Below, piece by piece: positions 1-64,000 of a DNA stretch of 64,000 nucleotides (positions are counted from its first letter, which is position 1; each line of letters opens with the position of its first letter). Location: positions 496,001 to 560,000 of the forward strand of contig NZ_CP012069.2 of the NCBI RefSeq assembly GCF_001189515.2, written 5' to 3'. A program made the position numbers and the translations under genes. Below the pieces are notes generated by a model. That model did no database searches. It worked only from the letters and a program-made list of their open reading frames with translations, and was not told the origin of the DNA. Source of the DNA: Olsenella sp. oral taxon 807. GTDB lineage: Bacteria; Actinomycetota; Coriobacteriia; Coriobacteriales; Atopobiaceae.

Positions 1-141
1 TGTGCCTCAATGTGCTGGGCACTACTATTTTTATGTTTAGGGTGGATATCTTTTCGTAGGTGTGAGTTGCGCTAGAAGGTTCCATTTGGGAGGCCATCGT
101 GCGCGTACATATCAACCAATCTGTCTGGCGCGCAGAGCAGG

Positions 142-354
142 GTGTCGTCGCCCGCGGGGACTCGTCCCAGTGCTTGGCGCGCCGTTAACAGGGTCACCAG
201 CTCCGACCTCTCATGCAGCTGCGAGGTCTCGAGGCAGACTGCGTCGAAGACGCTTAAGAGGCTTGACAAAGGGGGCCTCCTTGTCTGGAAGGGGAAGAAC
301 AAGGCAGATCCGTTCCAGTACTACGAGCTGCCTGACGGCCGTAAAGAGCTGTAG
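142..354 (+). pseudogene. Remnant of the C-terminal winged helix of an AlbA_2-type regulator
   Basis: The frame ending at the TAG at 352-354 encodes a helix-turn-helix stretch (SRQTASKTLKRLDKGGLL, then a W-x-G-x4-K-x-DP-x-QYYE tail). It closely matches the last 60 residues of the intact AlbA_2 protein at 5799-7289 (SKQTASRTLKYLSDSELLSW, then K-RDPSQYYD). No AlbA_2 or GHKL-like domain precedes it: the frame is closed by a stop at 73-75. Inferred to be the surviving 3' end of a paralogue. It has no convincing start or ribosome site of its own, so expression is doubtful. Confidence 0.6.
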
Positions 355-474
355 GGCTGAGGACGTCTCATCCGCACTCAGCCAAGGTCCCTGCATTCCC
401 GCCTCTGCATGACATGAACTGATCGTTGCCACGCTATGACTCCTCTGGAAGTCAGGGGGGGGGTCGGAGAACCC

Positions 475-858
475 CTACCCGAGGTCGAAGTACGTGGGCT
501 GCACGCCATCATCGATGGTGAGCCCGGGTGTCTCCTGGGGCTGCTTGCCCAAAAGCTCTGCCATCACGTGCGACGTTGATCCCAGAAGATCGACGGAGGG
601 GATGCGCAGGGTCTGTAGGGCAGTGCGCAGATCCTCGCGCATGCGCAGCGTGAGGATGGTATGAAAGACGGCGCAGGGTACAAGGTCATCCCCCTGCCCC
701 TCGATGAAGTCAACGACTTGCTGCGCAGAGGAGGCGTGCTGCAACACCTTTATGGCCACGTCGCTGGTAGGAAACTGGGCCGACGCCGCCCGAACGAGGC
801 GGGCGACGGTCTCGCCCGTCATGTCGGAAACAGCATAAACGGTGATCTGTCTAGGCAT
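475..858 (-). pseudogene. Truncated pyruvate,phosphate dikinase regulatory protein (N-terminal half)
   Basis: The 127-residue frame begins with ITVYAVSDMTGETVARLVRAA, the conserved opening of the PPDK/PEP-synthase regulatory protein family (DUF299), a bifunctional ADP-dependent kinase/phosphorylase. It continues through the family's FHT...LR...IPSVDLLG segment and stops soon after PGLT. Family members are about 270-280 residues long; the C-terminal half with the nucleotide-binding P-loop is missing, and the region below 475 shows no continuation. A ribosome site (AGAGGAA) and start codon remain, so a short protein may still be made, but it cannot be a normal kinase. It lies 55 bp downstream of the activase gene on the same strand. 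Confidence 0.7.
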
Positions 859-913
859 CTTGGATTCCTCTCTTATTCCTCTCTTGTGATGAATGCTTCT
901 GGACGCACTGTGA

Positions 914-1822
914 TCAGAAGAACGCCTCGACCCCCTCGTCGAGGTAGACCTGCCGATAGTCGGCTAGATCATCAGGGCGCAGGTTGGCCATGCCATGCAG
1001 GGCATAGGGCTTGTCGATGAGCGCATACTTGCCCTCTCCGAAGTTGTGGAAGGGCAGCAGCTGCACTCGGGTGCCGCCTACCTGCCTGATCCAACGAGCC
1101 ATTGCTCGTGCCTCCTCAAGACCGTCGTTGAATCCTGGGATTACAGGTGTGCGAGGTGTGACGTCGGGATGGTGGTCAAGGGCCCAGGCGAGGTTCTGCA
1201 GCATGAGGTCATTCTTGGCACCTGTATGCTCCCGTAGCTTAGAGCTGTTCACATGCTTGAGGTCTATGAGCATGTGGTCAAGCATGGGGGCAATATGCTG
1301 GAAGGTGCCAGGTTCGACATATGCCTCGGTCTCCACGCAGGTGTCGATGCCCTGTGTGTGGAGACGCTCCAGAAGCTCCTCGCAGAAGTGCGGCCAAATG
1401 AGCGCCTCGCCGCCAGAGAGCGTCACCCCGCCGCCAGAGTCCTCATAGAACGGTCGGTCCTGCAGACATACGTCAAGCACCTCGTCTACGGTCTTCGTCT
1501 TGCCGGTACAGGTGAGGGCGTGGGTTGGGCAGGCGGCGACGGCGGCACGACCTCCCTCAGAGTCGCCGGCAAGCGCCCTCACGTCCACATGCCGCTTGCC
1601 GGCATACTCAGATGCCCGGGCTCCCGGTGCGGCCGCCAGGCAGGCGCCGCATCCCACACACGCGCTCTCCTTCCATTCCAGCTGAGGAGCGCGGGCCTGA
1701 CTTTCGGGGTTGGCGCACCACGCGCACCGAAGAGGGCATCCCTTGAGGAATACCACCGTACGGATGCCCGGTCCATCGTTGAGGCTGAACTTCTGTATGT
1801 TGAAGACAGTCGCCGTCTGCAT
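914..1822 (-). CDS. Glycyl-radical enzyme activating protein (radical SAM)
   Basis: This 302-aa protein belongs to the PflA-type activases, which use S-adenosylmethionine and a [4Fe-4S] cluster to place the glycyl radical on a partner enzyme. Seen: the radical SAM motif CPLRCAWC (Cys 29, 33, 36) preceded by FSLNDGPGIRTVVFLKGC, and the SGGEAL motif. A ferredoxin-like insert follows, but it is reduced: CVGCGAC (55, 58, 61) ends AAAP instead of xxCP, and only C98 and C105 follow, so at most one extra cluster seems possible. The start was chosen at 1822 because AGGAGGAGAGGG lies just upstream; a frame extension to 1870 contains that ribosome site. It is divergent from the glycyl-radical enzyme at 2069, its probable substrate. 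Confidence 0.9.
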   Translation of the reverse strand: MQTATVFNIQKFSLNDGPGIRTVVFLKGCPLRCAWCANPESQARAPQLEWKESACVGCGACLAAAPGARASEYAGKRHVDVRALAGDSEGGRAAVAACPTHALTCTGKTKTVDEVLDVCLQDRPFYEDSGGGVTLSGGEALIWPHFCEELLERLHTQGIDTCVETEAYVEPGTFQHIAPMLDHMLIDLKHVNSSKLREHTGAKNDLMLQNLAWALDHHPDVTPRTPVIPGFNDGLEEARAMARWIRQVGGTRVQLLPFHNFGEGKYALIDKPYALHGMANLRPDDLADYRQVYLDEGVEAFF

Positions 1823-1954
1823 GGGTGTTTGTCCCTCTCCTCCTGGTTCTTGAGCGTTGTGACCGGTCAATCTATGAGTATCCTCTTACTGTTGTCTGCT
1901 AACGATGATATCATATATTACGAACGAAAGGTAAGATCTTTCAAAGAAAATGAC

Positions 1955-1983
1955 TTGACAAAATACTAGTTTACTGATACGTT
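1955..1983 (+). promoter_or_regulatory. Promoter of the glycyl-radical enzyme gene
   Basis: TTGACA (1955-1960), 17-bp spacer, TACGTT (1978-1983), about 85 bp before the start codon. The 1900-2010 stretch is clearly more AT-rich than its surroundings. A small inverted repeat TTAC-N8-GTAA (1986-2001) sits just downstream and could be an operator; that part is speculative. Confidence 0.55.
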
Positions 1984-2068
1984 GGTTACATACGAAAGTA
2001 AATTAGATTCCGACAAGCAATACGGGCATACGGGATGTTTGTCTGATCCAAACGAAAGGAACCGTCCC

Positions 2069-4486
2069 ATGGAGAACCGCGAGCACTTTGGAGCCCTTAC
2101 CGACCGCATGCAGGCCTTTCGGGAGGAGGTGTTGGACGAGAAGCCCTTCGTCGATGCAGAGCGCGCCGTGCTCTGTACCCAGAGCTATCGCCAGACAAAG
2201 AGCCAACCGCCCGTCATGCGTCGTGCCCTATCGCTTGCGCACATCCTTGACCACATGAGCATCTACATAGAGGACAAGACCCTCATCGCTGGCAACCAGG
2301 CCACCAAAAACGGCAACGCCCCGGTCTTTCCCGAATACACGCTGGGCTTTGTGATGGACGAGCTGGACACGTTCGAGAAGCGCGACGGCGACGTCTTCTA
2401 TATGACGGAGGCCGACAAGCAGGCCATACGCGATATCGCCCCCTTCTGGGGGAACAACAACCTGCGCGCTCGCGGTGAGGCGTTGCTGCCCGATGAGGTC
2501 TCCGTCTTCATGGAGACGGGCATCTTTGGCATGGAGGGCAAGCTGAACGCCGGCGACGCGCACTTGGCTATCAACCACGCCCGTATGCTCAGGGAGGGTC
2601 TGCGCGGCTACGAGGAGCGCACGCGTGCCGCCAAGGCCGCGCTCGACCTCGCTGACCCCGACTCGGTGGACAAGTATGTCTTCTACAAGGCTGTCCTCAT
2701 CGTGATCGATGCCGTGCGCCGCTGGGCAGGCCGCTACGCGACGCTCGCTGCCGAGCAGGCCGCTGCGTGCGGTGACCCGGTGCGCAAGGCTGAGCTCGAG
2801 CGCATGGCCGCTGCCTGCACGCGTGTGCCCTATGAGCCGGCCAAGACCTTCTATGAGGCCGTGCAGGCCGTCTGGTTCAGCCAGGTGCTACTGCAAATAG
2901 AGTCCAATGGCCACTCCCTCTCCTTCGGCCGCTTTGACCAGTATATGGATCCATACTACGAGGCTGACCTCGCAGCTAGGCGCATCAGCGAGGACGAGGC
3001 CACCGAGCTGCTCGCTAACCTGTGGATCAAGACGCTCACCGTGCAGAAGATACGCAGTCAGGCTCACACCTACAGTTCCGCAGGGAGCCCCATGTATCAG
3101 AACGTCACCATCGGTGGTCAGACGCCCGATACCCACGAGGACGCCGTGAACCCGCTCTCTTGGCTGGTGCTGCGCTCTGTCGCGCAGACCCGCCTCACCC
3201 AGCCCAACCTTACCGTGCGCTATCACGCCAAGCTCAACCCAGACTTCTTCGCCGAGTGCATTGAGGTCATGCGGCTGGGCTTTGGCATGCCCGCCCTCAA
3301 CAATGATGAGATCATCATCCCGAGCTTCCTGGCATGGGGGGTCTCCGAGCACGATGCCTACAACTACAGCGCCATCGGCTGTGTGGAGACCGCTGTCCCC
3401 GGCCGCTGGGGCTACCGTTGCACCGGTATGAGCTACATCAACTTCCCACGCCTGCTACTCACTGCGATGAACGGAGGCGTGGACCTCACCTCCGGCAAAC
3501 GTCTTGTGGAGGGCCACGGGAACTTTCTTGAGTGGGAAAGCTTCGACGACCTCATGGCAGCCTGGAAGGCCAGCCTGCGCGAGATGACCAAGTGGTCCGT
3601 GGTGGTGGAGAACGCCATCGACAAGGCCTCCGAGCGCGACGTGCCCGACGTGCTCTGCTCTGCCCTCACTGACGACTGCATCGCCCGTGGCAAGACCATC
3701 AAGGAAGGTGGCGCGGTCTACGACTTCATCAGTGGTTTGCAGGTGGGTATCGCGAACATGTCCGACAGCCTCGCCGCTATCAAGAAGCTTGTCTACGAGG
3801 AAGGCAAGATCTCGCGCCAAGAGCTGTGGGACGCCCTGCTCTCTGACTTTGCCGGTGAGGAGGGCGAGCGCATCCGTCAGATGCTCATCGATGACGCGCC
3901 TAAATATGGAAATGACGACGACTACGTAGACTCTCTGGCTGTTGAGTGCTACGAGCCCTACATCGACGAGGTGGCCAAGTACCACAACACGCGCTTTGGG
4001 CGCGGGCCCATCGGCGGCATCCGCTACGCTGGCACCAGCTCGATCAGCGCGAACGTGGGCCAAGGTATGGGAACCATGGCAACCCCAGACGGCCGTCACG
4101 CGCACGAGCCGCTCGCGGAGGGCTGCAGCCCTGCGCACAACTGTGACAAGCAGGGCCCGACGGCTGTGTTTAAGACTGTCACCAAGCTGCCTACTGACAA
4201 GATTACCGGTGGCGTCCTGCTCAACCAGAAGGTGACCCCCACCATGTTGGCAAGCGAGCAGAACAGACAGAAGCTGCAAATGATGATGCGCACCTTCTTC
4301 AACCGCCTCCATGGCTACCATGTGCAGTTCAACGTCGTGGATCGAGCTACGCTGCTTGACGCCCAGGCTCATCCCGAGGCGCACAAGGATCTCATCGTTC
4401 GCGTTGCAGGGTACAGCGCGTTCTTCAATGTGCTCTCCAAGGCGACGCAGGATGACATCATCGACCGTACCGAACAGGTGCTGTAA
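2069..4486 (+). CDS. Glycyl-radical eliminase, YbiW/PflD-like (candidate 1,5-anhydrohexitol-6-phosphate lyase)
   Basis: This 805-aa protein is in the pyruvate formate-lyase/glycerol dehydratase superfamily. Seen: the radical-loop motif RVAGYSAFF with Gly781, 24 residues from the C-terminus, and the active-site motif SAIGCVETAVPG with Cys438 and Glu440. The single Cys followed by x-Glu marks C-O-cleaving eliminases rather than formate lyase, which has two adjacent cysteines. The start at 2069 has AACGAAAGGA upstream; the frame extends 29 codons further without a ribosome site. The next gene is an Fsa-type aldolase, the arrangement around E. coli YbiW and PflD, which have been assigned to ring-opening of 1,5-anhydroglucitol- or anhydromannitol-6-phosphate to 1-deoxyfructose-6-phosphate. 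The family is sure; the substrate is inferred from context. Confidence 0.88.
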   Translation: MENREHFGALTDRMQAFREEVLDEKPFVDAERAVLCTQSYRQTKSQPPVMRRALSLAHILDHMSIYIEDKTLIAGNQATKNGNAPVFPEYTLGFVMDELDTFEKRDGDVFYMTEADKQAIRDIAPFWGNNNLRARGEALLPDEVSVFMETGIFGMEGKLNAGDAHLAINHARMLREGLRGYEERTRAAKAALDLADPDSVDKYVFYKAVLIVIDAVRRWAGRYATLAAEQAAACGDPVRKAELERMAAACTRVPYEPAKTFYEAVQAVWFSQVLLQIESNGHSLSFGRFDQYMDPYYEADLAARRISEDEATELLANLWIKTLTVQKIRSQAHTYSSAGSPMYQNVTIGGQTPDTHEDAVNPLSWLVLRSVAQTRLTQPNLTVRYHAKLNPDFFAECIEVMRLGFGMPALNNDEIIIPSFLAWGVSEHDAYNYSAIGCVETAVPGRWGYRCTGMSYINFPRLLLTAMNGGVDLTSGKRLVEGHGNFLEWESFDDLMAAWKASLREMTKWSVVVENAIDKASERDVPDVLCSALTDDCIARGKTIKEGGAVYDFISGLQVGIANMSDSLAAIKKLVYEEGKISRQELWDALLSDFAGEEGERIRQMLIDDAPKYGNDDDYVDSLAVECYEPYIDEVAKYHNTRFGRGPIGGIRYAGTSSISANVGQGMGTMATPDGRHAHEPLAEGCSPAHNCDKQGPTAVFKTVTKLPTDKITGGVLLNQKVTPTMLASEQNRQKLQMMMRTFFNRLHGYHVQFNVVDRATLLDAQAHPEAHKDLIVRVAGYSAFFNVLSKATQDDIIDRTEQVL

Positions 4487-4557
4487 GTAAGACGCGGGCA
4501 GAGGCACCAGGCAAAGGGGACGCAAGGGACCCTCACCTCAAAAGAAAGGGAATCACC

Positions 4558-5223
4558 ATGGAGTTCTTCATTGATAGCGCCGATATCGAGGCCATTCGGG
4601 AGCTTGCCGCGTTTCTTCCCATTGATGGCGTCACCACCAACCCCACCATCCTCACTAAGAGCGGAAAGGACCCTGAGCAGGTGTTTGCAGAGCTCTGCGA
4701 GGTCCTCACCGAGGACCAGAAGATCATTGCCCAGGTCGTCTCGCCCGACTATGACAGCATCCTTGCTGAGGCGCAAAAGATTGCCTCTATCCGCGGCGGC
4801 AAGAACATCGTAGTGAAGATTCCCGTCACCCATGAGGGCCTGCGTGCCATCCCGGCTGCCAAGGCCATGGGCATCAAGGTGTTGGCCACCGGCATCTACT
4901 CGCCCGACCAGGCATTCTGGGCTGCCAAGGCTGGTGCCGACTACCTGGCACCTTACGTCAACCGCATGTGCAACTACGGCGATGGTGTGGGCCAGGTCAT
5001 CGAGCTCGTCCAAACCCTGGCACAGTATGGCCTTGCGGCAAAGGTCTGTGCGGCAAGCTTCAAGAACGTCGACCAGGTGCACCAGCTGCTGGCTGCGGGC
5101 GTGCCAGCCATCACAGTGAACCCTGACACCATCCGAGATATGGTGGACCACCCCGGCACTGCCATCGCCATGGACGAGTTCTGTGCCAACTGGCAGAAGG
5201 CGTACGGAAGGACCACACTATAG
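4558..5223 (+). CDS. fsa: Fructose-6-phosphate aldolase-like protein (TalC/Fsa family)
   Basis: A 221-aa protein of the short transaldolase family, aligning end to end with E. coli FsaA: N-terminal MEFFIDSADI, GVTTNPTI, the Schiff-base lysine in VVKIPVT (Lys87), APYVNR, AASFK and the terminal GRTTL. These decameric TIM-barrel enzymes cleave or form C3-C4 bonds using dihydroxyacetone or hydroxyacetone as donor. It lies 71 bp after the glycyl-radical enzyme with AAAGAAAGGGA as ribosome site, so the two are probably co-transcribed. In this setting it would split 1-deoxyfructose-6-phosphate into glyceraldehyde-3-phosphate and hydroxyacetone. The stop codon is immediately followed by repeat element A. 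Confidence 0.92.
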   Translation: MEFFIDSADIEAIRELAAFLPIDGVTTNPTILTKSGKDPEQVFAELCEVLTEDQKIIAQVVSPDYDSILAEAQKIASIRGGKNIVVKIPVTHEGLRAIPAAKAMGIKVLATGIYSPDQAFWAAKAGADYLAPYVNRMCNYGDGVGQVIELVQTLAQYGLAAKVCAASFKNVDQVHQLLAAGVPAITVNPDTIRDMVDHPGTAIAMDEFCANWQKAYGRTTL

Positions 5224-5355
5224 GTCTGGCCACCGCCTTGACGGCGTGGGCCTCAGGTCCAAGTCGCCCTGGCATCACGGGGGCCATGGGGTCGTCGATA
5301 TCGTGGGACCCGTGGCCCCGCCCGGTCGCGCGAGCGGCCGTGGGGATAGTCAGGA

Positions 5356-5413
5356 GTGTACACAAATCGGCCAAAATGGCCCCTCGGCGCCGTTTCGGGG
5401 CATTTGTGTACAC
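5356..5413. repeat. 58-bp unit A1
   Basis: GTGTACAC at 5356-5363 and again at 5406-5413, with ACAAAT / CATTTGT next to them forming an imperfect hairpin. The inner arms contain CCAAAATGGC and GCCGTTTCGG. Confidence 0.9.
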
Positions 5414-5459
5414 TGTTGGGCCGTGGATTTGGGTTGTGGGTGGCCTTGGGATCGCAATA

Positions 5460-5517
5460 GTGTACACAGATGGGAGGATCGGGCCCCTCGGCGCCGTTTT
5501 GGGGCATTTGTGTACAC
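5460..5517. repeat. 58-bp unit A2
   Basis: GTGTACAC at 5460-5467 and 5510-5517. The left inner arm carries the alternative sequence GGGAGGATCGGGC, also found in unit B3; the right arm is the common GCCGTTTTGGGGCATTT. Confidence 0.9.
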
Positions 5518-5798
5518 TGTTGCGACGCGAGTCGCGATACGAATTGCGACGCGAGTTGCGTCAGGTGGCACGAGCGCCTCGACCGCCACGGCGTGCCGGC
5601 GGCGCCCCCTCGCTGGCCCCTCCCGCTTGGTCGGGAAGACAGGCTCTGCACGAGTGGCGCTGCCGTTAGCGGCGTCTTCGCCGAGGCGTTAATCCACACA
5701 AACCCCTGAAGAGCCCGATGTTGCTCCGCATTCGGAAAAGCGCAGTTCCAAGATGATGCCACGGCAGATAGAATGTACGGTGACAAGGAGGAAATCCC

Positions 5799-7289
5799 GT
5801 GGACCTGAGCAATCTTGACAGATATAAGGAAAGCAATCGCCTTGAAGCCAAGGCGGCACAAGGAGGACTTCCAAGGAGCATCTGGGAGACAATCTCGGCG
5901 TTCGCCAATACGAACGGTGGCATGATCGTGCTCGGAGCCAAGGAGCGCAAGGAAGGTACACTCGAGGTCTCCGGGCTATCGAATGCGGACAAGATACTCG
6001 ACGACTTCTGGAACGCGGCCCACAGCTCCGACAAGCTGTATCCCTGCGTTCTCGCAGACAGGGATGTGCGCATCGAGGGCGTCGAGGGCGCGCAGCTCAT
6101 AGTTATCGATGTCCCGCGCGCGGACAGGCACCTGCGGCCGGTCTACGTCAACGGAAACCCCATGACCGGGACGTACCGGCGGGACCATAAGGGCGATTAT
6201 CGATGTGCTGCGAGCGAGATTCATGCCATGTACCGCGATGCTTCTGAAGAATCAATCGACTCGCAGATTCGCGAGAATCTGTCTGTGGATGACCTGTCCG
6301 CAGAGTCTATCGCCTCGTACCGGACAAGTTATGGCATTCACCATGATTCGCACGCTTGGACGGAGCTGCCCACGGACGAGTTCTTGTGCCGCATTGGTGC
6401 GGCGAAGATCGACGCTGGCGGCGCGATCCATCCCACGAGCGCCGGGCTGCTCATGTTCGGCGAGGAGTGGCGCATCATGGCGGAGTTCCCCCATTTCTTT
6501 CTCGACTACAGGCAGGAGCTTGATCCCGACGAACGCTGGCAGATGCGCATAACATCGCAGGACGACAGCTGGTCGGGGAACGTCTTCGACTTCTATCGGC
6601 GCGTGTACAACAACATGAGGCAGGCGCTTCAGGTGCCCTTCCGGCTCGACGAGAACAGCCTGCGCGTCGATGAGACGGACGCGCACGACGCCCTGCGCGA
6701 GGCGCTGGCGAACTGCCTCACCAATGCCGACTACCACGAACGGCGCGGAGTCGTCATCCTCTGGAAAGAGGACGAGCTTCGCCTCTCCAATCCCGGAGGC
6801 TTCCGCATCGACATCGAAGCGGCCTACATCGGCGGCAACTCTGACCCTCGCAATGAGACCATGATGAAGATGTTCTCGCTCATCAACGTAGGCGAACGTG
6901 CTGGTGGAGGTATCCCGGACATGGTGAGGAAGTGGACGAAGGTCGGCTACGAGCGGCCGATACTCTCCGAGGAGGTAAACCCAGAGCGTTCCACAATCGT
7001 CCTTCCGCTAAGGAAAACGAAGGCTGCGGAAGACGGTCGGACCGAAAAGGCGCAACTTCAAGGGCATAGACAAGTACATCTGACCAAGAATCAACAAATG
7101 GCGCTCGATCTTGCCCAATCGCAAGGTCGTGTCACAACGGCGATATTAGCGCAAGAAGCTGGAATATCAAAACAAACTGCTTCAAGGACACTTAAGTATC
7201 TCTCAGACTCGGAGCTGCTTTCTTGGCACGGAACAAGTAAGCGAGATCCGTCTCAGTACTACGATACTCCCAAACTTGTTTGGGAGTAA
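5799..7289 (+). CDS. AlbA_2 (Schlafen-type) ATP-binding transcriptional regulator
   Basis: A 496-aa protein with the usual three-part layout of this family. The N-terminal AlbA_2/divergent AAA-4 domain (about 1-130) has ESNRLEAKAAQGGLP and the glycine-rich FANTNGGMIVLGAKE. A GHKL-like ATP-binding region (about 290-400) has EALANCLTNADYHERRG, LSNPGGF and INVGERAGGGIPDM. The C-terminal winged helix (about 430-496) ends SKQTASRTLKYL...DPSQYYD. Start GTG at 5799 with AAGGAGG at 5785-5791. Such proteins are usually treated as transcriptional regulators; the target is unknown. It follows repeat element A by 85 bp, and its stop codon lies within a cluster of TTGGGAGT half-sites. Confidence 0.82.
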   Translation: MDLSNLDRYKESNRLEAKAAQGGLPRSIWETISAFANTNGGMIVLGAKERKEGTLEVSGLSNADKILDDFWNAAHSSDKLYPCVLADRDVRIEGVEGAQLIVIDVPRADRHLRPVYVNGNPMTGTYRRDHKGDYRCAASEIHAMYRDASEESIDSQIRENLSVDDLSAESIASYRTSYGIHHDSHAWTELPTDEFLCRIGAAKIDAGGAIHPTSAGLLMFGEEWRIMAEFPHFFLDYRQELDPDERWQMRITSQDDSWSGNVFDFYRRVYNNMRQALQVPFRLDENSLRVDETDAHDALREALANCLTNADYHERRGVVILWKEDELRLSNPGGFRIDIEAAYIGGNSDPRNETMMKMFSLINVGERAGGGIPDMVRKWTKVGYERPILSEEVNPERSTIVLPLRKTKAAEDGRTEKAQLQGHRQVHLTKNQQMALDLAQSQGRVTTAILAQEAGISKQTASRTLKYLSDSELLSWHGTSKRDPSQYYDTPKLVWE

Positions 7290-7310
7290 TTTGGGAGTAG
7301 CTTGGGAGTA
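7266..7310. promoter_or_regulatory. Cluster of TTGGGAGT half-sites: 22-bp palindrome plus two more direct copies
   Basis: A perfect inverted repeat ACTCCCAAAC-TT-GTTTGGGAGT (7266-7287) is followed by two further direct TTGGGAGTA copies, giving a spacing of 11 bp, one helical turn (7279, 7290, 7301). The AlbA_2 gene's TAA (7287-7289) lies inside it. It could be a binding array for a regulator or part of a weak terminator; there is no T-tract. Confidence 0.45.
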
Positions 7311-8189
7311 CGGGTGACCTCGAAGAGCCAGGAACCATTGACGAGGCCAGACAAGCCTGTCGTTATAAACTCAGATGTCAAAGTCTTCGAGGCTTTGCAT
7401 GGGCCGGTCCTGCGGGACTGGCCCTTGTACCATATCCACGACCTAATCGCATGGTAAGCGTAGCGTGCCCCCATCGATGGGGTGCAAGGACGGGAGGCGC
7501 GGGACCAAACCTCCCGCTAGGCTGCGGGGCAATATGGAAAGTTGTTCAACTGGGCAAATGCGCTCGAGCAACCCCCCGCCAGGCTGCGGGGGGGGTTGCG
7601 CCGGGACCCGCAGGCCTCGGCCTGGGGCCCGGCTGCACGGAAAAGCGCAGTCTGGGCAGAGGGCCTCGTTGACGGAGCGCCTTGGGCCAGACCGGGGCAC
7701 CATGAGGCTGCCAGTTGTGGGCTAAGGAGGTGCCGGGAACTCAGGATTATGGCTAAAACCGACCGACCCTAGCATGCTCACGCTTGTTGTGCGCGACGGT
7801 GCCGAGCGTCCGATGACAAGCTATGCCCAAGTGGGCGTCAGCGTGCGCTCATGGCATACAGGAGATCCTGTGGACGAGGCCGTCGCCTTGGATCCGTTCA
7901 TCTGCCAAGGTCGCTACCTAAGGTCGTGTCGCCACAAGATGTGGGGTAAGGGTGAGGCGCAGCGAATCTGGATGGCCGCGACGAGAGACGGGGCCGCTCA
8001 CGATAGCGCGTGGCGAGGCGCTCCGCGTCGCGTCCCCGTGGTCCCTGTTGACCTCCGGACTACCATCGCTTGGGGACACAACGTTTCCCATCTCCCGTGC
8101 TCACTTGCCCAGCACCGGAAGGTTGGGTTGAGTATTTCGCTCAGGTATGCGCGGCCAAGCCCATGGATGCCGCAAAGGTCGTGGCGCTC
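7290..8189. other. Gene-poor stretch
   Basis: No coding frame here has family motifs, a plausible ribosome site and consistent codon bias. The 7774-8304 plus-strand frame overlaps the well-supported minus-strand gene at 8190 and looks spurious. The only structure seen is a G/C hairpin at 7570-7597 (AACCCCCCGC-CAGGCT-GCGGGGGG) and a weaker related copy of CCGCTAGGCTGCGGGG near 7521-7536. Confidence 0.5.
7570..7597. terminator. GC hairpin, possible terminator
   Basis: Inverted repeat of ten to twelve bases around the loop CAGGCT with no clear T-run on either strand. It is a stable structure, but assignment as a terminator is tentative. Confidence 0.3.
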
Positions 8190-10154
8190 TTACGCGTCCT
8201 GCGGCGCGGCCCGTGACGTCCCCGGTGCCGGCGGCTCCCACGAGCCGAGCTCCACCTCGGGTTCGCCCGTCGCAAGGACGTCGATGCACTCGACCTCGGT
8301 GTAGACGCTGTAGGCGACGATCGGGGCGCCGTCCGCGTCCGGTACCGCTTCCTCGAGGTACCAGCGCCTGAGGTAGGCGTCGCCCACGACGCAGAGGTTG
8401 CCGATCGGGCTCTCGGGTGGCCCGTCGGGCGTCCTCGCCCCACTGAATTCCCTGAAGCGGTGGCCCTCGTAGGTGCTGAGCAGCGCAAGGAGGCGCCCGG
8501 CCGCAAAGCGGACGCGTGCCATCGGTCCGCGCGCATCGCGGCTCCCCTTCGCGCCATGCGCGCCTCCTGGCAGCCGGTAGTAGAGGGAGAGGCCGCCCTC
8601 GTCGAGCCTCCAGCCCTCGCAGCTCCCGAACGCATGCCTCGGCAGCTCGACGCCGGGCGGTTGCCAGACGAGGCGCTCCGGGCTGCCGTAGCGCCCCTCG
8701 AAGTCGTGCTGGCTCATCGCGCCGCGCGGCGGCCCCAAGGGCATGGGGGCGCCCCTGACGAAGCCGACGGTCCGCCCCTCGCCGTCGAGGAGCTCGGCGT
8801 CGGGGACGCTGCTGTAGACCCCGCTGACGAGCCAGCCTGAGGTGACGAGCGTCACCTCGCCAAGGTCCGGCTGGTTCTGGGTGTGGGCGTGCATGTCGTT
8901 CTCCACGAGCCACTCGCTCAGGGACGACCTCGCGATCACCCAGGTGGCTATGCCCGGGCCCGGCGCGGGGGCGCCGCGGGAGGCGGCGTAGCGCAGGCCG
9001 TCCGCCCTGGCCACGCGCAGGGCCTCGAACCCCCTCAGGTCGAACGTGGCCCGCAGGTCCCCGAGGCCGAAGGTCGCCGTGGCCCCCAGGCCCGCGTCGT
9101 GCGTGACGTCGACGAGGCCCCAGTCTTCTGCCTGTCCGGGGAGCCCGGCGCCCCTAGGGACCCACTCCTCGGCGGGGATGGCACACCTTCCGTAGTCGCA
9201 GCCCCTGGCATCGATGCCTGCGCGCTCGACGTCGGGGGCACCCGAGGCGAAGGCCTCGATGACGACGCTGTCGGTGGGGACGTAGCAGACGGCCGCGTCG
9301 CCGGGCGCCTCGCCCCCAGTCGCCTCCCGGTACCACCGCTCGAGGTCGAGCCCCCTCGTGACGTAGGGGTCACCCAGGACGCGCCCGTACAGAGTCCGTA
9401 TGGCCCTGTAGGTGAACAGGCGCCTCTTGCCCCATCCCGCCCCGCTCACCCTGAGCGCGCGCAGGGCCTCGGCGGGAAAGCGCAGGGTCATGCGCGTCGA
9501 GCGGTCCTCGAAGACCAGGCGCAGCTCCAGCCCGCGCGCGTCGATGCGCCAGCCCTCCATGTAGTAGCACTCCTCGCTCCTGAGGGCCCTCCCACCCGCC
9601 TCGAGCGGGGACCACTCGCCCCACCCGTACCGGTCGAGGTACTCCCACCACCCCATCGGCCCCCTCGGTGCCCCCGAGGGGGGAAGGGGCGCGCCGGCGA
9701 GCGAGGCGGTCAGCCGGGGGAGGCCGTCCCAGCCGCTGAGCCTAGCCCTCGGCGGGCAGTCGCTGTCCACGACGAGGCTCACGAGCCAGCCCCTGGTGGC
9801 GATGGCGAGCTCCGAGGTCTCCTCGGCCCGGTGGCCGCTGCTGTCCGCCACCCACCTCCCGAGGGGCGAGCCTACGACCGCCCAGGCCGCTATGCCCGAG
9901 CCCGGGCTTGGGGCGCCGTGTGAGGCGGCGTGGCGCAGGCCGTCCACCCTGGCCACGCGCAGGCAGTCGCAGCCGGAGAGGTCGAGGGTCAGGCGGGCGT
10001 CGCCGTAACCGAGGATCACCAGGCCTTGGCCCCGCCTGCCGGCGGACACCTCGACGAGCTCCCAGTCTGCGGCCGTGCCGGGGACCGTGATGCCGGGCGG
10101 GTCCCACGGGACCCATGCCTCTGTGGCGCCCTGCTCCCTAGGCGACTCGCTCAC
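8190..10154 (-). CDS. Internally duplicated 654-aa protein of unknown function
   Basis: No family recognised. The protein is two tandem copies of a roughly 320-residue unit. Residues about 1-320 and 325-650 share ordered blocks: LRVARVDGLRHAASHGAPSP / LRVARADGLRYAASRGAPAP, TRGWLVS / TSGWLVS, APLPPSGAPRGPM / APMPLGPPRGAM, GDPYVTRGLDLERWY / GDAYLRRWY and GAPDVE / GEPEVE. It has no signal peptide or membrane segment, so it is probably cytosolic. GC content is higher than in neighbouring core genes. The GTG start overlaps the stop of the 55-aa ORF (GTGA), implying translational coupling. An immunity-type role beside a lost toxin is one possibility, but nothing in the sequence proves it. Confidence 0.75.
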   Translation of the reverse strand: MSESPREQGATEAWVPWDPPGITVPGTAADWELVEVSAGRRGQGLVILGYGDARLTLDLSGCDCLRVARVDGLRHAASHGAPSPGSGIAAWAVVGSPLGRWVADSSGHRAEETSELAIATRGWLVSLVVDSDCPPRARLSGWDGLPRLTASLAGAPLPPSGAPRGPMGWWEYLDRYGWGEWSPLEAGGRALRSEECYYMEGWRIDARGLELRLVFEDRSTRMTLRFPAEALRALRVSGAGWGKRRLFTYRAIRTLYGRVLGDPYVTRGLDLERWYREATGGEAPGDAAVCYVPTDSVVIEAFASGAPDVERAGIDARGCDYGRCAIPAEEWVPRGAGLPGQAEDWGLVDVTHDAGLGATATFGLGDLRATFDLRGFEALRVARADGLRYAASRGAPAPGPGIATWVIARSSLSEWLVENDMHAHTQNQPDLGEVTLVTSGWLVSGVYSSVPDAELLDGEGRTVGFVRGAPMPLGPPRGAMSQHDFEGRYGSPERLVWQPPGVELPRHAFGSCEGWRLDEGGLSLYYRLPGGAHGAKGSRDARGPMARVRFAAGRLLALLSTYEGHRFREFSGARTPDGPPESPIGNLCVVGDAYLRRWYLEEAVPDADGAPIVAYSVYTEVECIDVLATGEPEVELGSWEPPAPGTSRAAPQDA

Positions 10155-10318
10155 GCACCGTCCCCCTTGCTGACGTACCGGATCTTCTGATAGGTGGTCT
10201 TTGGCTTACCGTGCACATCCGGTACTTTCTTCTGAATCTCAAGCGTAGGGTGATCTCCGCTAAGGTCGCTACTGTGCTCGCGGGCTATGACAGTACGATC
10301 GTCGGAAAGCTTGCCCAT
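10151..10318 (-). CDS. Small 55-aa ORF translationally coupled to the 654-aa protein
   Basis: ATG at 10318 with GAGGAG eight bases upstream; TGA overlaps the GTG of the next gene by four bases. The peptide is polar and basic (opening MGKLSDDRTVIAREHSSD, ending TTYQKIRYVSKGDGA). Its ribosome site lies in the last bases of repeat element B. It resembles the tail end of a larger secreted or polymorphic-toxin-type protein more than a complete domain, so it may be a remnant retained for coupling. That is inference only. Confidence 0.5.
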   Translation of the reverse strand: MGKLSDDRTVIAREHSSDLSGDHPTLEIQKKVPDVHGKPKTTYQKIRYVSKGDGA

Positions 10319-10530
10319 GAATTGGCTCCTCGGGGGTTTGTGTGGGTTGACGCCTCGGCGAAGACGCCAACCTCGCGGCGGCACCGCTCGCGTAGAGTCT
10401 ACCTTCCCGACCAAGGGAGAGGTGCCCACCGAGAGGGGGCGCCGCCGGCACGCCATGGCGGTTGGGGCGCTCGTGCCACCCGACGCAGCTCGCGTCGTAA
10501 AGCTCGCGTCGTAAAGCTCGCGTCGCAACA

Positions 10531-10588
10531 GTGTACACAAACGCTCCGAAACGGCTCCAAGGGGCCATTTTGGCCAATCTGTGTACAC
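10531..10588. repeat. 58-bp unit B1
   Basis: GTGTACAC at 10531-10538 and 10581-10588; inner arms CCGAAACGGC and GGCCATTTTGG. Confidence 0.9.
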
Positions 10589-10632
10589 TCCTGCGTCCCC
10601 GCGCCTGTCCGCAACTGCTCCACGGCCCAACA

Positions 10633-10690
10633 GTGTACACAAACGCCCCAAAACGGCACCGAGAGGCCATTTCCACCGATCTGTGTACAC
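10633..10690. repeat. 58-bp unit B2
   Basis: GTGTACAC at 10633-10640 and 10683-10690; left arm CCAAAACGGC, right arm GGCCATTTCCACC, which no longer pairs fully with it. Confidence 0.9.
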
Positions 10691-10734
10691 TCCTGCGTCG
10701 TCGCGCCTGTCCGCAACAACGCAACAGCCCAACA

Positions 10735-10792
10735 GTGTACACAAATGCCCCAATCCGGCACGGAGAGGCCCGATCCTCCCATTTGTGTACAC
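10735..10792. repeat. 58-bp unit B3
   Basis: GTGTACAC at 10735-10742 and 10785-10792. Outer arms pair over 13 bases (GTGTACACAAATG). It carries the GGGAGGATCGGGC variant arm, seen on the opposite strand, shared with unit A2. Confidence 0.9.
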
Positions 10793-10838
10793 TATTGCGA
10801 TTCCAAGGCCACTCATAACCCAAGCCCACAGCCCAACA

Positions 10839-10896
10839 GTGTACACAAACGCCCCAAAACGGCGTCGAGGGGCCGTTTTGGCCAATCTGTGTACAC
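10839..10896. repeat. 58-bp unit B4 (best hairpin)
   Basis: GTGTACAC at 10839-10846 and 10889-10896. The inner stem CCAAAACGGC (10854-10863) pairs perfectly with GCCGTTTTGG (10872-10881) around an 8-base loop. Confidence 0.9.
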
Positions 10897-11058
10897 TCCT
10901 GCGTTCCCACAACCGCACGCGTGACCGGGCGGGGCCACTGGTCCCACGACGTCGACGGCCCCATGGCCCCGTGATGCCAGGGCGCTTGGACCTGAGGCCC
11001 ACGCCGCCAAGGCGGTGGCGCAACCATCCACCTATACGAACTCACGAAGCCTCTTATA

Positions 11059-11377
11059 GGGTGTGCATTATGTGTCATGGTCAACTAACGAGTGATATCG
11101 ATCGCTTGATTTGGCGCAAAGAGAATGGGGCCGAGCGGAAGCCCGACCACATGAAGCAACCCGCACCGATGGCGCCACATGGCTTCAAGCTCCCGGTACG
11201 GCGGGTCACCCTCGCTGACGAGAACTGCGCGTAAAAAACTTCTAATCAAATATATGTGCAATACAGATAGGAGTAATAACCTCGAAAACGTGAAGTTGAA
11301 AGAACTTACTAAAAGCGATATCGTGAAAACAAGCAGTACAATGGCGGCATCGGTTGCTGCGATGAAAGTGGGGACTG
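11059..11377. other. Intergenic, AT-rich in its right half
   Basis: No gene supported. The 11230-11350 part is markedly AT-richer than its surroundings, which suggests imported or promoter-bearing DNA ahead of the ATPase gene. No clear promoter hexamers at proper spacing were found. Confidence 0.4.
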
Positions 11378-12736
11378 ATGTTCAAGCGGAAGATCTACGA
11401 CGAGCTGCTCGCCTAGAAGTCGACGAGCCAGGGGTCAACGGCGCTCCTCGTCGAGGGCGCGCGCCGCGTTGGGAAGTCGACGGTCGTCGAAAAGTTCGCC
11501 AAGGCGGAGTACGAGATGTACCTGCTGATCGACTTCACGAAGGTGACCGACGACTGCAGGCAGACGTTCCTCGATACGCGCTCGGACATGGGCAGCTTCT
11601 TCCTGTACCTGTCCGCGGAGTTCGGCGTCGAGCTCAGGGAGCGCAGGTCCCTCGTCATTTTCGACGAGGTGCAGGCCTTCCCCCAGGCGCGCGAGTTCAT
11701 AAAGCACCTCGTGGCAGACGGCCGCTACGACTACGTCGAGACAGGCTCCCTCGTCTCGATAAAGGAGAATGTCCGCAACACCCTGATTCCCTCGGAGGAG
11801 GAGTCGCGCAAGATGGGCCCGATGGACTTCGAGGAGTTCCTGTGGGCCTTGGGAGAGGGCGCCCTCGCCGCCATGATCAGGCGCTCCTTCGAGAGCCGAC
11901 AGAACCTGCCGGAGACGCTCCACCGCAAGGCCGAGAGGCTCTGGAGGGAGTACATGCTCGTGGGAGGGATGCCCCAGTCCGTGGCGGCGTATGCGGACGG
12001 GCGCGACCTGATGGCCGCCGACCGCGCGAAGGGGCTCATCCTCGGTCTGTACCGCAACGACATCGAGAAGCGCGGTGGCCTCGCCGCGAAGAGGATCAAG
12101 GCGGTCTTCGACGCCATCCCCGGCCAGCTAGCCAAGCACGAGAAGAAGGTCGTGTACGCGCAGATCGAGGGGGACTCGCGTGCCAGGGACTTCGCGACGG
12201 CCTTCGCGTGGCTGAAGGAGGCCGCGACGGTCAGCCTGTGCACCTTGAGCGCCGACCCCTCCGTCGGCCTGGCCCTCAGCGAGGACGAGGCCTCCGTCAA
12301 GTGCTACATGGTAGACACGGGCCTTCTCGCCAGCATGGCCTTTGACTCGAGTGGCAGCGTCATGCCCGAGGCGTACAGGCAGGTGCTCACGGGTTCGATC
12401 GAGGTGAGTGAGGGCATGCTCATGGAGAACGCAGTCGCGCAGCAGCTGCGCGCCAACGGCCATCCGCTCCACTTCTACTCGAAATCCTCCACGGTCAAGG
12501 AGGAGCGCATGGAGATAGACTTCCTGACCATCCGCCCGTATCCCGGCGCCGCCATGAAGCCGCGGGTGAGCCCCATCGAGATCAAGTCGGGGAAGCGCTA
12601 CTCGCCCGTCTCCCTCAACAAGTTCAAGGCGAAGTTTGCACGGCGCGTCGGCACCGAGTACGTCCTCCACGCCAAGATTCTGAAGGTCGAAGGCGATCGG
12701 GTGTTCCTCCCTCTCTACATGTCGATCTGCATATAG
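11378..12736 (+). pseudogene. DUF4143-type AAA ATPase interrupted by one amber codon
   Basis: From ATG 11378 the frame reads MFKRKIYDELLA, then TAG (11414-11416), then continues uninterrupted for about 440 codons. After the stop come the Walker A region (LLVEGARRVGKST), Walker B (SLVIFDEVQAFP), the sensor-like YDYVETGSLVS, the DUF4143 region and the C-terminal PD-(D/E)XK-like segment (MEIDFL ... PIEIKSGK). Family proteins typically carry Trp at the TAG position (TGG to TAG is one base). Restart at an internal start such as 11516 would lose Walker A. These ATPases are common accessory genes with no firm role. Apart from this codon the gene looks undamaged, so the lesion may be recent or a sequencing error. 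Confidence 0.8.
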
Positions 12737-13267
12737 AGGTCTCACCCTCAACGCGCGCTCTCAGGCTCCCGATGATCCACGCTGCGGCGGGGCAATTGAG
12801 TCGCCCCTTTCGCAGAGGCTCCGCGGAATCCGCATGGCGCGACCTGGAATACCCGCCAAAGTTTGCATCATCTCGACCGATGCCGAGAGATAGGCATGGC
12901 GGGTTCACTACCGACAATGTACCACACGTGACGGTGTCTCCCTTGGTCGATTTCACATGGGAATGGCTGGGATTGTCGTGGATGTCGAGAGGGGAGGATG
13001 TAACCCCGCCCCCGACGGTCACGGCAAACACACGCTTCGTGCGCCTGCCTGGTGCCTGTGACATCCGCCAGAAGAGGACGCCACCAGAAGGGAGATGTGA
13101 AAGACCCTCGCCTTTCTTGGCCCATGTACCTGCGTGTTTGGTAGACATGCAGCTCAGCGCCGCAAATGAGGGACGCATCGGGACGCCTCGATGGGCTATC
13201 CTAGGGCCTGACGTACAGAGCCGTTCGCCAGATTCTTGTGGCTGCGGCAGTGTGAGTAGGGAAGCAC
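12737..13267. other. Intergenic stretch before dnaE
   Basis: Frames on both strands (for example 12772-13335 plus and 12624-13274 minus) overlap neighbouring genes and show no recognisable motif or good ribosome site. I see no supported gene, RNA or hairpin here. Confidence 0.4.
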
Positions 13268-16200
13268 ATGGCATTCGTTCACCTTCACAACCACTCCGAC
13301 TTCTCCATCCTCGACGGAGCGGCGCGCATCCCTGATATCGTGAGGCGCGCCGTCGAGCTCAAGATGCCCGCCGTCGCCCTCACGGATCACGGCTACCTCT
13401 TTGGCGTTCCCAACCTCGACCTAGAGTGCCGCAAGTACAACGAGGCCGCCTGCGCCATGAAGCAGTGGGAGCATGACCTGGAGTGCTTCGAGAAGGGCTG
13501 GGAGCTTGAGGAGCCCGCGCCGGACGCGAAGGACGCAGAGGCCTGCGATCGCGCCCACGCTCAGTGGGAGAGCGATCGCAGGGTCTGGGAGGCGACGCAC
13601 GATCTCGCTGCCGTCAGGGAGAACCGGCCACCCCTCAAGGTGAAGCCCATCTTTGGCTGCGAGTGCTACTTCATCAAGGATGAGTGTATCGAGCGGGGCA
13701 CCAAGCAGCGCCGCTTCCACCTGATCCTGCTTGCCAAGAGCGGGCGCGGCTACGCGAACCTCCTCAGATGCATGTCCAAGGCCGCCGGTCACGAGATGTA
13801 TTACTACAAGCCCCGCGTGACGCTCGACATGCTCAGGGAGTACCACGAGGGCCTCATCTGCCAGAGCGCCTGCGTCCAGGGCATCATCTCGCAGTGCGTG
13901 CTCGACGGCGACTTCGACGGCGCGCGCGAGTGGGCGAGCAGCTTCCGGTCAATCTTTGGCGAGGACTTCTACATCGAGATCCAAGACCATGCCCAGGAGT
14001 ACCGGGGTGGCTGGAACGATCGCAAGCTCGCCGAACACCTCGTCGGGATGGCCCGTGAGCTGAACATCAAGGTCGTCGCCACCAATGACTTCCACTACCT
14101 CGTCCGCGAGGACGCCCCTACCCAGGATGTTCTGTCGTGCATCGGCAAGGCGACGACCCTCTCGGACGAGACTCGCCAGCATATGGTGGGCTCAGAGTTC
14201 TACATGAAGAGTGAGCAGGAGATGCGCGAGCTCTTCTCCTGGGTACCCGAGGCCTGCGACAACACCCTCGAGATCGCGTCCAAGTGTGACTTCGAGCTGG
14301 ACTGGTCGAGCATGTACCTGCCCGAGTTCCCAGGGCTCAAGCCCGGCGAGACCGCCGAGGAGCGCTTTCGCGTCGAGTGCGAGCGCGGCCTTGCCAAGCG
14401 CTACGGCGCCGACTGGAGAGACGTCGTCATCGGTGGCATCAACGTCCAGGAACGCTTTGAGTACGAGTACCGGATCATCTGCGACAAGGGCTTTGCCAAC
14501 TACTTCCTCATCGTCCAGGACTACGTCCAGTGGGCCAAGGACAGGGGCATTGGCGTGGGGCCGGGGCGTGGCTCGGCGGCAGGTGCCATCGTCGCCTACG
14601 CCATGAACATCACGAGCTTTGACCCGCTTGAGAATGGCCTCATGTTCGAGCGCTTCCTCTCGCCCCAGCGCTCGGAGATGCCCGACATAGACATGGACTT
14701 CGACGACGAGCACCTCCAGGACGTCCTTACCCACGTCCGCGAGCTCTACGGCGAGGATCACGTCTGCAAGGTCATCACCTACTCCACGATCAAGGCCAAG
14801 CAGGCCATCAATGACGCGGCGCGCGTGCTCGGCCAGCCCGTCTATGTGGGTCAGAGGCTCTCAAAGATGCTCTCCGGGGACCCGGGCCTCGAGCTTGCGA
14901 ACGCCCTGCACAAGAACGAGCGGAAGCCCGACCAGTATTCCCCCGACTTCGAGCAGGCCTACAAGGACGACGAGGTCGCCCACGGCATCATTGACGCGGC
15001 CCTCTCGATAGAGGGCATGACCCGCGGCGAGGGCGTCCATGCCTGCGCGACGCTCATCACTCCCACTCCCGTCACCGACCACGTGCCCACGAAGCTCGAC
15101 ACCAAGGGCAACGTCACGATCACCCAGTACGAGGGTCACTCGGTTGCGGACATGGGCCTACTCAAGATGGACTTCTTGGGCCTGCGCACCCTCACGGTCA
15201 TCAGCAAGGCGCTCGAGAACATCCAGGCGTCCCATCCTGACCTCACAGACCTCGACGCCCTGCCCGATAGCGTCAGGGCCTGCGTCAAGCCAGGTGCCAC
15301 CAGCCTGGACCTCGATGTCGACAAGGTTGACTTCACCGATCCCAAGATCTACGAGCTTCTGGGCTCGGGCCGCACCGCCGGTGTCTTTCAGGTCGAGTCG
15401 CCGGGCATGACGGCCACGATCAAGAACATGCAGCCCAAGGAGTACAAGCAGATAGTCGCCTTGATCGCCCTCTACCGCCCTGGCCCCTTGGGCTCGGGCA
15501 TGGTCACGAGCTACATCAATCGCATGAACGGCAGGGAGGACGTCGTCTTCTACGACGACCGCCTCTCCGAGATCCTGGACGAGACCTATGGCACCATCGT
15601 CTACCAGGAGCAGGTCATGCAGATCTCGGTCAAGATGAGCGGCTTCTCGGCTGGTGAGTCCGACTCACGCATCAGGAAGCCCGTGGCGAAGAAGAAGGTC
15701 AAGCTCCTCACCTCGACCGTCTTTCACTGGGACAACGGCAAGGACGAGACGACCTACGACCACTGGATGAACGGTGCCGTCGACAACGGCTACACCCGGG
15801 AGGTCGCCCAGCGGATCTGGGACGACGTCTTGGAGTTTGCCTCCTATGCCTTCAACAAGTCGCATTCGGCCGGCTACGCCATACTCGTCATGCAGACGGC
15901 TTGGCTCAAGGCCCACTTCCCCCTCGAGTACATGGCGTCGGTGCTCACGTCCTACATGGGGAAGACCGACAAGATCGTCCACTACGTCACGTCCTGCCGC
16001 CGCGAGGGCATCGACGTCCTGCCGCCCGACATCAACGAGTCGGGCAGGGACTTCACGGCGACCTCGGAGGGCGTCCGCTTTGGATTCGCGGGCATCCGCG
16101 GCGTGGGTGAGGGTGTGGCCGAGGCCATCATGTCCGAGCGCGAGGCGAGAGGTCCCTTCAGGGACCTCCATGACTTCGTGGACCGCGTGGACGCAGGGCA

Positions 16201-17173
16201 GGCCAACCGTCGCGTCGTCGAGGCCCTCATCAAGGCGGGCGCCTTCGATTCGACGGGCTACCCAAGAAGGCAGCTCATGACGTTCACCGACAAGAGCGAT
16301 CCCGCTAACATCGTCGATGCGGCGACGAAGCGCCAGAAGGACCGTGCGGCTGGTCAGAGCTCGCTTTTCGACCTCTTTGGCGCGGTGGAGGGCTCGGGCT
16401 TTGACGATCAGGTGCCAGACCCTGACCCCGCAGCCGAGTGGGACCGCCACACGAAGCTCGCGCAGGAGCATGAGGTCCTGGGACTCTACGTCTCGGACCA
16501 CCCGCTGGCCCCCTTCGAGTACGCGCTCTCGAAGGCCCGTGACTACACGGTCCTGGAGCTTTCCGAGTCAGACGAGAGCGTCGACCCCGAGAGCGGCGCG
16601 ACGATCACGCGCTTCAAGGTGCCCGAGGGGCAGTCCATCAGGCTTGCCGGCATGGTGCCTACAGGTGGCGTCGCCAAGAAGGTCACCAAGAAGGGTGACC
16701 AGATGGCCGTCGTCACACTTGAGGACATGGAGGGCGAGATATCCGTCGTCGTCTTTCCCAAGACCTACAAGGAGTGCGCGGCAGTGCTTGAGGGCGAGGT
16801 GGACAGTCAGACGGGAGAGCGTGTCGGGGACGTCTTCATCAGGGTCACGGGCAAGCTCGAGCGTGGCGATCGTGGTGATCAGGTGATCGCCAGCTCGGTC
16901 GAGGCGATGGAGCTCTCCGAGAGGACCAACAGGCCCAAGGTGGTAGAGGTCTTCGTGAGTCCGCAGCGGCTGCTCTCCCAGGGATGCCTCGAGACGTTGC
17001 AGTCCATCCTTGTCCGCTACGACGGCTTGGACAAGGTCGCGCTCCTCGTCGAGAGCGCGACCGGGGACTTGGTGCGCCTGGCGCTTCCCACGAGGGTGGA
17101 CGCCCGCAACAACGTGCTACTCGCCGAGGTTAAGGATCTCGTGGAGGGGGAGGGTCACGTCCGGCTCGTCTAG
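13268..17173 (+). CDS. dnaE: DNA polymerase III alpha subunit
   Basis: A 1301-aa replicative polymerase. Seen: the PHP domain opening FVHLHNHSDFSILDGAARI, the palm catalytic motif PDIDMDFDDEH (about residues 471-481), the GPGRGSAAG motif, YQEQVMQIS, tandem helix-hairpin-helix region, and a C-terminal OB fold (LAGMVPTGGVAKKVTKKGDQ, MAVVTLEDMEGEISVVVF). The PHP domain carries a charged insertion of about 60 residues (roughly 58-120, ECRKYNEAACAMKQWEH onward) before the KPIFGCECYF strand; in other DnaE proteins this link is short. It makes the protein longer than the usual 1150-1200 residues. It stands alone with no obvious operon partner. Confidence 0.96.
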   Translation: MAFVHLHNHSDFSILDGAARIPDIVRRAVELKMPAVALTDHGYLFGVPNLDLECRKYNEAACAMKQWEHDLECFEKGWELEEPAPDAKDAEACDRAHAQWESDRRVWEATHDLAAVRENRPPLKVKPIFGCECYFIKDECIERGTKQRRFHLILLAKSGRGYANLLRCMSKAAGHEMYYYKPRVTLDMLREYHEGLICQSACVQGIISQCVLDGDFDGAREWASSFRSIFGEDFYIEIQDHAQEYRGGWNDRKLAEHLVGMARELNIKVVATNDFHYLVREDAPTQDVLSCIGKATTLSDETRQHMVGSEFYMKSEQEMRELFSWVPEACDNTLEIASKCDFELDWSSMYLPEFPGLKPGETAEERFRVECERGLAKRYGADWRDVVIGGINVQERFEYEYRIICDKGFANYFLIVQDYVQWAKDRGIGVGPGRGSAAGAIVAYAMNITSFDPLENGLMFERFLSPQRSEMPDIDMDFDDEHLQDVLTHVRELYGEDHVCKVITYSTIKAKQAINDAARVLGQPVYVGQRLSKMLSGDPGLELANALHKNERKPDQYSPDFEQAYKDDEVAHGIIDAALSIEGMTRGEGVHACATLITPTPVTDHVPTKLDTKGNVTITQYEGHSVADMGLLKMDFLGLRTLTVISKALENIQASHPDLTDLDALPDSVRACVKPGATSLDLDVDKVDFTDPKIYELLGSGRTAGVFQVESPGMTATIKNMQPKEYKQIVALIALYRPGPLGSGMVTSYINRMNGREDVVFYDDRLSEILDETYGTIVYQEQVMQISVKMSGFSAGESDSRIRKPVAKKKVKLLTSTVFHWDNGKDETTYDHWMNGAVDNGYTREVAQRIWDDVLEFASYAFNKSHSAGYAILVMQTAWLKAHFPLEYMASVLTSYMGKTDKIVHYVTSCRREGIDVLPPDINESGRDFTATSEGVRFGFAGIRGVGEGVAEAIMSEREARGPFRDLHDFVDRVDAGQANRRVVEALIKAGAFDSTGYPRRQLMTFTDKSDPANIVDAATKRQKDRAAGQSSLFDLFGAVEGSGFDDQVPDPDPAAEWDRHTKLAQEHEVLGLYVSDHPLAPFEYALSKARDYTVLELSESDESVDPESGATITRFKVPEGQSIRLAGMVPTGGVAKKVTKKGDQMAVVTLEDMEGEISVVVFPKTYKECAAVLEGEVDSQTGERVGDVFIRVTGKLERGDRGDQVIASSVEAMELSERTNRPKVVEVFVSPQRLLSQGCLETLQSILVRYDGLDKVALLVESATGDLVRLALPTRVDARNNVLLAEVKDLVEGEGHVRLV

Positions 17174-17313
17174 GGCGAAGGGCACGTGCGCCCGGCCAGA
17201 CGCCAGGTGTCATGCGTGGGTCGGTGGCTTCTTTCGTCGTGCCATGGGGCGCACAGTGACGTATGCTTGTGGACGAATTCTCACATCCGTCATCATGCTG
17301 GGGGGAATGGTCA

Positions 17314-19188
17314 ATGAGAATTGGCATTGCACAGATAGACAGCCGACCGGGTGACTTCGATAAGACCTGCGAGCGTATGCTGGCCTACTCTAAGGTAGCG
17401 GCCGAGCGCGACGTGGACCTCCTTATCTTTCCGTCCTTGGCCCTCACGGGAATCGAGGGCGTGCGCCAGGCAGACCAGCTGCCCTTCCTGCACGACCTGC
17501 TCGCATGCCTCGGGTCGCTTGCAGAAGGCATCGCCTGTCCTTGCCTCATGGCAATCCTTGTGAGCTACGATGATGTGGTTGCCATGGAGGCGATCCTGCT
17601 CAAGGATGGCAAGGTCATGCTGATCAATCTGGCAGGAAGCTTCTTTGGGGCGGCGATGGAGGCGGCTCCCCCGCAGGGATCGCTGCCCGAGCAGGGAGTT
17701 CCCATCCTCAGCCTCGGGGGGGAGCAGCTTGCCGTAGCCCTCACCTTTGACGACCTTGATCGTCTTCGGAGCGGACAATCGGGTGCAACCGTCATCGTCT
17801 ACCTCGACGACCAGGGATTTCATGTCGATGATCCCTCGACGGCGCTTGGCGCTGGCCTCACGGAGGGACGATTCTCTGAGGACGCCAAGGCGAGCGGCGC
17901 ATGGTTCGTAGGCGTGGGTGCCCTGGGACTCTATGGGGAATCCGTGTATTGTGGGTCGAGCTTCGTGCTCTCGCCGGCAGGCGAACTTGTGGCGGCCGCC
18001 CCCGACTTCGAGGAGGGCTTTGTGAGCTGCGAGGTGGGTGCGGACGTTTCGGTTGCGAAGGACGCGGTCCTCTCGCCCGAGGTTTACGATCAGACGTTCC
18101 AGCTTTGGCAGGCCCTTACGCTGGGGGTTCGCGATATCGTAGAGAAGCACAGGTGCGTCGAGCATGCGGTCCTACCCCTTGACGGCACCCTGAGCTCGGA
18201 GCTTTTGGCCATGCTTGCATCCGATGCCTTGGGACCGACCAAGGTGCACGCCCTGATCGCGACTGACGATGCCGAGGGGGCCGCTCGCGCACGGGAGCTT
18301 GCGGGCAGGCTTCGTCTCGATTTGCGTGAGGCACATGCCACGCTCTGGGACGCGGCGGGCGGCTCTGTGCTGCTGGGCCGCGCGAGGGCCGCCGCCCAGC
18401 TTGCCGTCTGGGCCGATGAGTTGGGTGCTTGCGTGCTCTCGCCAAGGGACAAGACCGATCTTGCCCTCGGCCTTTGGGCTGACGTTCCCAGCTCTGCCGC
18501 TGCCATGCCCTTGGGGGACGTCTATCGCTCCGACATCGTCGACCTCGCCCGCCTGCGTAACACCATCTCGCCCATTATGGGGTCCGTCGCGCTCTCTAGG
18601 CTCGACCTTCCCACTGTGCCAGGCATCACACTGCCCTCCGGTTCGGTGGAGGAGTGCGTGTATGCAGTAGACTCAATCCTTCTCGAGCATGTGGAGGGGC
18701 GCCACGGTGTCAAGGACGTCGTCGAGGTTACGGGGCGCGATCCGAACCTCGTGAGGGAGGTCTTGCTGAGGCTCAATGACACGGAGGCGACCCGCGTCGG
18801 CGTCCCCACCGTGATCGTCACGAGCTCTGCCCCGCTCACAAACGCAACCCAACCGCTGGGGCTTGTGTGGCGTGCGGATGGCTCCAGAGAGGAGCAGGAG
18901 CTGCAGCGTACCCTTCTGCAGCTTGCGGAGAAGGTCCTCTCGATCCCCGACAACCTTCGGCCTGCCGCCCTTGAGCCGAAGGCGGAGGCGCATGCGCAGG
19001 CAGATGAGGCGGTGCGCCAGCTGAAAGATGCGCTCTCCTTTCTCAACGACTTCACGCAAGGAGGTGGCATGGACATCAAGGACAGCGAGAGCCTTCAGGA
19101 CTGGCTCAAGTCCCTCCGCTCGGGAGGTAAGCCGGACAAGCCCTTTGGCAACATGCTCATCTGGGGATCTCCTTTTTCGGAGAATTGA
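17314..19188 (+). CDS. NadE-like protein with degenerate glutaminase and synthetase active sites
   Basis: A 624-aa protein with the fold order of glutamine-dependent NAD+ synthetase: nitrilase-like domain (about 1-255) then adenine nucleotide hydrolase-like domain (about 262-560). The key motifs are changed. The nitrilase Glu motif FPELALTG reads FPSLALTG (Ser41). The catalytic Cys motif (ICEDLW) reads LTFDDLD near 143-149. The PP-loop SGGxDS reads PLDGTLSSE (288-296). Other conserved stretches persist (LWQALTLGVRDIV, MLASDALGP, LSPRDKTDLALG, MPLGDVYRSDIVDLARL), so homology is clear. The frame is intact with normal codon bias, which argues for a retained non-catalytic role. Start at 17314 with GGGGGAA upstream; ruvC follows. 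Confidence 0.8.
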   Translation: MRIGIAQIDSRPGDFDKTCERMLAYSKVAAERDVDLLIFPSLALTGIEGVRQADQLPFLHDLLACLGSLAEGIACPCLMAILVSYDDVVAMEAILLKDGKVMLINLAGSFFGAAMEAAPPQGSLPEQGVPILSLGGEQLAVALTFDDLDRLRSGQSGATVIVYLDDQGFHVDDPSTALGAGLTEGRFSEDAKASGAWFVGVGALGLYGESVYCGSSFVLSPAGELVAAAPDFEEGFVSCEVGADVSVAKDAVLSPEVYDQTFQLWQALTLGVRDIVEKHRCVEHAVLPLDGTLSSELLAMLASDALGPTKVHALIATDDAEGAARARELAGRLRLDLREAHATLWDAAGGSVLLGRARAAAQLAVWADELGACVLSPRDKTDLALGLWADVPSSAAAMPLGDVYRSDIVDLARLRNTISPIMGSVALSRLDLPTVPGITLPSGSVEECVYAVDSILLEHVEGRHGVKDVVEVTGRDPNLVREVLLRLNDTEATRVGVPTVIVTSSAPLTNATQPLGLVWRADGSREEQELQRTLLQLAEKVLSIPDNLRPAALEPKAEAHAQADEAVRQLKDALSFLNDFTQGGGMDIKDSESLQDWLKSLRSGGKPDKPFGNMLIWGSPFSEN

Positions 19189-19201
19189 CCACAGCTTGTG
19201 C

Positions 19202-19207
19202 TATAAT
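19202..19207 (+). promoter_or_regulatory. Extended -10 promoter ahead of ruvC
   Basis: TATAAT preceded by TGC gives an extended -10 element 51 bp before the ruvC start. TTGACC lies only 11 bp upstream, too close to be a normal -35. It probably drives ruvCAB. Confidence 0.5.
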
Positions 19208-19257
19208 AGAACGTAAGTTCTTTAACCATGGGTCCGTGTGTGTCGCGAGGAGCGTCT

Positions 19258-19911
19258 ATGATCATCCTTGGCATTGACCCTGGCTTGGCAAACACCGGCT
19301 GGGGTGTAATCGAGACGCGAGGATCTGTGTGCCGAACACGCGCCTATGGGTGCGTGAGCAGCGGATCAAGAGATTCGCTCGATCGGCGCCTGGGTCGTAT
19401 CTTTGAGGAGGTCTCCAAGATAGTGCAAGACTACAGTCCTGCGCAGCTTGCCATAGAGAAGGTGTTCTTTGGGGAGAACTCACGCTCCGCCATCGCGACG
19501 GCCCAGGCGAGGGGGGCTGCGATCGTCGCCTGCGCCGAGGCTGGCATGGAGCTGGGGGAGTATACGCCGATGCAGGTGAAGCAGGCTGTCGTGGGCACGG
19601 GCGGGGCGGATAAGCGGCAGGTCATCTATATGGTGCGCAGCATCCTTGCCCTTGAGCGCGACCCCAGGCCCGACCACTGCGCCGATGCGCTTGCCGTTGC
19701 CATCTGCCACGCCAACCTCTCTCGGACGAGGCGCATCACCCAGGACGCCGCCTCGGTCCAGATACAAGAGCAGGAGTGGGCCCAGAGGAGCTACGATCGC
19801 GCTCTTGCGCGCGAGGCGACTGCGGCGGCGAGCGCCGCCCACCTCCCCCAGGGCAAGCGGGACCGCCGGGCACTTACCCATGCGCGCCAGAGCAGGAGGA
19901 ACAGCCGATGA
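19258..19911 (+). CDS. ruvC: Holliday junction endonuclease RuvC
   Basis: A 217-aa resolvase that cleaves four-way junctions. Catalytic acidic residues are visible: Asp7 in IDPGLANTGWGV, Glu67 in AIEKVFF, Asp139 and Asp143 in DHCADALA. The tail after about residue 155 is longer and more basic than in E. coli. The ATG at 19258 has GAGGAG upstream and is preferred over the frame extension to 19228. The last codons overlap the ruvA start (ATGA). First gene of ruvCAB. Confidence 0.95.
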   Translation: MIILGIDPGLANTGWGVIETRGSVCRTRAYGCVSSGSRDSLDRRLGRIFEEVSKIVQDYSPAQLAIEKVFFGENSRSAIATAQARGAAIVACAEAGMELGEYTPMQVKQAVVGTGGADKRQVIYMVRSILALERDPRPDHCADALAVAICHANLSRTRRITQDAASVQIQEQEWAQRSYDRALAREATAAASAAHLPQGKRDRRALTHARQSRRNSR

Positions 19912-20540
19912 TCGCTCAGCTTACGGGTTCTGTGGTCGAACGGTTTTCCGATCAGGTCGTCTTGGACGTGGGAGGCGTGGGCTTTCTTCTGGGCGTCTCC
20001 GCCACGACTGCGGCGCAGCTTCCGGAGCAGGGCAGTTCTGATGTCACGCTCTACACGCGCCTGCTTCTGAGGGAGAGCGCGATGGAGCTCTATGGCTTTT
20101 CCTCCCGCGACGAGCGTGCGGTCTTCGATAGGCTGGTTGCGGTCTCGGGCGTGGGTCCCAAGCTCGCGCTCGCGATCCTCTCTGTCTTCACGCCCGCTAC
20201 CCTCGCGACGATTGTCAGGCTCAAGGACGCGAGCCGTCTGTCCCAGGTCCCGGGTGTCGGCAGGAAGAAGGTGCAGCACCTACTCGTCGAGCTTCAGGAT
20301 GTGTTTGCCCAGGATGGCGAGCTGAGGGACCTTGTGGGTGCGGACGAGCCGTCGCCAGCCGCGCCAGGTCCGTCCGAGACGGACGAGTCCATCGTGCGGG
20401 AGGCAAGCTCGGCGCTTCTCTCCATGGGCTTCACGTCCCAAGAGATCGAACGTGCCCTCGAGGGCCGTACGCGTGCTGATGCAGATACGCTCGAGAAGAC
20501 CCTCTCCTATGCGCTCAGGCGCTTAGGGGGTGGTTCGTGA
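19908..20540 (+). CDS. ruvA: Holliday junction branch migration protein RuvA
   Basis: A 210-aa protein that binds Holliday junctions and loads RuvB. N-terminal OB fold [26 protein letters not shown], then helix-hairpin-helix motifs ([13 protein letters not shown] and [13 protein letters not shown]), a flexible acidic linker and a C-terminal three-helix domain that contacts RuvB ([17 protein letters not shown]). Start ATG overlaps the ruvC stop, with AGGAGGA upstream; its stop shares a base with the ruvB ATG. Tight coupling indicates one transcript. Confidence 0.96.
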
Positions 20541-21604
20541 TGTGGGAGGCTCCCGACAAGGACCTCTTTGCCGATGACGCGTGCCTCGAGGCGAGGGGCC
20601 GCAGCGTGACCGGCGAGCTTACGGCAGACGACATCGACGTCGAGCGCAGCCTGAGGCCCCGGACCTTGGAGGAGTACTGCGGCCAGGAGCGCGTCCGTGA
20701 CAACCTCCGCGTGCTCATCGTGGCTGCCAAGGACAGGGGGGAGGTCCTCGATCACGTGCTCTTCTCAGGACCTCCCGGCCTCGGGAAGACGACCCTCGCA
20801 GGCGTGGTCGCCAACGAGATGGGCGCCCGCCTCAAGACCAGCTCCGGTCCCGCGATCGCCCGCACGGGAGACCTTGCCGCCATACTCACGAACCTCGAGG
20901 AGGGCGACGTCCTCTTTGTTGACGAGATCCATCGCCTCAACCATCAGGTCGAGGAGGTGCTCTATCCGGCGATGGAGGACTTCGCCCTCGACATCGTCAT
21001 CGGGAAGGGTCCGGCGGCCCGGTCTATCAGGCTCGATCTGCCCCGCTTCACGCTCGTTGGCGCAACCACGCGCACCGGACTTCTCACGGGGCCGTTGCGT
21101 GACCGCTTTGGCATCTCGTACCGCCTCGACTACTATACGACAGACGAGCTCACCCGCATTGTCCTGCGCTCTGCCAGACTGCTTGGCGTGGTCATTGACG
21201 ATCGGGGTGCGGCGGAGATAGCCAGCAGGTCACGTGGGACTCCTCGGCTTGCGAATCGCCTGCTCAAGCGTGTTCGTGACTATGCTCAGGTCAAGGCAGA
21301 CGGTACGATAGACTGGGACGTCGCCGCCCAGGCGCTCTCGTTCTTCGAAATCGACGAGCTGGGCCTTGACTGGATGGACACCAAGATCCTAGGGACCCTC
21401 ACCCAGACCTTCCGGGGTCGTCCCGTGGGTCTGACAACCATCTCCTCCTCCGTAGGGGAGGACCCGTCCACCATCGAGGACGTCTATGAGCCCTATCTGC
21501 TCCAGCGAGGGCTCATCGTGCGCACCCCGCAGGGGAGGCAGGCGACAGAGCTTGCCTTCGAGCACCTGGGGATCACCCCTCCTGCGGGCAAGACGATGGG
21601 GTAG
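20540..21604 (+). CDS. ruvB: Holliday junction branch migration helicase RuvB
   Basis: A 354-aa AAA+ motor. Walker [10 protein letters not shown] (about 76-84), Walker [12 protein letters not shown], sensor/arginine finger region [18 protein letters not shown], and a C-terminal winged helix ([21 protein letters not shown]). The ATG at 20540 overlaps the ruvA TGA by one base; a GTG at 20537 would add one residue. Length and motifs are normal for the family. Confidence 0.97.
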
Positions 21605-21741
21605 TATGGGATTGGCTGGGGCCGTATGGCAGGTCGTGGCACAGGGTCTTGGGGCTGGCCGAGGTCTGGAGTCGGATCTTGGAGCGGTTGGGCACGGTGG
21701 GAGCGCGGGCCTTTATCGGGCGCGTGACGTTTGGGGGACGA

Positions 21742-22152
21742 ATGCTGCAGCATGACTATCTGCTCGAGATGATCGCTCAGTTCGTGGAGGCCATCGCCCG
21801 GTCGTTGCGGATGGCTCTCCTGAAGGGCGACAGACAGGCCGCAGTCGAGGTCGAGGAAGCTGTCGCGGGGCTTCTCGACCTCGATCCGCAGCTTGCCATA
21901 CAGCTCTCTCCAGACTCGCTCGTCACCATGATGGTGCTCTCGGGCGTGGGCGACTCGGTTGCGGGCTATGTCGCCTACTCGCTGCGTGGGCTCTCAGATG
22001 CCTATGCCGCCATGGGCGAGGACGCGCTCTCTGAGCTCAGGCTCAAGCAGGCAGAGGCGATGGAGCAGTCCTTTGATATCGAACCGGGAAGTGTTCCCTC
22101 CGAGTTTCGCACGCTTGAGGATGAGCTCAGACAGAAAGGCAAGCGTGGCTGA
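21742..22152 (+). CDS. Small helical protein, DUF6483-like
   Basis: A 136-aa mostly helical acidic protein without signal or membrane segment (MLQHDYLLEMIAQFVEAIARS... ending ELRQKGKRG). It resembles the uncharacterised small proteins grouped as DUF6483. The start at 21742 has GGGGGACGA upstream; the frame could extend to 21649 but without a good ribosome site. It follows ruvB by about 140 bp and may be a distal member of that transcript. Function unknown. Confidence 0.6.
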   Translation: MLQHDYLLEMIAQFVEAIARSLRMALLKGDRQAAVEVEEAVAGLLDLDPQLAIQLSPDSLVTMMVLSGVGDSVAGYVAYSLRGLSDAYAAMGEDALSELRLKQAEAMEQSFDIEPGSVPSEFRTLEDELRQKGKRG

Positions 22153-22334
22153 TCAGCTGGGATAGGAAAGGTAACCCTCAGGTGGGCCAGGACAAGTCTG
22201 AGTGCTGCTCATTGAGATTGTGGGCACGGGTGCCCTGCTGTTAGGCTAGAATAGCAGGCGTGGTGTAATCGCCACATTGTATCGCGCTCAGGCGCAGCGT
22301 TTAAGCCCCGAGGGGCAAGAAAGAAAGGCACGAC

Positions 22335-22538
22335 ATGGCACAGGGTACGGTCAAATGGTTCAACCCCGACAAGGGCTACGGCTTCATCTCTCGCGATGAT
22401 GGCGATGACCTCTTCGTTCACTACAGCGAGATCCAGATGGACGGCTTCAAGACGCTGGACGAGGGCCAGGCTGTCGAGTTCGACATCACGCAGGGGCAGA
22501 ACGGCAAGCTCCAGGCCTCTAACGTGAGGAAGATGTAA
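22335..22538 (+). CDS. csp: Cold shock protein
   Basis: A 67-aa single cold-shock domain ([18 protein letters not shown]) with RNP1 KGYGFI and RNP2 DLFVHY, a nucleic acid chaperone. AAGAAAGAAAGG precedes the ATG. A TAGAAT hexamer preceded by GGC at 22247-22252 could be the -10, which would leave an 80-base untranslated leader, as is common for csp genes. A hairpin terminator follows. Confidence 0.96.
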
Positions 22539-22569
22539 CTCGGCCCATCTCTAACACGCGGTGCTCTGA

Positions 22570-22595
22570 GGGGAGGTCGCAGCTGCGGCCTCCCC
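22570..22595 (+). terminator. Terminator-like hairpin after csp
   Basis: GGGGAGG ... CCTCCCC with inner TCGCAGCTGCGG, 31 bp after the csp stop; only a weak T content follows. Confidence 0.55.
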
Positions 22596-22732
22596 TCCCT
22601 ATCTGCAGCGTCCGTATGCCGATCCTGCGAGCTGGGCGCAGGGTGATGAGGCACAGGGTCAGCCGAGGGGCGAGGTTCCTGCGTGATGACAGCACCCAGG
22701 CGCGACAAGACGATGCAAGAATTGGAGCGGCT

Positions 22733-24160
22733 ATGCCTGACGAAAAGCTCAAGGAGCGTGTGGAGGACTACGTAGGCGAGGTCTGGGAGGATGTCGTTGC
22801 TGACATCCGCTCGCTCGTGCGGATCCGTTCCGTGGAGGACCTCTCGCACGCGACACAGAAAGATCCCTGGGGACCTGCGAGTCACGAGGCGCTGAGGCGC
22901 GCCCTTTCCATTGCCTCCCGCCTGGGTCTTGACGCACACGACTGCGAGGGGTACCTCGGCTACGCGGATGTCACCGGCAGCTCCGAGGACTACCTCGCTA
23001 CGATAGCCCACTGCGACGTCGTGCCCGAGGGGCTTGGCTGGACCGTCGAGCCTTTTGACGTGACCCGCAAGGACGCCTATCTGGTGGGGCGTGGCGTCCT
23101 CGATGACAAGGGTCCTCTCGTGCTCTCACTCTATGCCGCTCACTTCTTCGCTCGCGAGGTCGAGCGCACGGGAAGGCGGCTGCCCCTCACCCTGCGCGCG
23201 ATCATCGGATCGGAGGAGGAGACGGGCATGGGGGACGTCTCCTACTACCTGGATCACTACCCCCAGCCCCGCTTCGTCTTCACACCCGACGCCGACTTCC
23301 CCCTCATCTGTGGCGAGAGGGGCATCCTGCAGGGTCACTTCAGCTCTGACCCTACCGTCGGCGTGGCGGGGAGCCGCATCGTCAGCGTGGAGGGCGGGAC
23401 AGTTCCGAACGCCATCTGTGGCCTTGCGAGCGCTGTGGTGAGGGCAGAGCTAGGCGAGCTGCCTGAGTGCGGGCAGGTGGGACGTTCGGTTGAGGGGGAG
23501 GGCCTCGTGCGCCTGACGGCCAAAGGCAGGGGCGGCCATGCCTCGCTTCCCGAGGGTACCATCAACGCAATCGGCCTGCTCGTGGACTACCTGCTTGACG
23601 CGGGTCTCGTCTCGGACGTACAGAGGCCCTTCTTCGAGTTGGAGCAGCTGCTCTGCTCCTCGGGCCATGACGGGGTGGCCCTTGGCGTCCAGAGCGCCAA
23701 CGACCGCTTTGGTGCCCTCAGCATCATTGGCGGTACCATTCGCTCTCAGGCAGGATGTCTGATCCAGAGCTGTGACGTTCGCTTTCCCGACTCGACGAGC
23801 GCCGACACCTTGGCCCACACCCTCACGAGGCGTGCAAAGGAGCATGACGCGAGCTTTGCGGTCGATCTTGTGAAGCCCCCCTTCTATGCCGATCCCTCCT
23901 CTCCTGAGGTTCGCTGCCTGCTCGATACCTATGATGAGTACGTGGGCGGGGTGTCCAAGCCGCTCGTGATCGGCGGGGGGACCTATGCGCGCGAGTTCGA
24001 GCGCGCCTGTGCCTTCGGTCCGCATGAGCCTGGTGAGGATGTGCCTGCTTGGGTTGGACCCGAGCACGGACCCGACGAGGCCGTCAGCGAAGAGAGCCTG
24101 AGGCGCGCCCTCAAGATCTACATCGTGTCCATTGCCCGCCTCATGCGCCTGTACGCCTAG
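22733..24160 (+). CDS. Sapep family Mn2+/Zn2+-dependent dipeptidase (M20), copy 1
   Basis: A 475-aa metallopeptidase of the PepV/Sapep group that hydrolyses dipeptides in the cytosol. Metal and catalytic motifs: AHCDVVPEGLGW, GRGVLDDKGP, GSEEETGM (catalytic Glu), TPDADFPLICGERG, a lid domain with GRGGHASLPEGTINAIG, and the terminal His region (PEHGPDEAVSEE). The ATG at 22733 has TTGGAGCGG upstream; the frame extends further but without support. A full-length paralogue is at 39775-41187. The next gene starts 23 bp downstream, so the transcript may continue. Confidence 0.92.
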   Translation: MPDEKLKERVEDYVGEVWEDVVADIRSLVRIRSVEDLSHATQKDPWGPASHEALRRALSIASRLGLDAHDCEGYLGYADVTGSSEDYLATIAHCDVVPEGLGWTVEPFDVTRKDAYLVGRGVLDDKGPLVLSLYAAHFFAREVERTGRRLPLTLRAIIGSEEETGMGDVSYYLDHYPQPRFVFTPDADFPLICGERGILQGHFSSDPTVGVAGSRIVSVEGGTVPNAICGLASAVVRAELGELPECGQVGRSVEGEGLVRLTAKGRGGHASLPEGTINAIGLLVDYLLDAGLVSDVQRPFFELEQLLCSSGHDGVALGVQSANDRFGALSIIGGTIRSQAGCLIQSCDVRFPDSTSADTLAHTLTRRAKEHDASFAVDLVKPPFYADPSSPEVRCLLDTYDEYVGGVSKPLVIGGGTYAREFERACAFGPHEPGEDVPAWVGPEHGPDEAVSEESLRRALKIYIVSIARLMRLYA

Positions 24161-24183
24161 GCGAAAAGGCGAAAGACGTCTCC

Positions 24184-25167
24184 ATGGACCTTACGGGGCT
24201 TCCTCTTGCCCTCTACGGGCATTGCGAGCTTTGCCCCCGGCACTGCGGCGCCAATCGACTTGCGGGCGAGGTCGGAGCATGCGGAGCTGGGGCAGGGCTG
24301 CGTGCGGCACGCTCAGCCCTGCACTTCTGGGAGGAGCCCCCCATCTCGGGCGAGGCGGGATCCGGGGCAATCTTCTTCACGGGTTGTCCCCTTCGCTGTG
24401 TCTTCTGCCAGAACCATGACATCTCGCAGGGGGGATCGGGTCGTGACGTCCCGGTCGGACGCGTTGCACAGATGATGCTTGAGCTCGAGGCGCAGGGGGC
24501 CATCAACATCAACCTCGTGACACCCCTACACTTTGCGCCTCAGGTGAGGCAGGCTGTGCTTCTTTCCCGGGAGGCGGGCATGACGCTGCCCGTCGTGTGC
24601 AACACCTCGGGATACGAGACTCCTGAGGTCGTTCGTGCCATGGGTGACGTCGTGGACGTGTGGCTCACCGACTTCAAGTTCTCATCAGGTGATCTTGCGT
24701 GCAGGCTCATGCAGGCGAGGGACTACCCTGAGGTGGCCGAGGACGCGCTTGTCGAGATGCTCTCGTCTGTGCGCGAGGGAGGTGGACGCCTGCTGGGAGC
24801 TGACGGGCGCATGCTCCGTGGCGTCATCGTTCGACACCTGGTGATGCCGGGGCATGTGGACGACTCGCTGCGGGTGCTCGATCGCGTCTGGGCTCTCTGC
24901 CACAACGAGGTGGATATCTCTGTCATGAACCAGTACACTCCCAACAGGCGTTGCCTCAGGGCGGGGGGAGACCTCGCTCGTGCCGTGACGGGCGAGGAGT
25001 ACGAGCGGGTGCTCGATCACGCCGATGCGCTCGGCTTCGAGCGTATGTGGTGGCAGCAGGGGGGCACCGTGTCAGAGAGCTTCGTTCCCGCCTTTGACGC
25101 GACGGGCGTCGAGGGGCCGGTGCTCTCGTCTACGAAGGATTATGGTGAGGGAGGCAGGTATGAGTGA
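24184..25167 (+). CDS. PflX-type radical SAM protein
   Basis: A 327-aa radical SAM protein of the PflA-like COG1313 group. N-terminal CELCPRHCGANR and GACG metal-site-like motifs are followed by the radical SAM signature CPLRCVFCQNHDISQ and the strand NINLVTPLHFAPQV. Members have been linked to activation or assembly of radical enzymes, but the substrate is not settled; no glycyl-radical enzyme lies next to it. The ribosome site is weak (GAAAGACG). Its stop overlaps the next start by eight bases. Confidence 0.85.
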   Translation: MDLTGLPLALYGHCELCPRHCGANRLAGEVGACGAGAGLRAARSALHFWEEPPISGEAGSGAIFFTGCPLRCVFCQNHDISQGGSGRDVPVGRVAQMMLELEAQGAININLVTPLHFAPQVRQAVLLSREAGMTLPVVCNTSGYETPEVVRAMGDVVDVWLTDFKFSSGDLACRLMQARDYPEVAEDALVEMLSSVREGGGRLLGADGRMLRGVIVRHLVMPGHVDDSLRVLDRVWALCHNEVDISVMNQYTPNRRCLRAGGDLARAVTGEEYERVLDHADALGFERMWWQQGGTVSESFVPAFDATGVEGPVLSSTKDYGEGGRYE

Positions 25168-25462
25168 CGATGCGAGACCGCTTACGGACGAGGAGCGCGC
25201 CGAGCTTGAGAGCTTGCGTGCAGAGAAGGCGCAGCGCGAGAACACACGGCGCATCCAGGCAGAGCGCATCGAGCTCGAGCGCCTCAAGGCCGAGCAGGCA
25301 ACCCATGACGAGGATGCTCGCATTCGTGCGCTCAAGGAGCGAAACGCCAAGATCATGGAGCCTGGCGATGACCTCAAGATGCCCCTTGGACAGAAGGTTG
25401 TCCTTTTCGGTGTCCTGCTCATCGCCGTGATCATCATGCTGGTGATGGCGCTTGGGCGTTGA
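25160..25462 (+). CDS. Small coiled-coil protein with a C-terminal membrane anchor
   Basis: A 100-aa protein: a charged helical stretch (EERAELESLRAEKAQREN..., about 8-65) predicted as coiled coil, then a single transmembrane segment VVLFGVLLIAVIIMLVMAL at the C-terminus. Ribosome site GAGGGAGG; overlaps the radical SAM gene by eight bases and is therefore coupled to it. Tail-anchored topology with the coil in the cytosol is inferred. No family recognised. Confidence 0.7.
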   Translation: MSDDARPLTDEERAELESLRAEKAQRENTRRIQAERIELERLKAEQATHDEDARIRALKERNAKIMEPGDDLKMPLGQKVVLFGVLLIAVIIMLVMALGR

Positions 25463-25630
25463 GAGGAGCAGTCCTGTGACGGCGCGCCGCGTCAAAGAGC
25501 ATCTGTGCCTTGCGCCGGGAGTTTCGTTTTTTGCTTTCGCGCCCCGTCCGGCGCGCCACGTGCTACCCTAAAGGGTACGACGACTGTCCGCAGGGGCACC
25601 GAATACGCTAAACTGAGGGGATGCGCAGCC

Positions 25631-27109
25631 ATGGCACTGACCGACGCAACCATGTCGAGCGACGTAGCGCTCAACACGGACCTGTACGAGCTGACGATGG
25701 CGCAGGGCTTCTGGGAGTCTGGCATGCGTGAGGCAGAGGGCTGCTTCACGGTCTTCTTTCGCGAGTGTCCCTTTGAGGGGGGCTATGCCGTCGCCTGTGG
25801 CATAGGCCAAATTGCCGATCTCGTCGAGAACTTCGTGTTCGACGAGGGTTCCATCGACTATCTTGCGCGCGTCATGGCCCCTGGTGGTGGCCCCATGTTC
25901 AAGCGGGGCTTCCTCGACTATCTGCGCGACTTTCGTATGAGGGTGAGCGTCTGGGCCATCCCAGAGGGTGATCTCGCCTTTCCGCGCGAGCCCATGGTAC
26001 GCGTTGAGGGGCCACTCATCGACTGCCAGCTCCTTGAGACGGCGCTTCTGAACCTCGTGAACTTCCAGACGCTTGTTGCCACCAAGACAGCGCGCGTCGT
26101 TCACGCCGCAGAGGGACACCCCGTCTCCGACTTCGGTCTCAGGCGCGCGCAGGGCCCCGATGGTGGTCTCTCGGTGGCCCGCGCCTCCTACATCGGCGGC
26201 GCAAGCTCCACCTCGAACGTTCTTGCCGGTAAGATCTATGGCATACCCGTCTTCGGCACGCATGCCCACTCCTGGGTCATGTCCTTCCCGACGGAGCTCG
26301 ACGCCTTTCGCGCCTTCGCTCGGTCGAGTCCCAAGAACTGCGTCTTTCTCGTTGACACCTATGACGTGCATCAGGGCATCAGAAACGCCATAACCGTCGC
26401 CAAGGAGATGGAGGGGGCAGGAGAGCGCCTCGCAGCGATTCGCATAGACTCGGGTGACCTTGCCAAGCTCTCCAAGGAGACGCGCAGGGCCTTTGACGAG
26501 GCTGGCCTGCCGTACGTGAGGATCTCGGCCTCGAACGACCTCGACGAGTACACCATCCAGTCGCTCTTTGCGCAGGGTGCTCCCATCGACTCCTTTGGGG
26601 TAGGCACCAAGCTCGCGACCTGTGACCCGCAGCCGTCGCTTGGCGGCGTCTACAAGCTCTCTGCGACGCGAGCGAGCAAGGATAGCGATTGGGAGCCCGT
26701 GATCAAGCTTTCCGAGATGGCCTATAAGCGCACGATTCCCGGCATCCAGCACCTGAGGCGCTACCTTGATGCCTCGGGTTGTCCTGTGGGCGACATGATC
26801 GTGGACGACGCTTGTGATAGAGGCGGTACAAGCATGGTGGACGTCGTGGATGACCTCGTGAGCTATGACCTCTCGGGTCTAGAGGTGAGGGAAGTCCATG
26901 AGCAGGTCGTATGCGACGGAAGACGTAGCGGGGACGTTGAGGGCATCGAGGTCGCACGCTCTCGTTGCAGGGAGTCGCTCATGCGCCTTGACCCGGCGGT
27001 TAGGCGCTTCTTGAACCCGCAGATCTACCCAGTGGGCCTCGAGGCAGGCCTTGCCCAGGTCAGGCGCAAGCTCGCGACCAGTGAGCACGCCAACTCCCGA
27101 CGCGGCTAG
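25631..27109 (+). CDS. pncB: Nicotinate phosphoribosyltransferase
   Basis: A 492-aa enzyme making nicotinate mononucleotide from nicotinate and PRPP with ATP, the entry of the NAD salvage pathway. Motifs: TDLYELTMAQGFW, FGLRRAQGPDGGLSVARASY, the GTHAHSWVMSF segment with the phosphorylated His, and RIDSGDLAKLS. The start at 25631 has GAGGGG ten bases upstream; 25652 is an alternative. The degenerate NadE-like protein 8 kb upstream means the last step of this pathway must be supplied by another gene. Confidence 0.93.
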   Translation: MALTDATMSSDVALNTDLYELTMAQGFWESGMREAEGCFTVFFRECPFEGGYAVACGIGQIADLVENFVFDEGSIDYLARVMAPGGGPMFKRGFLDYLRDFRMRVSVWAIPEGDLAFPREPMVRVEGPLIDCQLLETALLNLVNFQTLVATKTARVVHAAEGHPVSDFGLRRAQGPDGGLSVARASYIGGASSTSNVLAGKIYGIPVFGTHAHSWVMSFPTELDAFRAFARSSPKNCVFLVDTYDVHQGIRNAITVAKEMEGAGERLAAIRIDSGDLAKLSKETRRAFDEAGLPYVRISASNDLDEYTIQSLFAQGAPIDSFGVGTKLATCDPQPSLGGVYKLSATRASKDSDWEPVIKLSEMAYKRTIPGIQHLRRYLDASGCPVGDMIVDDACDRGGTSMVDVVDDLVSYDLSGLEVREVHEQVVCDGRRSGDVEGIEVARSRCRESLMRLDPAVRRFLNPQIYPVGLEAGLAQVRRKLATSEHANSRRG

Positions 27110-27273
27110 GGTGACGGCGGGCGCGCGGAGCATGTCGATCGTCTCAGTGGTTCATCATTTTCCTGCAGCTGACAGCGCGCAGTCTATATGCCCGCTCGCT
27201 CTCTGCTAGACTTTATAGGCTTGTGAGAATGACGCAGGTGCGTCCAGGTTTCGTTACCAGAAGGAGTTTTGCA

Positions 27274-29118
27274 ATGCCCGAGACACTCGAGAGCCTAGTC
27301 AAGCAAGCCATCGCCGCCGCGCAGCAGGAAGGTGACCTTCCTGAATTCACAGTCACTGACTACTGCATGGAGAGGCCTGCGGATACGACGAACGGCGACT
27401 GGTCCAGCACCATCGCAATGCGCTCCGCGCGCCTCGCTCGCATGGCTCCAACCAAGATAGCCGCTACCATCGTCGCCCACATGCCTGCAAGTGATGCTAT
27501 CGCGAAGTGCGAGGTCGCAGGTCCCGGCTTCATCAACTTCTATCTTAGCACCTCGGCCAACAACGAGGTCTTTCGCAGCGTCCGCGAGGCAGGTGGCGAC
27601 TGGGGTAAGATCAACGTGGGCAATGGGCTCAAGCTTAACTACGAGTTCATCTCGGCCAATCCGACAGGTCCCCTGCATGTGGGCCACGGCAGGTGGGCGG
27701 CCTTGGGTGACTCTGTGTGCAACGTGCTCGAGCACACGAACTATGAGGTCACGCGCGAGTACTACATCAATGACCATGGGAGCCAGATGGACGTCTTTGG
27801 ACGTTCGGTAGCGACGCGCTACCTCCAGCTCGTCGAGATCATGAGGGGCAAGGGTCTCTCGCCTGATGACGCCGTGACCCATCTGTTGCAGGATCGTGAT
27901 CGCTACGTCGAGGACGAGCAAGACGAGCACCCTGAGGTTCACCCATACATGGACGCCTTCAACGACGCCTTGGGCGGTAACTCATACGGTGGTGCCTACA
28001 TCATCAAGATCGCCAGGGAGTTCTACGACGAGGATGGCGATAAGTGGGTCGATGTCACCGCAGAGGAGCGCGATGACGAGTTTCGCGAGCGCGCCTATCA
28101 GGCCATGCTCAGGCGCATCAAGGCAACTTGCCATAGCGTCCGCTGTGACTTCGACGTGTGGTTCTCCGAGCGCTCACTCTACCTGAAGGACGAATCGGGT
28201 GCCTCCCAGGTCGACCGCGCCTTCAAGCGCCTTGAGGACATGGGTCACCTCTACAGGACCGATGACGGGGCGCTGTGGTTCAGGTCAACGACCTTTGGCG
28301 ACGACAAGGACCGCGTACTTATCAAGAGCAACGGTGAGTACACCTACTTTGCCTCTGACGTCGCCTACCACTGGAACAAGTTCCAGCGTGATGACTTCTC
28401 GGTTGACCTGTGGGGGGCCGACCACCACGGCTACATCGCCCGCGTGACCAACGTCTGCGACGCCCTTGGCTATCCCGGGAAGTTCGAGGTCGACCTCGGC
28501 CAGTTTGTGAACCTGCTTAGGAACGGTGAGCCGGTTCGCATGTCAAAGCGCAAGGGCACGATGGTCACCTTCGACGAGCTCATTGACGAGGTGGGTGTCG
28601 ATGCCACGCGCTACACGCTCATCAGCCGCTCGTCCAACCAGACGATAGACTTCGACATCGAGGCCGTGAAGCAGAAGGACAGTGCGAACCCGGTCTACTA
28701 CGTGCAGTATGCGCATGCTCGCATCTGCTCTATCCTGCGCAGGGCCGCAGGCGTCTCCGAGGACGAGGCGAGCGAGCTTGGCATGGATGAGGTTGCGCGG
28801 CGTGCTGTCGGGAACAACTACGACCCCTCGCTCCTCTCTGATCCCACCGAGCTTGCACTTGCCCGCAAGATCTCTGAGTTCCCAGAGCTCATCGCAGGTT
28901 GCGCGCGTGACAGGGCGCCCTTTCGCATCACGCACTTCTGCGAGGATCTCGCAAGTGCCTATCACGGCTTCTATGCCAGCTGCCAGGTGCTTCCGAGCAA
29001 GGGGCATCCCGTGGAGGAGGCGCTCTCGAAGGCGCGTCTCGCCGCCTGCGATGCGGTGCGCATCAATTTGGCGGTCGCCCTGAGGCTCATCGGCGTCTCT
29101 GCTCCCGAGGTCATGTAG
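27274..29118 (+). CDS. argS: Arginyl-tRNA synthetase
   Basis: A 614-aa class I aminoacyl-tRNA synthetase. N-terminal Add-1 domain, HIGH-type motif in ANPTGPLHVGHGRW, KMSKS-type motif in PVRMSKRKGTMVTF, and a DALR anticodon-binding domain at the C-terminus ending LRLIGVSAPEVM. ATG at 27274 has AAGGAG at 27261-27266. Two 14-bp direct repeats (ACCTGCGCGTAGA) follow the stop at about 29120-29147, without obvious meaning. Confidence 0.97.
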   Translation: MPETLESLVKQAIAAAQQEGDLPEFTVTDYCMERPADTTNGDWSSTIAMRSARLARMAPTKIAATIVAHMPASDAIAKCEVAGPGFINFYLSTSANNEVFRSVREAGGDWGKINVGNGLKLNYEFISANPTGPLHVGHGRWAALGDSVCNVLEHTNYEVTREYYINDHGSQMDVFGRSVATRYLQLVEIMRGKGLSPDDAVTHLLQDRDRYVEDEQDEHPEVHPYMDAFNDALGGNSYGGAYIIKIAREFYDEDGDKWVDVTAEERDDEFRERAYQAMLRRIKATCHSVRCDFDVWFSERSLYLKDESGASQVDRAFKRLEDMGHLYRTDDGALWFRSTTFGDDKDRVLIKSNGEYTYFASDVAYHWNKFQRDDFSVDLWGADHHGYIARVTNVCDALGYPGKFEVDLGQFVNLLRNGEPVRMSKRKGTMVTFDELIDEVGVDATRYTLISRSSNQTIDFDIEAVKQKDSANPVYYVQYAHARICSILRRAAGVSEDEASELGMDEVARRAVGNNYDPSLLSDPTELALARKISEFPELIAGCARDRAPFRITHFCEDLASAYHGFYASCQVLPSKGHPVEEALSKARLAACDAVRINLAVALRLIGVSAPEVM

Positions 29119-29278
29119 ACACCTGCGCGTAGATACCTGCGCGTAGACATGCACGCGGCCCCATCGCGCCGCGTGCGATGACGGGCGCTGCGCGAACATC
29201 GGGATATGGTGCCCATACAGTGCCTGGACTGCGGAGGGACGAGCATCGGCAGATGATCTGAGCGCACGTGAAAAACAA

Positions 29279-29304
29279 GAGCGGCGGATGTTAGTCCGCC
29301 GCTC
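29279..29304 (-). terminator. Hairpin terminator facing the recombinase remnant
   Basis: Perfect stem GAGCGGCGGA-TGTTAG-TCCGCCGCTC. On the minus strand it is followed by CTTGTTTTTC, giving a T-rich tail, so it best terminates leftward transcription; it may also stop argS transcription. Confidence 0.65.
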
Positions 29305-30746
29305 TGGAAGCTCTAGTGGAGCATAGGGGGAAGCAATCGAACTTGATGGCTTCCCCTTCAACAAGAGGGTCTTCCGTCTCCCCACTCAGCACCTCCATAG
29401 GAACCTCGCGGTTATCCTCCGAGTACCAAGATGTCACCATGAGTCTGTCCTCATACAGATAGATTTTGTCGACAAAATATTTCAGAACGAAATCTCTCAC
29501 CTCTGGATTGTCGAAGTCTGCATGGAGGAACCTGTCGAAGTACGCTTTTATCGAGTGCTCGTTCTCGAAAAGCGACTGCCTGACCATCTCGGTCTCTATG
29601 GCGTCGTTCAGGGCGTCTTTTCATTCCTGAAGTTTGGCCATGCGCCTCTGCGTAGCCTTGTTGAATATTCCTGCCTCTATTGCCTTGACGAAGTTGGCAA
29701 GCCTTTTCTCAACGTCCCTGCGTTGCTGCTCAAGGCTGGAGAGATGCTCGGTGCTCTTGTAATTATCCTCATAATACTTTGCTGCGCCAACAGCGATGGA
29801 TGCAAGATTTTCGCCATCATCCAGAAAACCTTTGAGAATGCCCGTGACGGTATCCTCTATCCACTCCTTGCGCACAGGCCTCTTCGTGCACCTCTTCGCC
29901 CTCCGCTCCTTGCAGTAGTAGTAATAATAATGCTTGGCTCCCGTCTTGCTCGTGCCGGAGACATCTTGCATGGAGTTTTCGCACTCGCCGCAGTAGAGCT
30001 TGTCCGTTAGCCAGTAGCGCAGTGTATCCTGCGCCTGTGCGCTCGCCTTTCTCCTTGAACCGTTGCGCTTGTTCTCGGCAAGCCTTCTCTGCGCCCTGTC
30101 AAATGTCTCCTCGTCCACAATCTGCGGCATACCGTCCTCAACAGTGATGCCACTGTGACGGTATTCGCCGATATAGGCTCTATTCTTGGGCAGCTTGTTC
30201 ATGGTCTTGACACTGAAGAGCGCACCGCGCGTTTGTCCGAAGCCCTTTAGCGTTGAAGTCGTCGCAGATGGACTACATCGCCTCTCCGTCGGCGTACGGA
30301 AAGTTGCCTTGAGTAGAACTCAGCCATGCCCTCCATCATTGTCTCCTTGAGCACCGACTCCGGCGAGTCGTCTGGCGTAGGCTCCGCAGTGAGGCAGATA
30401 CGGCAGCCCGCGTCGCGAATCCGCCGTTTCGCGTCTGCAAGCTCGAAGCGGTCACGTCCCAGCCTGTCCGTCTTCCACAGGATGACGGCGGCCGGTCTTA
30501 TCGTGCCCACCTCAGAGAGCATGAGCTGGTACTGAGGGCGGTCGTTTGTCGTGCCCGACATGGCGGCGTCCCCGTACTCCTTGACGATGTTGTATCCATG
30601 AGCCTTGGCGAACGCCTGCGCCTGCTCCCTCTGCTGGTCTATCGACGCCTCGTTCTGGCTGTGGGAAGAGAAGCGATAGTAGGCGATGGCGAGGCTATTA
30701 TCGTTCTGCTTGAACTTCTTTGGCTTTTCTTAGTCTTATCTGACAC
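29291..30746 (-). pseudogene. Large serine recombinase (integrase), multiply inactivated
   Basis: Starts at GTG 30746 behind AGGAGG. The catalytic domain is recognisable (AIAYYRFSSHSQNEASIDQQ with the nucleophile region, MSGTTNDRPQY, VILWKTDRLGRDRFE), followed by the recombinase domain (DEETFDRAQRRLAE) and the zinc ribbon (LYCGECENSM ... YYYYYCKERR-KRCTKR) and a coiled coil. Lesions: a frameshift near 30720 after about 9 codons, loss of about 60 residues after AEFYSRQLS near 30296, an amber just after it, a frameshift near 30205, and an in-frame TGA near 29618 after LQE. The terminal FDCFPLCST segment overlaps the left attachment repeat. The element cannot integrate or excise with this protein. 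Confidence 0.85.
29316..29331. repeat. Left attachment repeat (attL)
   Basis: GTGGAGCATAGGGGGA, identical to 37903-37918 and lying inside the final codons of the recombinase frame. Confidence 0.75.
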
Positions 30747-30791
30747 CTTATGATTTACCTCCTGTGTTCTTAATTTGCCGCATAACAACAA

Positions 30792-31583
30792 CTACCCCAT
30801 CAGCATCTTGATAGCTGTTTGCACGAACGGGAACATAACAGTTGCCAGCTCTGTTGAACTCTTAGCAATTGATGCCACCTTCTCCAGCTTTTCAGCAAAC
30901 TTTGTCTTGTTCTTCTCTTTCGCAACCTTTTCAAGTTGACGAACAGCATCTTGGGCATCATCTTTCAGATTTTGCTCTATATCGAGGTCAAGAATTGCCT
31001 CTACAGTCGCACCTATAGTCACATCCTTTATCTCCGCTTCCGCATTCGCGGTTGCGGAGACATTGTTATTTATAACAGGTGCAAAATTTATATTCTGATT
31101 ACTCTTTTCTATTTCTTCCTGAAACCACCCATTAGCGTATGTACGTCCCATATCCGTCACTGCAACTAAATATGGAGAATTATCTGACCACTTCACATCC
31201 AATAGACCGCATCGGGAGAGTTCTGCATAGTAAGTGTTTTTGTCAAAATCGGTCGCTACAAATATCGGCTCATCTTCTGATTTTCTTTTTGCCGCATCCT
31301 GCGCAGCGAGGCGGAGCATCAAGCAATCAGCTTCGTCACTTAAGGTCTTGAACCATCTTCTGGCCTTTCTTGCTTTGCTATAGTGTTCCACCCCAGCCGG
31401 AAGCATTGACTGAAACATTACGAGACTATGACCCCAGTCAGTTTGCATTTGAATCATTCCTTGGGTTTTTAGCGCAATAAATGCCTCTGAAGTCCCAAGC
31501 TCCGTGAAATTTTTTACATCTGCATTTTGGTTCATCCAAGCATAGACAAGAGCTGCTTCCTGCTCTAAATTAAGCCCGTTCAT
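30792..31583 (-). CDS. Unknown protein linked to the restriction-modification operon
   Basis: A 263-aa AT-rich gene, 50 bp downstream of the endonuclease on the same strand. The N-terminal part (about 1-150) looks like a winged-helix or DUF-type globular domain (ELSRCGLLDVKWSDNSPYLVAVTDMGRTYANGWF). A low-complexity stretch NFAPVINNNVSATANAEAEI is followed by a helical, lysine-rich C-terminus ending in a hydrophobic stretch (STELATVMFPFVQTAIKML). The family is not recognised. Position next to restriction genes suggests an accessory defence role, but this is context only. Codon use differs from the core genes, so horizontal transfer is likely. Confidence 0.65.
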   Translation of the reverse strand: MNGLNLEQEAALVYAWMNQNADVKNFTELGTSEAFIALKTQGMIQMQTDWGHSLVMFQSMLPAGVEHYSKARKARRWFKTLSDEADCLMLRLAAQDAAKRKSEDEPIFVATDFDKNTYYAELSRCGLLDVKWSDNSPYLVAVTDMGRTYANGWFQEEIEKSNQNINFAPVINNNVSATANAEAEIKDVTIGATVEAILDLDIEQNLKDDAQDAVRQLEKVAKEKNKTKFAEKLEKVASIAKSSTELATVMFPFVQTAIKMLMG

Positions 31584-31633
31584 ATCGTCTTCTCCTGAAT
31601 AGTAATCGATTGGTTAATACAATCCATCCTTGG

Positions 31634-32503
31634 CTACATTTCCATAAGACGCCGCACGTGACTCAACACTTCATCCGCCCATTTTGAATCGTGCCCTGTT
31701 GCCTGCGCCAGTCTTTCGAATTTATCTCTAATGGACTTCTCATCACTATGCTCATCAAACATTTTTAAGAATCTCACCCACCAGCGTGCCCCTATGCCTG
31801 AAAGTGGCGTTTGCATTGTTGATGACACCCATTCGTTCATCAAGCCTCTAACTCGTGCAATACGTCCAAAATTTCCGCCTTTATCATCATGAACAATATC
31901 TGAATATAAGCTACCAGGCGCCGGGTATGGATGTGTGCTAGGATGCTCTACTTTCTGAGCTGAATTGCTTCTGTGTTCCCAATAGTACGTTCGCAAATCT
32001 GCTGCGTATTTTGCTTGTTCGATATAAGGCGGTTCTAAAACAGGTTTGCCAGAAATGACATTTGATAATGACCAAGGAAATACTGCTATTAAATCCCAGA
32101 CTGTCATTGCGTCAGCTGAGGCTTTGAATCTGAATGATGGCATCTCTTCTTTTGCGAGAAGATACCAACCTTTCAACTCAATGCCAATCAATGGTTCTTT
32201 GCCACCTTCCCGTTCAAGACGAACATCAGGAAAGCTTTCTGCATAACGCTTAAATTCATAATCTGCCCATCGTCCATCCGCATCCCAGATTGTTCGTGTA
32301 GCATTAAGCGTCGCTACAGTTTGGTCTTCAATCGCACCACCCAACAATGTATTCATTGCAAATAAATCTGTGGCGGATAATCCCTCTATGTTAATCGGAG
32401 ACGTAAAGTGCATTGGCACGGCACGCAATGCCCTCACCACACCATCACGCAATTCCGTTCTCTCATCATCTTTTGGTAATACATAGCGCGTTACATCGTC
32501 CAT
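31634..32503 (-). CDS. Type II restriction endonuclease, PD-(D/E)XK type
   Basis: A 289-aa protein whose start codon directly follows the methyltransferase stop. A plausible nuclease core is PDVRLEREGGKEPLIGIELKGWYLL (Asp in PD at about 92, then Glu and Lys in IELK), matching the PD-x(n)-ExK arrangement. No helicase or specificity domain, so a simple type II enzyme. Recognition sequence is unknown. Overall AT-rich codon use agrees with transfer together with the methyltransferase. Confidence 0.72.
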   Translation of the reverse strand: MDDVTRYVLPKDDERTELRDGVVRALRAVPMHFTSPINIEGLSATDLFAMNTLLGGAIEDQTVATLNATRTIWDADGRWADYEFKRYAESFPDVRLEREGGKEPLIGIELKGWYLLAKEEMPSFRFKASADAMTVWDLIAVFPWSLSNVISGKPVLEPPYIEQAKYAADLRTYYWEHRSNSAQKVEHPSTHPYPAPGSLYSDIVHDDKGGNFGRIARVRGLMNEWVSSTMQTPLSGIGARWWVRFLKMFDEHSDEKSIRDKFERLAQATGHDSKWADEVLSHVRRLMEM

Positions 32504-33571
32504 TTATTCACCCTCCTTAAATTCATAAACACCGTTTGATTCAAAGTAAGCATTTGCCTCATTAAGGCGTGCAGCCGCGAGTTTGTAAAATGTGTCATCT
32601 ATCTCGGCAGCATATGAACGTCTGCCTAGTAAAGATGAAGCTACAGATGCCGAACACAGTCCGCCAAACGGTTCCCAAACCGTATCCCCGACATTTGATG
32701 CCGCTGCCACCTGAGTGAGCATCAAATCAAGAGGCTTTTGGTTTAAGTGCGCTGCAGATTGTTTTGTCGGCTTATATGTCCTTGGGGCGCTGCGCTCCAT
32801 TGTTCCTTTTAGCCGTTCGCTATCGGCTAGCGGAGGTCTGCTCCATACATTCGTAACTCCGTTACGATGATTCCAAGTAGTCCGAAGACTATCCCAATCA
32901 TGCGCAGAAATCATTGTTTTGCCATCAAGCGAAAAATATGGCCATGATGTCTTCTTGCCGTATTGCATACAATACTCAGCCATCTTTTGAACTGCATCTC
33001 CCGGCGGCCAATACCACAGCCAATCAGCTGTAAGATACTTGCGCGTCGCTGCGTTCTTAACCCCGCACGCTTCATTTGATTTGCTCAACGACAAACCACT
33101 TCGACGCCACTCTGCTCTGAGCCAGCTCTTTGCATTAAGTGTCAGGCCATCACCTGTCTCAAGATATACTGTGCGACGATATAGCGCAGCCACTTCTGTC
33201 ACTACCGGCAACTGCCTGATTGTCTTACCATTCACGTTTCCGGCAATATGTGCAAGACCCTTATCCCAGACAGCTAGCTGTACATACTCCCATCCAGTTG
33301 ACAGGAGCAAAGGATGCACAGTTGCCCATCCAACTTCCGTATTCCAAAACCATAGGCTTGTTGAAGGTTTTGCCGCTTTAGCCCACGCAAGCACATGAGG
33401 CTTATACCAGTCAGTCAGCCCGGCGGCATCTACTGTATCTCCTCGGAATCCGCGTACGCCATATGCGCCGTCTGAAACAATCAAATCCGGAGAGGGCCAG
33501 CGACCGTAAACTTCTGATACATTGCCTTTGTATAGGTGACTCAATTTAAGATTTGTATCTTTTTTCGCCAT
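32504..33571 (-). CDS. Site-specific DNA methyltransferase (N4/N6, beta order)
   Basis: A 355-aa amino-methyltransferase. Motif IV comes first as LIVSDGAYGV (the usual [S/D]PP[Y/F] replaced by DGAYG, a variant used by some N4/N6 enzymes), and the AdoMet-binding motif I lies near the C-terminus as VWEPFGGLCSASVASSLLGR, followed by YAAEIDDTFYKLAAARL. This motif IV before motif I order defines the beta class. The start ATG overlaps the stop of the ribbon-helix-helix gene (TAATG). It would protect host sites from the adjacent endonuclease. Whether the base is N4-cytosine or N6-adenine cannot be told. Confidence 0.85.
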   Translation of the reverse strand: MAKKDTNLKLSHLYKGNVSEVYGRWPSPDLIVSDGAYGVRGFRGDTVDAAGLTDWYKPHVLAWAKAAKPSTSLWFWNTEVGWATVHPLLLSTGWEYVQLAVWDKGLAHIAGNVNGKTIRQLPVVTEVAALYRRTVYLETGDGLTLNAKSWLRAEWRRSGLSLSKSNEACGVKNAATRKYLTADWLWYWPPGDAVQKMAEYCMQYGKKTSWPYFSLDGKTMISAHDWDSLRTTWNHRNGVTNVWSRPPLADSERLKGTMERSAPRTYKPTKQSAAHLNQKPLDLMLTQVAAASNVGDTVWEPFGGLCSASVASSLLGRRSYAAEIDDTFYKLAAARLNEANAYFESNGVYEFKEGE

Positions 33572-33753
33572 TACTCGTTACCTCGCTTGTAATATCCCTG
33601 CTTCTCTAAAAAGCGGCTCAATAGCTCTCTCACCACGGGGGCGTTCTTCGTATCGTTGTCCAAACAATACTGTCCCAACGCCTTGTGCAGCTCCGGCTCC
33701 ACGTAGACCTGCAAGAGCCTCGTGTCCTTGGACTTTCTCGATTTCCCAACCAT
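33571..33753 (-). CDS. Ribbon-helix-helix regulator of the restriction-modification operon
   Basis: A 60-aa CopG/Arc-like protein: basic N-terminus, the beta strand RLLQVYVEPELHKALGQYC and two helices ending in ELLSRFLEKQG. It starts 20 bp from a tandem 8-bp repeat that is a likely operator, with AGGAGG before the ATG. It overlaps the methyltransferase start, so the two are translationally coupled. It probably represses its own operon, replacing the usual helix-turn-helix C protein. Confidence 0.75.
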   Translation of the reverse strand: MVGKSRKSKDTRLLQVYVEPELHKALGQYCLDNDTKNAPVVRELLSRFLEKQGYYKRGNE

Positions 33754-33773
33754 AGACTCCTCCTGAATTCAAT

Positions 33774-33789
33774 TTACATAGTTACATAG
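33774..33789. promoter_or_regulatory. Tandem operator TTACATAG x2
   Basis: Two adjoining perfect copies of TTACATAG (33774-33781, 33782-33789), with a related TTTACAT at 33797-33803. They lie 21 bp ahead of the ribbon-helix-helix start codon. Such short tandem sites are typical targets of this regulator class. Confidence 0.55.
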
Positions 33790-33876
33790 TATCATGTTTA
33801 CATTCCATTTCCAAGCACAAACGAGTCCTATGGACTCGCGGGAGCGCATGCACAATCAAGTCAAGGAGGATTGAAC

Positions 33877-34233
33877 ATGTACGACTACCGAGAGGCAATA
33901 AAAGAAGACATTCGCAACTACATCATCAAAAACACCGACTGGGAGGAACACACAAACAGAAATGACCTTGAGGAGCGTCTGCAAGATATGCTGTGGACAG
34001 AAGACTCCGTCACGGGCAACGCCTCAGGCTCTTACACATTCAGCCGTTCCAAAGCACAAGAATACATCCTGGACAACCTCGACCTGTTGGAAGAAGCATG
34101 TGCAGGGCTAGGAACGGATGAAGCTACCGTTGGACGCTGGCTGCTGGCCTCTGACTTCGAGAACATGGACGTCACAATCCGCTGTTATCTTCTCAGCCAG
34201 TGCATCCATGAAGTATCGGATGAATTTGATTAG
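33877..34233 (+). CDS. Conserved mobile-element protein of unknown function
   Basis: A 118-aa acidic protein (MYDYREAIKEDIRNYI ... CIHEVSDEFD), similar in character to small conserved proteins of plasmids and integrative elements of Gram-positive bacteria. AAGGAGG at 33863-33869 supports the ATG at 33877. It is transcribed divergently from the restriction-modification operon and is followed by two hairpin terminators. No catalytic motif seen. Confidence 0.7.
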   Translation: MYDYREAIKEDIRNYIIKNTDWEEHTNRNDLEERLQDMLWTEDSVTGNASGSYTFSRSKAQEYILDNLDLLEEACAGLGTDEATVGRWLLASDFENMDVTIRCYLLSQCIHEVSDEFD

Positions 34234-34243
34234 GACTTCTTTG

Positions 34244-34265
34244 GGTCATTTTCGTGACCGTTTTT
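34244..34265 (+). terminator. Rho-independent terminator
   Basis: GGTCA-TTTTCG-TGACC-G-TTTTT, 11 bp after the 118-aa gene. Confidence 0.65.
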
Positions 34266-34282
34266 CGTCCAAATTCAGGTAT

Positions 34283-34326
34283 AAAAATAACCATAGTGCC
34301 AGTCATCGGCATTATGGTTATTTTTT
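34283..34326. terminator. Bidirectional terminator disrupted on its right by the IS
   Basis: AAAAATAACCATA pairs with TATGGTTATTTTT across a 17-base loop, with A- and T-tracts on both sides. The ISL3 element inserted in its T-tract, duplicating TATTTTTT. Confidence 0.65.
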
Positions 34327-35749
34327 GGCTCTTCGGGGTTTTTGGTGGGTAGCACGGGCTAGGACTGACGGTCCCGAGAACCCCGAGCGGCTTCTTGGGC
34401 TACCATCCTGTGGTCATGCTGTGAGACGGACCACGGAGGTTGCCGATGCGCCGGGACGCGAGGATGCTGGCGGCGCTCTTCGAGCGCTCGATGGGGCTGG
34501 GCGAGGCCTGGGAGGTCTCCGAGACCTGGTTCGAGGAGGTCGAGGGAGGCCCCGACGAGCTCCACGTCAGGGTGGCCAGGAGGCGGGGCCACGCGGTCCC
34601 CTGCCCGGAGTGCGGCGTCCCCTGCGGCGTGCACGACGCCCGCGAGCGCACCTGGCGCCATCTCGACATCTGGCAGTCCGGGACCTACGTCCACTGCGCC
34701 GTGCCGAGGACGGACTGCCCCGAGCACGGCGCGGGGACCGTGCTCATGCCCTGGGAGGTGCGGCCGAACTCACACTTCACGGCCCTCTTCGAGGCCCAGG
34801 TGCTCGCGGCCTGCATGCGGGGCTCGACCGTCAAGGCGGTTGCCGAGGCGCTCGGCGAGGACGACCGCAGGCCCAGGGACATGCTCGGGCGCGCCGTCGC
34901 GCAGGCCAGGGGGTCTGCCGACTACTCGGGCGTCAGGCGCGTGGGCATAGACGAGACCAGCCGCTCGAGGGGCCACACCTACATATCCACCATGCTCGAC
35001 CTCGACGGCAGGAGGTGCGTCGCCGTGACCGACGGAAACGACAGGGGGTCCGTGGGCCGCATGTGCGACCAGCTCGAGGCCCACGGCGGCGACAGGGCGG
35101 CGATCACCGAGGTCACCCGTGACATGTCGGGCTCCTTCTCCTCCGGCGTCTCCGAGGAGATGCCGGAGGCGACGCAGACCATCGACCGCTTCCACGTCAT
35201 GCAGCTCTTCTCGAGGGCGACGGATCGCGTCAGGTGCCGTGAGCGCAGGGAGTCCGACGAGAAGCGCGAGGCGCCCGAGCGCACCAAGTACGTGTGGCCC
35301 GAGCGCGAGGAGAACCTGACGGGGCGACAGCGGGAGGTGCGCGAGAGGCTCGCACCCAACAGGAGCCACCTCAGGACGGCCCGGGCCTGCCAGATGACCG
35401 AGGCGATGCGCGACGTCTACGGCTGCGCGACGGCAGAGGAGGCGAGGCCGATGCTCGACAGGCTCCTCAGCTGGATGATGCACTCCAACGTCCCCGATAT
35501 GAAGGGGGTCGCCAGGACGGTCCGGGAGAACAGGGAGGGGATCCTCGGCTACTTCGGCAGCAGGCTCACAAATGCCTACCTCGAGGGCGCAAACTCGCTC
35601 ATACAGTCCATCAAGAAGGCTGCCAGGGGATTTCGCAACGTGGAGTACTTCACAACAGCGATTTTCCTCAGGCTGGGAGGCCTGTCGTTCGACGCCCTCG
35701 CTTGCGCTCAGTCCTAGCCCGTGCTACCCACCAAAAACCCCGAAGAGCC
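34327..35749 (+). mobile_element. Complete ISL3-family insertion sequence
   Basis: 1423 bp. Perfect 42-bp terminal inverted repeats (34327-34368 and 35708-35749, outer ends GGCTCTTCGGGGTTTTTGGT) and an 8-bp target duplication TATTTTTT (34319-34326, 35750-35757), as expected for ISL3. It contains one intact transposase gene, so it is likely active and recent. It is inserted in an intergenic terminator of the integrated element. Confidence 0.93.
34446..35717 (+). CDS. ISL3 family transposase
   Basis: A 423-aa transposase. The N-terminal zinc-finger-like segment has CPECGVPCGVHD and a HLDIWQSGTYVHCAVPRTDCPEH stretch. The DDE region is visible as VGIDETSRSRGHTYIS (first Asp), TRDMSGSF...TIDRFHVMQLFS (second Asp) and LEGANSLIQSIKKAARGFRN (Glu). 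Start ATG at 34446 behind GGAGG at 34435-34439. The stop codon lies inside the right inverted repeat. Length and order are complete for the family; codon GC is very high compared with the surrounding element. Confidence 0.94.
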   Translation: MRRDARMLAALFERSMGLGEAWEVSETWFEEVEGGPDELHVRVARRRGHAVPCPECGVPCGVHDARERTWRHLDIWQSGTYVHCAVPRTDCPEHGAGTVLMPWEVRPNSHFTALFEAQVLAACMRGSTVKAVAEALGEDDRRPRDMLGRAVAQARGSADYSGVRRVGIDETSRSRGHTYISTMLDLDGRRCVAVTDGNDRGSVGRMCDQLEAHGGDRAAITEVTRDMSGSFSSGVSEEMPEATQTIDRFHVMQLFSRATDRVRCRERRESDEKREAPERTKYVWPEREENLTGRQREVRERLAPNRSHLRTARACQMTEAMRDVYGCATAEEARPMLDRLLSWMMHSNVPDMKGVARTVRENREGILGYFGSRLTNAYLEGANSLIQSIKKAARGFRNVEYFTTAIFLRLGGLSFDALACAQS

Positions 35750-35788
35750 TATTTTTTTGCCACTTTTTGGTCAGCATTGTAACCAAAA

Positions 35789-36366
35789 TTAAAACTGTAT
35801 CTGGTCATCGTCATGCCTGTGTTCGTAGGCTTCAATCATTTCATCCATCCACTCTCGAACCTCATAAGCACTTTTTTGACGCTGTCTCTCTTCTTCTGGA
35901 GTGCCTGCCACGCTGTCTCGCACCGTGCATAGAAGTTCGGATACTTCCCTTTGATTCTGTCAATGACGAACTGCGCGAATATAGAGGGCGCAGAATCAAC
36001 CTCCTGCGCGTTTTTCAGCAACTCATCGACTTGTTTGCCTTGTCGGCAATCAAACGCGCTCTGCGGTCGTTTTCGGCTTTCTGACGGGCATTCTCGTCCT
36101 CTCGTGCTATCAGGTCGTCGGCCCACTTCTTAGCGTTCGCGATGATTTGACCGCTGTCATATACATCAGGCGTGCCCATGGCGTTTTTGAGGGCGTATGT
36201 CACCTCAAACACCTCATGCTTCTTCCTGCCAGCATCATTGATTTCCTTCTTGGCTTGTTTCCTTTTAGGCTCAAGTTCTGCCAGCTCGTCCTCTGCGTCC
36301 GTGACTCGTCCCTGCACGTCCTCAAGGTCGCCTATCTTCTCGTTCGCTTCGTCGCTTAGCCTCTGG
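35789..36366 (-). pseudogene. C-terminal remnant of a coiled-coil mobilisation-type protein
   Basis: Minus-strand frames can be joined into one helical, charged sequence: QRLSDEANEKIGDLEDV, then LAELEPKRKQAKKEINDAG ... SGQIIANAKKWADDLI, then QVDELLKNAQEVDSAPSIF ... then SAYEVREWMDEMIEAYEHRH ending at 35789. At least two frameshifts separate the blocks (near 36035-36060 and near 35870). The upstream end is cut by the IS630 insertion at 36367. The pattern resembles the long coiled C-terminus of MobV/Pre-type plasmid recombination proteins, but the diagnostic N-terminus is absent, so the family call is tentative. Confidence 0.45.
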
Positions 36367-37667
36367 TAGACCGTTCTTTAAGTATATGGTGGCATTACAG
36401 ACCTCCCTGCCGCATGATGGTGTCATGGCGACGACACGTTCACGGGGAGGCTGGCATGCCAAGGACACCGGAGGCCCCGGGGCTCGCGGAGGGCGGCAGG
36501 GAGGCGCCCGGGCTCGTGGCGAGGACCAGGACCGAGCAGGCGCGGCGGGCGGGCAGGGCCCGCATGCCGCTGCGGGTGCCGACGGCCGCAGCCTCGCGGA
36601 GATAGCCCGCTCGCTGGGGGCGAACGCCGACACGGTGGCGCTCTGCGTGCGGAAGTACCGCGAGGGCGGCGCGGGGGCGGCGCTCTCCGACGCGGCCCGC
36701 AGCGGCAGGCCCGCGTCGATAGGCGACGGCGACCGCGCGTGGGTGGCGGGCCTCGCGTGCCTGGGGCCGTGCGAGCTGGGGCACCCCGCCGAGACGCGGG
36801 CGCAGTCGGCGCTCGCCGCGCACGCGGGGGCCGAGGCCGCCCGCGCGGGGCACCCCGCGCTCGCGCGCGCGACGAAGTCCATGGTGTGGTCGATCCCCCG
36901 CGCGGCCGACCCGCGCCCCGACCGGGTGCGCCACTGCCGCGAGCGGCGCGACCCCGACTCCGGGGGGGGGGGACGCGCGAGGTGCTCGTCGCCTGCCAGC
37001 AGCTCTCGTTCCGCTTCGACGACGACGGCAACCTGCTGCCCTGGGAGGGCGAGGGGCCGGGGGCCCGCGTCGTGTCGTGTCGGTCGACGAGAAGCCCGGC
37101 ACCCGGGCGATCGCGCCCGTCGCCCCGGACGCGGGGCCCGAGCCGGGCGTGCGGGGAGGGGCGCTGCTGGCGGGCAGCGAGCGCCGCCGGCTCGGCACGG
37201 CGTCGCCCGTCGCCGGCACAGGCCCGCGGGACGGCACGGCGGGGGGCATCGTGCGGGAGCGCCACAGGAGCCGCGAGTTCGCCGGGCTGCCGGGGGCCCT
37301 TGACGCCAGGTACCCCGAGGGGCATGCCATGAGGCTCGTGCCCGGCGACCACCCCGTACGCAGGCCGGGGGAGACCCGGGCCTGGCTCGAGGGGCATCCC
37401 GGTAGGTTCGGGATGGTGTCCGCGCCGAGGCACGGCAGCTGGCCCGACGTGACAGGGGGGCTTCTTCGGCAAGATGGCCAGGCAGGTGCTGCGCCACATC
37501 CGCGTGAGGTCGCCGGGCGAGCCGGGGGAGCGCATCGAGCCGTGCCCCGGGGAGGCCGACGCGATCCCCGTGCCCCGCAGGTGGAGGTGGGGGATCGGAC
37601 CCAGCGGAGACGGCAAGGGGGATGCGGCGTGATATGAATACGCATCATATAATTCTAGAACGGTCTA
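36367..37667 (+). mobile_element. Decayed IS630-family insertion sequence
   Basis: Ends form imperfect inverted repeats (TAGACCGTTCT at 36367-36377 against AGAACGGTCTA at 37657-37667; 19 of the outer 22 positions match), with TA at both tips, as IS630 elements duplicate TA. The interior is extremely GC-rich and holds only a broken transposase. Confidence 0.8.
36456..37632 (+). pseudogene. IS630 family transposase, several frameshifts
   Basis: Begins at ATG 36456 behind GGGGAGG (MPRTPEAPGLAEGGREA). A frame change near 36575 leads to SLAEIARSLGANADTVALCVRKYREGG and PCELGHPAETRAQSALA. A second near the G-run at 36962 leads to SFRFDDDGNLLPWEGEG. Then come VDEKPGTRAI, IVRERHRSREF, LDARYPEGHAMRLV and finally, after a change near 37450, FFGKMARQVLRHIRV, ending at 37632. 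The order matches an IS630 transposase. Several normally conserved positions are also altered (for example the DNHSVH block reads GDHPV), so it is inactive. Confidence 0.85.
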
Positions 37668-37679
37668 CTAGAATGTCGC

Positions 37680-37697
37680 GGACGGCGTAAGCCGTCC
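37680..37697. other. Small hairpin in the element's non-coding end
   Basis: GGACGGC-GTAA-GCCGTCC. With the hairpins at 37753-37788 and 37795-37815 it forms a structured stretch that could belong to a transfer origin or a transcript end of the element; no nick motif was recognised. Confidence 0.4.
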
Positions 37698-37752
37698 CGA
37701 CCCACATCACTCAATCAATTCTGCGGCTCAAATAACCATTTTAAGGCACAAA

Positions 37753-37788
37753 AAGACCTTGGACGAGGATTTCCCCGTCCAAGGTCTT
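37753..37788. terminator. Strong hairpin, likely terminator
   Basis: 13-bp perfect stem AAGACCTTGGACG / CGTCCAAGGTCTT around a 10-base loop, flanked by A-tract on the left (T-tract on the minus strand). Confidence 0.6.
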
Positions 37789-37794
37789 AAAGTC

Positions 37795-37815
37795 GCTCTA
37801 CGGGTTTCCTAGAGC
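37795..37815. other. Hairpin next to the terminator
   Basis: GCTCTA-CGGGTTTCC-TAGAGC, six-base stem, 6 bp after the stronger hairpin. Confidence 0.4.
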
Positions 37816-37900
37816 GTCCTCCGCAGTTAATAATCATCCACGAATCTATATACAAGCGCAAACTCATTCCTCACGAAATAAAGTTCAACGCTTCCTCTTT

Positions 37901-37976
37901 TGGTGGAGCATAGGGGGATCGAACCCCTGGCCTCAAGATTGCGAACCTTGCGCTCTCCCAGCTGAGCTAATGCCCC
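37901..37976 (-). tRNA. tRNA-Ala (anticodon CGC)
   Basis: Minus-strand sequence starts GGGGCATTAGCTCAGCTGGG (acceptor and D arm). It has an anticodon arm with loop TTCGCAA (anticodon CGC, reading GCG), T arm with GGTTCGATCCC, and ends ATGCTCCACCA with CCA encoded. The seven acceptor pairs close with one G-T. The 3' end (37903-37918) is the right attachment repeat of the integrated element, and the gene remains intact. Confidence 0.95.
37903..37918. repeat. Right attachment repeat (attR) within tRNA-Ala
   Basis: GTGGAGCATAGGGGGA, identical to 29316-29331; covers the acceptor stem 3' side and start of the T stem. Confidence 0.75.
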
Positions 37977-38060
37977 ATTCGATTGCACGCACAGGGTAGT
38001 ATCGCAACTCTGGCCTTTCGTGTCAATACCTTAACATGCTTCCCATGAGTTTTTTGGTCC

Positions 38061-38144
38061 TTACAAGCTCACGTCTATGTCCTGCCAGTCGTCGATCCAG
38101 AGGTCAGAGACAGCTCTGAGCTTGGACACATCCTGCGTGGGGTC
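38061..38144 (-). pseudogene. Duplicated 3' end of a HAD phosphatase gene
   Basis: The 74 bp at 38071-38144 closely match 38917-38990, the 3' end of the HAD gene at 38904-39608. Translated, it reads DPTQDVSKLRAVSDLWIDDW against DPTQDVSELRAVSDLWLDDW and has its own stop (TAA at 38061). Just upstream the segment repeats again as DPAQDDPTQD. It is the tail of a paralogue or a partial duplication that now flanks the orphan antitoxin and repeat element C. Confidence 0.8.
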
Positions 38145-38219
38145 ATCCTGCGCGGGGTCGTTTCCGTTACGTCTTCACGAGCTCGTCTCGTTTCATTGCT
38201 GGTAATGACCCTTCCTCAC

Positions 38220-38474
38220 CTATGTCTCGATGAGCTCGTGTTCTGTCGCATTGCCGTCACGCATCGACAGGTAGGTTGAATCCATCTGCTCGGTGAACTC
38301 ACGCTCGGTCGGCACAGGTGTCACCACTGCAAAGGGAAAGCCGCGATGTGCGACAAATTGTCGCGCAAACACGTTGAATACCGCCGTGGGAGTAAGGCCG
38401 ATGCCGGAGGACACCTCCTCCACCCGTCGTTTTAAATCTGAATCGAGCTGTATATTGAAGGTGCTGGTAGCCAT
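38220..38474 (-). CDS. RelB/DinJ family antitoxin, apparently orphan
   Basis: An 84-aa protein: N-terminal ribbon-helix-helix FNIQLDSDLKRRVEEVSSGIGLTPTAVFNVFARQF, then a short tail with RGFPF, typical of DinJ. Ribosome site AGGTGAGG. A YafQ/RelE-type toxin gene normally follows, but only 76 bp lie between this stop and the HAD remnant, so the partner is missing here. It is the first gene after repeat element C, 56 bp away. It could regulate elsewhere or be a leftover of a broken pair. Confidence 0.85.
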   Translation of the reverse strand: MATSTFNIQLDSDLKRRVEEVSSGIGLTPTAVFNVFARQFVAHRGFPFAVVTPVPTEREFTEQMDSTYLSMRDGNATEHELIET

Positions 38475-38529
38475 GATGCCTCACCTGTCATCTCTCTTCT
38501 CCTACAAAGAAGCATTGATTACTTTCAGA

Positions 38530-38843
38530 TTCTTCAGGGTTTGTGTGGGTTGACGCCTCGGTGAAGACGCCGACCTCGCGACGGCGCCGCTCGCGCCACC
38601 CGACGCAATCGGGCGTCGCAACAGTGTACACAAATGCCCCGAAACGACGTCGAGAGGCCGTTTTCGCCAATCTGTGTACACTCCTGCGCCCCCACGGCCG
38701 CTCGCGCGACCGGGCGGGGCCACGGGTCCCACGGCGTCGACGGCCCCATGGCCCCGTGACGCCAGGGCGCTCGGACCTGAGGCCTACGCCGCAGGGGCGG
38801 TGACGCAACCACCCACCCACGCGAACTCACGAAGCCTCTTATA
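38530..38843 (-). repeat. Repeat element C (single 58-bp unit with both conserved flanks)
   Basis: Read on the minus strand: TATAAGAGGCTTCGTGAGTT, the CCTCAGGTCC and GGCCATGGGG blocks, one 58-bp unit, then GGCGTCTTCACCGAGGCGTC and CCACACAAACCCTGAAGA. It is the shortest copy and so defines the minimal element, about 314 bp. It lies upstream of the antitoxin in the same orientation as elements A and B relative to their downstream genes. Confidence 0.88.
38624..38681. repeat. 58-bp unit C1
   Basis: GTGTACAC at 38624-38631 and 38674-38681; arms CCGAAACGAC and GGCCGTTTTCG. Confidence 0.9.
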
Positions 38844-38903
38844 TAGTACATCGTATGCGGCACAGCGGAAGCGTGGTAATGCAAAGACGACGGGGGCAAA
38901 GAC

Positions 38904-39608
38904 TCACGATGAGTCAACGTCGATGTCCTGCCAGTCGTCAAGCCAGAGGTCAGAGACAGCCCTGAGCTCGGACACGTCCTGTGTGGGGTCGTTGCTGCGT
39001 ATGCCGCACGTGGCCATACCTGTCGCCTGGGCAGAGCGCACTGCCACCGTGAGGTCCTCGAAGACGATGCATTCCTCGGGCCGTACCCCCAAGCGCTGTG
39101 CCGTGTCGAGATAGACCTCCGGTCTGTCCTTGGCAAGACCAAGCTCTCCTGTATGCACGCGCACATCGAAGAGGGAGTTTACGTCCACGTGCCGCATCGC
39201 GTCGAGGACGTCCCTGTCGTTGGTGGTGGCAAGGGCGACGGGAATACCCCGCCTATGCAGGGCGCAGATGTAGTTCTCGGCTCCCGGTCTCAGTTCGACG
39301 TTGGACTCATAGAGGGTCCGACCCATCTGATTCCACTCATCACAGATCTCCTGTGTCGTTTCGGAAAGGCCAAAGCGCTCGATTGTGTATCTGGCACCCG
39401 CAGCAAAGCCAAGGGCGCTCAGGGTGCGCGAGTAGTCCTTGGGGCATTCGATGCCGCGTGAGCCTAGGAAGGCCTCGTCTACCTGTCTCCAGAGCGCGGC
39501 CGTGTCAGAGATGGTTCCGTCAAAGTCAAAGATGGCAGCCTTGAAGGCAGGGGGCCAGAGCCTGTCCGCATCGTCGTTGTCGTTATGAGCCGCCACGTCC
39601 CCCTCCAT
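38904..39608 (-). CDS. HAD superfamily phosphatase (beta-phosphoglucomutase-like)
   Basis: A 234-aa HAD hydrolase with a helical cap. Motif I FDFDGTISDT (nucleophile Asp28, acid Asp30), motif II ALATTND, motif III lysine in LAKDRPEVY, motif IV CIVFEDLTVAVRSAQATGM. These enzymes act on small sugar phosphates; substrate unknown. Its 3' end is duplicated 0.8 kb away. It stands alone on the minus strand, back to back with the dipeptidase at 39775. Confidence 0.88.
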   Translation of the reverse strand: MEGDVAAHNDNDDADRLWPPAFKAAIFDFDGTISDTAALWRQVDEAFLGSRGIECPKDYSRTLSALGFAAGARYTIERFGLSETTQEICDEWNQMGRTLYESNVELRPGAENYICALHRRGIPVALATTNDRDVLDAMRHVDVNSLFDVRVHTGELGLAKDRPEVYLDTAQRLGVRPEECIVFEDLTVAVRSAQATGMATCGIRSNDPTQDVSELRAVSDLWLDDWQDIDVDSS

Positions 39609-39774
39609 CCCTCGCTTGACCCCACTTTAGTCTAGCAGAGGGTGGTGCCTTCTGCCGAGGGCGTCTCTCATGTCGCTGGCAGGGAAGGCTGAGGGTTACT
39701 CTGGGCGGGGCGCCCTCATCTGATATCCTCGTCTGTGAGATACATAGCCGCTTCAAGCCAAAGAGAGGTTTACC

Positions 39775-41187
39775 ATGACAGATCAGGTTCTCAAGCAGCA
39801 GGTTCATGACTACGTTGAGTCGATATGGGAAGACGCGGTGTCAGACATCGCAACGCTCGTGGCGATTCGCTCAGTCGAGGATCTGGACCATGCCGAGAAG
39901 GGCAAGCCCTATGGCCCCAAGCCCTATGAGGCGCTCTCTGAGGCCGTCAGGATCGCCTCGCGCTTGGGACTTGACGCCCACAACCTCGACGGTCACATTG
40001 GGTATGCGGACGTATCTGGTGCAAGCGACAGACAGCTTGCGATGATCGCCCACACCGACATCGTCCCGGAGGGCCCGGGCTGGACCTTCGATCCGTTCAA
40101 GCTGACGCGCAAGGACGGTTACCTCATAGGCAGGGGCGTTCTCGATGACAAGGGACCCCTCGTGCTGAGCCTGTACGCGGCGAAGTGGTTTGCTGATAGG
40201 GCCAAAGGGACGGGGGAGCAGGCGCCATACACCGTTCGCGCTATCATCGGCAGCAACGAGGAGACCGAGATGGCCGATGTTGAGTGGTATCTCGAACGCT
40301 ACCCTCAGCCCGCATTCTGCTTCTCGCCCGATGCGGACTTTCCGCTTATCTGTGGCGAGAAAGGCGGCTTCTCCGCGACAATACGCTCGCGGGACATCTC
40401 GGACGTGATCGTGAGCCTTGAGGGCGGCACTGCAGGCAACGCCGTTGCCGGTGAGGCGACGGCGATCGTGCGGGCAGATGCCGACGCACTTCCCGGCACC
40501 GATCGCATTGAGGTCAAGCCAGCCTCAGACGGGCACGTCCGACTCGTCGCCCATGGCATCGGCGCGCACGCCTCGCAGCCGCAGGGCTCGATCAATGCCA
40601 TCGGTCTTCTGGTTGACTACCTGCTTGATCACGACCTCTGCTCTGCGGCGGAGAGGGACTTCCTCGACCTCGAGCGACTCGTCTTTGGCTCCACCGATGG
40701 CTCTACCTTGGGTATCGCTGCCACAGACGACCTCTTTGACCCTCTGACCTGTATTGGCGGCACCATCCACACCAAGGGCGGCACCTTTGAGCAGACTATA
40801 GACGCACGCTATCCCAGCTCGATCACGGGTGAGGAGATCGCGCGCCGCGTGGGAGGGCTGGCTCGTGAGCATGGCTGCGAGCTTTCGGTCGACCTCGACA
40901 TGGTGCCCTTCTCCACCGACCCGAACTCAGCTCCCATCCAGGCGCTGGTGGCAACCTATAACGAGTACGCTGGTCGCGATGCCAAGCCCTACACCATTGG
41001 TGGTGGCACCTATGCCCGCCACTTCAAGGTAGCGGGCGCCTTTGGGCCCAACGACCCCACGTATCCGATGCCCGACTGGGTGGGCAGCGAGCACTCCGCC
41101 GACGAGGGCTTCTCGGAAGAACAGTTCAAGCGTGCCCTCGAGATCTACATCGTCTCTCTCTCGCGCCTGATGGAGCTCGAACTTTAG
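39775..41187 (+). CDS. Sapep family dipeptidase (M20), copy 2
   Basis: A 470-aa paralogue of the protein at 22733-24160 with the same motif order: AHTDIVPEGPGW, GRGVLDDKGP, GSNEETEM, SPDADFPLICGEKG, GIGAHASQPQGSINAIG, VGSEHSADEGFSEE. Most differences are spread evenly, suggesting an old duplication or separate acquisition rather than a recent copy. AAAGAGAGG precedes the ATG. A cytosolic metallo-dipeptidase in peptide catabolism, fitting an amino-acid-fermenting anaerobe. Confidence 0.92.
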   Translation: MTDQVLKQQVHDYVESIWEDAVSDIATLVAIRSVEDLDHAEKGKPYGPKPYEALSEAVRIASRLGLDAHNLDGHIGYADVSGASDRQLAMIAHTDIVPEGPGWTFDPFKLTRKDGYLIGRGVLDDKGPLVLSLYAAKWFADRAKGTGEQAPYTVRAIIGSNEETEMADVEWYLERYPQPAFCFSPDADFPLICGEKGGFSATIRSRDISDVIVSLEGGTAGNAVAGEATAIVRADADALPGTDRIEVKPASDGHVRLVAHGIGAHASQPQGSINAIGLLVDYLLDHDLCSAAERDFLDLERLVFGSTDGSTLGIAATDDLFDPLTCIGGTIHTKGGTFEQTIDARYPSSITGEEIARRVGGLAREHGCELSVDLDMVPFSTDPNSAPIQALVATYNEYAGRDAKPYTIGGGTYARHFKVAGAFGPNDPTYPMPDWVGSEHSADEGFSEEQFKRALEIYIVSLSRLMELEL

Positions 41188-41419
41188 TGAGGTTCGGGGT
41201 AGCTCAGCCCCCCACGTGAGGAAGGCCTCCCAGCAAGATCTGAGACGTGCGATCTCTCAATGCAACGCCCACGGATTTGAAGTCCATCCCGCTCAGCACT
41301 GCCGCCTGACCCTGAACGCACCGCATCGCGCGCTCACTGCTGTCGAGTTGCAGTGTGTGTGCGCGGCAACGGGCGTAGCCAGACCGCATGGAGAAGCAAC
41401 GTAGACGGGCACTGCCTCG

Positions 41420-44047
41420 CTACGCGTCCGGCTCCGTCTCGAGCGAGCGGAGGATTCCGAACACGACATCGTCGGGATAGAGCCCTGCCAGGATGCTCAC
41501 GAAGTTGCGCGCGACAGGAAAGACTTCGGCGTTGACGGAGGCCTTCATGCACGAGAGGAAGGCATCGGCTATGGGTTCGGTGGGCGCTATGGGGATGTCG
41601 GCATCGGTGAGGATTGAGATCATTTCCTCTTGGCTCATGTCCTCGCGGAAGGTCTCGGGATGTTGCATCGCGAGGGTCGCGAGCTCTGTGGCCGCCATTG
41701 GAAACGATCCCCTCAGTATGCCGAGCGAGCTTTTGTAGCATGCCTCGGCCGCAAGGATGTTGCCCTTTTGCCACTGAAAGAAGGCCATGCGATAGTAGCC
41801 GATTCCGAGCCCCTCGGGGTCGTGCGCGGTGGAGAGGAGTCTGTTCAGGCCCTCGATGGCCCCCTCGCTGTCGCCTGCCACCTCGAGGCAGTGGACGAGG
41901 TGAAGATGCGCCCTGCGATCGAGGGGGGCAAGCTCGACGGTGCGCTTGGCATGCCTGCAGGCGGCCTCGTGCCTGCCCTGCGCCTCATAGGCTGCCGAGA
42001 GCATCAGATGACACTCGAAGTAGCTGTCAGGAACGAGCATGACAGAGGTCTCGGAGGCGCCATAGAGACGATTATAGAGGGCACGGTCAACGTAGTTTCC
42101 GAAGTAGCGCCACTCGATCCCCCTGGAATCCGCAAAGAGATCGTGTCCGTCGACATCGGCAAGTGCGGCCTTCAGGGTCATGATCGCCCCTGCGGGGTCC
42201 TTTCTGTCCAATTGCTCGTGTGCTCGTTCGGCCGCCTTCGAGAGCGCATCGCCGTTGGCAAACTCCTCACCTATCGCAAACGGCTCCTCGGGGATGGTTC
42301 CGTCGATGAGACCTTGGACGCAGCGCTCAGCAGCCGAGCGAACGCTCAGGTCAGGGTCATCACCCGCAACGTCCAGGATCATGCGTACGTTCTTCTCGGT
42401 GCTACCCTCATCGCTCTTGTCAAAGACAAGCCTGCGCATGATGTCGATCGCGACGTAGTTGCGCTTGTCCGCCTCCTCGATGGCAAGATCGTAGACATGG
42501 TCACAGCCGAGGACCTCCGCCTGGACCTTTGGAATGCGCCTCGATGAGAGCGATAACGCCTCGTAGCGCCGAGGTGGGCAGAAGCGAGGCTCCTCAAGTC
42601 GGAAGGTCTGCTTGACTGGGCGTAGTATGCCGCGCTCGATGCGCATGGCAGGAACGAAGCGGTGGTAGACACGGTTGAAGTTTCCGGTGTCATCCATGTC
42701 CTTCTCGACGTCTATCTGGCTAAAGCGCCAACGATCGAAGTCAACAGAGAGGTAGCATTGGTGACGGTTAGCCGTGTCGAGCGTGGCGGCCACCCATACG
42801 TGGAGGATCTTGGATGATGAGCGAAAGGCAATCGCGGCAAGGAGGATGGCAAGACGCTGAATATAGACGGACGCAGCTCGCTTGCGCACCTCGCGTGAGC
42901 TCGGAACAATGCCGAGCCCATTTAGGGGCATGGATGAGGGAAACACCTGCTCTGGCGTAGCCGCGAACTCGATGGAGACGTTGCCGTCCGCTATGTTGAC
43001 CCTAAAGTTTGCCTCGAGCCGATAGGGGAGGACGAGGGTCTCGAGTGCCGTCGCGATCTGGCGGCGTGAGGACCACTCGCTATCGGGGATGTCATCTTCG
43101 AGGGCTTTGAGAGACTTGTCCAAGGTACCTGCCTGGACGCAGATATGGTTGAGCATGAGCCAGTTGAGCTCATAGCATTCCTGCTCGCTTGCGCGAGGGT
43201 TGAGGTACTGTGTCGCAAAGCGTATCTGGTTGAGCGCGGCCTCGAGCTTGATCACGCGCAAGCGAGCGAGATAGGGGATGCTTTTTGATCCTATGCGCAG
43301 ATAGAACAGGCTAGAGCGATTGAGCATCACGGCCTTGAGCGGTGGGAGTTCTACATCATCCTCAAAGAGGCCCGCCTCTGTGAGGACTCGTGCCGCGAAG
43401 CGCTCTATGCCAGAGGGGTGGACAATGTGTTGAGGAGCTTCGTCGACCGTCAGTGACAGAGAACGTTTACCCTTACCGTGGTCAGGAGTACCTCCCGCCA
43501 TGCGCGTGCGAATGTCACCCACAAAGAGCTTAAGCTCGGCTATGGGGTCGTCGGTCTCGGTGATCCTGGCCGAGAGGCTGTCGAGGTCAAGTTGAGAATG
43601 CTTACTCGTCATCGCGCCCTCGTCAGTCGCGTGGTCATCATGCGTGTCGAGAGTCTTCGGGGCTTGGATCGGCTCATGTGGGGTCACACGCCCTGCCTTA
43701 CCCTCGTCTGGCACGACCGAACTGTCTGCCTGCTCAGCCAGGGTGCCGGTGTCGTCCGCCTCGGCTGCGGCCTTGGTTTCGACTGCAGCCCCTGACTGGA
43801 CGGCAGTCTGCACGTCCTCTTCCCGTGGGGGTATGGGCACATCACGATAGGCACTCGTCCTGAACAGCTCGAGCATGAGGATGACGACGATTTCCAAGCC
43901 TACGGTCAGTATCCAGATGAGCGCTCCCGTCCGTGCCACTCGAACGCAACTCACGAGCAGCGTCACGCCAAGCAGGAGTTCGAAGGCGAGAAGCAGCCGC
44001 CGTGAGGAGGAGGAAGCTTTTCCATGATGGCTCGTGTCCTGAAGCAT
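41420..44047 (-). CDS. Membrane-anchored TPR protein of unknown function
   Basis: An 875-aa protein with two N-terminal membrane segments (LLLAFELLLGVTLLVSCV at about 18-35 and LIWILTVGLEIVVILMLEL at about 43-61). A low-complexity acidic linker (about 70-165) and a large globular region follow. The C-terminus (about 640-860) has TPR-like helices (SYFECHLMLSAAYEAQGRHEAACRHAKRTVELAPLDR). Topology suggests the bulk faces the cytosol. No catalytic motif seen. It is downstream of the polysaccharide deacetylase on the same strand, separated by about 330 bp containing a paired hairpin repeat. Confidence 0.8.
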   Translation of the reverse strand: MLQDTSHHGKASSSSRRLLLAFELLLGVTLLVSCVRVARTGALIWILTVGLEIVVILMLELFRTSAYRDVPIPPREEDVQTAVQSGAAVETKAAAEADDTGTLAEQADSSVVPDEGKAGRVTPHEPIQAPKTLDTHDDHATDEGAMTSKHSQLDLDSLSARITETDDPIAELKLFVGDIRTRMAGGTPDHGKGKRSLSLTVDEAPQHIVHPSGIERFAARVLTEAGLFEDDVELPPLKAVMLNRSSLFYLRIGSKSIPYLARLRVIKLEAALNQIRFATQYLNPRASEQECYELNWLMLNHICVQAGTLDKSLKALEDDIPDSEWSSRRQIATALETLVLPYRLEANFRVNIADGNVSIEFAATPEQVFPSSMPLNGLGIVPSSREVRKRAASVYIQRLAILLAAIAFRSSSKILHVWVAATLDTANRHQCYLSVDFDRWRFSQIDVEKDMDDTGNFNRVYHRFVPAMRIERGILRPVKQTFRLEEPRFCPPRRYEALSLSSRRIPKVQAEVLGCDHVYDLAIEEADKRNYVAIDIMRRLVFDKSDEGSTEKNVRMILDVAGDDPDLSVRSAAERCVQGLIDGTIPEEPFAIGEEFANGDALSKAAERAHEQLDRKDPAGAIMTLKAALADVDGHDLFADSRGIEWRYFGNYVDRALYNRLYGASETSVMLVPDSYFECHLMLSAAYEAQGRHEAACRHAKRTVELAPLDRRAHLHLVHCLEVAGDSEGAIEGLNRLLSTAHDPEGLGIGYYRMAFFQWQKGNILAAEACYKSSLGILRGSFPMAATELATLAMQHPETFREDMSQEEMISILTDADIPIAPTEPIADAFLSCMKASVNAEVFPVARNFVSILAGLYPDDVVFGILRSLETEPDA

Positions 44048-44213
44048 GTCCCTCCGGGGCTAAAGGTTCCGTCGCACTATCCGATGTCAGTCTGTGATAT
44101 CGCCCTTATACCCACTCATGGGCACGTCTCTCGACATCATCTCGATCTGGATGGCAGGGGAGAATCCTCCCGATTGTCACCAGCCTTGTCATCAGATGGC
44201 GTCCCAGGAGGTT

Positions 44214-44306
44214 CTACGATAGTGCCCCAGAATCTGCGGGGCACTATCGTAGAGACGTTTTCCCAGTTGGATCCCAAAACTCGGTACCCCAGAATCTGCG
44301 GGGCAC
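44214..44306. repeat. Paired hairpin repeat (GTGCCCC ... GGGGCAC, 62-bp period)
   Basis: First copy: a perfect 15-bp stem CTACGATAGTGCCCC (44214-44228) with GGGGCACTATCGTAG (44238-44252) around loop AGAATCTGC. Second copy 62 bp on: GTACCCC (44284-44290), same loop, GGGGCAC (44300-44306). Both share a 16-base core of CCCCAGAATCTGCGGG. It lies between two minus-strand genes and could be a terminator pair or the edge of a tandem repeat. Confidence 0.7.
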
Positions 44307-44380
44307 TTGCCTACGGGCATCTGGTCCGCCAGGCGTCCTCCAAGGGGACCTCTGCCAAGGGACCCCTTTGCCCTTTACCC

Positions 44381-45817
44381 TTAGGCATCTCCGAGTTCGC
44401 TTGGCCACACGCAGTTTGCGGGTAGCTTCGCCTCGCCGGTCCTGATCTCGTTGGGAATGGCGCTGTCGGACTGCATCAGCTCACTGAGGGTCACGAAGGT
44501 ATAGCCCTGGTTTTGCAGGGTCTCCAGAATCTGGGGTAGAGCCTCGAGGTCCTGGTCACGGTTGCCGCCGCCATCGTGCATGAGGATGATGGAACCCGAT
44601 CCGATACCGGCCAGAGAGTTCGAGACGATCTTGTCAGCTCCCGGTCGTGACCAGTCGTGGGAGTCCTGGGTCCATAGGACAGAGAGGGACAACATGCCCT
44701 TGCTCTTGAGCCACGTCGCCTCTCTGAACGATCCATAGGGAGGACGCAGCATCGTCGTGTCAACTCCTGTGGCGTTCTTGATAGAGCTGATGCTCTGGGA
44801 GAGCTCCTTCTGTAGGGTGGCCTCATCGAGCGTAGTGAGATCTGGGTGGGTGTCGGAATGGCAGGCTACCTGGTGGCCCGCCTCGACAACCGCCTTGGCG
44901 AGATCGGGGTACTCGCGCACATTCTGGCCAATCTGGAAGAAGGTGGCCTTGACGTTGTGCTGCTTGAGGATGTCGAGGTAGCGCTGGGTGTAGACACTCG
45001 GGCCGTCGTCGAAGGTGATGGCGACTATCTTCTGGCCGCTGTCGGGCGTCGGCATATGTAGCGTGATGATGCAGTCCTGCACCTCCTGCACCGTGACGTC
45101 GCAGGTCTCGCCCGAGACAGTACCCGTGCGCTTCTCGACCTTGCCCACCTTGCCCCATTGAGAGACGTAGGCCAGAGCCCCATAGGTACCCTCCATCTTG
45201 AGCTTCGGCTGGATCTCGGTCGTCGTCGCGGTATAGTCCTCGGTGATGTCGGCGCCATTGCCCACTGTGATGTCATCATCCCTCGCGATCCCGTATGAGG
45301 TAAGCTGATCGCCAGAGAGCTCCCTGCCGTTGACGTTTGCCGAGAAGGGCTCGCCCTTTCCTTCTTTGATGACGTTGCCGCTGACCGAGACGTTGTTGCC
45401 GGGCGTCACCGCTATCTTGTGATCGGTGATGAGCGTCGCGAGACTCGTCCCCGTTCTTGCCGTGTACTTCTCGCCGTTCAAGGTTATGTCCACCGGTCGG
45501 TTAATCCACAGGTAGGTGCCCCCTGCTATGATACAGAGCACCACGATGATGGCGACAACGGCCGAGACCTTGCTGGACTTGCGCTTCCTCTTGACGTTGC
45601 CGTTGACGCCCTGGCCGTAGGTGGCACTGGGAATGTAGTAGGCTCCCGAAGGCGTCTCGTCAACGTGAGGGACATTCTTGCGCGTATGCGGACGCCCTGC
45701 CTTCCTTCCTGCTACGGCCTGCTGGTCGTCCTCATCGCTGGGGGTATCGTTGTCTGGGGTTGCGAGATGATGCGCATGGGGCTTTTCTGCATCATTCCTG
45801 TTCCTATGAGCTGCCAT
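44381..45817 (-). CDS. Membrane-anchored polysaccharide deacetylase
   Basis: A 478-aa protein: cytosolic basic tail, one membrane segment (VSAVVAIIVVLCIIAGGTYLW, about 83-103), an extracellular region, and a C-terminal NodB domain. Catalytic motifs: TFDDGPS (Asp base, metal Asp), SDTHPDL (metal His), RPPYGSF, DSHDW and ILMHDGG. Such enzymes remove acetyl groups from peptidoglycan or other surface glycans. The start at 45817 follows a weak ribosome site; the frame allows GTG at 45883. Type II membrane topology places the enzyme outside the cell. Confidence 0.9.
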   Translation of the reverse strand: MAAHRNRNDAEKPHAHHLATPDNDTPSDEDDQQAVAGRKAGRPHTRKNVPHVDETPSGAYYIPSATYGQGVNGNVKRKRKSSKVSAVVAIIVVLCIIAGGTYLWINRPVDITLNGEKYTARTGTSLATLITDHKIAVTPGNNVSVSGNVIKEGKGEPFSANVNGRELSGDQLTSYGIARDDDITVGNGADITEDYTATTTEIQPKLKMEGTYGALAYVSQWGKVGKVEKRTGTVSGETCDVTVQEVQDCIITLHMPTPDSGQKIVAITFDDGPSVYTQRYLDILKQHNVKATFFQIGQNVREYPDLAKAVVEAGHQVACHSDTHPDLTTLDEATLQKELSQSISSIKNATGVDTTMLRPPYGSFREATWLKSKGMLSLSVLWTQDSHDWSRPGADKIVSNSLAGIGSGSIILMHDGGGNRDQDLEALPQILETLQNQGYTFVTLSELMQSDSAIPNEIRTGEAKLPANCVWPSELGDA

Positions 45818-46117
45818 GGTCTGGTCCGTTCTGTTGCTGCGTCTATTGTGCTGGCACCTGTGTATCCTTCTTTCAACATACACGAAGTGAGAATATCACG
45901 CAAATATGGAATGAACAACGTCATGGGCTAAGAAACAACGATAACAATGCATCGTTGCGTATGTCTTGTGAATGCAAAAGCATATCACACTCTCGCACCG
46001 CAGAAAGAACACAAACCTTTGTCTTCTAGACCTAAGAGGCGCATCCTGAGCTACGTCCCACCAGTCATGCGAGCATTCTCCTGCAGCTCAAAATGGGCCG
46101 CAGCCGGTCACAGCGAG

Positions 46118-47374
46118 CTACCCCGCATCTTCTCGGATCTTGCGAATGAAGAGTCCACTTCTGAGCTTTGGCTCGAACCATGTGGACTTGGGCGGCATGA
46201 GGCGTCCCGCATCGGAGACGGCCATGAGTTCGTCGATTGAGGTGGGAAAGAGCGAGAAGGCGACGCCGTGTGTGCCGGCTAGTTCTTCGAGACGCCCTGT
46301 CCCCTCGATGTCACCGATGAAGCGGATGCGCTCGCTCGTGCGAGGGTCATCGATGCCAAGGATCGGCCCAAGGATACGATCCTGCAGGATCTGGGCATCC
46401 AGTCTCGAAACGGGGTCATCCGGCAGGGATGACCCGTCGACAAACTCAAGATCGCGCCAGCTTCCGTCAAGGTAGAGGGCAAACTGTCTGCGTCCTCTCG
46501 GAATGGCGGCGCTCACTGAGGGTGCGCCCACCACAAATCCGGCGGCAGCGATCGCAGTGAGGAGTTCTGCGGGCGTATGCCCCGCAAGATCACTCACGAC
46601 GCGATTGTATGCGAGGAGCCTAAGTTGGCCTGCGGGAAAGAGCACCGCCAAGAAGAGGTCGCTCAAGGCCTCACCCCTCTTGTACCCCGCGCGTTTTTGT
46701 GCGCGCATCATCAGTCCCAGCTTGGCTGCGCTTGCGGCGCGGTGATGGCCATCTGCAATGTAGGCATGCTCGATTGAGGAGAACGCCTTCCTGATGGCCT
46801 CAACGCTCGTCGCGCAAGCTATCCTCCAGACTGTCTGTCTCACACCTCCGTCGTCCGTGAAATCATAGAGGGGCGCAGTCTCGCTTGCCTTTCTGATCAG
46901 TCTGTCCAGCGTGGGATCGTCTGGATAGGCGAGGAGGATGGGGCCAGTTTGGGCTCCTGTCGCCTTGATGTGCTCGATGCGGTCCGTCTCTTTGGCGGCC
47001 GTCGTACTCTCGTGACGCCTGATGGTGCCGTCCTCGTACTCGTCTATCGAGCAGGCGCACACAACGCCCGTCTGGGTGTGTCCGTTCTGCTCGAGGCGGT
47101 AGAGGTAGTAGCAAGGTGACGTGTCTTCGACAAGGGTGCCGTCCTCTATGCGTAGGCGCAGGATCTGAGCGGCCTTTGCATAGACTTCGGGCGCGTACAT
47201 GTCGTGATGGGGCGCAAAGGCCGTCTCGGGACGGTCTATCGCAAGGAAGCTGCCGGGATGTGCCCTCACGTAGGTGGCTGCTTGGTCTCTGTCAAACACG
47301 TCGTAGGGCAGGCTCGCGAACGTAGCGACCCTGTCGGGTGTGGGACGATAGCAGGAGATGGGCTCCGTACGCAT
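46118..47374 (-). CDS. DUF1015 family protein
   Basis: A 418-aa protein matching DUF1015 throughout: PISCYRPTPDRVATFASLPYDV near the N-terminus, FLAIDRPE, YYLYRLEQNGHTQTGVV, HEST-AKETDRIEHI and the conserved IADGHHR. Function not established; members are common in anaerobes, often near serine biosynthesis genes, which are not seen here. The ATG at 47374 has GGAGAAG upstream, so the frame's extension to 47461 is not used. Confidence 0.88.
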   Translation of the reverse strand: MRTEPISCYRPTPDRVATFASLPYDVFDRDQAATYVRAHPGSFLAIDRPETAFAPHHDMYAPEVYAKAAQILRLRIEDGTLVEDTSPCYYLYRLEQNGHTQTGVVCACSIDEYEDGTIRRHESTTAAKETDRIEHIKATGAQTGPILLAYPDDPTLDRLIRKASETAPLYDFTDDGGVRQTVWRIACATSVEAIRKAFSSIEHAYIADGHHRAASAAKLGLMMRAQKRAGYKRGEALSDLFLAVLFPAGQLRLLAYNRVVSDLAGHTPAELLTAIAAAGFVVGAPSVSAAIPRGRRQFALYLDGSWRDLEFVDGSSLPDDPVSRLDAQILQDRILGPILGIDDPRTSERIRFIGDIEGTGRLEELAGTHGVAFSLFPTSIDELMAVSDAGRLMPPKSTWFEPKLRSGLFIRKIREDAG

Positions 47375-47470
47375 GGTCTTCTCCGAATCCTCTTGGTTAA
47401 GCCAAGGCGTCGCGCAAGCGAGGGACGTGCTATGCTGCGACACACATGACGGTACCAACATAGCACGGCA

Positions 47471-47761
47471 GTGATGCCCTCGAGCGAAACACTAAACAGA
47501 GTTTCTCGTTTGGTTACTGAGCGCGGACAGTGTTGCGTGAGTGTTGCTGGTGAGGTGGGCATGGGCGTCGAGGACGCGGTCATGGTGGGCGATCGACGCT
47601 ATGATGTCGAGGCGGCACGCACCTGCAACGTGCCCTGTGTGGGTGTGGAGCTTGGCCACACGGCGAAGTCGGGCGAGCTTGAGTGCGCCACGGCGAGCGT
47701 GATCGTCTCGACTGTGGATGAGCTGCCGGACGTCCTGTTGGGTGGGGCAGCCAAGAATTGA
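47471..47761 (+). pseudogene. C-terminal fragment of a HAD phosphatase
   Basis: From about 47555 the frame encodes VEDAVMVGDRRYDVEAART, motif IV of phosphoglycolate phosphatase-like HAD proteins, and the family's C-terminal tail (VDELPDVLL). Motifs I-III are missing and the first 28 codons do not look like HAD sequence. It is a truncated remnant; a start at 47474 may be fortuitous. It shares no close similarity with the HAD gene at 38904. Confidence 0.65.
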
Positions 47762-47872
47762 TGGTGTCTGGCACTAACTGGCGTCTTTGGCTTGCCGATG
47801 GGTGGGTACAAATGAGATAGTCTTGGATGGCTGCCCGCGCATGCGGGCCGAGGACTCACGAAAGGGGACCAT

Positions 47873-48253
47873 ATGAGTGGCTTCGACGATTTGGGCGATG
47901 GGGTCCGAAAGATCTTTCTAGCTGGCGTCGGTGCGGTTGCGCTGGGTGCCGAGAAGTCTCAGGAGGTCGTGAGCGACCTTGTCAAGAAGGGCGAGCTGAC
48001 CGTTGAGCAGGGTAAGACGGTTAACGAGGAGCTCAGGCAGAAGTTCCGTGACGCTACGGATGACGCCTCGCAGGCTATGCTCACGGCAAAGCTCAAGGCC
48101 ATGAGTAGTGAGGAGCGTGCCGCTTGGGTCTCTAACGTCCAGAACATCGCCTCGAAGCTCGATGCCGAGACCGTAGAGGTCGAAGTCGAGAGTGATGACG
48201 AGGCTAAGGATGGCGCGGCCAAGGACGCTGAGGGTGACGGCGAGGACAAGTAG
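47873..48253 (+). CDS. Phasin-like small protein
   Basis: A 126-aa protein. N-terminal hydrophobic helix LGDGVRKIFLAGVGAVALGAEKSQEVVSDLVKKGELTVEQG resembles the PhaF/PhaI-type phasin family; the C-terminus is very acidic (EVEVESDDEAKDGAAKDAEG). AAAGGGG precedes the ATG. It ends 10 bp before the UbiB gene, a pairing suggesting joint membrane or lipid-related function. There are no PHA synthase genes in view, so a storage granule role is not implied. Confidence 0.8.
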   Translation: MSGFDDLGDGVRKIFLAGVGAVALGAEKSQEVVSDLVKKGELTVEQGKTVNEELRQKFRDATDDASQAMLTAKLKAMSSEERAAWVSNVQNIASKLDAETVEVEVESDDEAKDGAAKDAEGDGEDK

Positions 48254-48263
48254 GTAGCGCCTC

Positions 48264-50018
48264 GTGTCCGACGTGTCCGGGGGCATAACCGAACAAGAGG
48301 GTAAGAGGGACGCTCCGCGTGACTGGTACGTGGAGATGGATCCTGACCATGCCGATACGTGGGAGGAGACGATCGGACTCTTTGGAGGGAAGTCGTCTCC
48401 TGCCACGAGGTACCAGATCACGCGGGCGAGCAAGATGGCTCGCCTCCGAGAGGTATTGGCGATAGCGAGCCGCTATGACATCTTTCATGGTCTTACGCCG
48501 GAGTCCTTTCGCCATCTTCTCGAGGAGCTTGGTCCTACCTTCGTGAAGGCGGGGCAGATTCTCTCCATGCGTTCCGAGATTCTGCCCCAGAGCTTCTGCG
48601 AGGAGCTCGCCAAACTCCGCACGAGCGTGGAGCCAATGGACCGTGATCTGCTGCTCGAGACGCTGCGGGGGGAATACGATAGGCCCATCGAGGAGATCTT
48701 CGATGCCATCGATGACGTGCCCTTGGGCTCGGCCTCGGTTGCACAGGTACACAAGGCTCGTCTGGTTGGCGGGGAGCTTGTCGCCATTAAGGTGCAGCGC
48801 CCTCATGTGCAAGAGATCATGGCCCAAGACATCTCGATCATGAGCTCCTTGGCCAAGCGCGCCTCCCGCCTCATGGGAGACGAGCAGTTTCTTGACCTTC
48901 AGTCAGTGGTAGACGAGCTCTGGCAGTCCTTTCTGGAGGAGACGGACTTCTTGGTCGAGGTCCGCAGCTTGACAGAGTTCAGGCACAACAACGCAGACTG
49001 CAAGTTCGTGGATTGCCCCATGCCCTATCCCAAACTCTGCACCGAGCACGTCGTTGTCATGAACTACGTGGATGGTATCCCCATCGGTGACAACGATCGT
49101 CTTGTACGTGAGGGCTATGACCTTGAGGAGATAGGCACCAAGCTTGTAGACAACTTCGCCCAACAGATACTGGATGATGGTTTCTTCCACGCCGACCCTC
49201 ATCCGGGTAATCTTCAGATTCAGGGCGGCAGGATAATGTACCTCGACTTCGGCATCGTAGGACGCCTCTCCGCGCACGATCGCGGCGCTATCCAGGAGAT
49301 GGCCTTCGCCGTCGCCGATCGTGACTCAGCCCGTCTCAAGGACGGCCTTCTCAGCTTTTCGACCGGGACTACGAGTGATATCGATCATCCCCATCTTTTG
49401 GCGGATCTCGACCAGCTTGTCAATGAGTTTGGCCTGACCGATCTCTCCGAGTTCGACATGGGTGCCTTCTTGAACGCGATCATTGCGATGGCGAGAAAGA
49501 ATGGGATCGAACTTCCTGGTGCGATGACCATGCTCGTTCGGTCGCTCGTCACGCTTGAGGGCGTCGCCTACAAGCTGTTGCCCGACATCTCGGTGATCGA
49601 GGTGATTCAAGCGCATATCAAGGCTCACCGAGACCCGAAAAAGCTCGTCGAGGACGAGTTGAGACAGCTCGCACGTGGCTCAGTCAAAGCGGGAAGAAGC
49701 GTAGTCGACACCCTTTCTCAGGCGTCCCTCGCGATGGACATGCTCACGCGCGGGCAGATGCGTATGAACCTCGACCTACCCGGCACGACCGATCCGATGA
49801 GCGACATTGCTCATGCGGCTGACCGCCTGACCATGGGCATCATCGTCGCTGGCCTCTTCATAGGCTCGTCGGTCATCTACTATGCCCGCATTCAGCCAGT
49901 CATCTTTGGCATTCCGATCATTGGCTTCATCGGTTACCTCGTGGCACTGGCGCTCGGACTTTGGATCGTGTATCAGATCTTGCGGGAGGAGCACCGTCGT
50001 CACAAACGGAGGCCCTGA
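48264..50018 (+). CDS. AarF/UbiB family atypical kinase
   Basis: A 584-aa ABC1/ADCK-type protein. Seen: the KxGQ motif in FVKAGQILSMRSEILP, the Ala-rich loop in PLGSASVAQVHKA, the lysine in VAIKVQRPHV, DPHPGNLQ and the DFG motif (YLDFGIVG). Two C-terminal membrane segments (MGIIVAGLFIGSSVIYYA and GIPIIGFIGYLVALALGLWIV). Family members support quinone biosynthesis or membrane lipid homeostasis as ATPases/kinases. An anaerobe lacking ubiquinone points to the lipid role. GTG start at 48264. Confidence 0.92.
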   Translation: MSDVSGGITEQEGKRDAPRDWYVEMDPDHADTWEETIGLFGGKSSPATRYQITRASKMARLREVLAIASRYDIFHGLTPESFRHLLEELGPTFVKAGQILSMRSEILPQSFCEELAKLRTSVEPMDRDLLLETLRGEYDRPIEEIFDAIDDVPLGSASVAQVHKARLVGGELVAIKVQRPHVQEIMAQDISIMSSLAKRASRLMGDEQFLDLQSVVDELWQSFLEETDFLVEVRSLTEFRHNNADCKFVDCPMPYPKLCTEHVVVMNYVDGIPIGDNDRLVREGYDLEEIGTKLVDNFAQQILDDGFFHADPHPGNLQIQGGRIMYLDFGIVGRLSAHDRGAIQEMAFAVADRDSARLKDGLLSFSTGTTSDIDHPHLLADLDQLVNEFGLTDLSEFDMGAFLNAIIAMARKNGIELPGAMTMLVRSLVTLEGVAYKLLPDISVIEVIQAHIKAHRDPKKLVEDELRQLARGSVKAGRSVVDTLSQASLAMDMLTRGQMRMNLDLPGTTDPMSDIAHAADRLTMGIIVAGLFIGSSVIYYARIQPVIFGIPIIGFIGYLVALALGLWIVYQILREEHRRHKRRP

Positions 50019-50026
50019 GTCGCAAG

Positions 50027-51184
50027 CTACCCAACGATGCGATACCCAACCCTTCCGACTCCATCGAATCCGAGGGCATTCGCCACGGCGGGCTGCAGGT
50101 CAATCTGACGGTTGCCCACATAGGGACCGCGATCGTTGACGACGGCGCGAGCCGTCCTGCCATTGTAGATGATCTCGATGACCGTGCCTAAGGGCATGGT
50201 CTTCATCGCGACGCCCATGGAGGTTGGCGTGACCCTCCCGCCCGAGGCAGTGGCACTGTACATGAGCCCGTCACCTATGCCGTAGGTGGATGCGAGGACA
50301 TAGGTGTACGAAGCGGTCGTTCTCGATGGCGTGTCAGAGGAGCTCGAGTTATCGGAAGACCCACGTGAGGAGTCACCTTTGGGGCTGGATTTTTTGGGGT
50401 TCGAATCGTCGGAGTTGCTGGAGTTGTTGGGACTGGGTTTGCTTGGGCTCGGTGATCCTCCCGAATCGGCATTGCCCTCTTTGTTGGGCTTGTTTGTGGG
50501 GTTGCTGACAGGAGCTGGACTCGGACTCGGGTTCTTGGCCTCACTCTGCGCAACTGCCTCGGTTGTTGCATCTGATGTGTTGCCGGCGGCGACTTGTGCC
50601 TCATAGGCGGCCTGTGCCGCAGCGGCATCCTCACGGGCCTTCTGCTTGGCGGCCTCACTCGTGCTCTGCGCGTCGTCGTATGTCCGCTTCGCCTCCTTTG
50701 CGTCCTGCTCGGCCTGCTTCTTCTGACCCTCGAGCGTGGCCTTGGCGGACGTGAGCTCACCTTCCATGGAGTTGAGCTGGGCGATCTCGTCTGCTTGGGA
50801 GTTCGCAATCGTGTCGAGGTACGTAACCTGCTCTATGAACTCGTTTACGCTGTTGGAGTCGAGTATGAGGCCAATCAAGTTAGGAGAACTCTCTTGGAAC
50901 CTGTATTGCATACGCATGGCGACAGCAGCCTTCTCTCGCTGCTCGGGAAGCTTCGCCTCGATCTCGTCGATATGCGACTGGTTCTCCTCTATCTGCTTGT
51001 TGATGCCGTCAACCTTATCCTGAGCTATCTGATAATTCTGACCTGCCTCGATCGCCTTGTTCTGAAGATCTTCGAGGCTGGGGGTCTCTGCAAGCGCTCT
51101 TATCGGTGGGCAGGTGAGCGCACCCGCGATGAGTGCGGCGACTGTTGCCTTTGCTGCGATTCCTGGTATTGTGTGCTGTCTCAT
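50027..51184 (-). CDS. Secreted coiled-coil protein with C-terminal RlpA/3D-type domain
   Basis: A 385-aa exported protein: signal peptide (AAKATVAALIAGALTCPPIRALA, about 10-32), a long coiled coil of the CwlO/PcsB type (about 35-190, DKVDGINKQIEENQSHIDEI), a Ser/Pro/Asn-rich linker (about 215-290), and a double-psi beta-barrel domain with ASTYGIGDGLMYSATASGGRV, PLGTVIEI and VVNDRGPYVGNRQIDLQ. The last Asp-containing motif is typical of 3D/RlpA folds acting on peptidoglycan. The coil suggests FtsEX-like partnering. Convergent with the UbiB gene, 8 bp apart. Confidence 0.85.
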   Translation of the reverse strand: MRQHTIPGIAAKATVAALIAGALTCPPIRALAETPSLEDLQNKAIEAGQNYQIAQDKVDGINKQIEENQSHIDEIEAKLPEQREKAAVAMRMQYRFQESSPNLIGLILDSNSVNEFIEQVTYLDTIANSQADEIAQLNSMEGELTSAKATLEGQKKQAEQDAKEAKRTYDDAQSTSEAAKQKAREDAAAAQAAYEAQVAAGNTSDATTEAVAQSEAKNPSPSPAPVSNPTNKPNKEGNADSGGSPSPSKPSPNNSSNSDDSNPKKSSPKGDSSRGSSDNSSSSDTPSRTTASYTYVLASTYGIGDGLMYSATASGGRVTPTSMGVAMKTMPLGTVIEIIYNGRTARAVVNDRGPYVGNRQIDLQPAVANALGFDGVGRVGYRIVG

Positions 51185-51408
51185 CTCTCTCCCGCTGTCC
51201 GTGTTCGTATCTAGAATCACCTTATCGTACGTTAAGTGACCTCTCAGACGTAAGCCAAAATGGAACGTTGCGATAAAAACTCTTAAGATATTGACATTTC
51301 GAGAGCACTTTATAAGATTTGTAAGGCTTTTTCGTATACCTCAGAAATGGTGAGGCAATCGAGACACGGCTCCGATGACTCCGACGGCCCTACCTAGTAT
51401 CACCGCAG

Positions 51409-52104
51409 CTAGTCTACCATGCGGATGGCAACTATCCTTGGCTGGTCTGCGGGGGCAACGCTACCGTTGTCATCACGCGTGGGCGTGTCATTGGCGATGC
51501 CGTCGACTACGTCCATGCCATCACGCACCTTGCCAAACGCAGCGTAGTTGCCGTCAAGTGAGCTTTGATCCTCCTGCATGATGAAGAACTGTGAGCTTGC
51601 AGAGTCGTTCTGGGCGGAGCGGGCCATGCTGATGACGCCGCGCTTGTGCTGGATGGCGTTCGTAACGCCATTAGAGCCGAACTCTCCCTTGATGGTGCGC
51701 TCCGATCCTCCCGTGCCGTCCCCCTTTGGGTCACCGCCTTGGATCATGAAACCTTTGATGACGCGATGGAAGGTGAGCCCATCATAGAACCCCCTGCTTG
51801 CGAGGTCGGCGAAGTTACTCACCGTGATAGGGGTGTTGGTGGCGTTGAGCTCGAGCGTGATGATACCGCGGTTCTCGACCTCTATGGTTGCGTGGTGGTA
51901 TCCGCTGGCATAGCCGTTGTCCAGCGGAGAGGTGAGCGTACCGCCAGATCTTTCGCCTGAGCCTGTCTCGTCCTCTTCTTGACGGGACCCAGAGCCATCC
52001 TGAGCTGTCGTGTCGCTCTGGGTGGTGCAACCGTCGAGTGCCAGTAGCGTACCTGTCGCGAGGACCCAAGACAAGAGCCTACGTCTGTCCATCACTGTGG
52101 TCAT
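51409..52104 (-). CDS. Cyclophilin-type peptidyl-prolyl isomerase, lipoprotein
   Basis: A 231-aa protein. N-terminal lipoprotein signal with LLALDGC (acylated Cys about 26, an imperfect lipobox), an acidic Ser-rich spacer, and a cyclophilin domain with LTFHRVIKGFMIQGGDP, GVISMAR and ASSQFFIMQ. It accelerates proline isomerisation in secreted proteins on the outer face. Ribosome site GGAAGGA. Transcribed leftward, followed by a short AT-rich gap. Confidence 0.92.
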   Translation of the reverse strand: MTTVMDRRRLLSWVLATGTLLALDGCTTQSDTTAQDGSGSRQEEDETGSGERSGGTLTSPLDNGYASGYHHATIEVENRGIITLELNATNTPITVSNFADLASRGFYDGLTFHRVIKGFMIQGGDPKGDGTGGSERTIKGEFGSNGVTNAIQHKRGVISMARSAQNDSASSQFFIMQEDQSSLDGNYAAFGKVRDGMDVVDGIANDTPTRDDNGSVAPADQPRIVAIRMVD

Positions 52105-52265
52105 GTGAATCCTTCCGAGCTCTCTTTGTATCAGGATGGCCGGGTAAGATGGGACATCCTGTCCGGCCGTGGTCGCTGGCTTATATCTTTTGTACCCTAC
52201 AAGGGTCTCCTGTCATCCGCTCGCGCCTCGATCGAGGCACCCCTGACCGCTGAACTGCCCTTGCG

Positions 52266-54230
52266 CTACTCCAGCTCGAAGGCGCCCGTGTAGAGCTGGT
52301 AGTAGGTGCCCTTCTGCGTAATGAGGTCATCGTGCGTGCCACGTTCGATGATGCGACCGTGATCGAGCACGATGATCACGTCTGAGTTGCGCACGGTCGA
52401 GAGGCGGTGCGCGATCACGAAGGTGGTGCGCCCCTTCATCAGGGCATCCATGCCGCGCTGCACGATCTGCTCGGTACGCGTGTCGATGGAGCTCGTGGCC
52501 TCGTCCAGGATCATGACGGGCGGGTCGGCCACGGCCGCTCGGGCAATTGAGATGAGCTGACGCTGGCCCTGCGAGAGCTGGCTACCGTTGTCGGTGAGTC
52601 GGGTCGCGTAGCCCTCGGGCAGGCGCTCGATGAAGTTATCCGCCCCCGCAAGGCGCGCGGCGGCGATGCACTCCTCGTCGGTGGCGTCCAGACGACCGTA
52701 GCGGATGTTGTCCATGACGCTGCCCGTAAAGAGGTTGACGTCCTGGAGCACGACACCAAGCGAATGACGCAGGTCCGCCTTCCTGATCTTGTTGATGTTG
52801 ATGCCATCGTAGCGGATCTTACCGTCATCAATATCGTAGAAGCGGTTGATGAGGTTTGTGATCGTGGTCTTGCCTGCACCAGTGGCACCGACGAAGGCGA
52901 CCTTCTGACCTGGCAGGGCATAGAGGGACAGGTCATGCAGCACCACATGGTCGGGGTTGTAGCCAAAGCTGACCTGCGTGAGGACGACCTCGCCCTGAAG
53001 CGGCACGTAGCTGGTGGCTCCCTTGTCGCGATGGGGATGCTTCCAGGCCCAGGAGTCGGTGCGCTCGTCGGTCTCGACGAGCTTGCCGTTGTCATCCCTC
53101 TTGGTGCGCACGAGAGTTACGTAGCCGCCGTCGGCCTCGCCTTCCTCACCCATGAGCGCAAAGATGCGCTCGGCGCCTGCCAGACCCATGACCACGAAAT
53201 TGATCTGCTGCGACACCTGGCCGATCGATCCGGCGAAGCGCTTCGTGAGGTTGAGGAAGGGTACCACGATGTCGATGGAGAGGGCCATGCCGCCAAAGCC
53301 GAGGTTGGGAACACCGAGGGTGAGGAAGGTGCCGCCCGCAAGGGCCACCAGCACGTAGGCGAGGTTGCCGAGGTTCATGAGGATGGGCCCGAGGGTGTTG
53401 CCATAGATGTTGGCGCTCTTCGAGGCCTGGAAGAGCTCCTCGTTCACCGCATCGAAGCCTGCCTGCATCTCGCGTTCGTGGGTGAAGACCTTGACGACCT
53501 TCTGGCCATTCATGCACTCCTCGGCAAAGCCCTCTGTGCCGGCAAGTTTGACCTGCTGGTCGAGGAAGAAGCGGGCGGATCTGCCGCCCATGACGCGCAC
53601 GAGCCAGCCCATGAGGAAGACTATGAGGAGTACGACCATCGCGAGGGGCAGAGAATACCACAGCATGATGAAGAGCGTCGCAACCATTTGCAGGAACATA
53701 GAGAGTAGGTTGGGCAGGGCCTGGCTGATGAGCTGGCGCAGCGTGTCGACGTCGTTGGTGTAGTGTGACATGATGTCACCGTGCTTGGTGGTGTCAAAGT
53801 AGCGAATGGGCAGGTCCTCCATGTGGTCGAACATTTGGTTGCGAACCTTCATGAGGGTGCCCTGCGTCACGACGGCCGCTACCTGACCTTGGACGACTTG
53901 CGCGGCGATGGCGACCGCATAGACGCAGATGAGCGTCGACACGATGGGCATAATCTGCTGCGCCGCCGCGTCCCAGTCGCCAGTCTGCCAATGCTCGTTG
54001 ACGATGCGTAGTGCCTGCTGCATGAACACGGAGGGCAGTGAGGTCAGGATGGCGTCCGCGAGGATGCACGCCACTATGATGACAAAATGCACGGGGTAGT
54101 AGGAGAAGACCAGTCTGATGGTCTGGCCGAGCACTCCCATGGGGTCTTGGGGACCCCGTCTCTCGTCGGGCGTGGTCTCGCCAGGCTCATCGGAGCTTCG
54201 GGCCACCTTGGTCTTGTCATCGCTACTCAT
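52266..54230 (-). CDS. ABC exporter half-transporter, canonical ATP site subunit
   Basis: A 654-aa fused membrane/ATPase half-transporter with six membrane segments and one nucleotide-binding domain: Walker A VGATGAGKTT, signature LSQGQRQ, Walker B VMILDEATSSIDT with the catalytic Glu, and the switch His (FVIAHRL). The start at 54230 overlaps the stop of the upstream half-transporter by eight bases, so the two are made together. With its partner it should form a heterodimer of the LmrCD/TmrAB type exporting lipids, peptides or drugs. Confidence 0.93.
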   Translation of the reverse strand: MSSDDKTKVARSSDEPGETTPDERRGPQDPMGVLGQTIRLVFSYYPVHFVIIVACILADAILTSLPSVFMQQALRIVNEHWQTGDWDAAAQQIMPIVSTLICVYAVAIAAQVVQGQVAAVVTQGTLMKVRNQMFDHMEDLPIRYFDTTKHGDIMSHYTNDVDTLRQLISQALPNLLSMFLQMVATLFIMLWYSLPLAMVVLLIVFLMGWLVRVMGGRSARFFLDQQVKLAGTEGFAEECMNGQKVVKVFTHEREMQAGFDAVNEELFQASKSANIYGNTLGPILMNLGNLAYVLVALAGGTFLTLGVPNLGFGGMALSIDIVVPFLNLTKRFAGSIGQVSQQINFVVMGLAGAERIFALMGEEGEADGGYVTLVRTKRDDNGKLVETDERTDSWAWKHPHRDKGATSYVPLQGEVVLTQVSFGYNPDHVVLHDLSLYALPGQKVAFVGATGAGKTTITNLINRFYDIDDGKIRYDGININKIRKADLRHSLGVVLQDVNLFTGSVMDNIRYGRLDATDEECIAAARLAGADNFIERLPEGYATRLTDNGSQLSQGQRQLISIARAAVADPPVMILDEATSSIDTRTEQIVQRGMDALMKGRTTFVIAHRLSTVRNSDVIIVLDHGRIIERGTHDDLITQKGTYYQLYTGAFELE

Positions 54231-56157
54231 CGGCCTCATCCTCCCTTCCCGTAACGGGCGCGTTGGTCGGGCCCTCCTCGCTCGTAGCCGTCACGGACGT
54301 TTCTTTATCATCCAGCGCACCCATCCTCATGTCGTGCGACTGCTTGTTTTGCGTGGTGTAGGTCTCACGGTAGATGTCGCTGTCGCGCAGGAGCTCCTCG
54401 TGTGTGCCGATGGCACATATCTTGCCGCCGTCCATGACCACGATACGATCCGCGTCCTCCACCGAACTCGTGCGCTGGGCGATGATGATCTTGGTGGTCT
54501 GGGGTATGAAACTTTTGAAGCTTGCGCGGATGAGCTTGTCGGTCTTGGTGTCGACGGCACTCGTGGAGTCATCGAGGATGAGCACCTTAGGTCTCCTGAG
54601 CAGGGCCCGGGCGATGCAGAGCCGTTGCTTCTGACCGCCCGAGACGTTGGTGCCTCCCTGCTCGATGTAGGTGTCGTACCCGTTGGGCATGCGCTGGATG
54701 AACTCATCGGCCTGGGCAAGCTTGCAGGCCTCGATGAGCTCCTCGTCGCTCGCATCGGCGTTGCCCCAGCGCAGGTTCTCCTTGATGGTGCCCGAGAAGA
54801 GGACGTTTCGCTGCAGGACGACGGAAACCTGGTTGCGCAGGGTGTCGAGGTCGTACCCGCGTACGTCATAGCCACCGACTCTCACGGTGCCCTCGGTTAC
54901 GTCGTAGAGGCGGCTGATGAGCTGGATGAGCGTTGACTTGGAGGAACCCGTGCCGCCGATGATGCCGATGACCTCGCCGCTCCGTATGTGCAGGTCGATG
55001 TCCTTGAGCGCCATGCGCTCGGCCTTCTCGGAGTACTCGAAGCTCACGTGGTCAAAGTCGATGGAACCATCGATGACGGTGTAGCGTGGGTTGCGTGGGT
55101 TCTTGAGGTCGGGGACCTCCAGCAGCACCTCACAGATGCGCCGGGCGCTCTCCTCAGACATGGTGACCATGACGAATATCATCGAGAACATCATAAGGCT
55201 CATGAGCATCGAGACACCATAGGTGATCAGGGCCGACATCTGGCCTACGTTCATGGCGAGACCGCGCGTGGTGACGATGGCCTGGGAGCCAAAGAAGATG
55301 ACGGAGGTGTAGATGACGTCGATGGAGAGGGTCATCAAGGGCAGAATGAGCGCGAGGATGCGCTCTACGTGCACGAAGTCATGGTAGAGGGAGCCCGAGG
55401 CTTCCTCGAACTTCTCCTTCTCGTAGTTCTCGCGAGCAAATGACTTCACGACACGGATGCCAGAGACGTTCTCCTCGACAGAATCATTGAGCCGGTCATA
55501 CTTGCGAAAGATGCGTCGAAACATAGGCATGACCTTGATGGCGATACCAAAGATGGCGGCACCTAAGGCAACAGACACGATCACGTATACGATGGCCATC
55601 AGGCCTCCTGTGATGAAGGCCATGACGATGGAGAAGATGATCATGAGCGGGGCGCGAATGGCCGTGCGGATGATCATCATGTACGAGAGCTGCACGTTGT
55701 TTGTGTCGGTGGTGAGGCGTGTCACGAGCGAGCTTGTGGAGAAGCGGTCGATGTTCGAGAACGAGAAGCGTTGAACCGCAGCAAAGATGTCGTGACGAAG
55801 GTTGCGCGCGAAGCCCGTCGCCGCAATGGAGCAGGCCACGCCTGCGCCCGCGCCGCAGGCGAGCGATACTATGGCGAGTGCGATCAGGATGAGGCTGTAG
55901 AGACCGACCTCGTCCATGCCGGCACCACGTTGGAGCTTGTCGATGAGCTGTGCCGTGATGAAGGGGATGATGCATTCGATGACCACCTCGCCGATGACGA
56001 GCACGGGCGCAAGCAGCGAGTCTCTCTTGAACTCACGGATGCTCTTGCCGAGCGTCGTGGCGATCTGGCCGTAGCTGAGCCTTTCTCCAGAGCCGTCGGC
56101 CTTCGTTCCCGCACCTGTGCTGGCGTCGCGTGCCGACTCTGACCTCTTCCTGCTCAC
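54223..56157 (-). CDS. ABC exporter half-transporter, degenerate ATP site subunit
   Basis: A 644-aa half-transporter. Walker A is IIGGTGSSKST, signature VSGGQKQRL, and Walker B reads VLILDDSTSAVDT: the catalytic Glu is Asp, the hallmark of the non-hydrolysing site in heterodimeric exporters. GTG start at 56157 with GGAGGAG upstream; the open frame reaches 56376 but has no better site. A clear promoter lies at 56379-56407, giving a leader of about 215 bases. The C-terminal tail is long and acidic (GREDEADE). Confidence 0.92.
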   Translation of the reverse strand: MSRKRSESARDASTGAGTKADGSGERLSYGQIATTLGKSIREFKRDSLLAPVLVIGEVVIECIIPFITAQLIDKLQRGAGMDEVGLYSLILIALAIVSLACGAGAGVACSIAATGFARNLRHDIFAAVQRFSFSNIDRFSTSSLVTRLTTDTNNVQLSYMMIIRTAIRAPLMIIFSIVMAFITGGLMAIVYVIVSVALGAAIFGIAIKVMPMFRRIFRKYDRLNDSVEENVSGIRVVKSFARENYEKEKFEEASGSLYHDFVHVERILALILPLMTLSIDVIYTSVIFFGSQAIVTTRGLAMNVGQMSALITYGVSMLMSLMMFSMIFVMVTMSEESARRICEVLLEVPDLKNPRNPRYTVIDGSIDFDHVSFEYSEKAERMALKDIDLHIRSGEVIGIIGGTGSSKSTLIQLISRLYDVTEGTVRVGGYDVRGYDLDTLRNQVSVVLQRNVLFSGTIKENLRWGNADASDEELIEACKLAQADEFIQRMPNGYDTYIEQGGTNVSGGQKQRLCIARALLRRPKVLILDDSTSAVDTKTDKLIRASFKSFIPQTTKIIIAQRTSSVEDADRIVVMDGGKICAIGTHEELLRDSDIYRETYTTQNKQSHDMRMGALDDKETSVTATSEEGPTNAPVTGREDEADE

Positions 56158-56378
56158 CCGTGCTCCTCCCTTTGCGCATCCGCCTCGTCTCCTCAGGTCT
56201 TGAGCGCTGCGCTCGAGAAGGCTCACGGATTGCTTGTGCCTTACCTCATTCGGATAGTTGGGATTCGTATGCCCAGAGGGCACCAGCCCGACACGATTGC
56301 AGCCGTGTCTGGACCTCCGCCCCAGCGGCACGCCACCATCCGTCCTCATGCAGACACAATTACAGCTATAGCTCACTG

Positions 56379-56407
56379 ATGCTACGAACCAGACGCCACG
56401 CTGTCAA
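56379..56407 (-). promoter_or_regulatory. Promoter of the ABC exporter operon
   Basis: On the minus strand TTGACA (56407-56402), 17-bp spacer, TAGCAT (56384-56379). The 56158-56376 leader contains an open frame of about 70 codons in phase with the gene but without a ribosome site; no riboswitch-like fold was recognised. Confidence 0.65.
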
Positions 56408-56484
56408 GCCGTTTTGGGACATTATGCTACGCTACCTCGCTGCCTTCACGCCTCCTGTTTGTCCTGGATGGCGCTGACGACTCC

Positions 56485-57705
56485 CTAGTCCTTCTGCCAG
56501 AGCTTGGCATCGTTGACGAGAAGCGCAAGGTAGGGTTGGGCGTCCGAGCTCAAGCTGCCGTCGCCTGTTACGTTGCCCGTGGCTTTGCCATCAACTAGGA
56601 AGAGCGCGAAGCTATCATCGAAGCGGAAGGTTCGCAGTCCTTGCGGGTCTAGGGATGTCAGCTCGGCGGTGATGGCGGCCTCGCTCTTTACGCTGCCACC
56701 CTCGTTGTCGAGCGTCATCTTGAGCGTTTGCATGGCCTGTGCAATCTTGAGTTTCCTGCCGTCGGTGACGTCGAAGGTCAGTCCCTCGAGCGCCCTGTAG
56801 GTCGTGAGGATATCTACATCAAGTTTGGGGCAACTGAAATCTTCCTTGTTGCTCAGTGGCCTGTGGTCCCCTGTCTGTGCGGCTGCCATCGCGTTGGTCC
56901 ACATCTCAGAGAAACTCGACCCTTTGGGCTTCTTGACAAGCACGAGCAGGTCACCCTCCTTGGTCTTGACCGTACAGGCGCAGTCATCAGAGCTCGAGTA
57001 GTAGAGAGGCGTCACCTGGGCGAGCAGGTCCCGTCGCTGGTCATCCGGGGCATCTTCCGTCCCAAAGTAGCTGACGTTGGCCTCAGGGTCCTCTCCAAAT
57101 CCGCCCTTCTCGGGGGAGAGGGCAAAGGGGTGCTCGAAACTGAACGTATGGTACAGCATTGCATAGAAGAGCAGCATGTTCTCGTTTGTGGATTGCCAGT
57201 TGAGCTTGTCGAGGATGTCGCTCTTCTGGTTGAACTTCTGTGCGATGGCCTCCTCTATCTGCCTGCGCGCCTCAGCGTTCATGGGGCCCGCATAGCTGTA
57301 CCAGAGCGCGTCCGAGAGCTTTGTTGTCTCGAAGGTGCCCGCGTTGAGCGCGTCGGCAAGCGAGCGTCCCTCTGCCGGAGCGTCTGCGGTCGGCTCGAGG
57401 GCCTGTCCCGCGTTGGTGGTGTTACGCATCTGGTCCCAGCAGATCTGCAGGGGTGCACACCAGGCATTGTTCCCTGAGACGTCAGCCTTGTAGGAGGCGA
57501 CGAGCTCGATGTTGCTATCGGCGGACTTGGCAGGATTCTTCTCAGGCGTGTTGGGGTTCGCTGCATCGGCATCGCTCGTCTTCGCCTGGCGGGATTCTGA
57601 GGGCTTCTGCATGCTGTTGAGGTAGACCCCCACCGCCAGGATCACCACCACCGCAACGAGGGCCATGGCCAGTCTCGTCTTGCCCGTACCCTGAAGCTTG
57701 CTCAT
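56485..57705 (-). CDS. Membrane-anchored extracytoplasmic protein of unknown function
   Basis: A 406-aa protein: short basic start, one membrane segment (LAMALVAVVVILAVGVYLNSM, about 13-33), an Asn/Ala/Lys-rich linker, then a globular domain (about 65-400). The C-terminal part (TFRFDDSFALFLVDGKATG ... YLALLVNDAKLW) is faintly serpin-like in pattern, but no reactive loop or hinge was seen, so no function is assigned. Start at 57705 with AGGGG upstream. Found between the exporter and the DEAD-box helicase on the same strand. Confidence 0.75.
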   Translation of the reverse strand: MSKLQGTGKTRLAMALVAVVVILAVGVYLNSMQKPSESRQAKTSDADAANPNTPEKNPAKSADSNIELVASYKADVSGNNAWCAPLQICWDQMRNTTNAGQALEPTADAPAEGRSLADALNAGTFETTKLSDALWYSYAGPMNAEARRQIEEAIAQKFNQKSDILDKLNWQSTNENMLLFYAMLYHTFSFEHPFALSPEKGGFGEDPEANVSYFGTEDAPDDQRRDLLAQVTPLYYSSSDDCACTVKTKEGDLLVLVKKPKGSSFSEMWTNAMAAAQTGDHRPLSNKEDFSCPKLDVDILTTYRALEGLTFDVTDGRKLKIAQAMQTLKMTLDNEGGSVKSEAAITAELTSLDPQGLRTFRFDDSFALFLVDGKATGNVTGDGSLSSDAQPYLALLVNDAKLWQKD

Positions 57706-57906
57706 GTATACCCCTCTCATCGCCTGCCTTTTAGCTTTTGGGAGCCACGCCTCCCTCAGTTCGGGTCATATCGCCTAGCATGATAGCCGATCGGGCGTCG
57801 CCTTGCGTGTGGTGGGCGGGCTCGTTGGCATCCTCATAAGCAAGCGGACGCGCGCTATCCCGCCACCGCGACGCGGCCAGGCCACGGGCGGCTCAGTGCT
57901 GGTAGG

Positions 57907-59559
57907 TCAATCACTGTCTCGAGTGCTCAGGTGCCCTCCCCGGTCACCAGGGCGACGTCTGCCGCGCGGCGCAGGAATCGACGTTGGCTTGTTGCCGGGA
58001 CCGTACTCGTTGTCCGACGCGCCAAGACGGGCCCCTCCGCCTTTTGTGGCGGCCTTTCTGCGGTCCCTGCCACGTCCCTTCTTCTTTCCCTTGGACTTCT
58101 TGCGAGTTGGCTCGTCACGTTCCCAGGCTGCGTCCGCCGCTACAGTCTGCCTATCGTCAGCGGGTGTGGGGGAGGCACTCGTGTGCCCTTCTGACGGCTT
58201 GGGTCCTTGGGCCTTGGCACCGCTGTCGCTTGCCCTGCGTGTTGCCTCGCGTTTCTCGGCCATCCTCTTGCGCGCCTTCTTGCCGGGGAGCCTCTCATGG
58301 GGGTCGCGCCTTGGGTCCATGAAGTTTCGCTCCCACTCTGGGCCCGCGTCGAGTTCCTCGATGCGTGGAAACTCGGGTATCACGCGGCCCATGAGTGCCT
58401 CGGCGTCCCGAAGATCGAGGTAGTCCTCTTCCGTCACAAACGTGAGGGCCCAGCCCGTCTGGCCCGCGCGTCCCGTGCGTCCGATGCGGTGGATGTAGTC
58501 CTCGGCATCGCCAGGGACGTCGAAGTTCACGACGTAGGCGACCTCGGGAATGTCGATGCCTCGTGATAGCACGTCGGTTGCCACGAGTATGTCGATCTCA
58601 CCGGTGCGAAAGCCGAGGAGTGCTCGCTCGCGCTGGTTTTGGCTGCGGTTTCCATGGATGGGAGCACATGAGAACCCTGCCTTTCGCAAGCGTCGGCAGA
58701 TGCCATCGGCACGGTGCTTGCCTCGACAGAACACGATGACACGCTCGGCGCCCTCATGGTTCAGCAGTTCGACGAGGGCCCTGCTCTTAGCCTTGGGGGT
58801 GATGGCTACGGCGTACTGCTCGACTGCCTCGGCCGCAGTTCCTCTGGGCGCGATCTCAACGAGCGCAGGATCGTGCACGAGCGAGCGGGTGTCTGTAAGT
58901 ACGTCCCTGCTGAGTGTCGCCGAGAAGAGCAGTGTCTGGCGGCTTTCGGGCGTGGCTGCGACAATCCTCCTCACGTCAGGGAGAAAGCCCATGTCTAGCA
59001 TGCGATCTGCCTCATCGAGCACGAGCACCTGCACGTGGTCGAGGCTCGCCTCGCCCTGGGCCATGAGGTCGAGGAGGCGCCCGGGCGTCGCGACGAGAAG
59101 GTCGCAACCTCGATTGAGGGCCTCGCGCTGCCCCTCGTAGCTCACGCCGCCCACGAGCACCACGGTGCTGTGATGTGTGTAGGCACAGATGTCCTGCGCG
59201 GCGTCATCGATTTGCTGGGCGAGCTCGCGGGTAGGGGTTACCACGAGCATCGAGGGACCTCGCCCTGTGCGGTCGTGTCCCAGACGGTCGAGTGCCGGCA
59301 AAAGGAAGGCCGCAGTCTTTCCTGTGCCCGTCTGTGCGGATGCCATGACGTCTCGGCCTGCCAAGATGAGGGGGATGGACCACGCTTGGATGGGGGTTGG
59401 CGTCCCATAGCCCATGTCTCTCACCGCAGCGAGCGTTGCAGGGCCTAGTCCAAGCCGACCAAAACCCGTCGGATCATCAGGAAGCTCGGAGTCTGCGCTC
59501 GCACCTCGCGTGTCTGTGTCGGCGTCGCTCGTCTTGTGAGAATGATATGACTCTGCCAT
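57907..59559 (-). CDS. DEAD-box ATP-dependent RNA helicase (RhlE-like)
   Basis: A 550-aa helicase. Q motif GFGRLGLGPATLAAVRDMGY, Walker A ASAQTGTGKTAA, DEAD motif VLDEADRMLDMGF, SAT in LFSATLS, RNA-binding VIVFCRGKHR and the HRIGRTGRAG motif. The C-terminus (about 420-550) is basic and low complexity (RKKSKGKKKGRGRDRRK), a typical RNA-contact tail. Start 59559 with TTGGAG upstream. It unwinds RNA duplexes in ribosome assembly or mRNA decay. Confidence 0.95.
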   Translation of the reverse strand: MAESYHSHKTSDADTDTRGASADSELPDDPTGFGRLGLGPATLAAVRDMGYGTPTPIQAWSIPLILAGRDVMASAQTGTGKTAAFLLPALDRLGHDRTGRGPSMLVVTPTRELAQQIDDAAQDICAYTHHSTVVLVGGVSYEGQREALNRGCDLLVATPGRLLDLMAQGEASLDHVQVLVLDEADRMLDMGFLPDVRRIVAATPESRQTLLFSATLSRDVLTDTRSLVHDPALVEIAPRGTAAEAVEQYAVAITPKAKSRALVELLNHEGAERVIVFCRGKHRADGICRRLRKAGFSCAPIHGNRSQNQRERALLGFRTGEIDILVATDVLSRGIDIPEVAYVVNFDVPGDAEDYIHRIGRTGRAGQTGWALTFVTEEDYLDLRDAEALMGRVIPEFPRIEELDAGPEWERNFMDPRRDPHERLPGKKARKRMAEKREATRRASDSGAKAQGPKPSEGHTSASPTPADDRQTVAADAAWERDEPTRKKSKGKKKGRGRDRRKAATKGGGARLGASDNEYGPGNKPTSIPAPRGRRRPGDRGGHLSTRDSD

Positions 59560-59753
59560 GTGTGCTCCAATTCACCACTACCAATACGCCAGTGTGAGCC
59601 ATGCATCCGTGGAGAGGACACGTAGGCTGTGTGCCTCAAATGAATTTCGATCCTTTACGACGGTATCTGCGAGAGTGTTTACATGGTAATCTAACCACTG
59701 CTGACAGTATACGTGTCGTGCGCTCCGCCGTCACTAACGCTTCTGGAGGATAT

Positions 59754-60413
59754 ATGACGCTGTTCGAGCTTTTTGGGCTCTTACGCAAGCATCTGGGATT
59801 TGTCATCGCGGTGTCGATTGCATGCACCGCTGTGACTGCGGTCGTGTGCTACTTCCTACCCAATAAATACACGGCCACCACTACTATGTACGTGCTGTCG
59901 AAGTCGAACGGTGACACCGCAAGCAACGTGGCGACACAGTCAGACCTCAGTGCGGGGCAGATGCTCACCAATGACGTCGCCGCCATCGTCAAGTCCGATC
60001 GCGTCAAGAAGGACGTGGCCTCCCAGCTTGGACTCGAGTCACTCGCAGACTACAAGCTCAACGTGACCAGTTCGACCACGACTCGCGTCATTACGCTCTC
60101 CGTTACGGGCACGGACCCGAGTGGCTCCGCCGCTGTGGCGAACGCCTTTGTGCGCGACGTCTCACTGGTGGCGCAGGATGTCATGGGCGTCGAGTCCGTG
60201 AACGTCATCGATTCGGCTGTTGCCCCCGAGGAACCCTCTGGTCCCAATAGGATTCTCTACACCCTTGTCGGTTTGGTGGGTGGTCTCTTGCTGGCAATCA
60301 TGATCGTTTCCCTTGGAGACGCAATGGACACCCGCGTCAAGGACTCGGTCGATGTCGAGAAGCTGCTCGGCGTGCCCGTTATCGGCCACTTCCCTTCCCT
60401 AGAGAGGATGTAG
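59754..60413 (+). CDS. Wzz-type chain-length/CpsC-like adaptor
   Basis: A 219-aa membrane protein: cytosolic start MTLFELFGLLRKHLGFVIAV, membrane segments at about 14-36 and 165-187 (ILYTLVGLVGGLLLAIMIVSLGD), and an extracellular central domain (YTATTTMYVLSKSN). The C-terminal tail (VEKLLGVPVIGHFPS) is where such adaptors contact their BY-kinase. TGGAGGA at 59744-59750 fixes this start over an in-frame extension to 59601. First gene of an exopolysaccharide control operon; the kinase follows 5 bp later. Confidence 0.92.
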   Translation: MTLFELFGLLRKHLGFVIAVSIACTAVTAVVCYFLPNKYTATTTMYVLSKSNGDTASNVATQSDLSAGQMLTNDVAAIVKSDRVKKDVASQLGLESLADYKLNVTSSTTTRVITLSVTGTDPSGSAAVANAFVRDVSLVAQDVMGVESVNVIDSAVAPEEPSGPNRILYTLVGLVGGLLLAIMIVSLGDAMDTRVKDSVDVEKLLGVPVIGHFPSLERM

Positions 60414-60418
60414 TAGAT

Positions 60419-61363
60419 ATGGCACTATTTAGCTCTAAAAAGGATCCGAGCGAAGTTGCCCAGTCCGTTGTCAACGCCGCAAAGACGCTCCTCGCAAACA
60501 TTCGCTTCATGAGCGTCGATAACCCCATTCGCACCATCGCGCTCACCTCGAGCGTTCCCAACGAGGGTAAGACCTTCATCTCGTGCAACCTCGCAAGTGC
60601 CATCGCGACGTCAAACAAGACCGTGCTCATCGTGGAGTGTGACATGCGTCGTCGCAGTGTGGCCAATGCGCTGGGCGTTCACGCACAGTACGGTCTCTAC
60701 ACGGTCCTAAGTGGTCAAAAGGAACTCGGACAGGCGGCCGTGCGTACGCAGACCCCCAACTTGCACTTTCTGGATGCTGAGCCCCATATACCGAATCCGT
60801 CGGACATCATCGGCTCTAGGCACTTTGGCAGGTTGCTTAATCTCATGCACAATACCTATGACTACGTCATCTTCGACACGCCTCCCGTTGGGGCCTTCGT
60901 CGACGCTGCCGTCCTTGGTGCGCAAATAGATGCGGTGTTCATGGTGGTGAGGGAGAATTACGTCAGTCGCAGCGAGCTTTTGGAGGCTGCGGAGCAGCTG
61001 AGGCACTCCAACTGCAACCTTGCGGGCGTGGTCATGAACCACTGCGAGCATCGCAGCTCCGAGCACTACTATGATTACTACAAAAGTGGTCACATGGATC
61101 GGATGGCGCCGTCGCTGATGTCAAGCTCTAGAGTTGGCACCGATCAAGCGTCAGGCTCTGCGGTTGCCGCGTCCTCTGCGTCTGCGGCAGTTCCGTCGCG
61201 CCCGGATCGCCCAAGGAGCGCTCCGACAGAGTCGGAGGTATTTCATCGTCTTGCCCCTGGCGCTGGGACGGAGGCCGATGTAAGTCGCCACGCCCGCGTC
61301 GAGCAACCAAAGGCTCCTCAGGTCGATCCGCCCTCGCGTCATGCCCGCGTCCTTGACGCATGA
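60419..61363 (+). CDS. BY-kinase, CpsD-like
   Basis: A 314-aa bacterial tyrosine kinase. Walker A SSVPNEGKTF (about 44-53), Walker A' VLIVECDMRRRS and Walker B VIFDTPPVGAF. A tyrosine cluster (EHYYDYYKSGH) is the autophosphorylation tail, then a long, unusual Ser/Ala/Pro/Arg-rich extension of about 90 residues past the usual end. It controls polymer length with the Wzz adaptor and is opposed by the phosphatase downstream. Confidence 0.93.
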   Translation: MALFSSKKDPSEVAQSVVNAAKTLLANIRFMSVDNPIRTIALTSSVPNEGKTFISCNLASAIATSNKTVLIVECDMRRRSVANALGVHAQYGLYTVLSGQKELGQAAVRTQTPNLHFLDAEPHIPNPSDIIGSRHFGRLLNLMHNTYDYVIFDTPPVGAFVDAAVLGAQIDAVFMVVRENYVSRSELLEAAEQLRHSNCNLAGVVMNHCEHRSSEHYYDYYKSGHMDRMAPSLMSSSRVGTDQASGSAVAASSASAAVPSRPDRPRSAPTESEVFHRLAPGAGTEADVSRHARVEQPKAPQVDPPSRHARVLDA

Positions 61364-61378
61364 GGAGGATGGCCCTCG

Positions 61379-62026
61379 GTGCGTGACATTCATTGCCACA
61401 TCCTTCCCGGTGTGGACGATGGGGCATCTACCCTCGAGGACTCCCTCGCAATGCTCAGGGCGGCGAAGGCCGTCGGCATTACGTCCATTACCTGCACGCC
61501 GCACTGTCGCGATCCGTACTTTGACTTCGAGGCCATGTGGAATGCCTTTTACGAACTCGAAGAGGCTGCTGAGGGTTTTCCCCTGACCATGGGTTTTGAG
61601 GTCAATTATCGAAAACTCATGGAGTTGGGACTCGACTGGGCAGAGGCCCTGCACACCGATGGGAGTCAGGATCTCTTGCTGGAGCTCTCCGTTGGTGCGA
61701 GTCCCAGCGGCTTTGGTGATTACGAGCGTACGATCTTCGAGCTGCAGGGTATGGGCTACCAGGTTATCATCGCTCATCCCGAGCGCTATATCGCCATTCA
61801 AAGGGACATCACGCTTGCCGAGGACCTCGTTCGCATGGGGTGCGAGCTGCAGGCATCGACGGACTTCATAGCGGGAGGTAGACTCGGTGCCGAGAAGCGT
61901 CCCGCAAAGCGTATGCTGAAGGCTGGTCTCTATAGCTATCTGGCCAGCGATGCTCACGTACCCAAGCACTACAGGTACTTTCGTAAGGCACACAAAAGGT
62001 ACGGTCACCTGCTAAGGGAGCGCTGA
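61379..62026 (+). CDS. PHP-domain tyrosine phosphatase, CpsB-like
   Basis: A 215-aa metal-dependent phosphotyrosine phosphatase. PHP metal motifs: RDIHCHILPGVDDGA, TCTPHCRDPYF, the Glu of GFEVNYR, AHPERYI and SDAHVPKH. It dephosphorylates the BY-kinase tail. GTG start at 61379 behind AGGAGG (61363-61368), right after the kinase stop. Completes the three-gene control unit; no glycosyltransferases are in the window. Confidence 0.92.
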   Translation: MRDIHCHILPGVDDGASTLEDSLAMLRAAKAVGITSITCTPHCRDPYFDFEAMWNAFYELEEAAEGFPLTMGFEVNYRKLMELGLDWAEALHTDGSQDLLLELSVGASPSGFGDYERTIFELQGMGYQVIIAHPERYIAIQRDITLAEDLVRMGCELQASTDFIAGGRLGAEKRPAKRMLKAGLYSYLASDAHVPKHYRYFRKAHKRYGHLLRER

Positions 62027-62117
62027 TTCGGCGCTCGGTCGCTTGGCGGGGAGTCTTGTGTGCTACGATAGGCGCGTTTTTGCCTCATCGGCGTCTATGG
62101 TTCTGGAGGTTATTCTG

Positions 62118-64000
62118 ATGGCTGGACATGAGGGTAGAAGAGGTTTGCGTATTTCTTCTGCCGCACGGGTTGTGGGACTGGGACTTTCGGTGGCACTGAG
62201 TCTTGGGGGCATTGTCGCCCTTCCATGTGTGGCTCGTGCCGAAACCGTCCCTCCTGCAGAAGAGAGAGTCGTCTCGGCCCATGACGGTGTCGCTACGGCG
62301 ACGGGCGAGAAGACTGCGCAGGCGACTGAACGGGCATCGTCTATGGGCCACGCCGATGCAACGGGTCAGGCTGACGACGCTGGTCTTGACCCTGTCCGCA
62401 GGAAGGGTCCCGGCGGTTCTGGTGGTGCTGCCTCTGCTGGGGCAAGTGCCAAGGGCGAGGGCAGCGACGGCTCAGCGGCGACGTCCGCTACGAGTACGGA
62501 CGAGCCTGCGGCACATGGCGCGCGCGCAACGGACGCAGCCAGGGACAAGCCGGTGACATCCGCCACGAGAACAGGCGAGCCCGCGGCGGCCTGTGCCACG
62601 TCCGCCACCGACGAGCCTGAGCACACCGACACGAAGCCATCCGCCGGAATGGTGGGTGAGGGGGTCGCCACCCATGCAGCGAGCCCGGCTTCGGGCGTTG
62701 AGCCTGCCTCTGGCGCCACGACCACGACCCCATCAACGCAGGCGCCCTCATCTGCCACAAAGCCCCTGCCCTCGACAAAACCCAAACCTGCAACGGATGA
62801 CACGTCTACTGCTCCGACTACCTATGCCAATGTGTATCGACTCTTCAACCAGTGGACCACCGAGCATCTCTACACAAGGGACCTCCACGAGGCACAGGGC
62901 CTCATGAGGCTTGGCTGGAGCTGGGAGGGCGTCTCTTGGGTTACGCCGTCCGCAGGTACCTCAGTGTATCGCCTTTACAACAAGTGGTCTGGCGACCACC
63001 TCTACACCACCAAGAGGTCAGAGTATGACGGACTGGTCAAGAGGGGCTGGACCGGTGAGGACGTTCAGTTCTACGGCGAGGCCCCTAAAAACGGCGTCTC
63101 CATCTACCGGCTGTTCAACAAGTACGTGACAACGGGCACCCACTTGCTCACGAGTTCGACGTCTGAGGTCAAGGCCTGCGTGGGGAACGGTTGGCGCGAC
63201 GAGGGCACCGCATGGTACGCCGCCAAGCACGACCCCTTCTCCATTGCCGGTTTCTGGGTAGAGTGCGTTGACGGCAGGCGTCTTTGGGTTGACGCTACGT
63301 GTGCGCTCGCGAGTGGTAGGATCGTCGATCCTACGACATCGAGGGATAGGGGGGCTGGCAGGTACGCTTATGCCCGGCGTGACGGAGCCGTGGTGACGGA
63401 GCTTGCTGATGCCGGAAACGGCTGGTCGTACCTTGCGGACTCGCTGGGGGGACTCGTGCACCGAGCGGGCTCTGGCTGGGTCGTCACCAAGGACTGGCCT
63501 CGCTCCGACGCGCGTCTCCAGCGCTACTACACCAAGGACATGGGGGGATACAGTCTCGTGCGCCGTGGCGTCTTCTCTGCCAAGGATGACCTCGGCGAGC
63601 TGGCGTCCTACCTTGGTCGCACTGATACGGGCTACGTGCTGCGTGGGATCCTCTCCGCAGGTGGCGATTGGTCCTACCTTGCCGATGATGACGGTAGGCT
63701 CGTGCACCGAGCGGGCTCTGGCTGGGTCGTCACCAAGGACTGGCCCTACTCAGACGGACAGCTCCAGCGTTACTGGACCGAAGATAAGGGTGCCTATAGC
63801 CTGGTGAGAAACGGTCTCTTCTCGACGGGAGGCAAACGCTACTACGGACGTTACGACACGGGATACGTGGTCCGTGGTACCTATGTCATCAGTCGCTACT
63901 ATGGTCTTGACACCAGCGGCGCTGGCAATGACTGGAAGGATGACACCGTTGCGATCGCTGATAATGACGGCGTCCTCCTTACGCGCGAGCAAGTTGGCCA
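62118..64000 (+). CDS. Secreted repeat surface protein (DUF5648-like), runs off the window
   Basis: Open frame from ATG 62118 (GGAGG at 62105-62109) to the window end, at least 627 codons. Signal peptide about 1-42 (VVGLGLSVALSLGGIVALPC, cleaved after ARA), an Ala/Thr/Ser-rich region (about 43-235), then three DUF5648-type repeats (VYRLFNQWTTEHLYT, VYRLYNKWSGDHLYT and YRLFNKYVTTGTHLLT, about 239-365). From about 375 a second repeat type follows, with GGDWSYLADDDGRLVHRAGS and WVVTKDWPYSD in two near-identical copies. Likely a cell-wall or carbohydrate-binding protein; the C-terminus is not seen. Confidence 0.8.
   Translation, partial: MAGHEGRRGLRISSAARVVGLGLSVALSLGGIVALPCVARAETVPPAEERVVSAHDGVATATGEKTAQATERASSMGHADATGQADDAGLDPVRRKGPGGSGGAASAGASAKGEGSDGSAATSATSTDEPAAHGARATDAARDKPVTSATRTGEPAAACATSATDEPEHTDTKPSAGMVGEGVATHAASPASGVEPASGATTTTPSTQAPSSATKPLPSTKPKPATDDTSTAPTTYANVYRLFNQWTTEHLYTRDLHEAQGLMRLGWSWEGVSWVTPSAGTSVYRLYNKWSGDHLYTTKRSEYDGLVKRGWTGEDVQFYGEAPKNGVSIYRLFNKYVTTGTHLLTSSTSEVKACVGNGWRDEGTAWYAAKHDPFSIAGFWVECVDGRRLWVDATCALASGRIVDPTTSRDRGAGRYAYARRDGAVVTELADAGNGWSYLADSLGGLVHRAGSGWVVTKDWPRSDARLQRYYTKDMGGYSLVRRGVFSAKDDLGELASYLGRTDTGYVLRGILSAGGDWSYLADDDGRLVHRAGSGWVVTKDWPYSDGQLQRYWTEDKGAYSLVRNGLFSTGGKRYYGRYDTGYVVRGTYVISRYYGLDTSGAGNDWKDDTVAIADNDGVLLTREQVG
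63453..63499 (+). repeat. Internal 47-bp repeat, copy 1
   Basis: Identical to 63699-63745; encodes LVHRAGSGWVVTKDW in the surface protein. Confidence 0.9.
63699..63745 (+). repeat. Internal 47-bp repeat, copy 2
   Basis: Identical to 63453-63499, 246 bp downstream (82 codons), so the protein repeat stays in frame. Suggests recent tandem copying or gene conversion. Confidence 0.9.

Follow-up and report, generated by a model that had tools for sequence, protein, structure and literature searches.

Introduction

The closest described relatives of the protein considered here are the glutamine-dependent NAD synthetases of the NadE2-Gln type (type-2; dimeric; profile PRK13981; structures 3n05, 5kha and 4f4h). 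The window protein (the window being the whole 64,000-nucleotide stretch of Olsenella sp. oral taxon 807 DNA that was analyzed) has the same nitrilase-to-synthetase domain order and the same fold over residues 1–523. In contrast to these enzymes, it is without the catalytic Glu, Lys and Cys of the nitrilase domain and the SGGxDS, NKSE, ENLQAR and STLYGD motifs of the synthetase domain, scores far below the curated threshold of their profile, and bears a C-terminal extension of about 100 residues ending in FSxN. With the NadE1-Gln type (type-1; octameric; PRK02628; Mycobacterium tuberculosis 3dla) it has the two-domain composition in common while belonging to a different subfamily. Some NadE2-Gln enzymes, namely those of Azospirillum, Herbaspirillum and Synechocystis, are subject to NAD+ feedback and are regulated by PII, which acts as a dissociable subunit (PMC7196632). 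They offer a precedent for a non-catalytic regulatory layer on this enzyme type, although they are active enzymes, whereas the genome of the window lacks PII.

The remaining NadE2 proteins of the Coriobacteriales belong to the same protein lineage. Families of the order are designated here by handles: f1, the family of the window, is Atopobiaceae by its named loci, with Olsenella massiliensis a close relative, and f10 is presumably Coriobacteriaceae (Collinsella and kin). The versions from f3 to f9 have a dead nitrilase domain, and an FSxN end is seen in f3 with similar ends in f5; they differ from the window protein in having intact synthetase motifs and in coming from genomes devoid, where tested, of a type-1 NadE scoring above the cut-off. 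Pseudoenzymes as such are well known. Our search of the open-access literature recovered no NAD synthetase that has both domains dead and persists in two bacterial families, and the main text of a study of NAD-synthetase evolution mentions neither Coriobacteriia nor Atopobium (PMC3376133).

The gene and the fold of its product

The gene and the regions of its product are as follows:

17314..19188, + strand: NadE2-type coding sequence (624 aa plus stop), very probably of a pseudoenzyme (open reading frame, Pfam/NCBIfam profiles, structure match)
17314..18048, + strand: nitrilase-like domain, residues 1–245, catalytic Glu, Lys and Cys all replaced (Pfam, alignment, model)
18088..18801, + strand: NAD-synthetase-like domain, residues 259–496, ATP/Mg motifs lost (alignment, model)
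18889..19185, + strand: C-terminal extension past the enzyme fold, residues 526–624, made up of a short helix and of linkers that are mostly disordered and little conserved

The reading frame contains no internal stop. Both domains were recovered by Pfam (CN_hydrolase, 3e-10; NAD_synthase, 2e-5), and the closest NCBIfam profile is PRK13981 (E 6.5e-24; 84 bits against a curated cut-off of 479), with only 12 bits for the type-1 profile PRK02628. An AlphaFold2 model, which like our other AlphaFold2 runs was of a monomer with a shallow alignment (30–32 rows), has a pLDDT of 82 and a pTM of 0.80. Among solved structures it is matched best by 3n05, the NAD synthetase of Streptomyces avermitilis (27% identity and a Z of 31.6, with an rmsd of 3.0 across 474 residues, spanning model residues 1–523), and the top rows of structure searches with our models held no family other than NAD synthetases and nitrilases. 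Thus, the protein presents a nitrilase-fold domain followed by a NadE-fold domain, the order of the NadE2-Gln type.

Loss of both active sites

Alignment with intact relatives from the Anaerosomatales, Streptomyces, Legionella and others placed the former catalytic positions:

17434..17436, + strand: nitrilase glutamate position, now Ser41 (in FPSLALTG), from alignment with intact relatives
17743..17745, + strand: nitrilase nucleophile cysteine position, now Thr144 (in ALTFDDLDR), from alignment with intact relatives
18181..18198, + strand: former PP-loop SGGxDS, now DGTLSS (residues 290–295), from alignment
18448..18456, + strand: DKT (residues 379–381) at the NKSE position, with Lys380 invariant in alignment A1
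18508..18534, + strand: PLGDVYRSD loop (residues 399–407), with Pro399, Asp402 and Tyr404 invariant in alignment A1

The column of the nitrilase lysine, where the local alignment is weak, holds an Ala in the window protein. In the synthetase domain SGGxDS has given way to D290-GTLSS and NKSE to DKTD, and the MPxxYSS, ENLQAR and YSTLYGD motifs are gone. Identical sites are lost in all 30 Atopobiaceae orthologues aligned, and none of the nitrilase Glu, Lys and Cys is kept in any aligned Atopobiaceae or f10 row; the substitute residues differ between species, as fits a site freed of catalytic constraint. At the former PP-loop most Atopobiaceae display DG(T/S)LxS. With the catalytic residues lost group-wide, and with the fold and frame under selection (alignments, structure match and the dN/dS values given below), the window protein is very probably a pseudoenzyme dead in both catalytic sites. 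The dead-lineage motifs DG(T/S)LxS, DKTxLAL and GDVYRSD are themselves conserved, as might be expected if an activity had been retained or gained with a rebuilt active site; however, the replacements of the Glu, Lys and Cys vary from species to species, the Asp position of the PP-loop tolerates many residues, and f10 has EGDLPS in place of DGTLSS. On these sequence comparisons we regard a rebuilt enzyme as very unlikely.

Sixteen columns are invariant in the alignment of 30 divergent orthologues, and these include Lys380, Pro399, Asp402, Tyr404, Phe621, Ser622 and Asn624. The invariant residues of the old nucleotide site thus amount to one lysine and the P..D.Y loop, which may point to a retained ligand or to mere structure. 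Two proteins of the Atopobiaceae genus g14 (L285 of genome G071 and L115 of G017) diverge strongly, with DNSLNA and DTSVSA as their PP-loops, yet keep an FSEN end.

A canonical synthetase in the same genome

The closed 3.21-Mb genome of the window encodes elsewhere a 643-aa type-1 synthetase of the M. tuberculosis type (in L001; 830 bits with PRK02628), in which the Glu, Lys, Cys and SGGLDS are intact. The same profile scores above its cut-off in 35 of the 37 genomes from the family of the window, the remaining two being incomplete and holding fragments, and in all 40 f10 genomes; it does so in none of the tested f2–f9 genomes.

On another view the protein is a metabolite sensor, one that still takes up a pyridine or adenine dinucleotide in its old NaAD/ATP pocket and regulates NAD metabolism, perhaps by way of the type-1 NadE, the tail being only an accessory. 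In f10 the protein and type-1 NadE always occur together, an allosteric site for NAD+ is known from active type-2 enzymes (PMC7196632), and the four invariant residues of the old site persist in 30 divergent orthologues. However, the pyrophosphate-binding PP-loop and the YSS, ENLQAR and STLYGD motifs of the nucleotide site are gone, and the co-occurrence is equally expected from plain replacement by the type-1 enzyme. We consider such a sensor unlikely, if the most credible of the competing readings.

Conservation and selection

Some homologue is present in 372 of the 395 Coriobacteriales genomes, and almost every Atopobiaceae genome searched has the dead form, which also occurs in f10. Among 12 f10 species the dN/dS is ~0.07 (0.046 in the nitrilase-like part and 0.056 in the synthetase-like part). 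It is 0.17 (0.06–0.39) over 47 close Atopobiaceae pairs, for which dS is often high, making the f10 value the better estimate. The values for ruvC (0.015) and ruvB (0.011) are lower, indicating looser purifying selection on the pseudoenzyme. This faster evolution, along with a broken frame in two assemblies, is what could be expected of a decaying pseudogene or a hitchhiker next to essential genes. Against this, the dN/dS is well below 1, two families keep the gene intact in almost every genome, it survives across a deep tree, and the C-terminus is invariant; we give decay almost no credence.

An earlier note, made from the letters of the window, had proposed a two-domain glutamine-dependent NAD synthetase architecture with the nitrilase Glu and Cys and the SGGxDS loop replaced, in an intact frame kept by selection. 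The Pfam domains and the 3n05 match, the alignments, and the uninterrupted frame with its dN/dS values and wide distribution uphold each of these points. It had also advised tracing the altered residues among relatives, and the losses indeed recur across all aligned Atopobiaceae orthologues. It had likewise advised looking for a second, canonical nadE, the lack of which would have counted against its reading; the 643-aa type-1 copy fills that role. The NAD or adenylate sensing that it suggested may be a role of the protein, though one that would have to do without the PP-loop.

Gene neighborhood

The gene lies between dnaE and ruvC, as the earlier note had stated:

13268..17173, + strand: dnaE, the upstream neighbor
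19258..19911, + strand: ruvC, the downstream neighbor on the same strand, 69 bp past the stop
19908..21604, + strand: ruvA (19908–20540) and ruvB (20537–21604)

A search around the gene gave no sigma-70-like promoter. The order from the pseudoenzyme gene through ruvC and ruvA to ruvB is kept in Atopobiaceae and f10, and in all 56 loci measured the gene is co-directional with ruvC, most with 59–90 bp between them. The conserved synteny hints at a replication or recombination component acting with DnaE or RuvABC, and the link to recombination drawn in the earlier note stands to this extent. One single-contig, 99% complete genome of genus g14 (G072) points the same way, with the pseudoenzyme, ruvC and ruvB all undetectable where congeners have the pseudoenzyme and ruvC; however, this joint absence may reflect one block deletion or an assembly loss. 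The link falters elsewhere: dnaE is upstream in most Atopobiaceae loci, but this adjacency is limited to that family and often spans hundreds of bases, and neither dnaE nor ruvC lies within ~3 kb of the FSxN-tailed f3 homologue with an intact synthetase (genome G038). A role in replication or recombination is improbable in our estimate.

Stepwise loss across the Coriobacteriales

The homologues can be arranged by the sites that they keep. In the Anaerosomatales, a related order of the same class, the nitrilase and synthetase sites are both intact. In families f3–f9, and in a single f2 member, the synthetase motifs remain but the nitrilase Glu, Lys and Cys are missing, whereas Atopobiaceae and f10 have lost both sites and carry the type-1 enzyme. 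In our main tree, beside which a larger quick tree was also built, the dead proteins of f1 and f10 form one clade (100/100) nested with f3 and f7 (98/99).

Several individual genomes show variations on this pattern. Four sampled f2 members (L274, L277, L278 and L279) have a short synthetase only, the dead nitrilase domain apparently having been deleted, and in the f2 genome G295 (L254) that domain is still there. In the f3 genome G046 a protein that reaches the contig end (L262) has a degenerate PP-loop, AGDLDS, which makes it a further instance of a lost synthetase site, and a separate single-domain NadE is present. In the f5 genome G367 the protein (L273) has lost the synthetase site independently (KGDLAS, DKTA), with DKT recurring in parallel, and has kept an FMSN tail; no other NadE was detected in this incomplete genome.

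These patterns would be accommodated by a series of losses. In an ancestor of the Coriobacteriales the glutaminase site would have disappeared, free ammonia serving for NAD synthesis from then on; on the way to Atopobiaceae and f10 the protein would have gained a second, tail-borne job while still a synthetase; and the presence of a type-1 NadE would have rendered synthetase catalysis dispensable and open to decay. The proposed order, with the type-1 enzyme arriving before the synthetase site was lost, is a correlation on essentially one branch, f1 plus f10.

The FSxN tail

The earlier note missed the extra C-terminal region (residues 526–624) and with it the most constrained element of the protein:

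19174..19185, + strand: invariant C-terminal tetrapeptide FSEN-COOH, consensus FSxN (alignment, family-wide counts)

The non-redundant set from Atopobiaceae and f10 comprises 111 proteins; FSxN-COOH closes 109 of them, and in the other two FSDN or FSNN followed by a stop is kept in a shifted frame. Mean column identity is 0.90 over the last four residues and 0.20 over the 30 residues before the W..P stretch. In the tail, synonymous codons replace one another (TTT/TTC; TCN/AGC) and each of the three stops occurs, indicating that selection acts on the protein. A nucleic-acid signal was accordingly rejected, the more so as f3 has the tail without a downstream ruvC. In a scan of the genome of the window with TCN serine codons, no other FS(TCN)xN-stop ended an open reading frame of at least 60 aa; one other FS(TCN)xN with a true stop was seen, not at the end of such a frame.

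Intact outgroup proteins terminate at the enzyme fold with no extension. The f3 protein L250 (genome G038), in which SGGIDS, NKSE and ENLQAR are intact and which is the only PF02540 synthetase detected in its genome, terminates in FSKN. Hence, the tail predates the loss of the synthetase site. A desulfoferrodoxin gene directly upstream of the homologue in f10 and f3 (L097:4446-4811 and L100:4828-5229), absent from this position in the window, supports orthology. The f5 proteins (L253–L271), whose synthetase motifs are also intact, have FLAN, FLDN, ISAN, ILEN or similar at their ends, with the same terminal Asn. They fall outside the f1+f10/f3/f7 clade, and a single clade of all tailed proteins (f5, f3, f1 and f10) was weakly rejected (p-AU 0.03). 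The f5 tails may thus have arisen by convergence, or may be an ancestral trait that other families have lost.

Docking of the tail on its own body was rejected, the tail having a pLDDT below 50 in both AlphaFold2 monomer models; this predicted disorder is at most a faint hint of docking in trans.

Proposed function

Kept by nearly every species though dead, the protein very probably does a job other than making NAD. The reading that we favor, with moderate confidence, is that the pseudoenzyme is kept as an adaptor, docking or sensor protein whose FSxN tail binds a partner, catalysis having been lost after the type-1 NadE was present. The body of the protein, folded and probably still dimeric, would present two flexible tethers whose FSxN ends dock in a pocket of a partner protein, giving it the role of an adaptor or regulatory subunit, and a ligand that switches it may still sit at the lysine and P..D.Y loop that stay invariant in the old nucleotide site. 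A receptor pocket for a free C-terminus would account for the constancy of the last residues alone, next to a linker free to change in both sequence and length.

Two further candidates for its function were discarded. PII was rejected as a general partner, its gene being absent from the genome of the window (G000) and from at least seven other pseudoenzyme-keeping genomes (no PF00543 match in G001, G027, G031, G112, G190, G183 and G217); it is present in the congeners G003 and G004. An anti-phage defense protein was rejected as well, with PADLOC matches in 0 families.

Implications

Atopobiaceae commonly inhabit the guts and mouths of vertebrates. In most of their genomes a naive NAD synthase call on this gene would be wrong, and annotations should be read with this in mind. 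More tentatively, and at somewhat under even confidence, FSxN-COOH may represent an undescribed docking system of the Coriobacteriales, in which the tail role was gained by an enzyme and the protein was kept only for that role after the type-1 takeover. The four-residue end would then provide a handle for finding the partner, and the ordered series of living intermediates makes the route from enzyme via moonlighting enzyme to pseudoenzyme directly testable.
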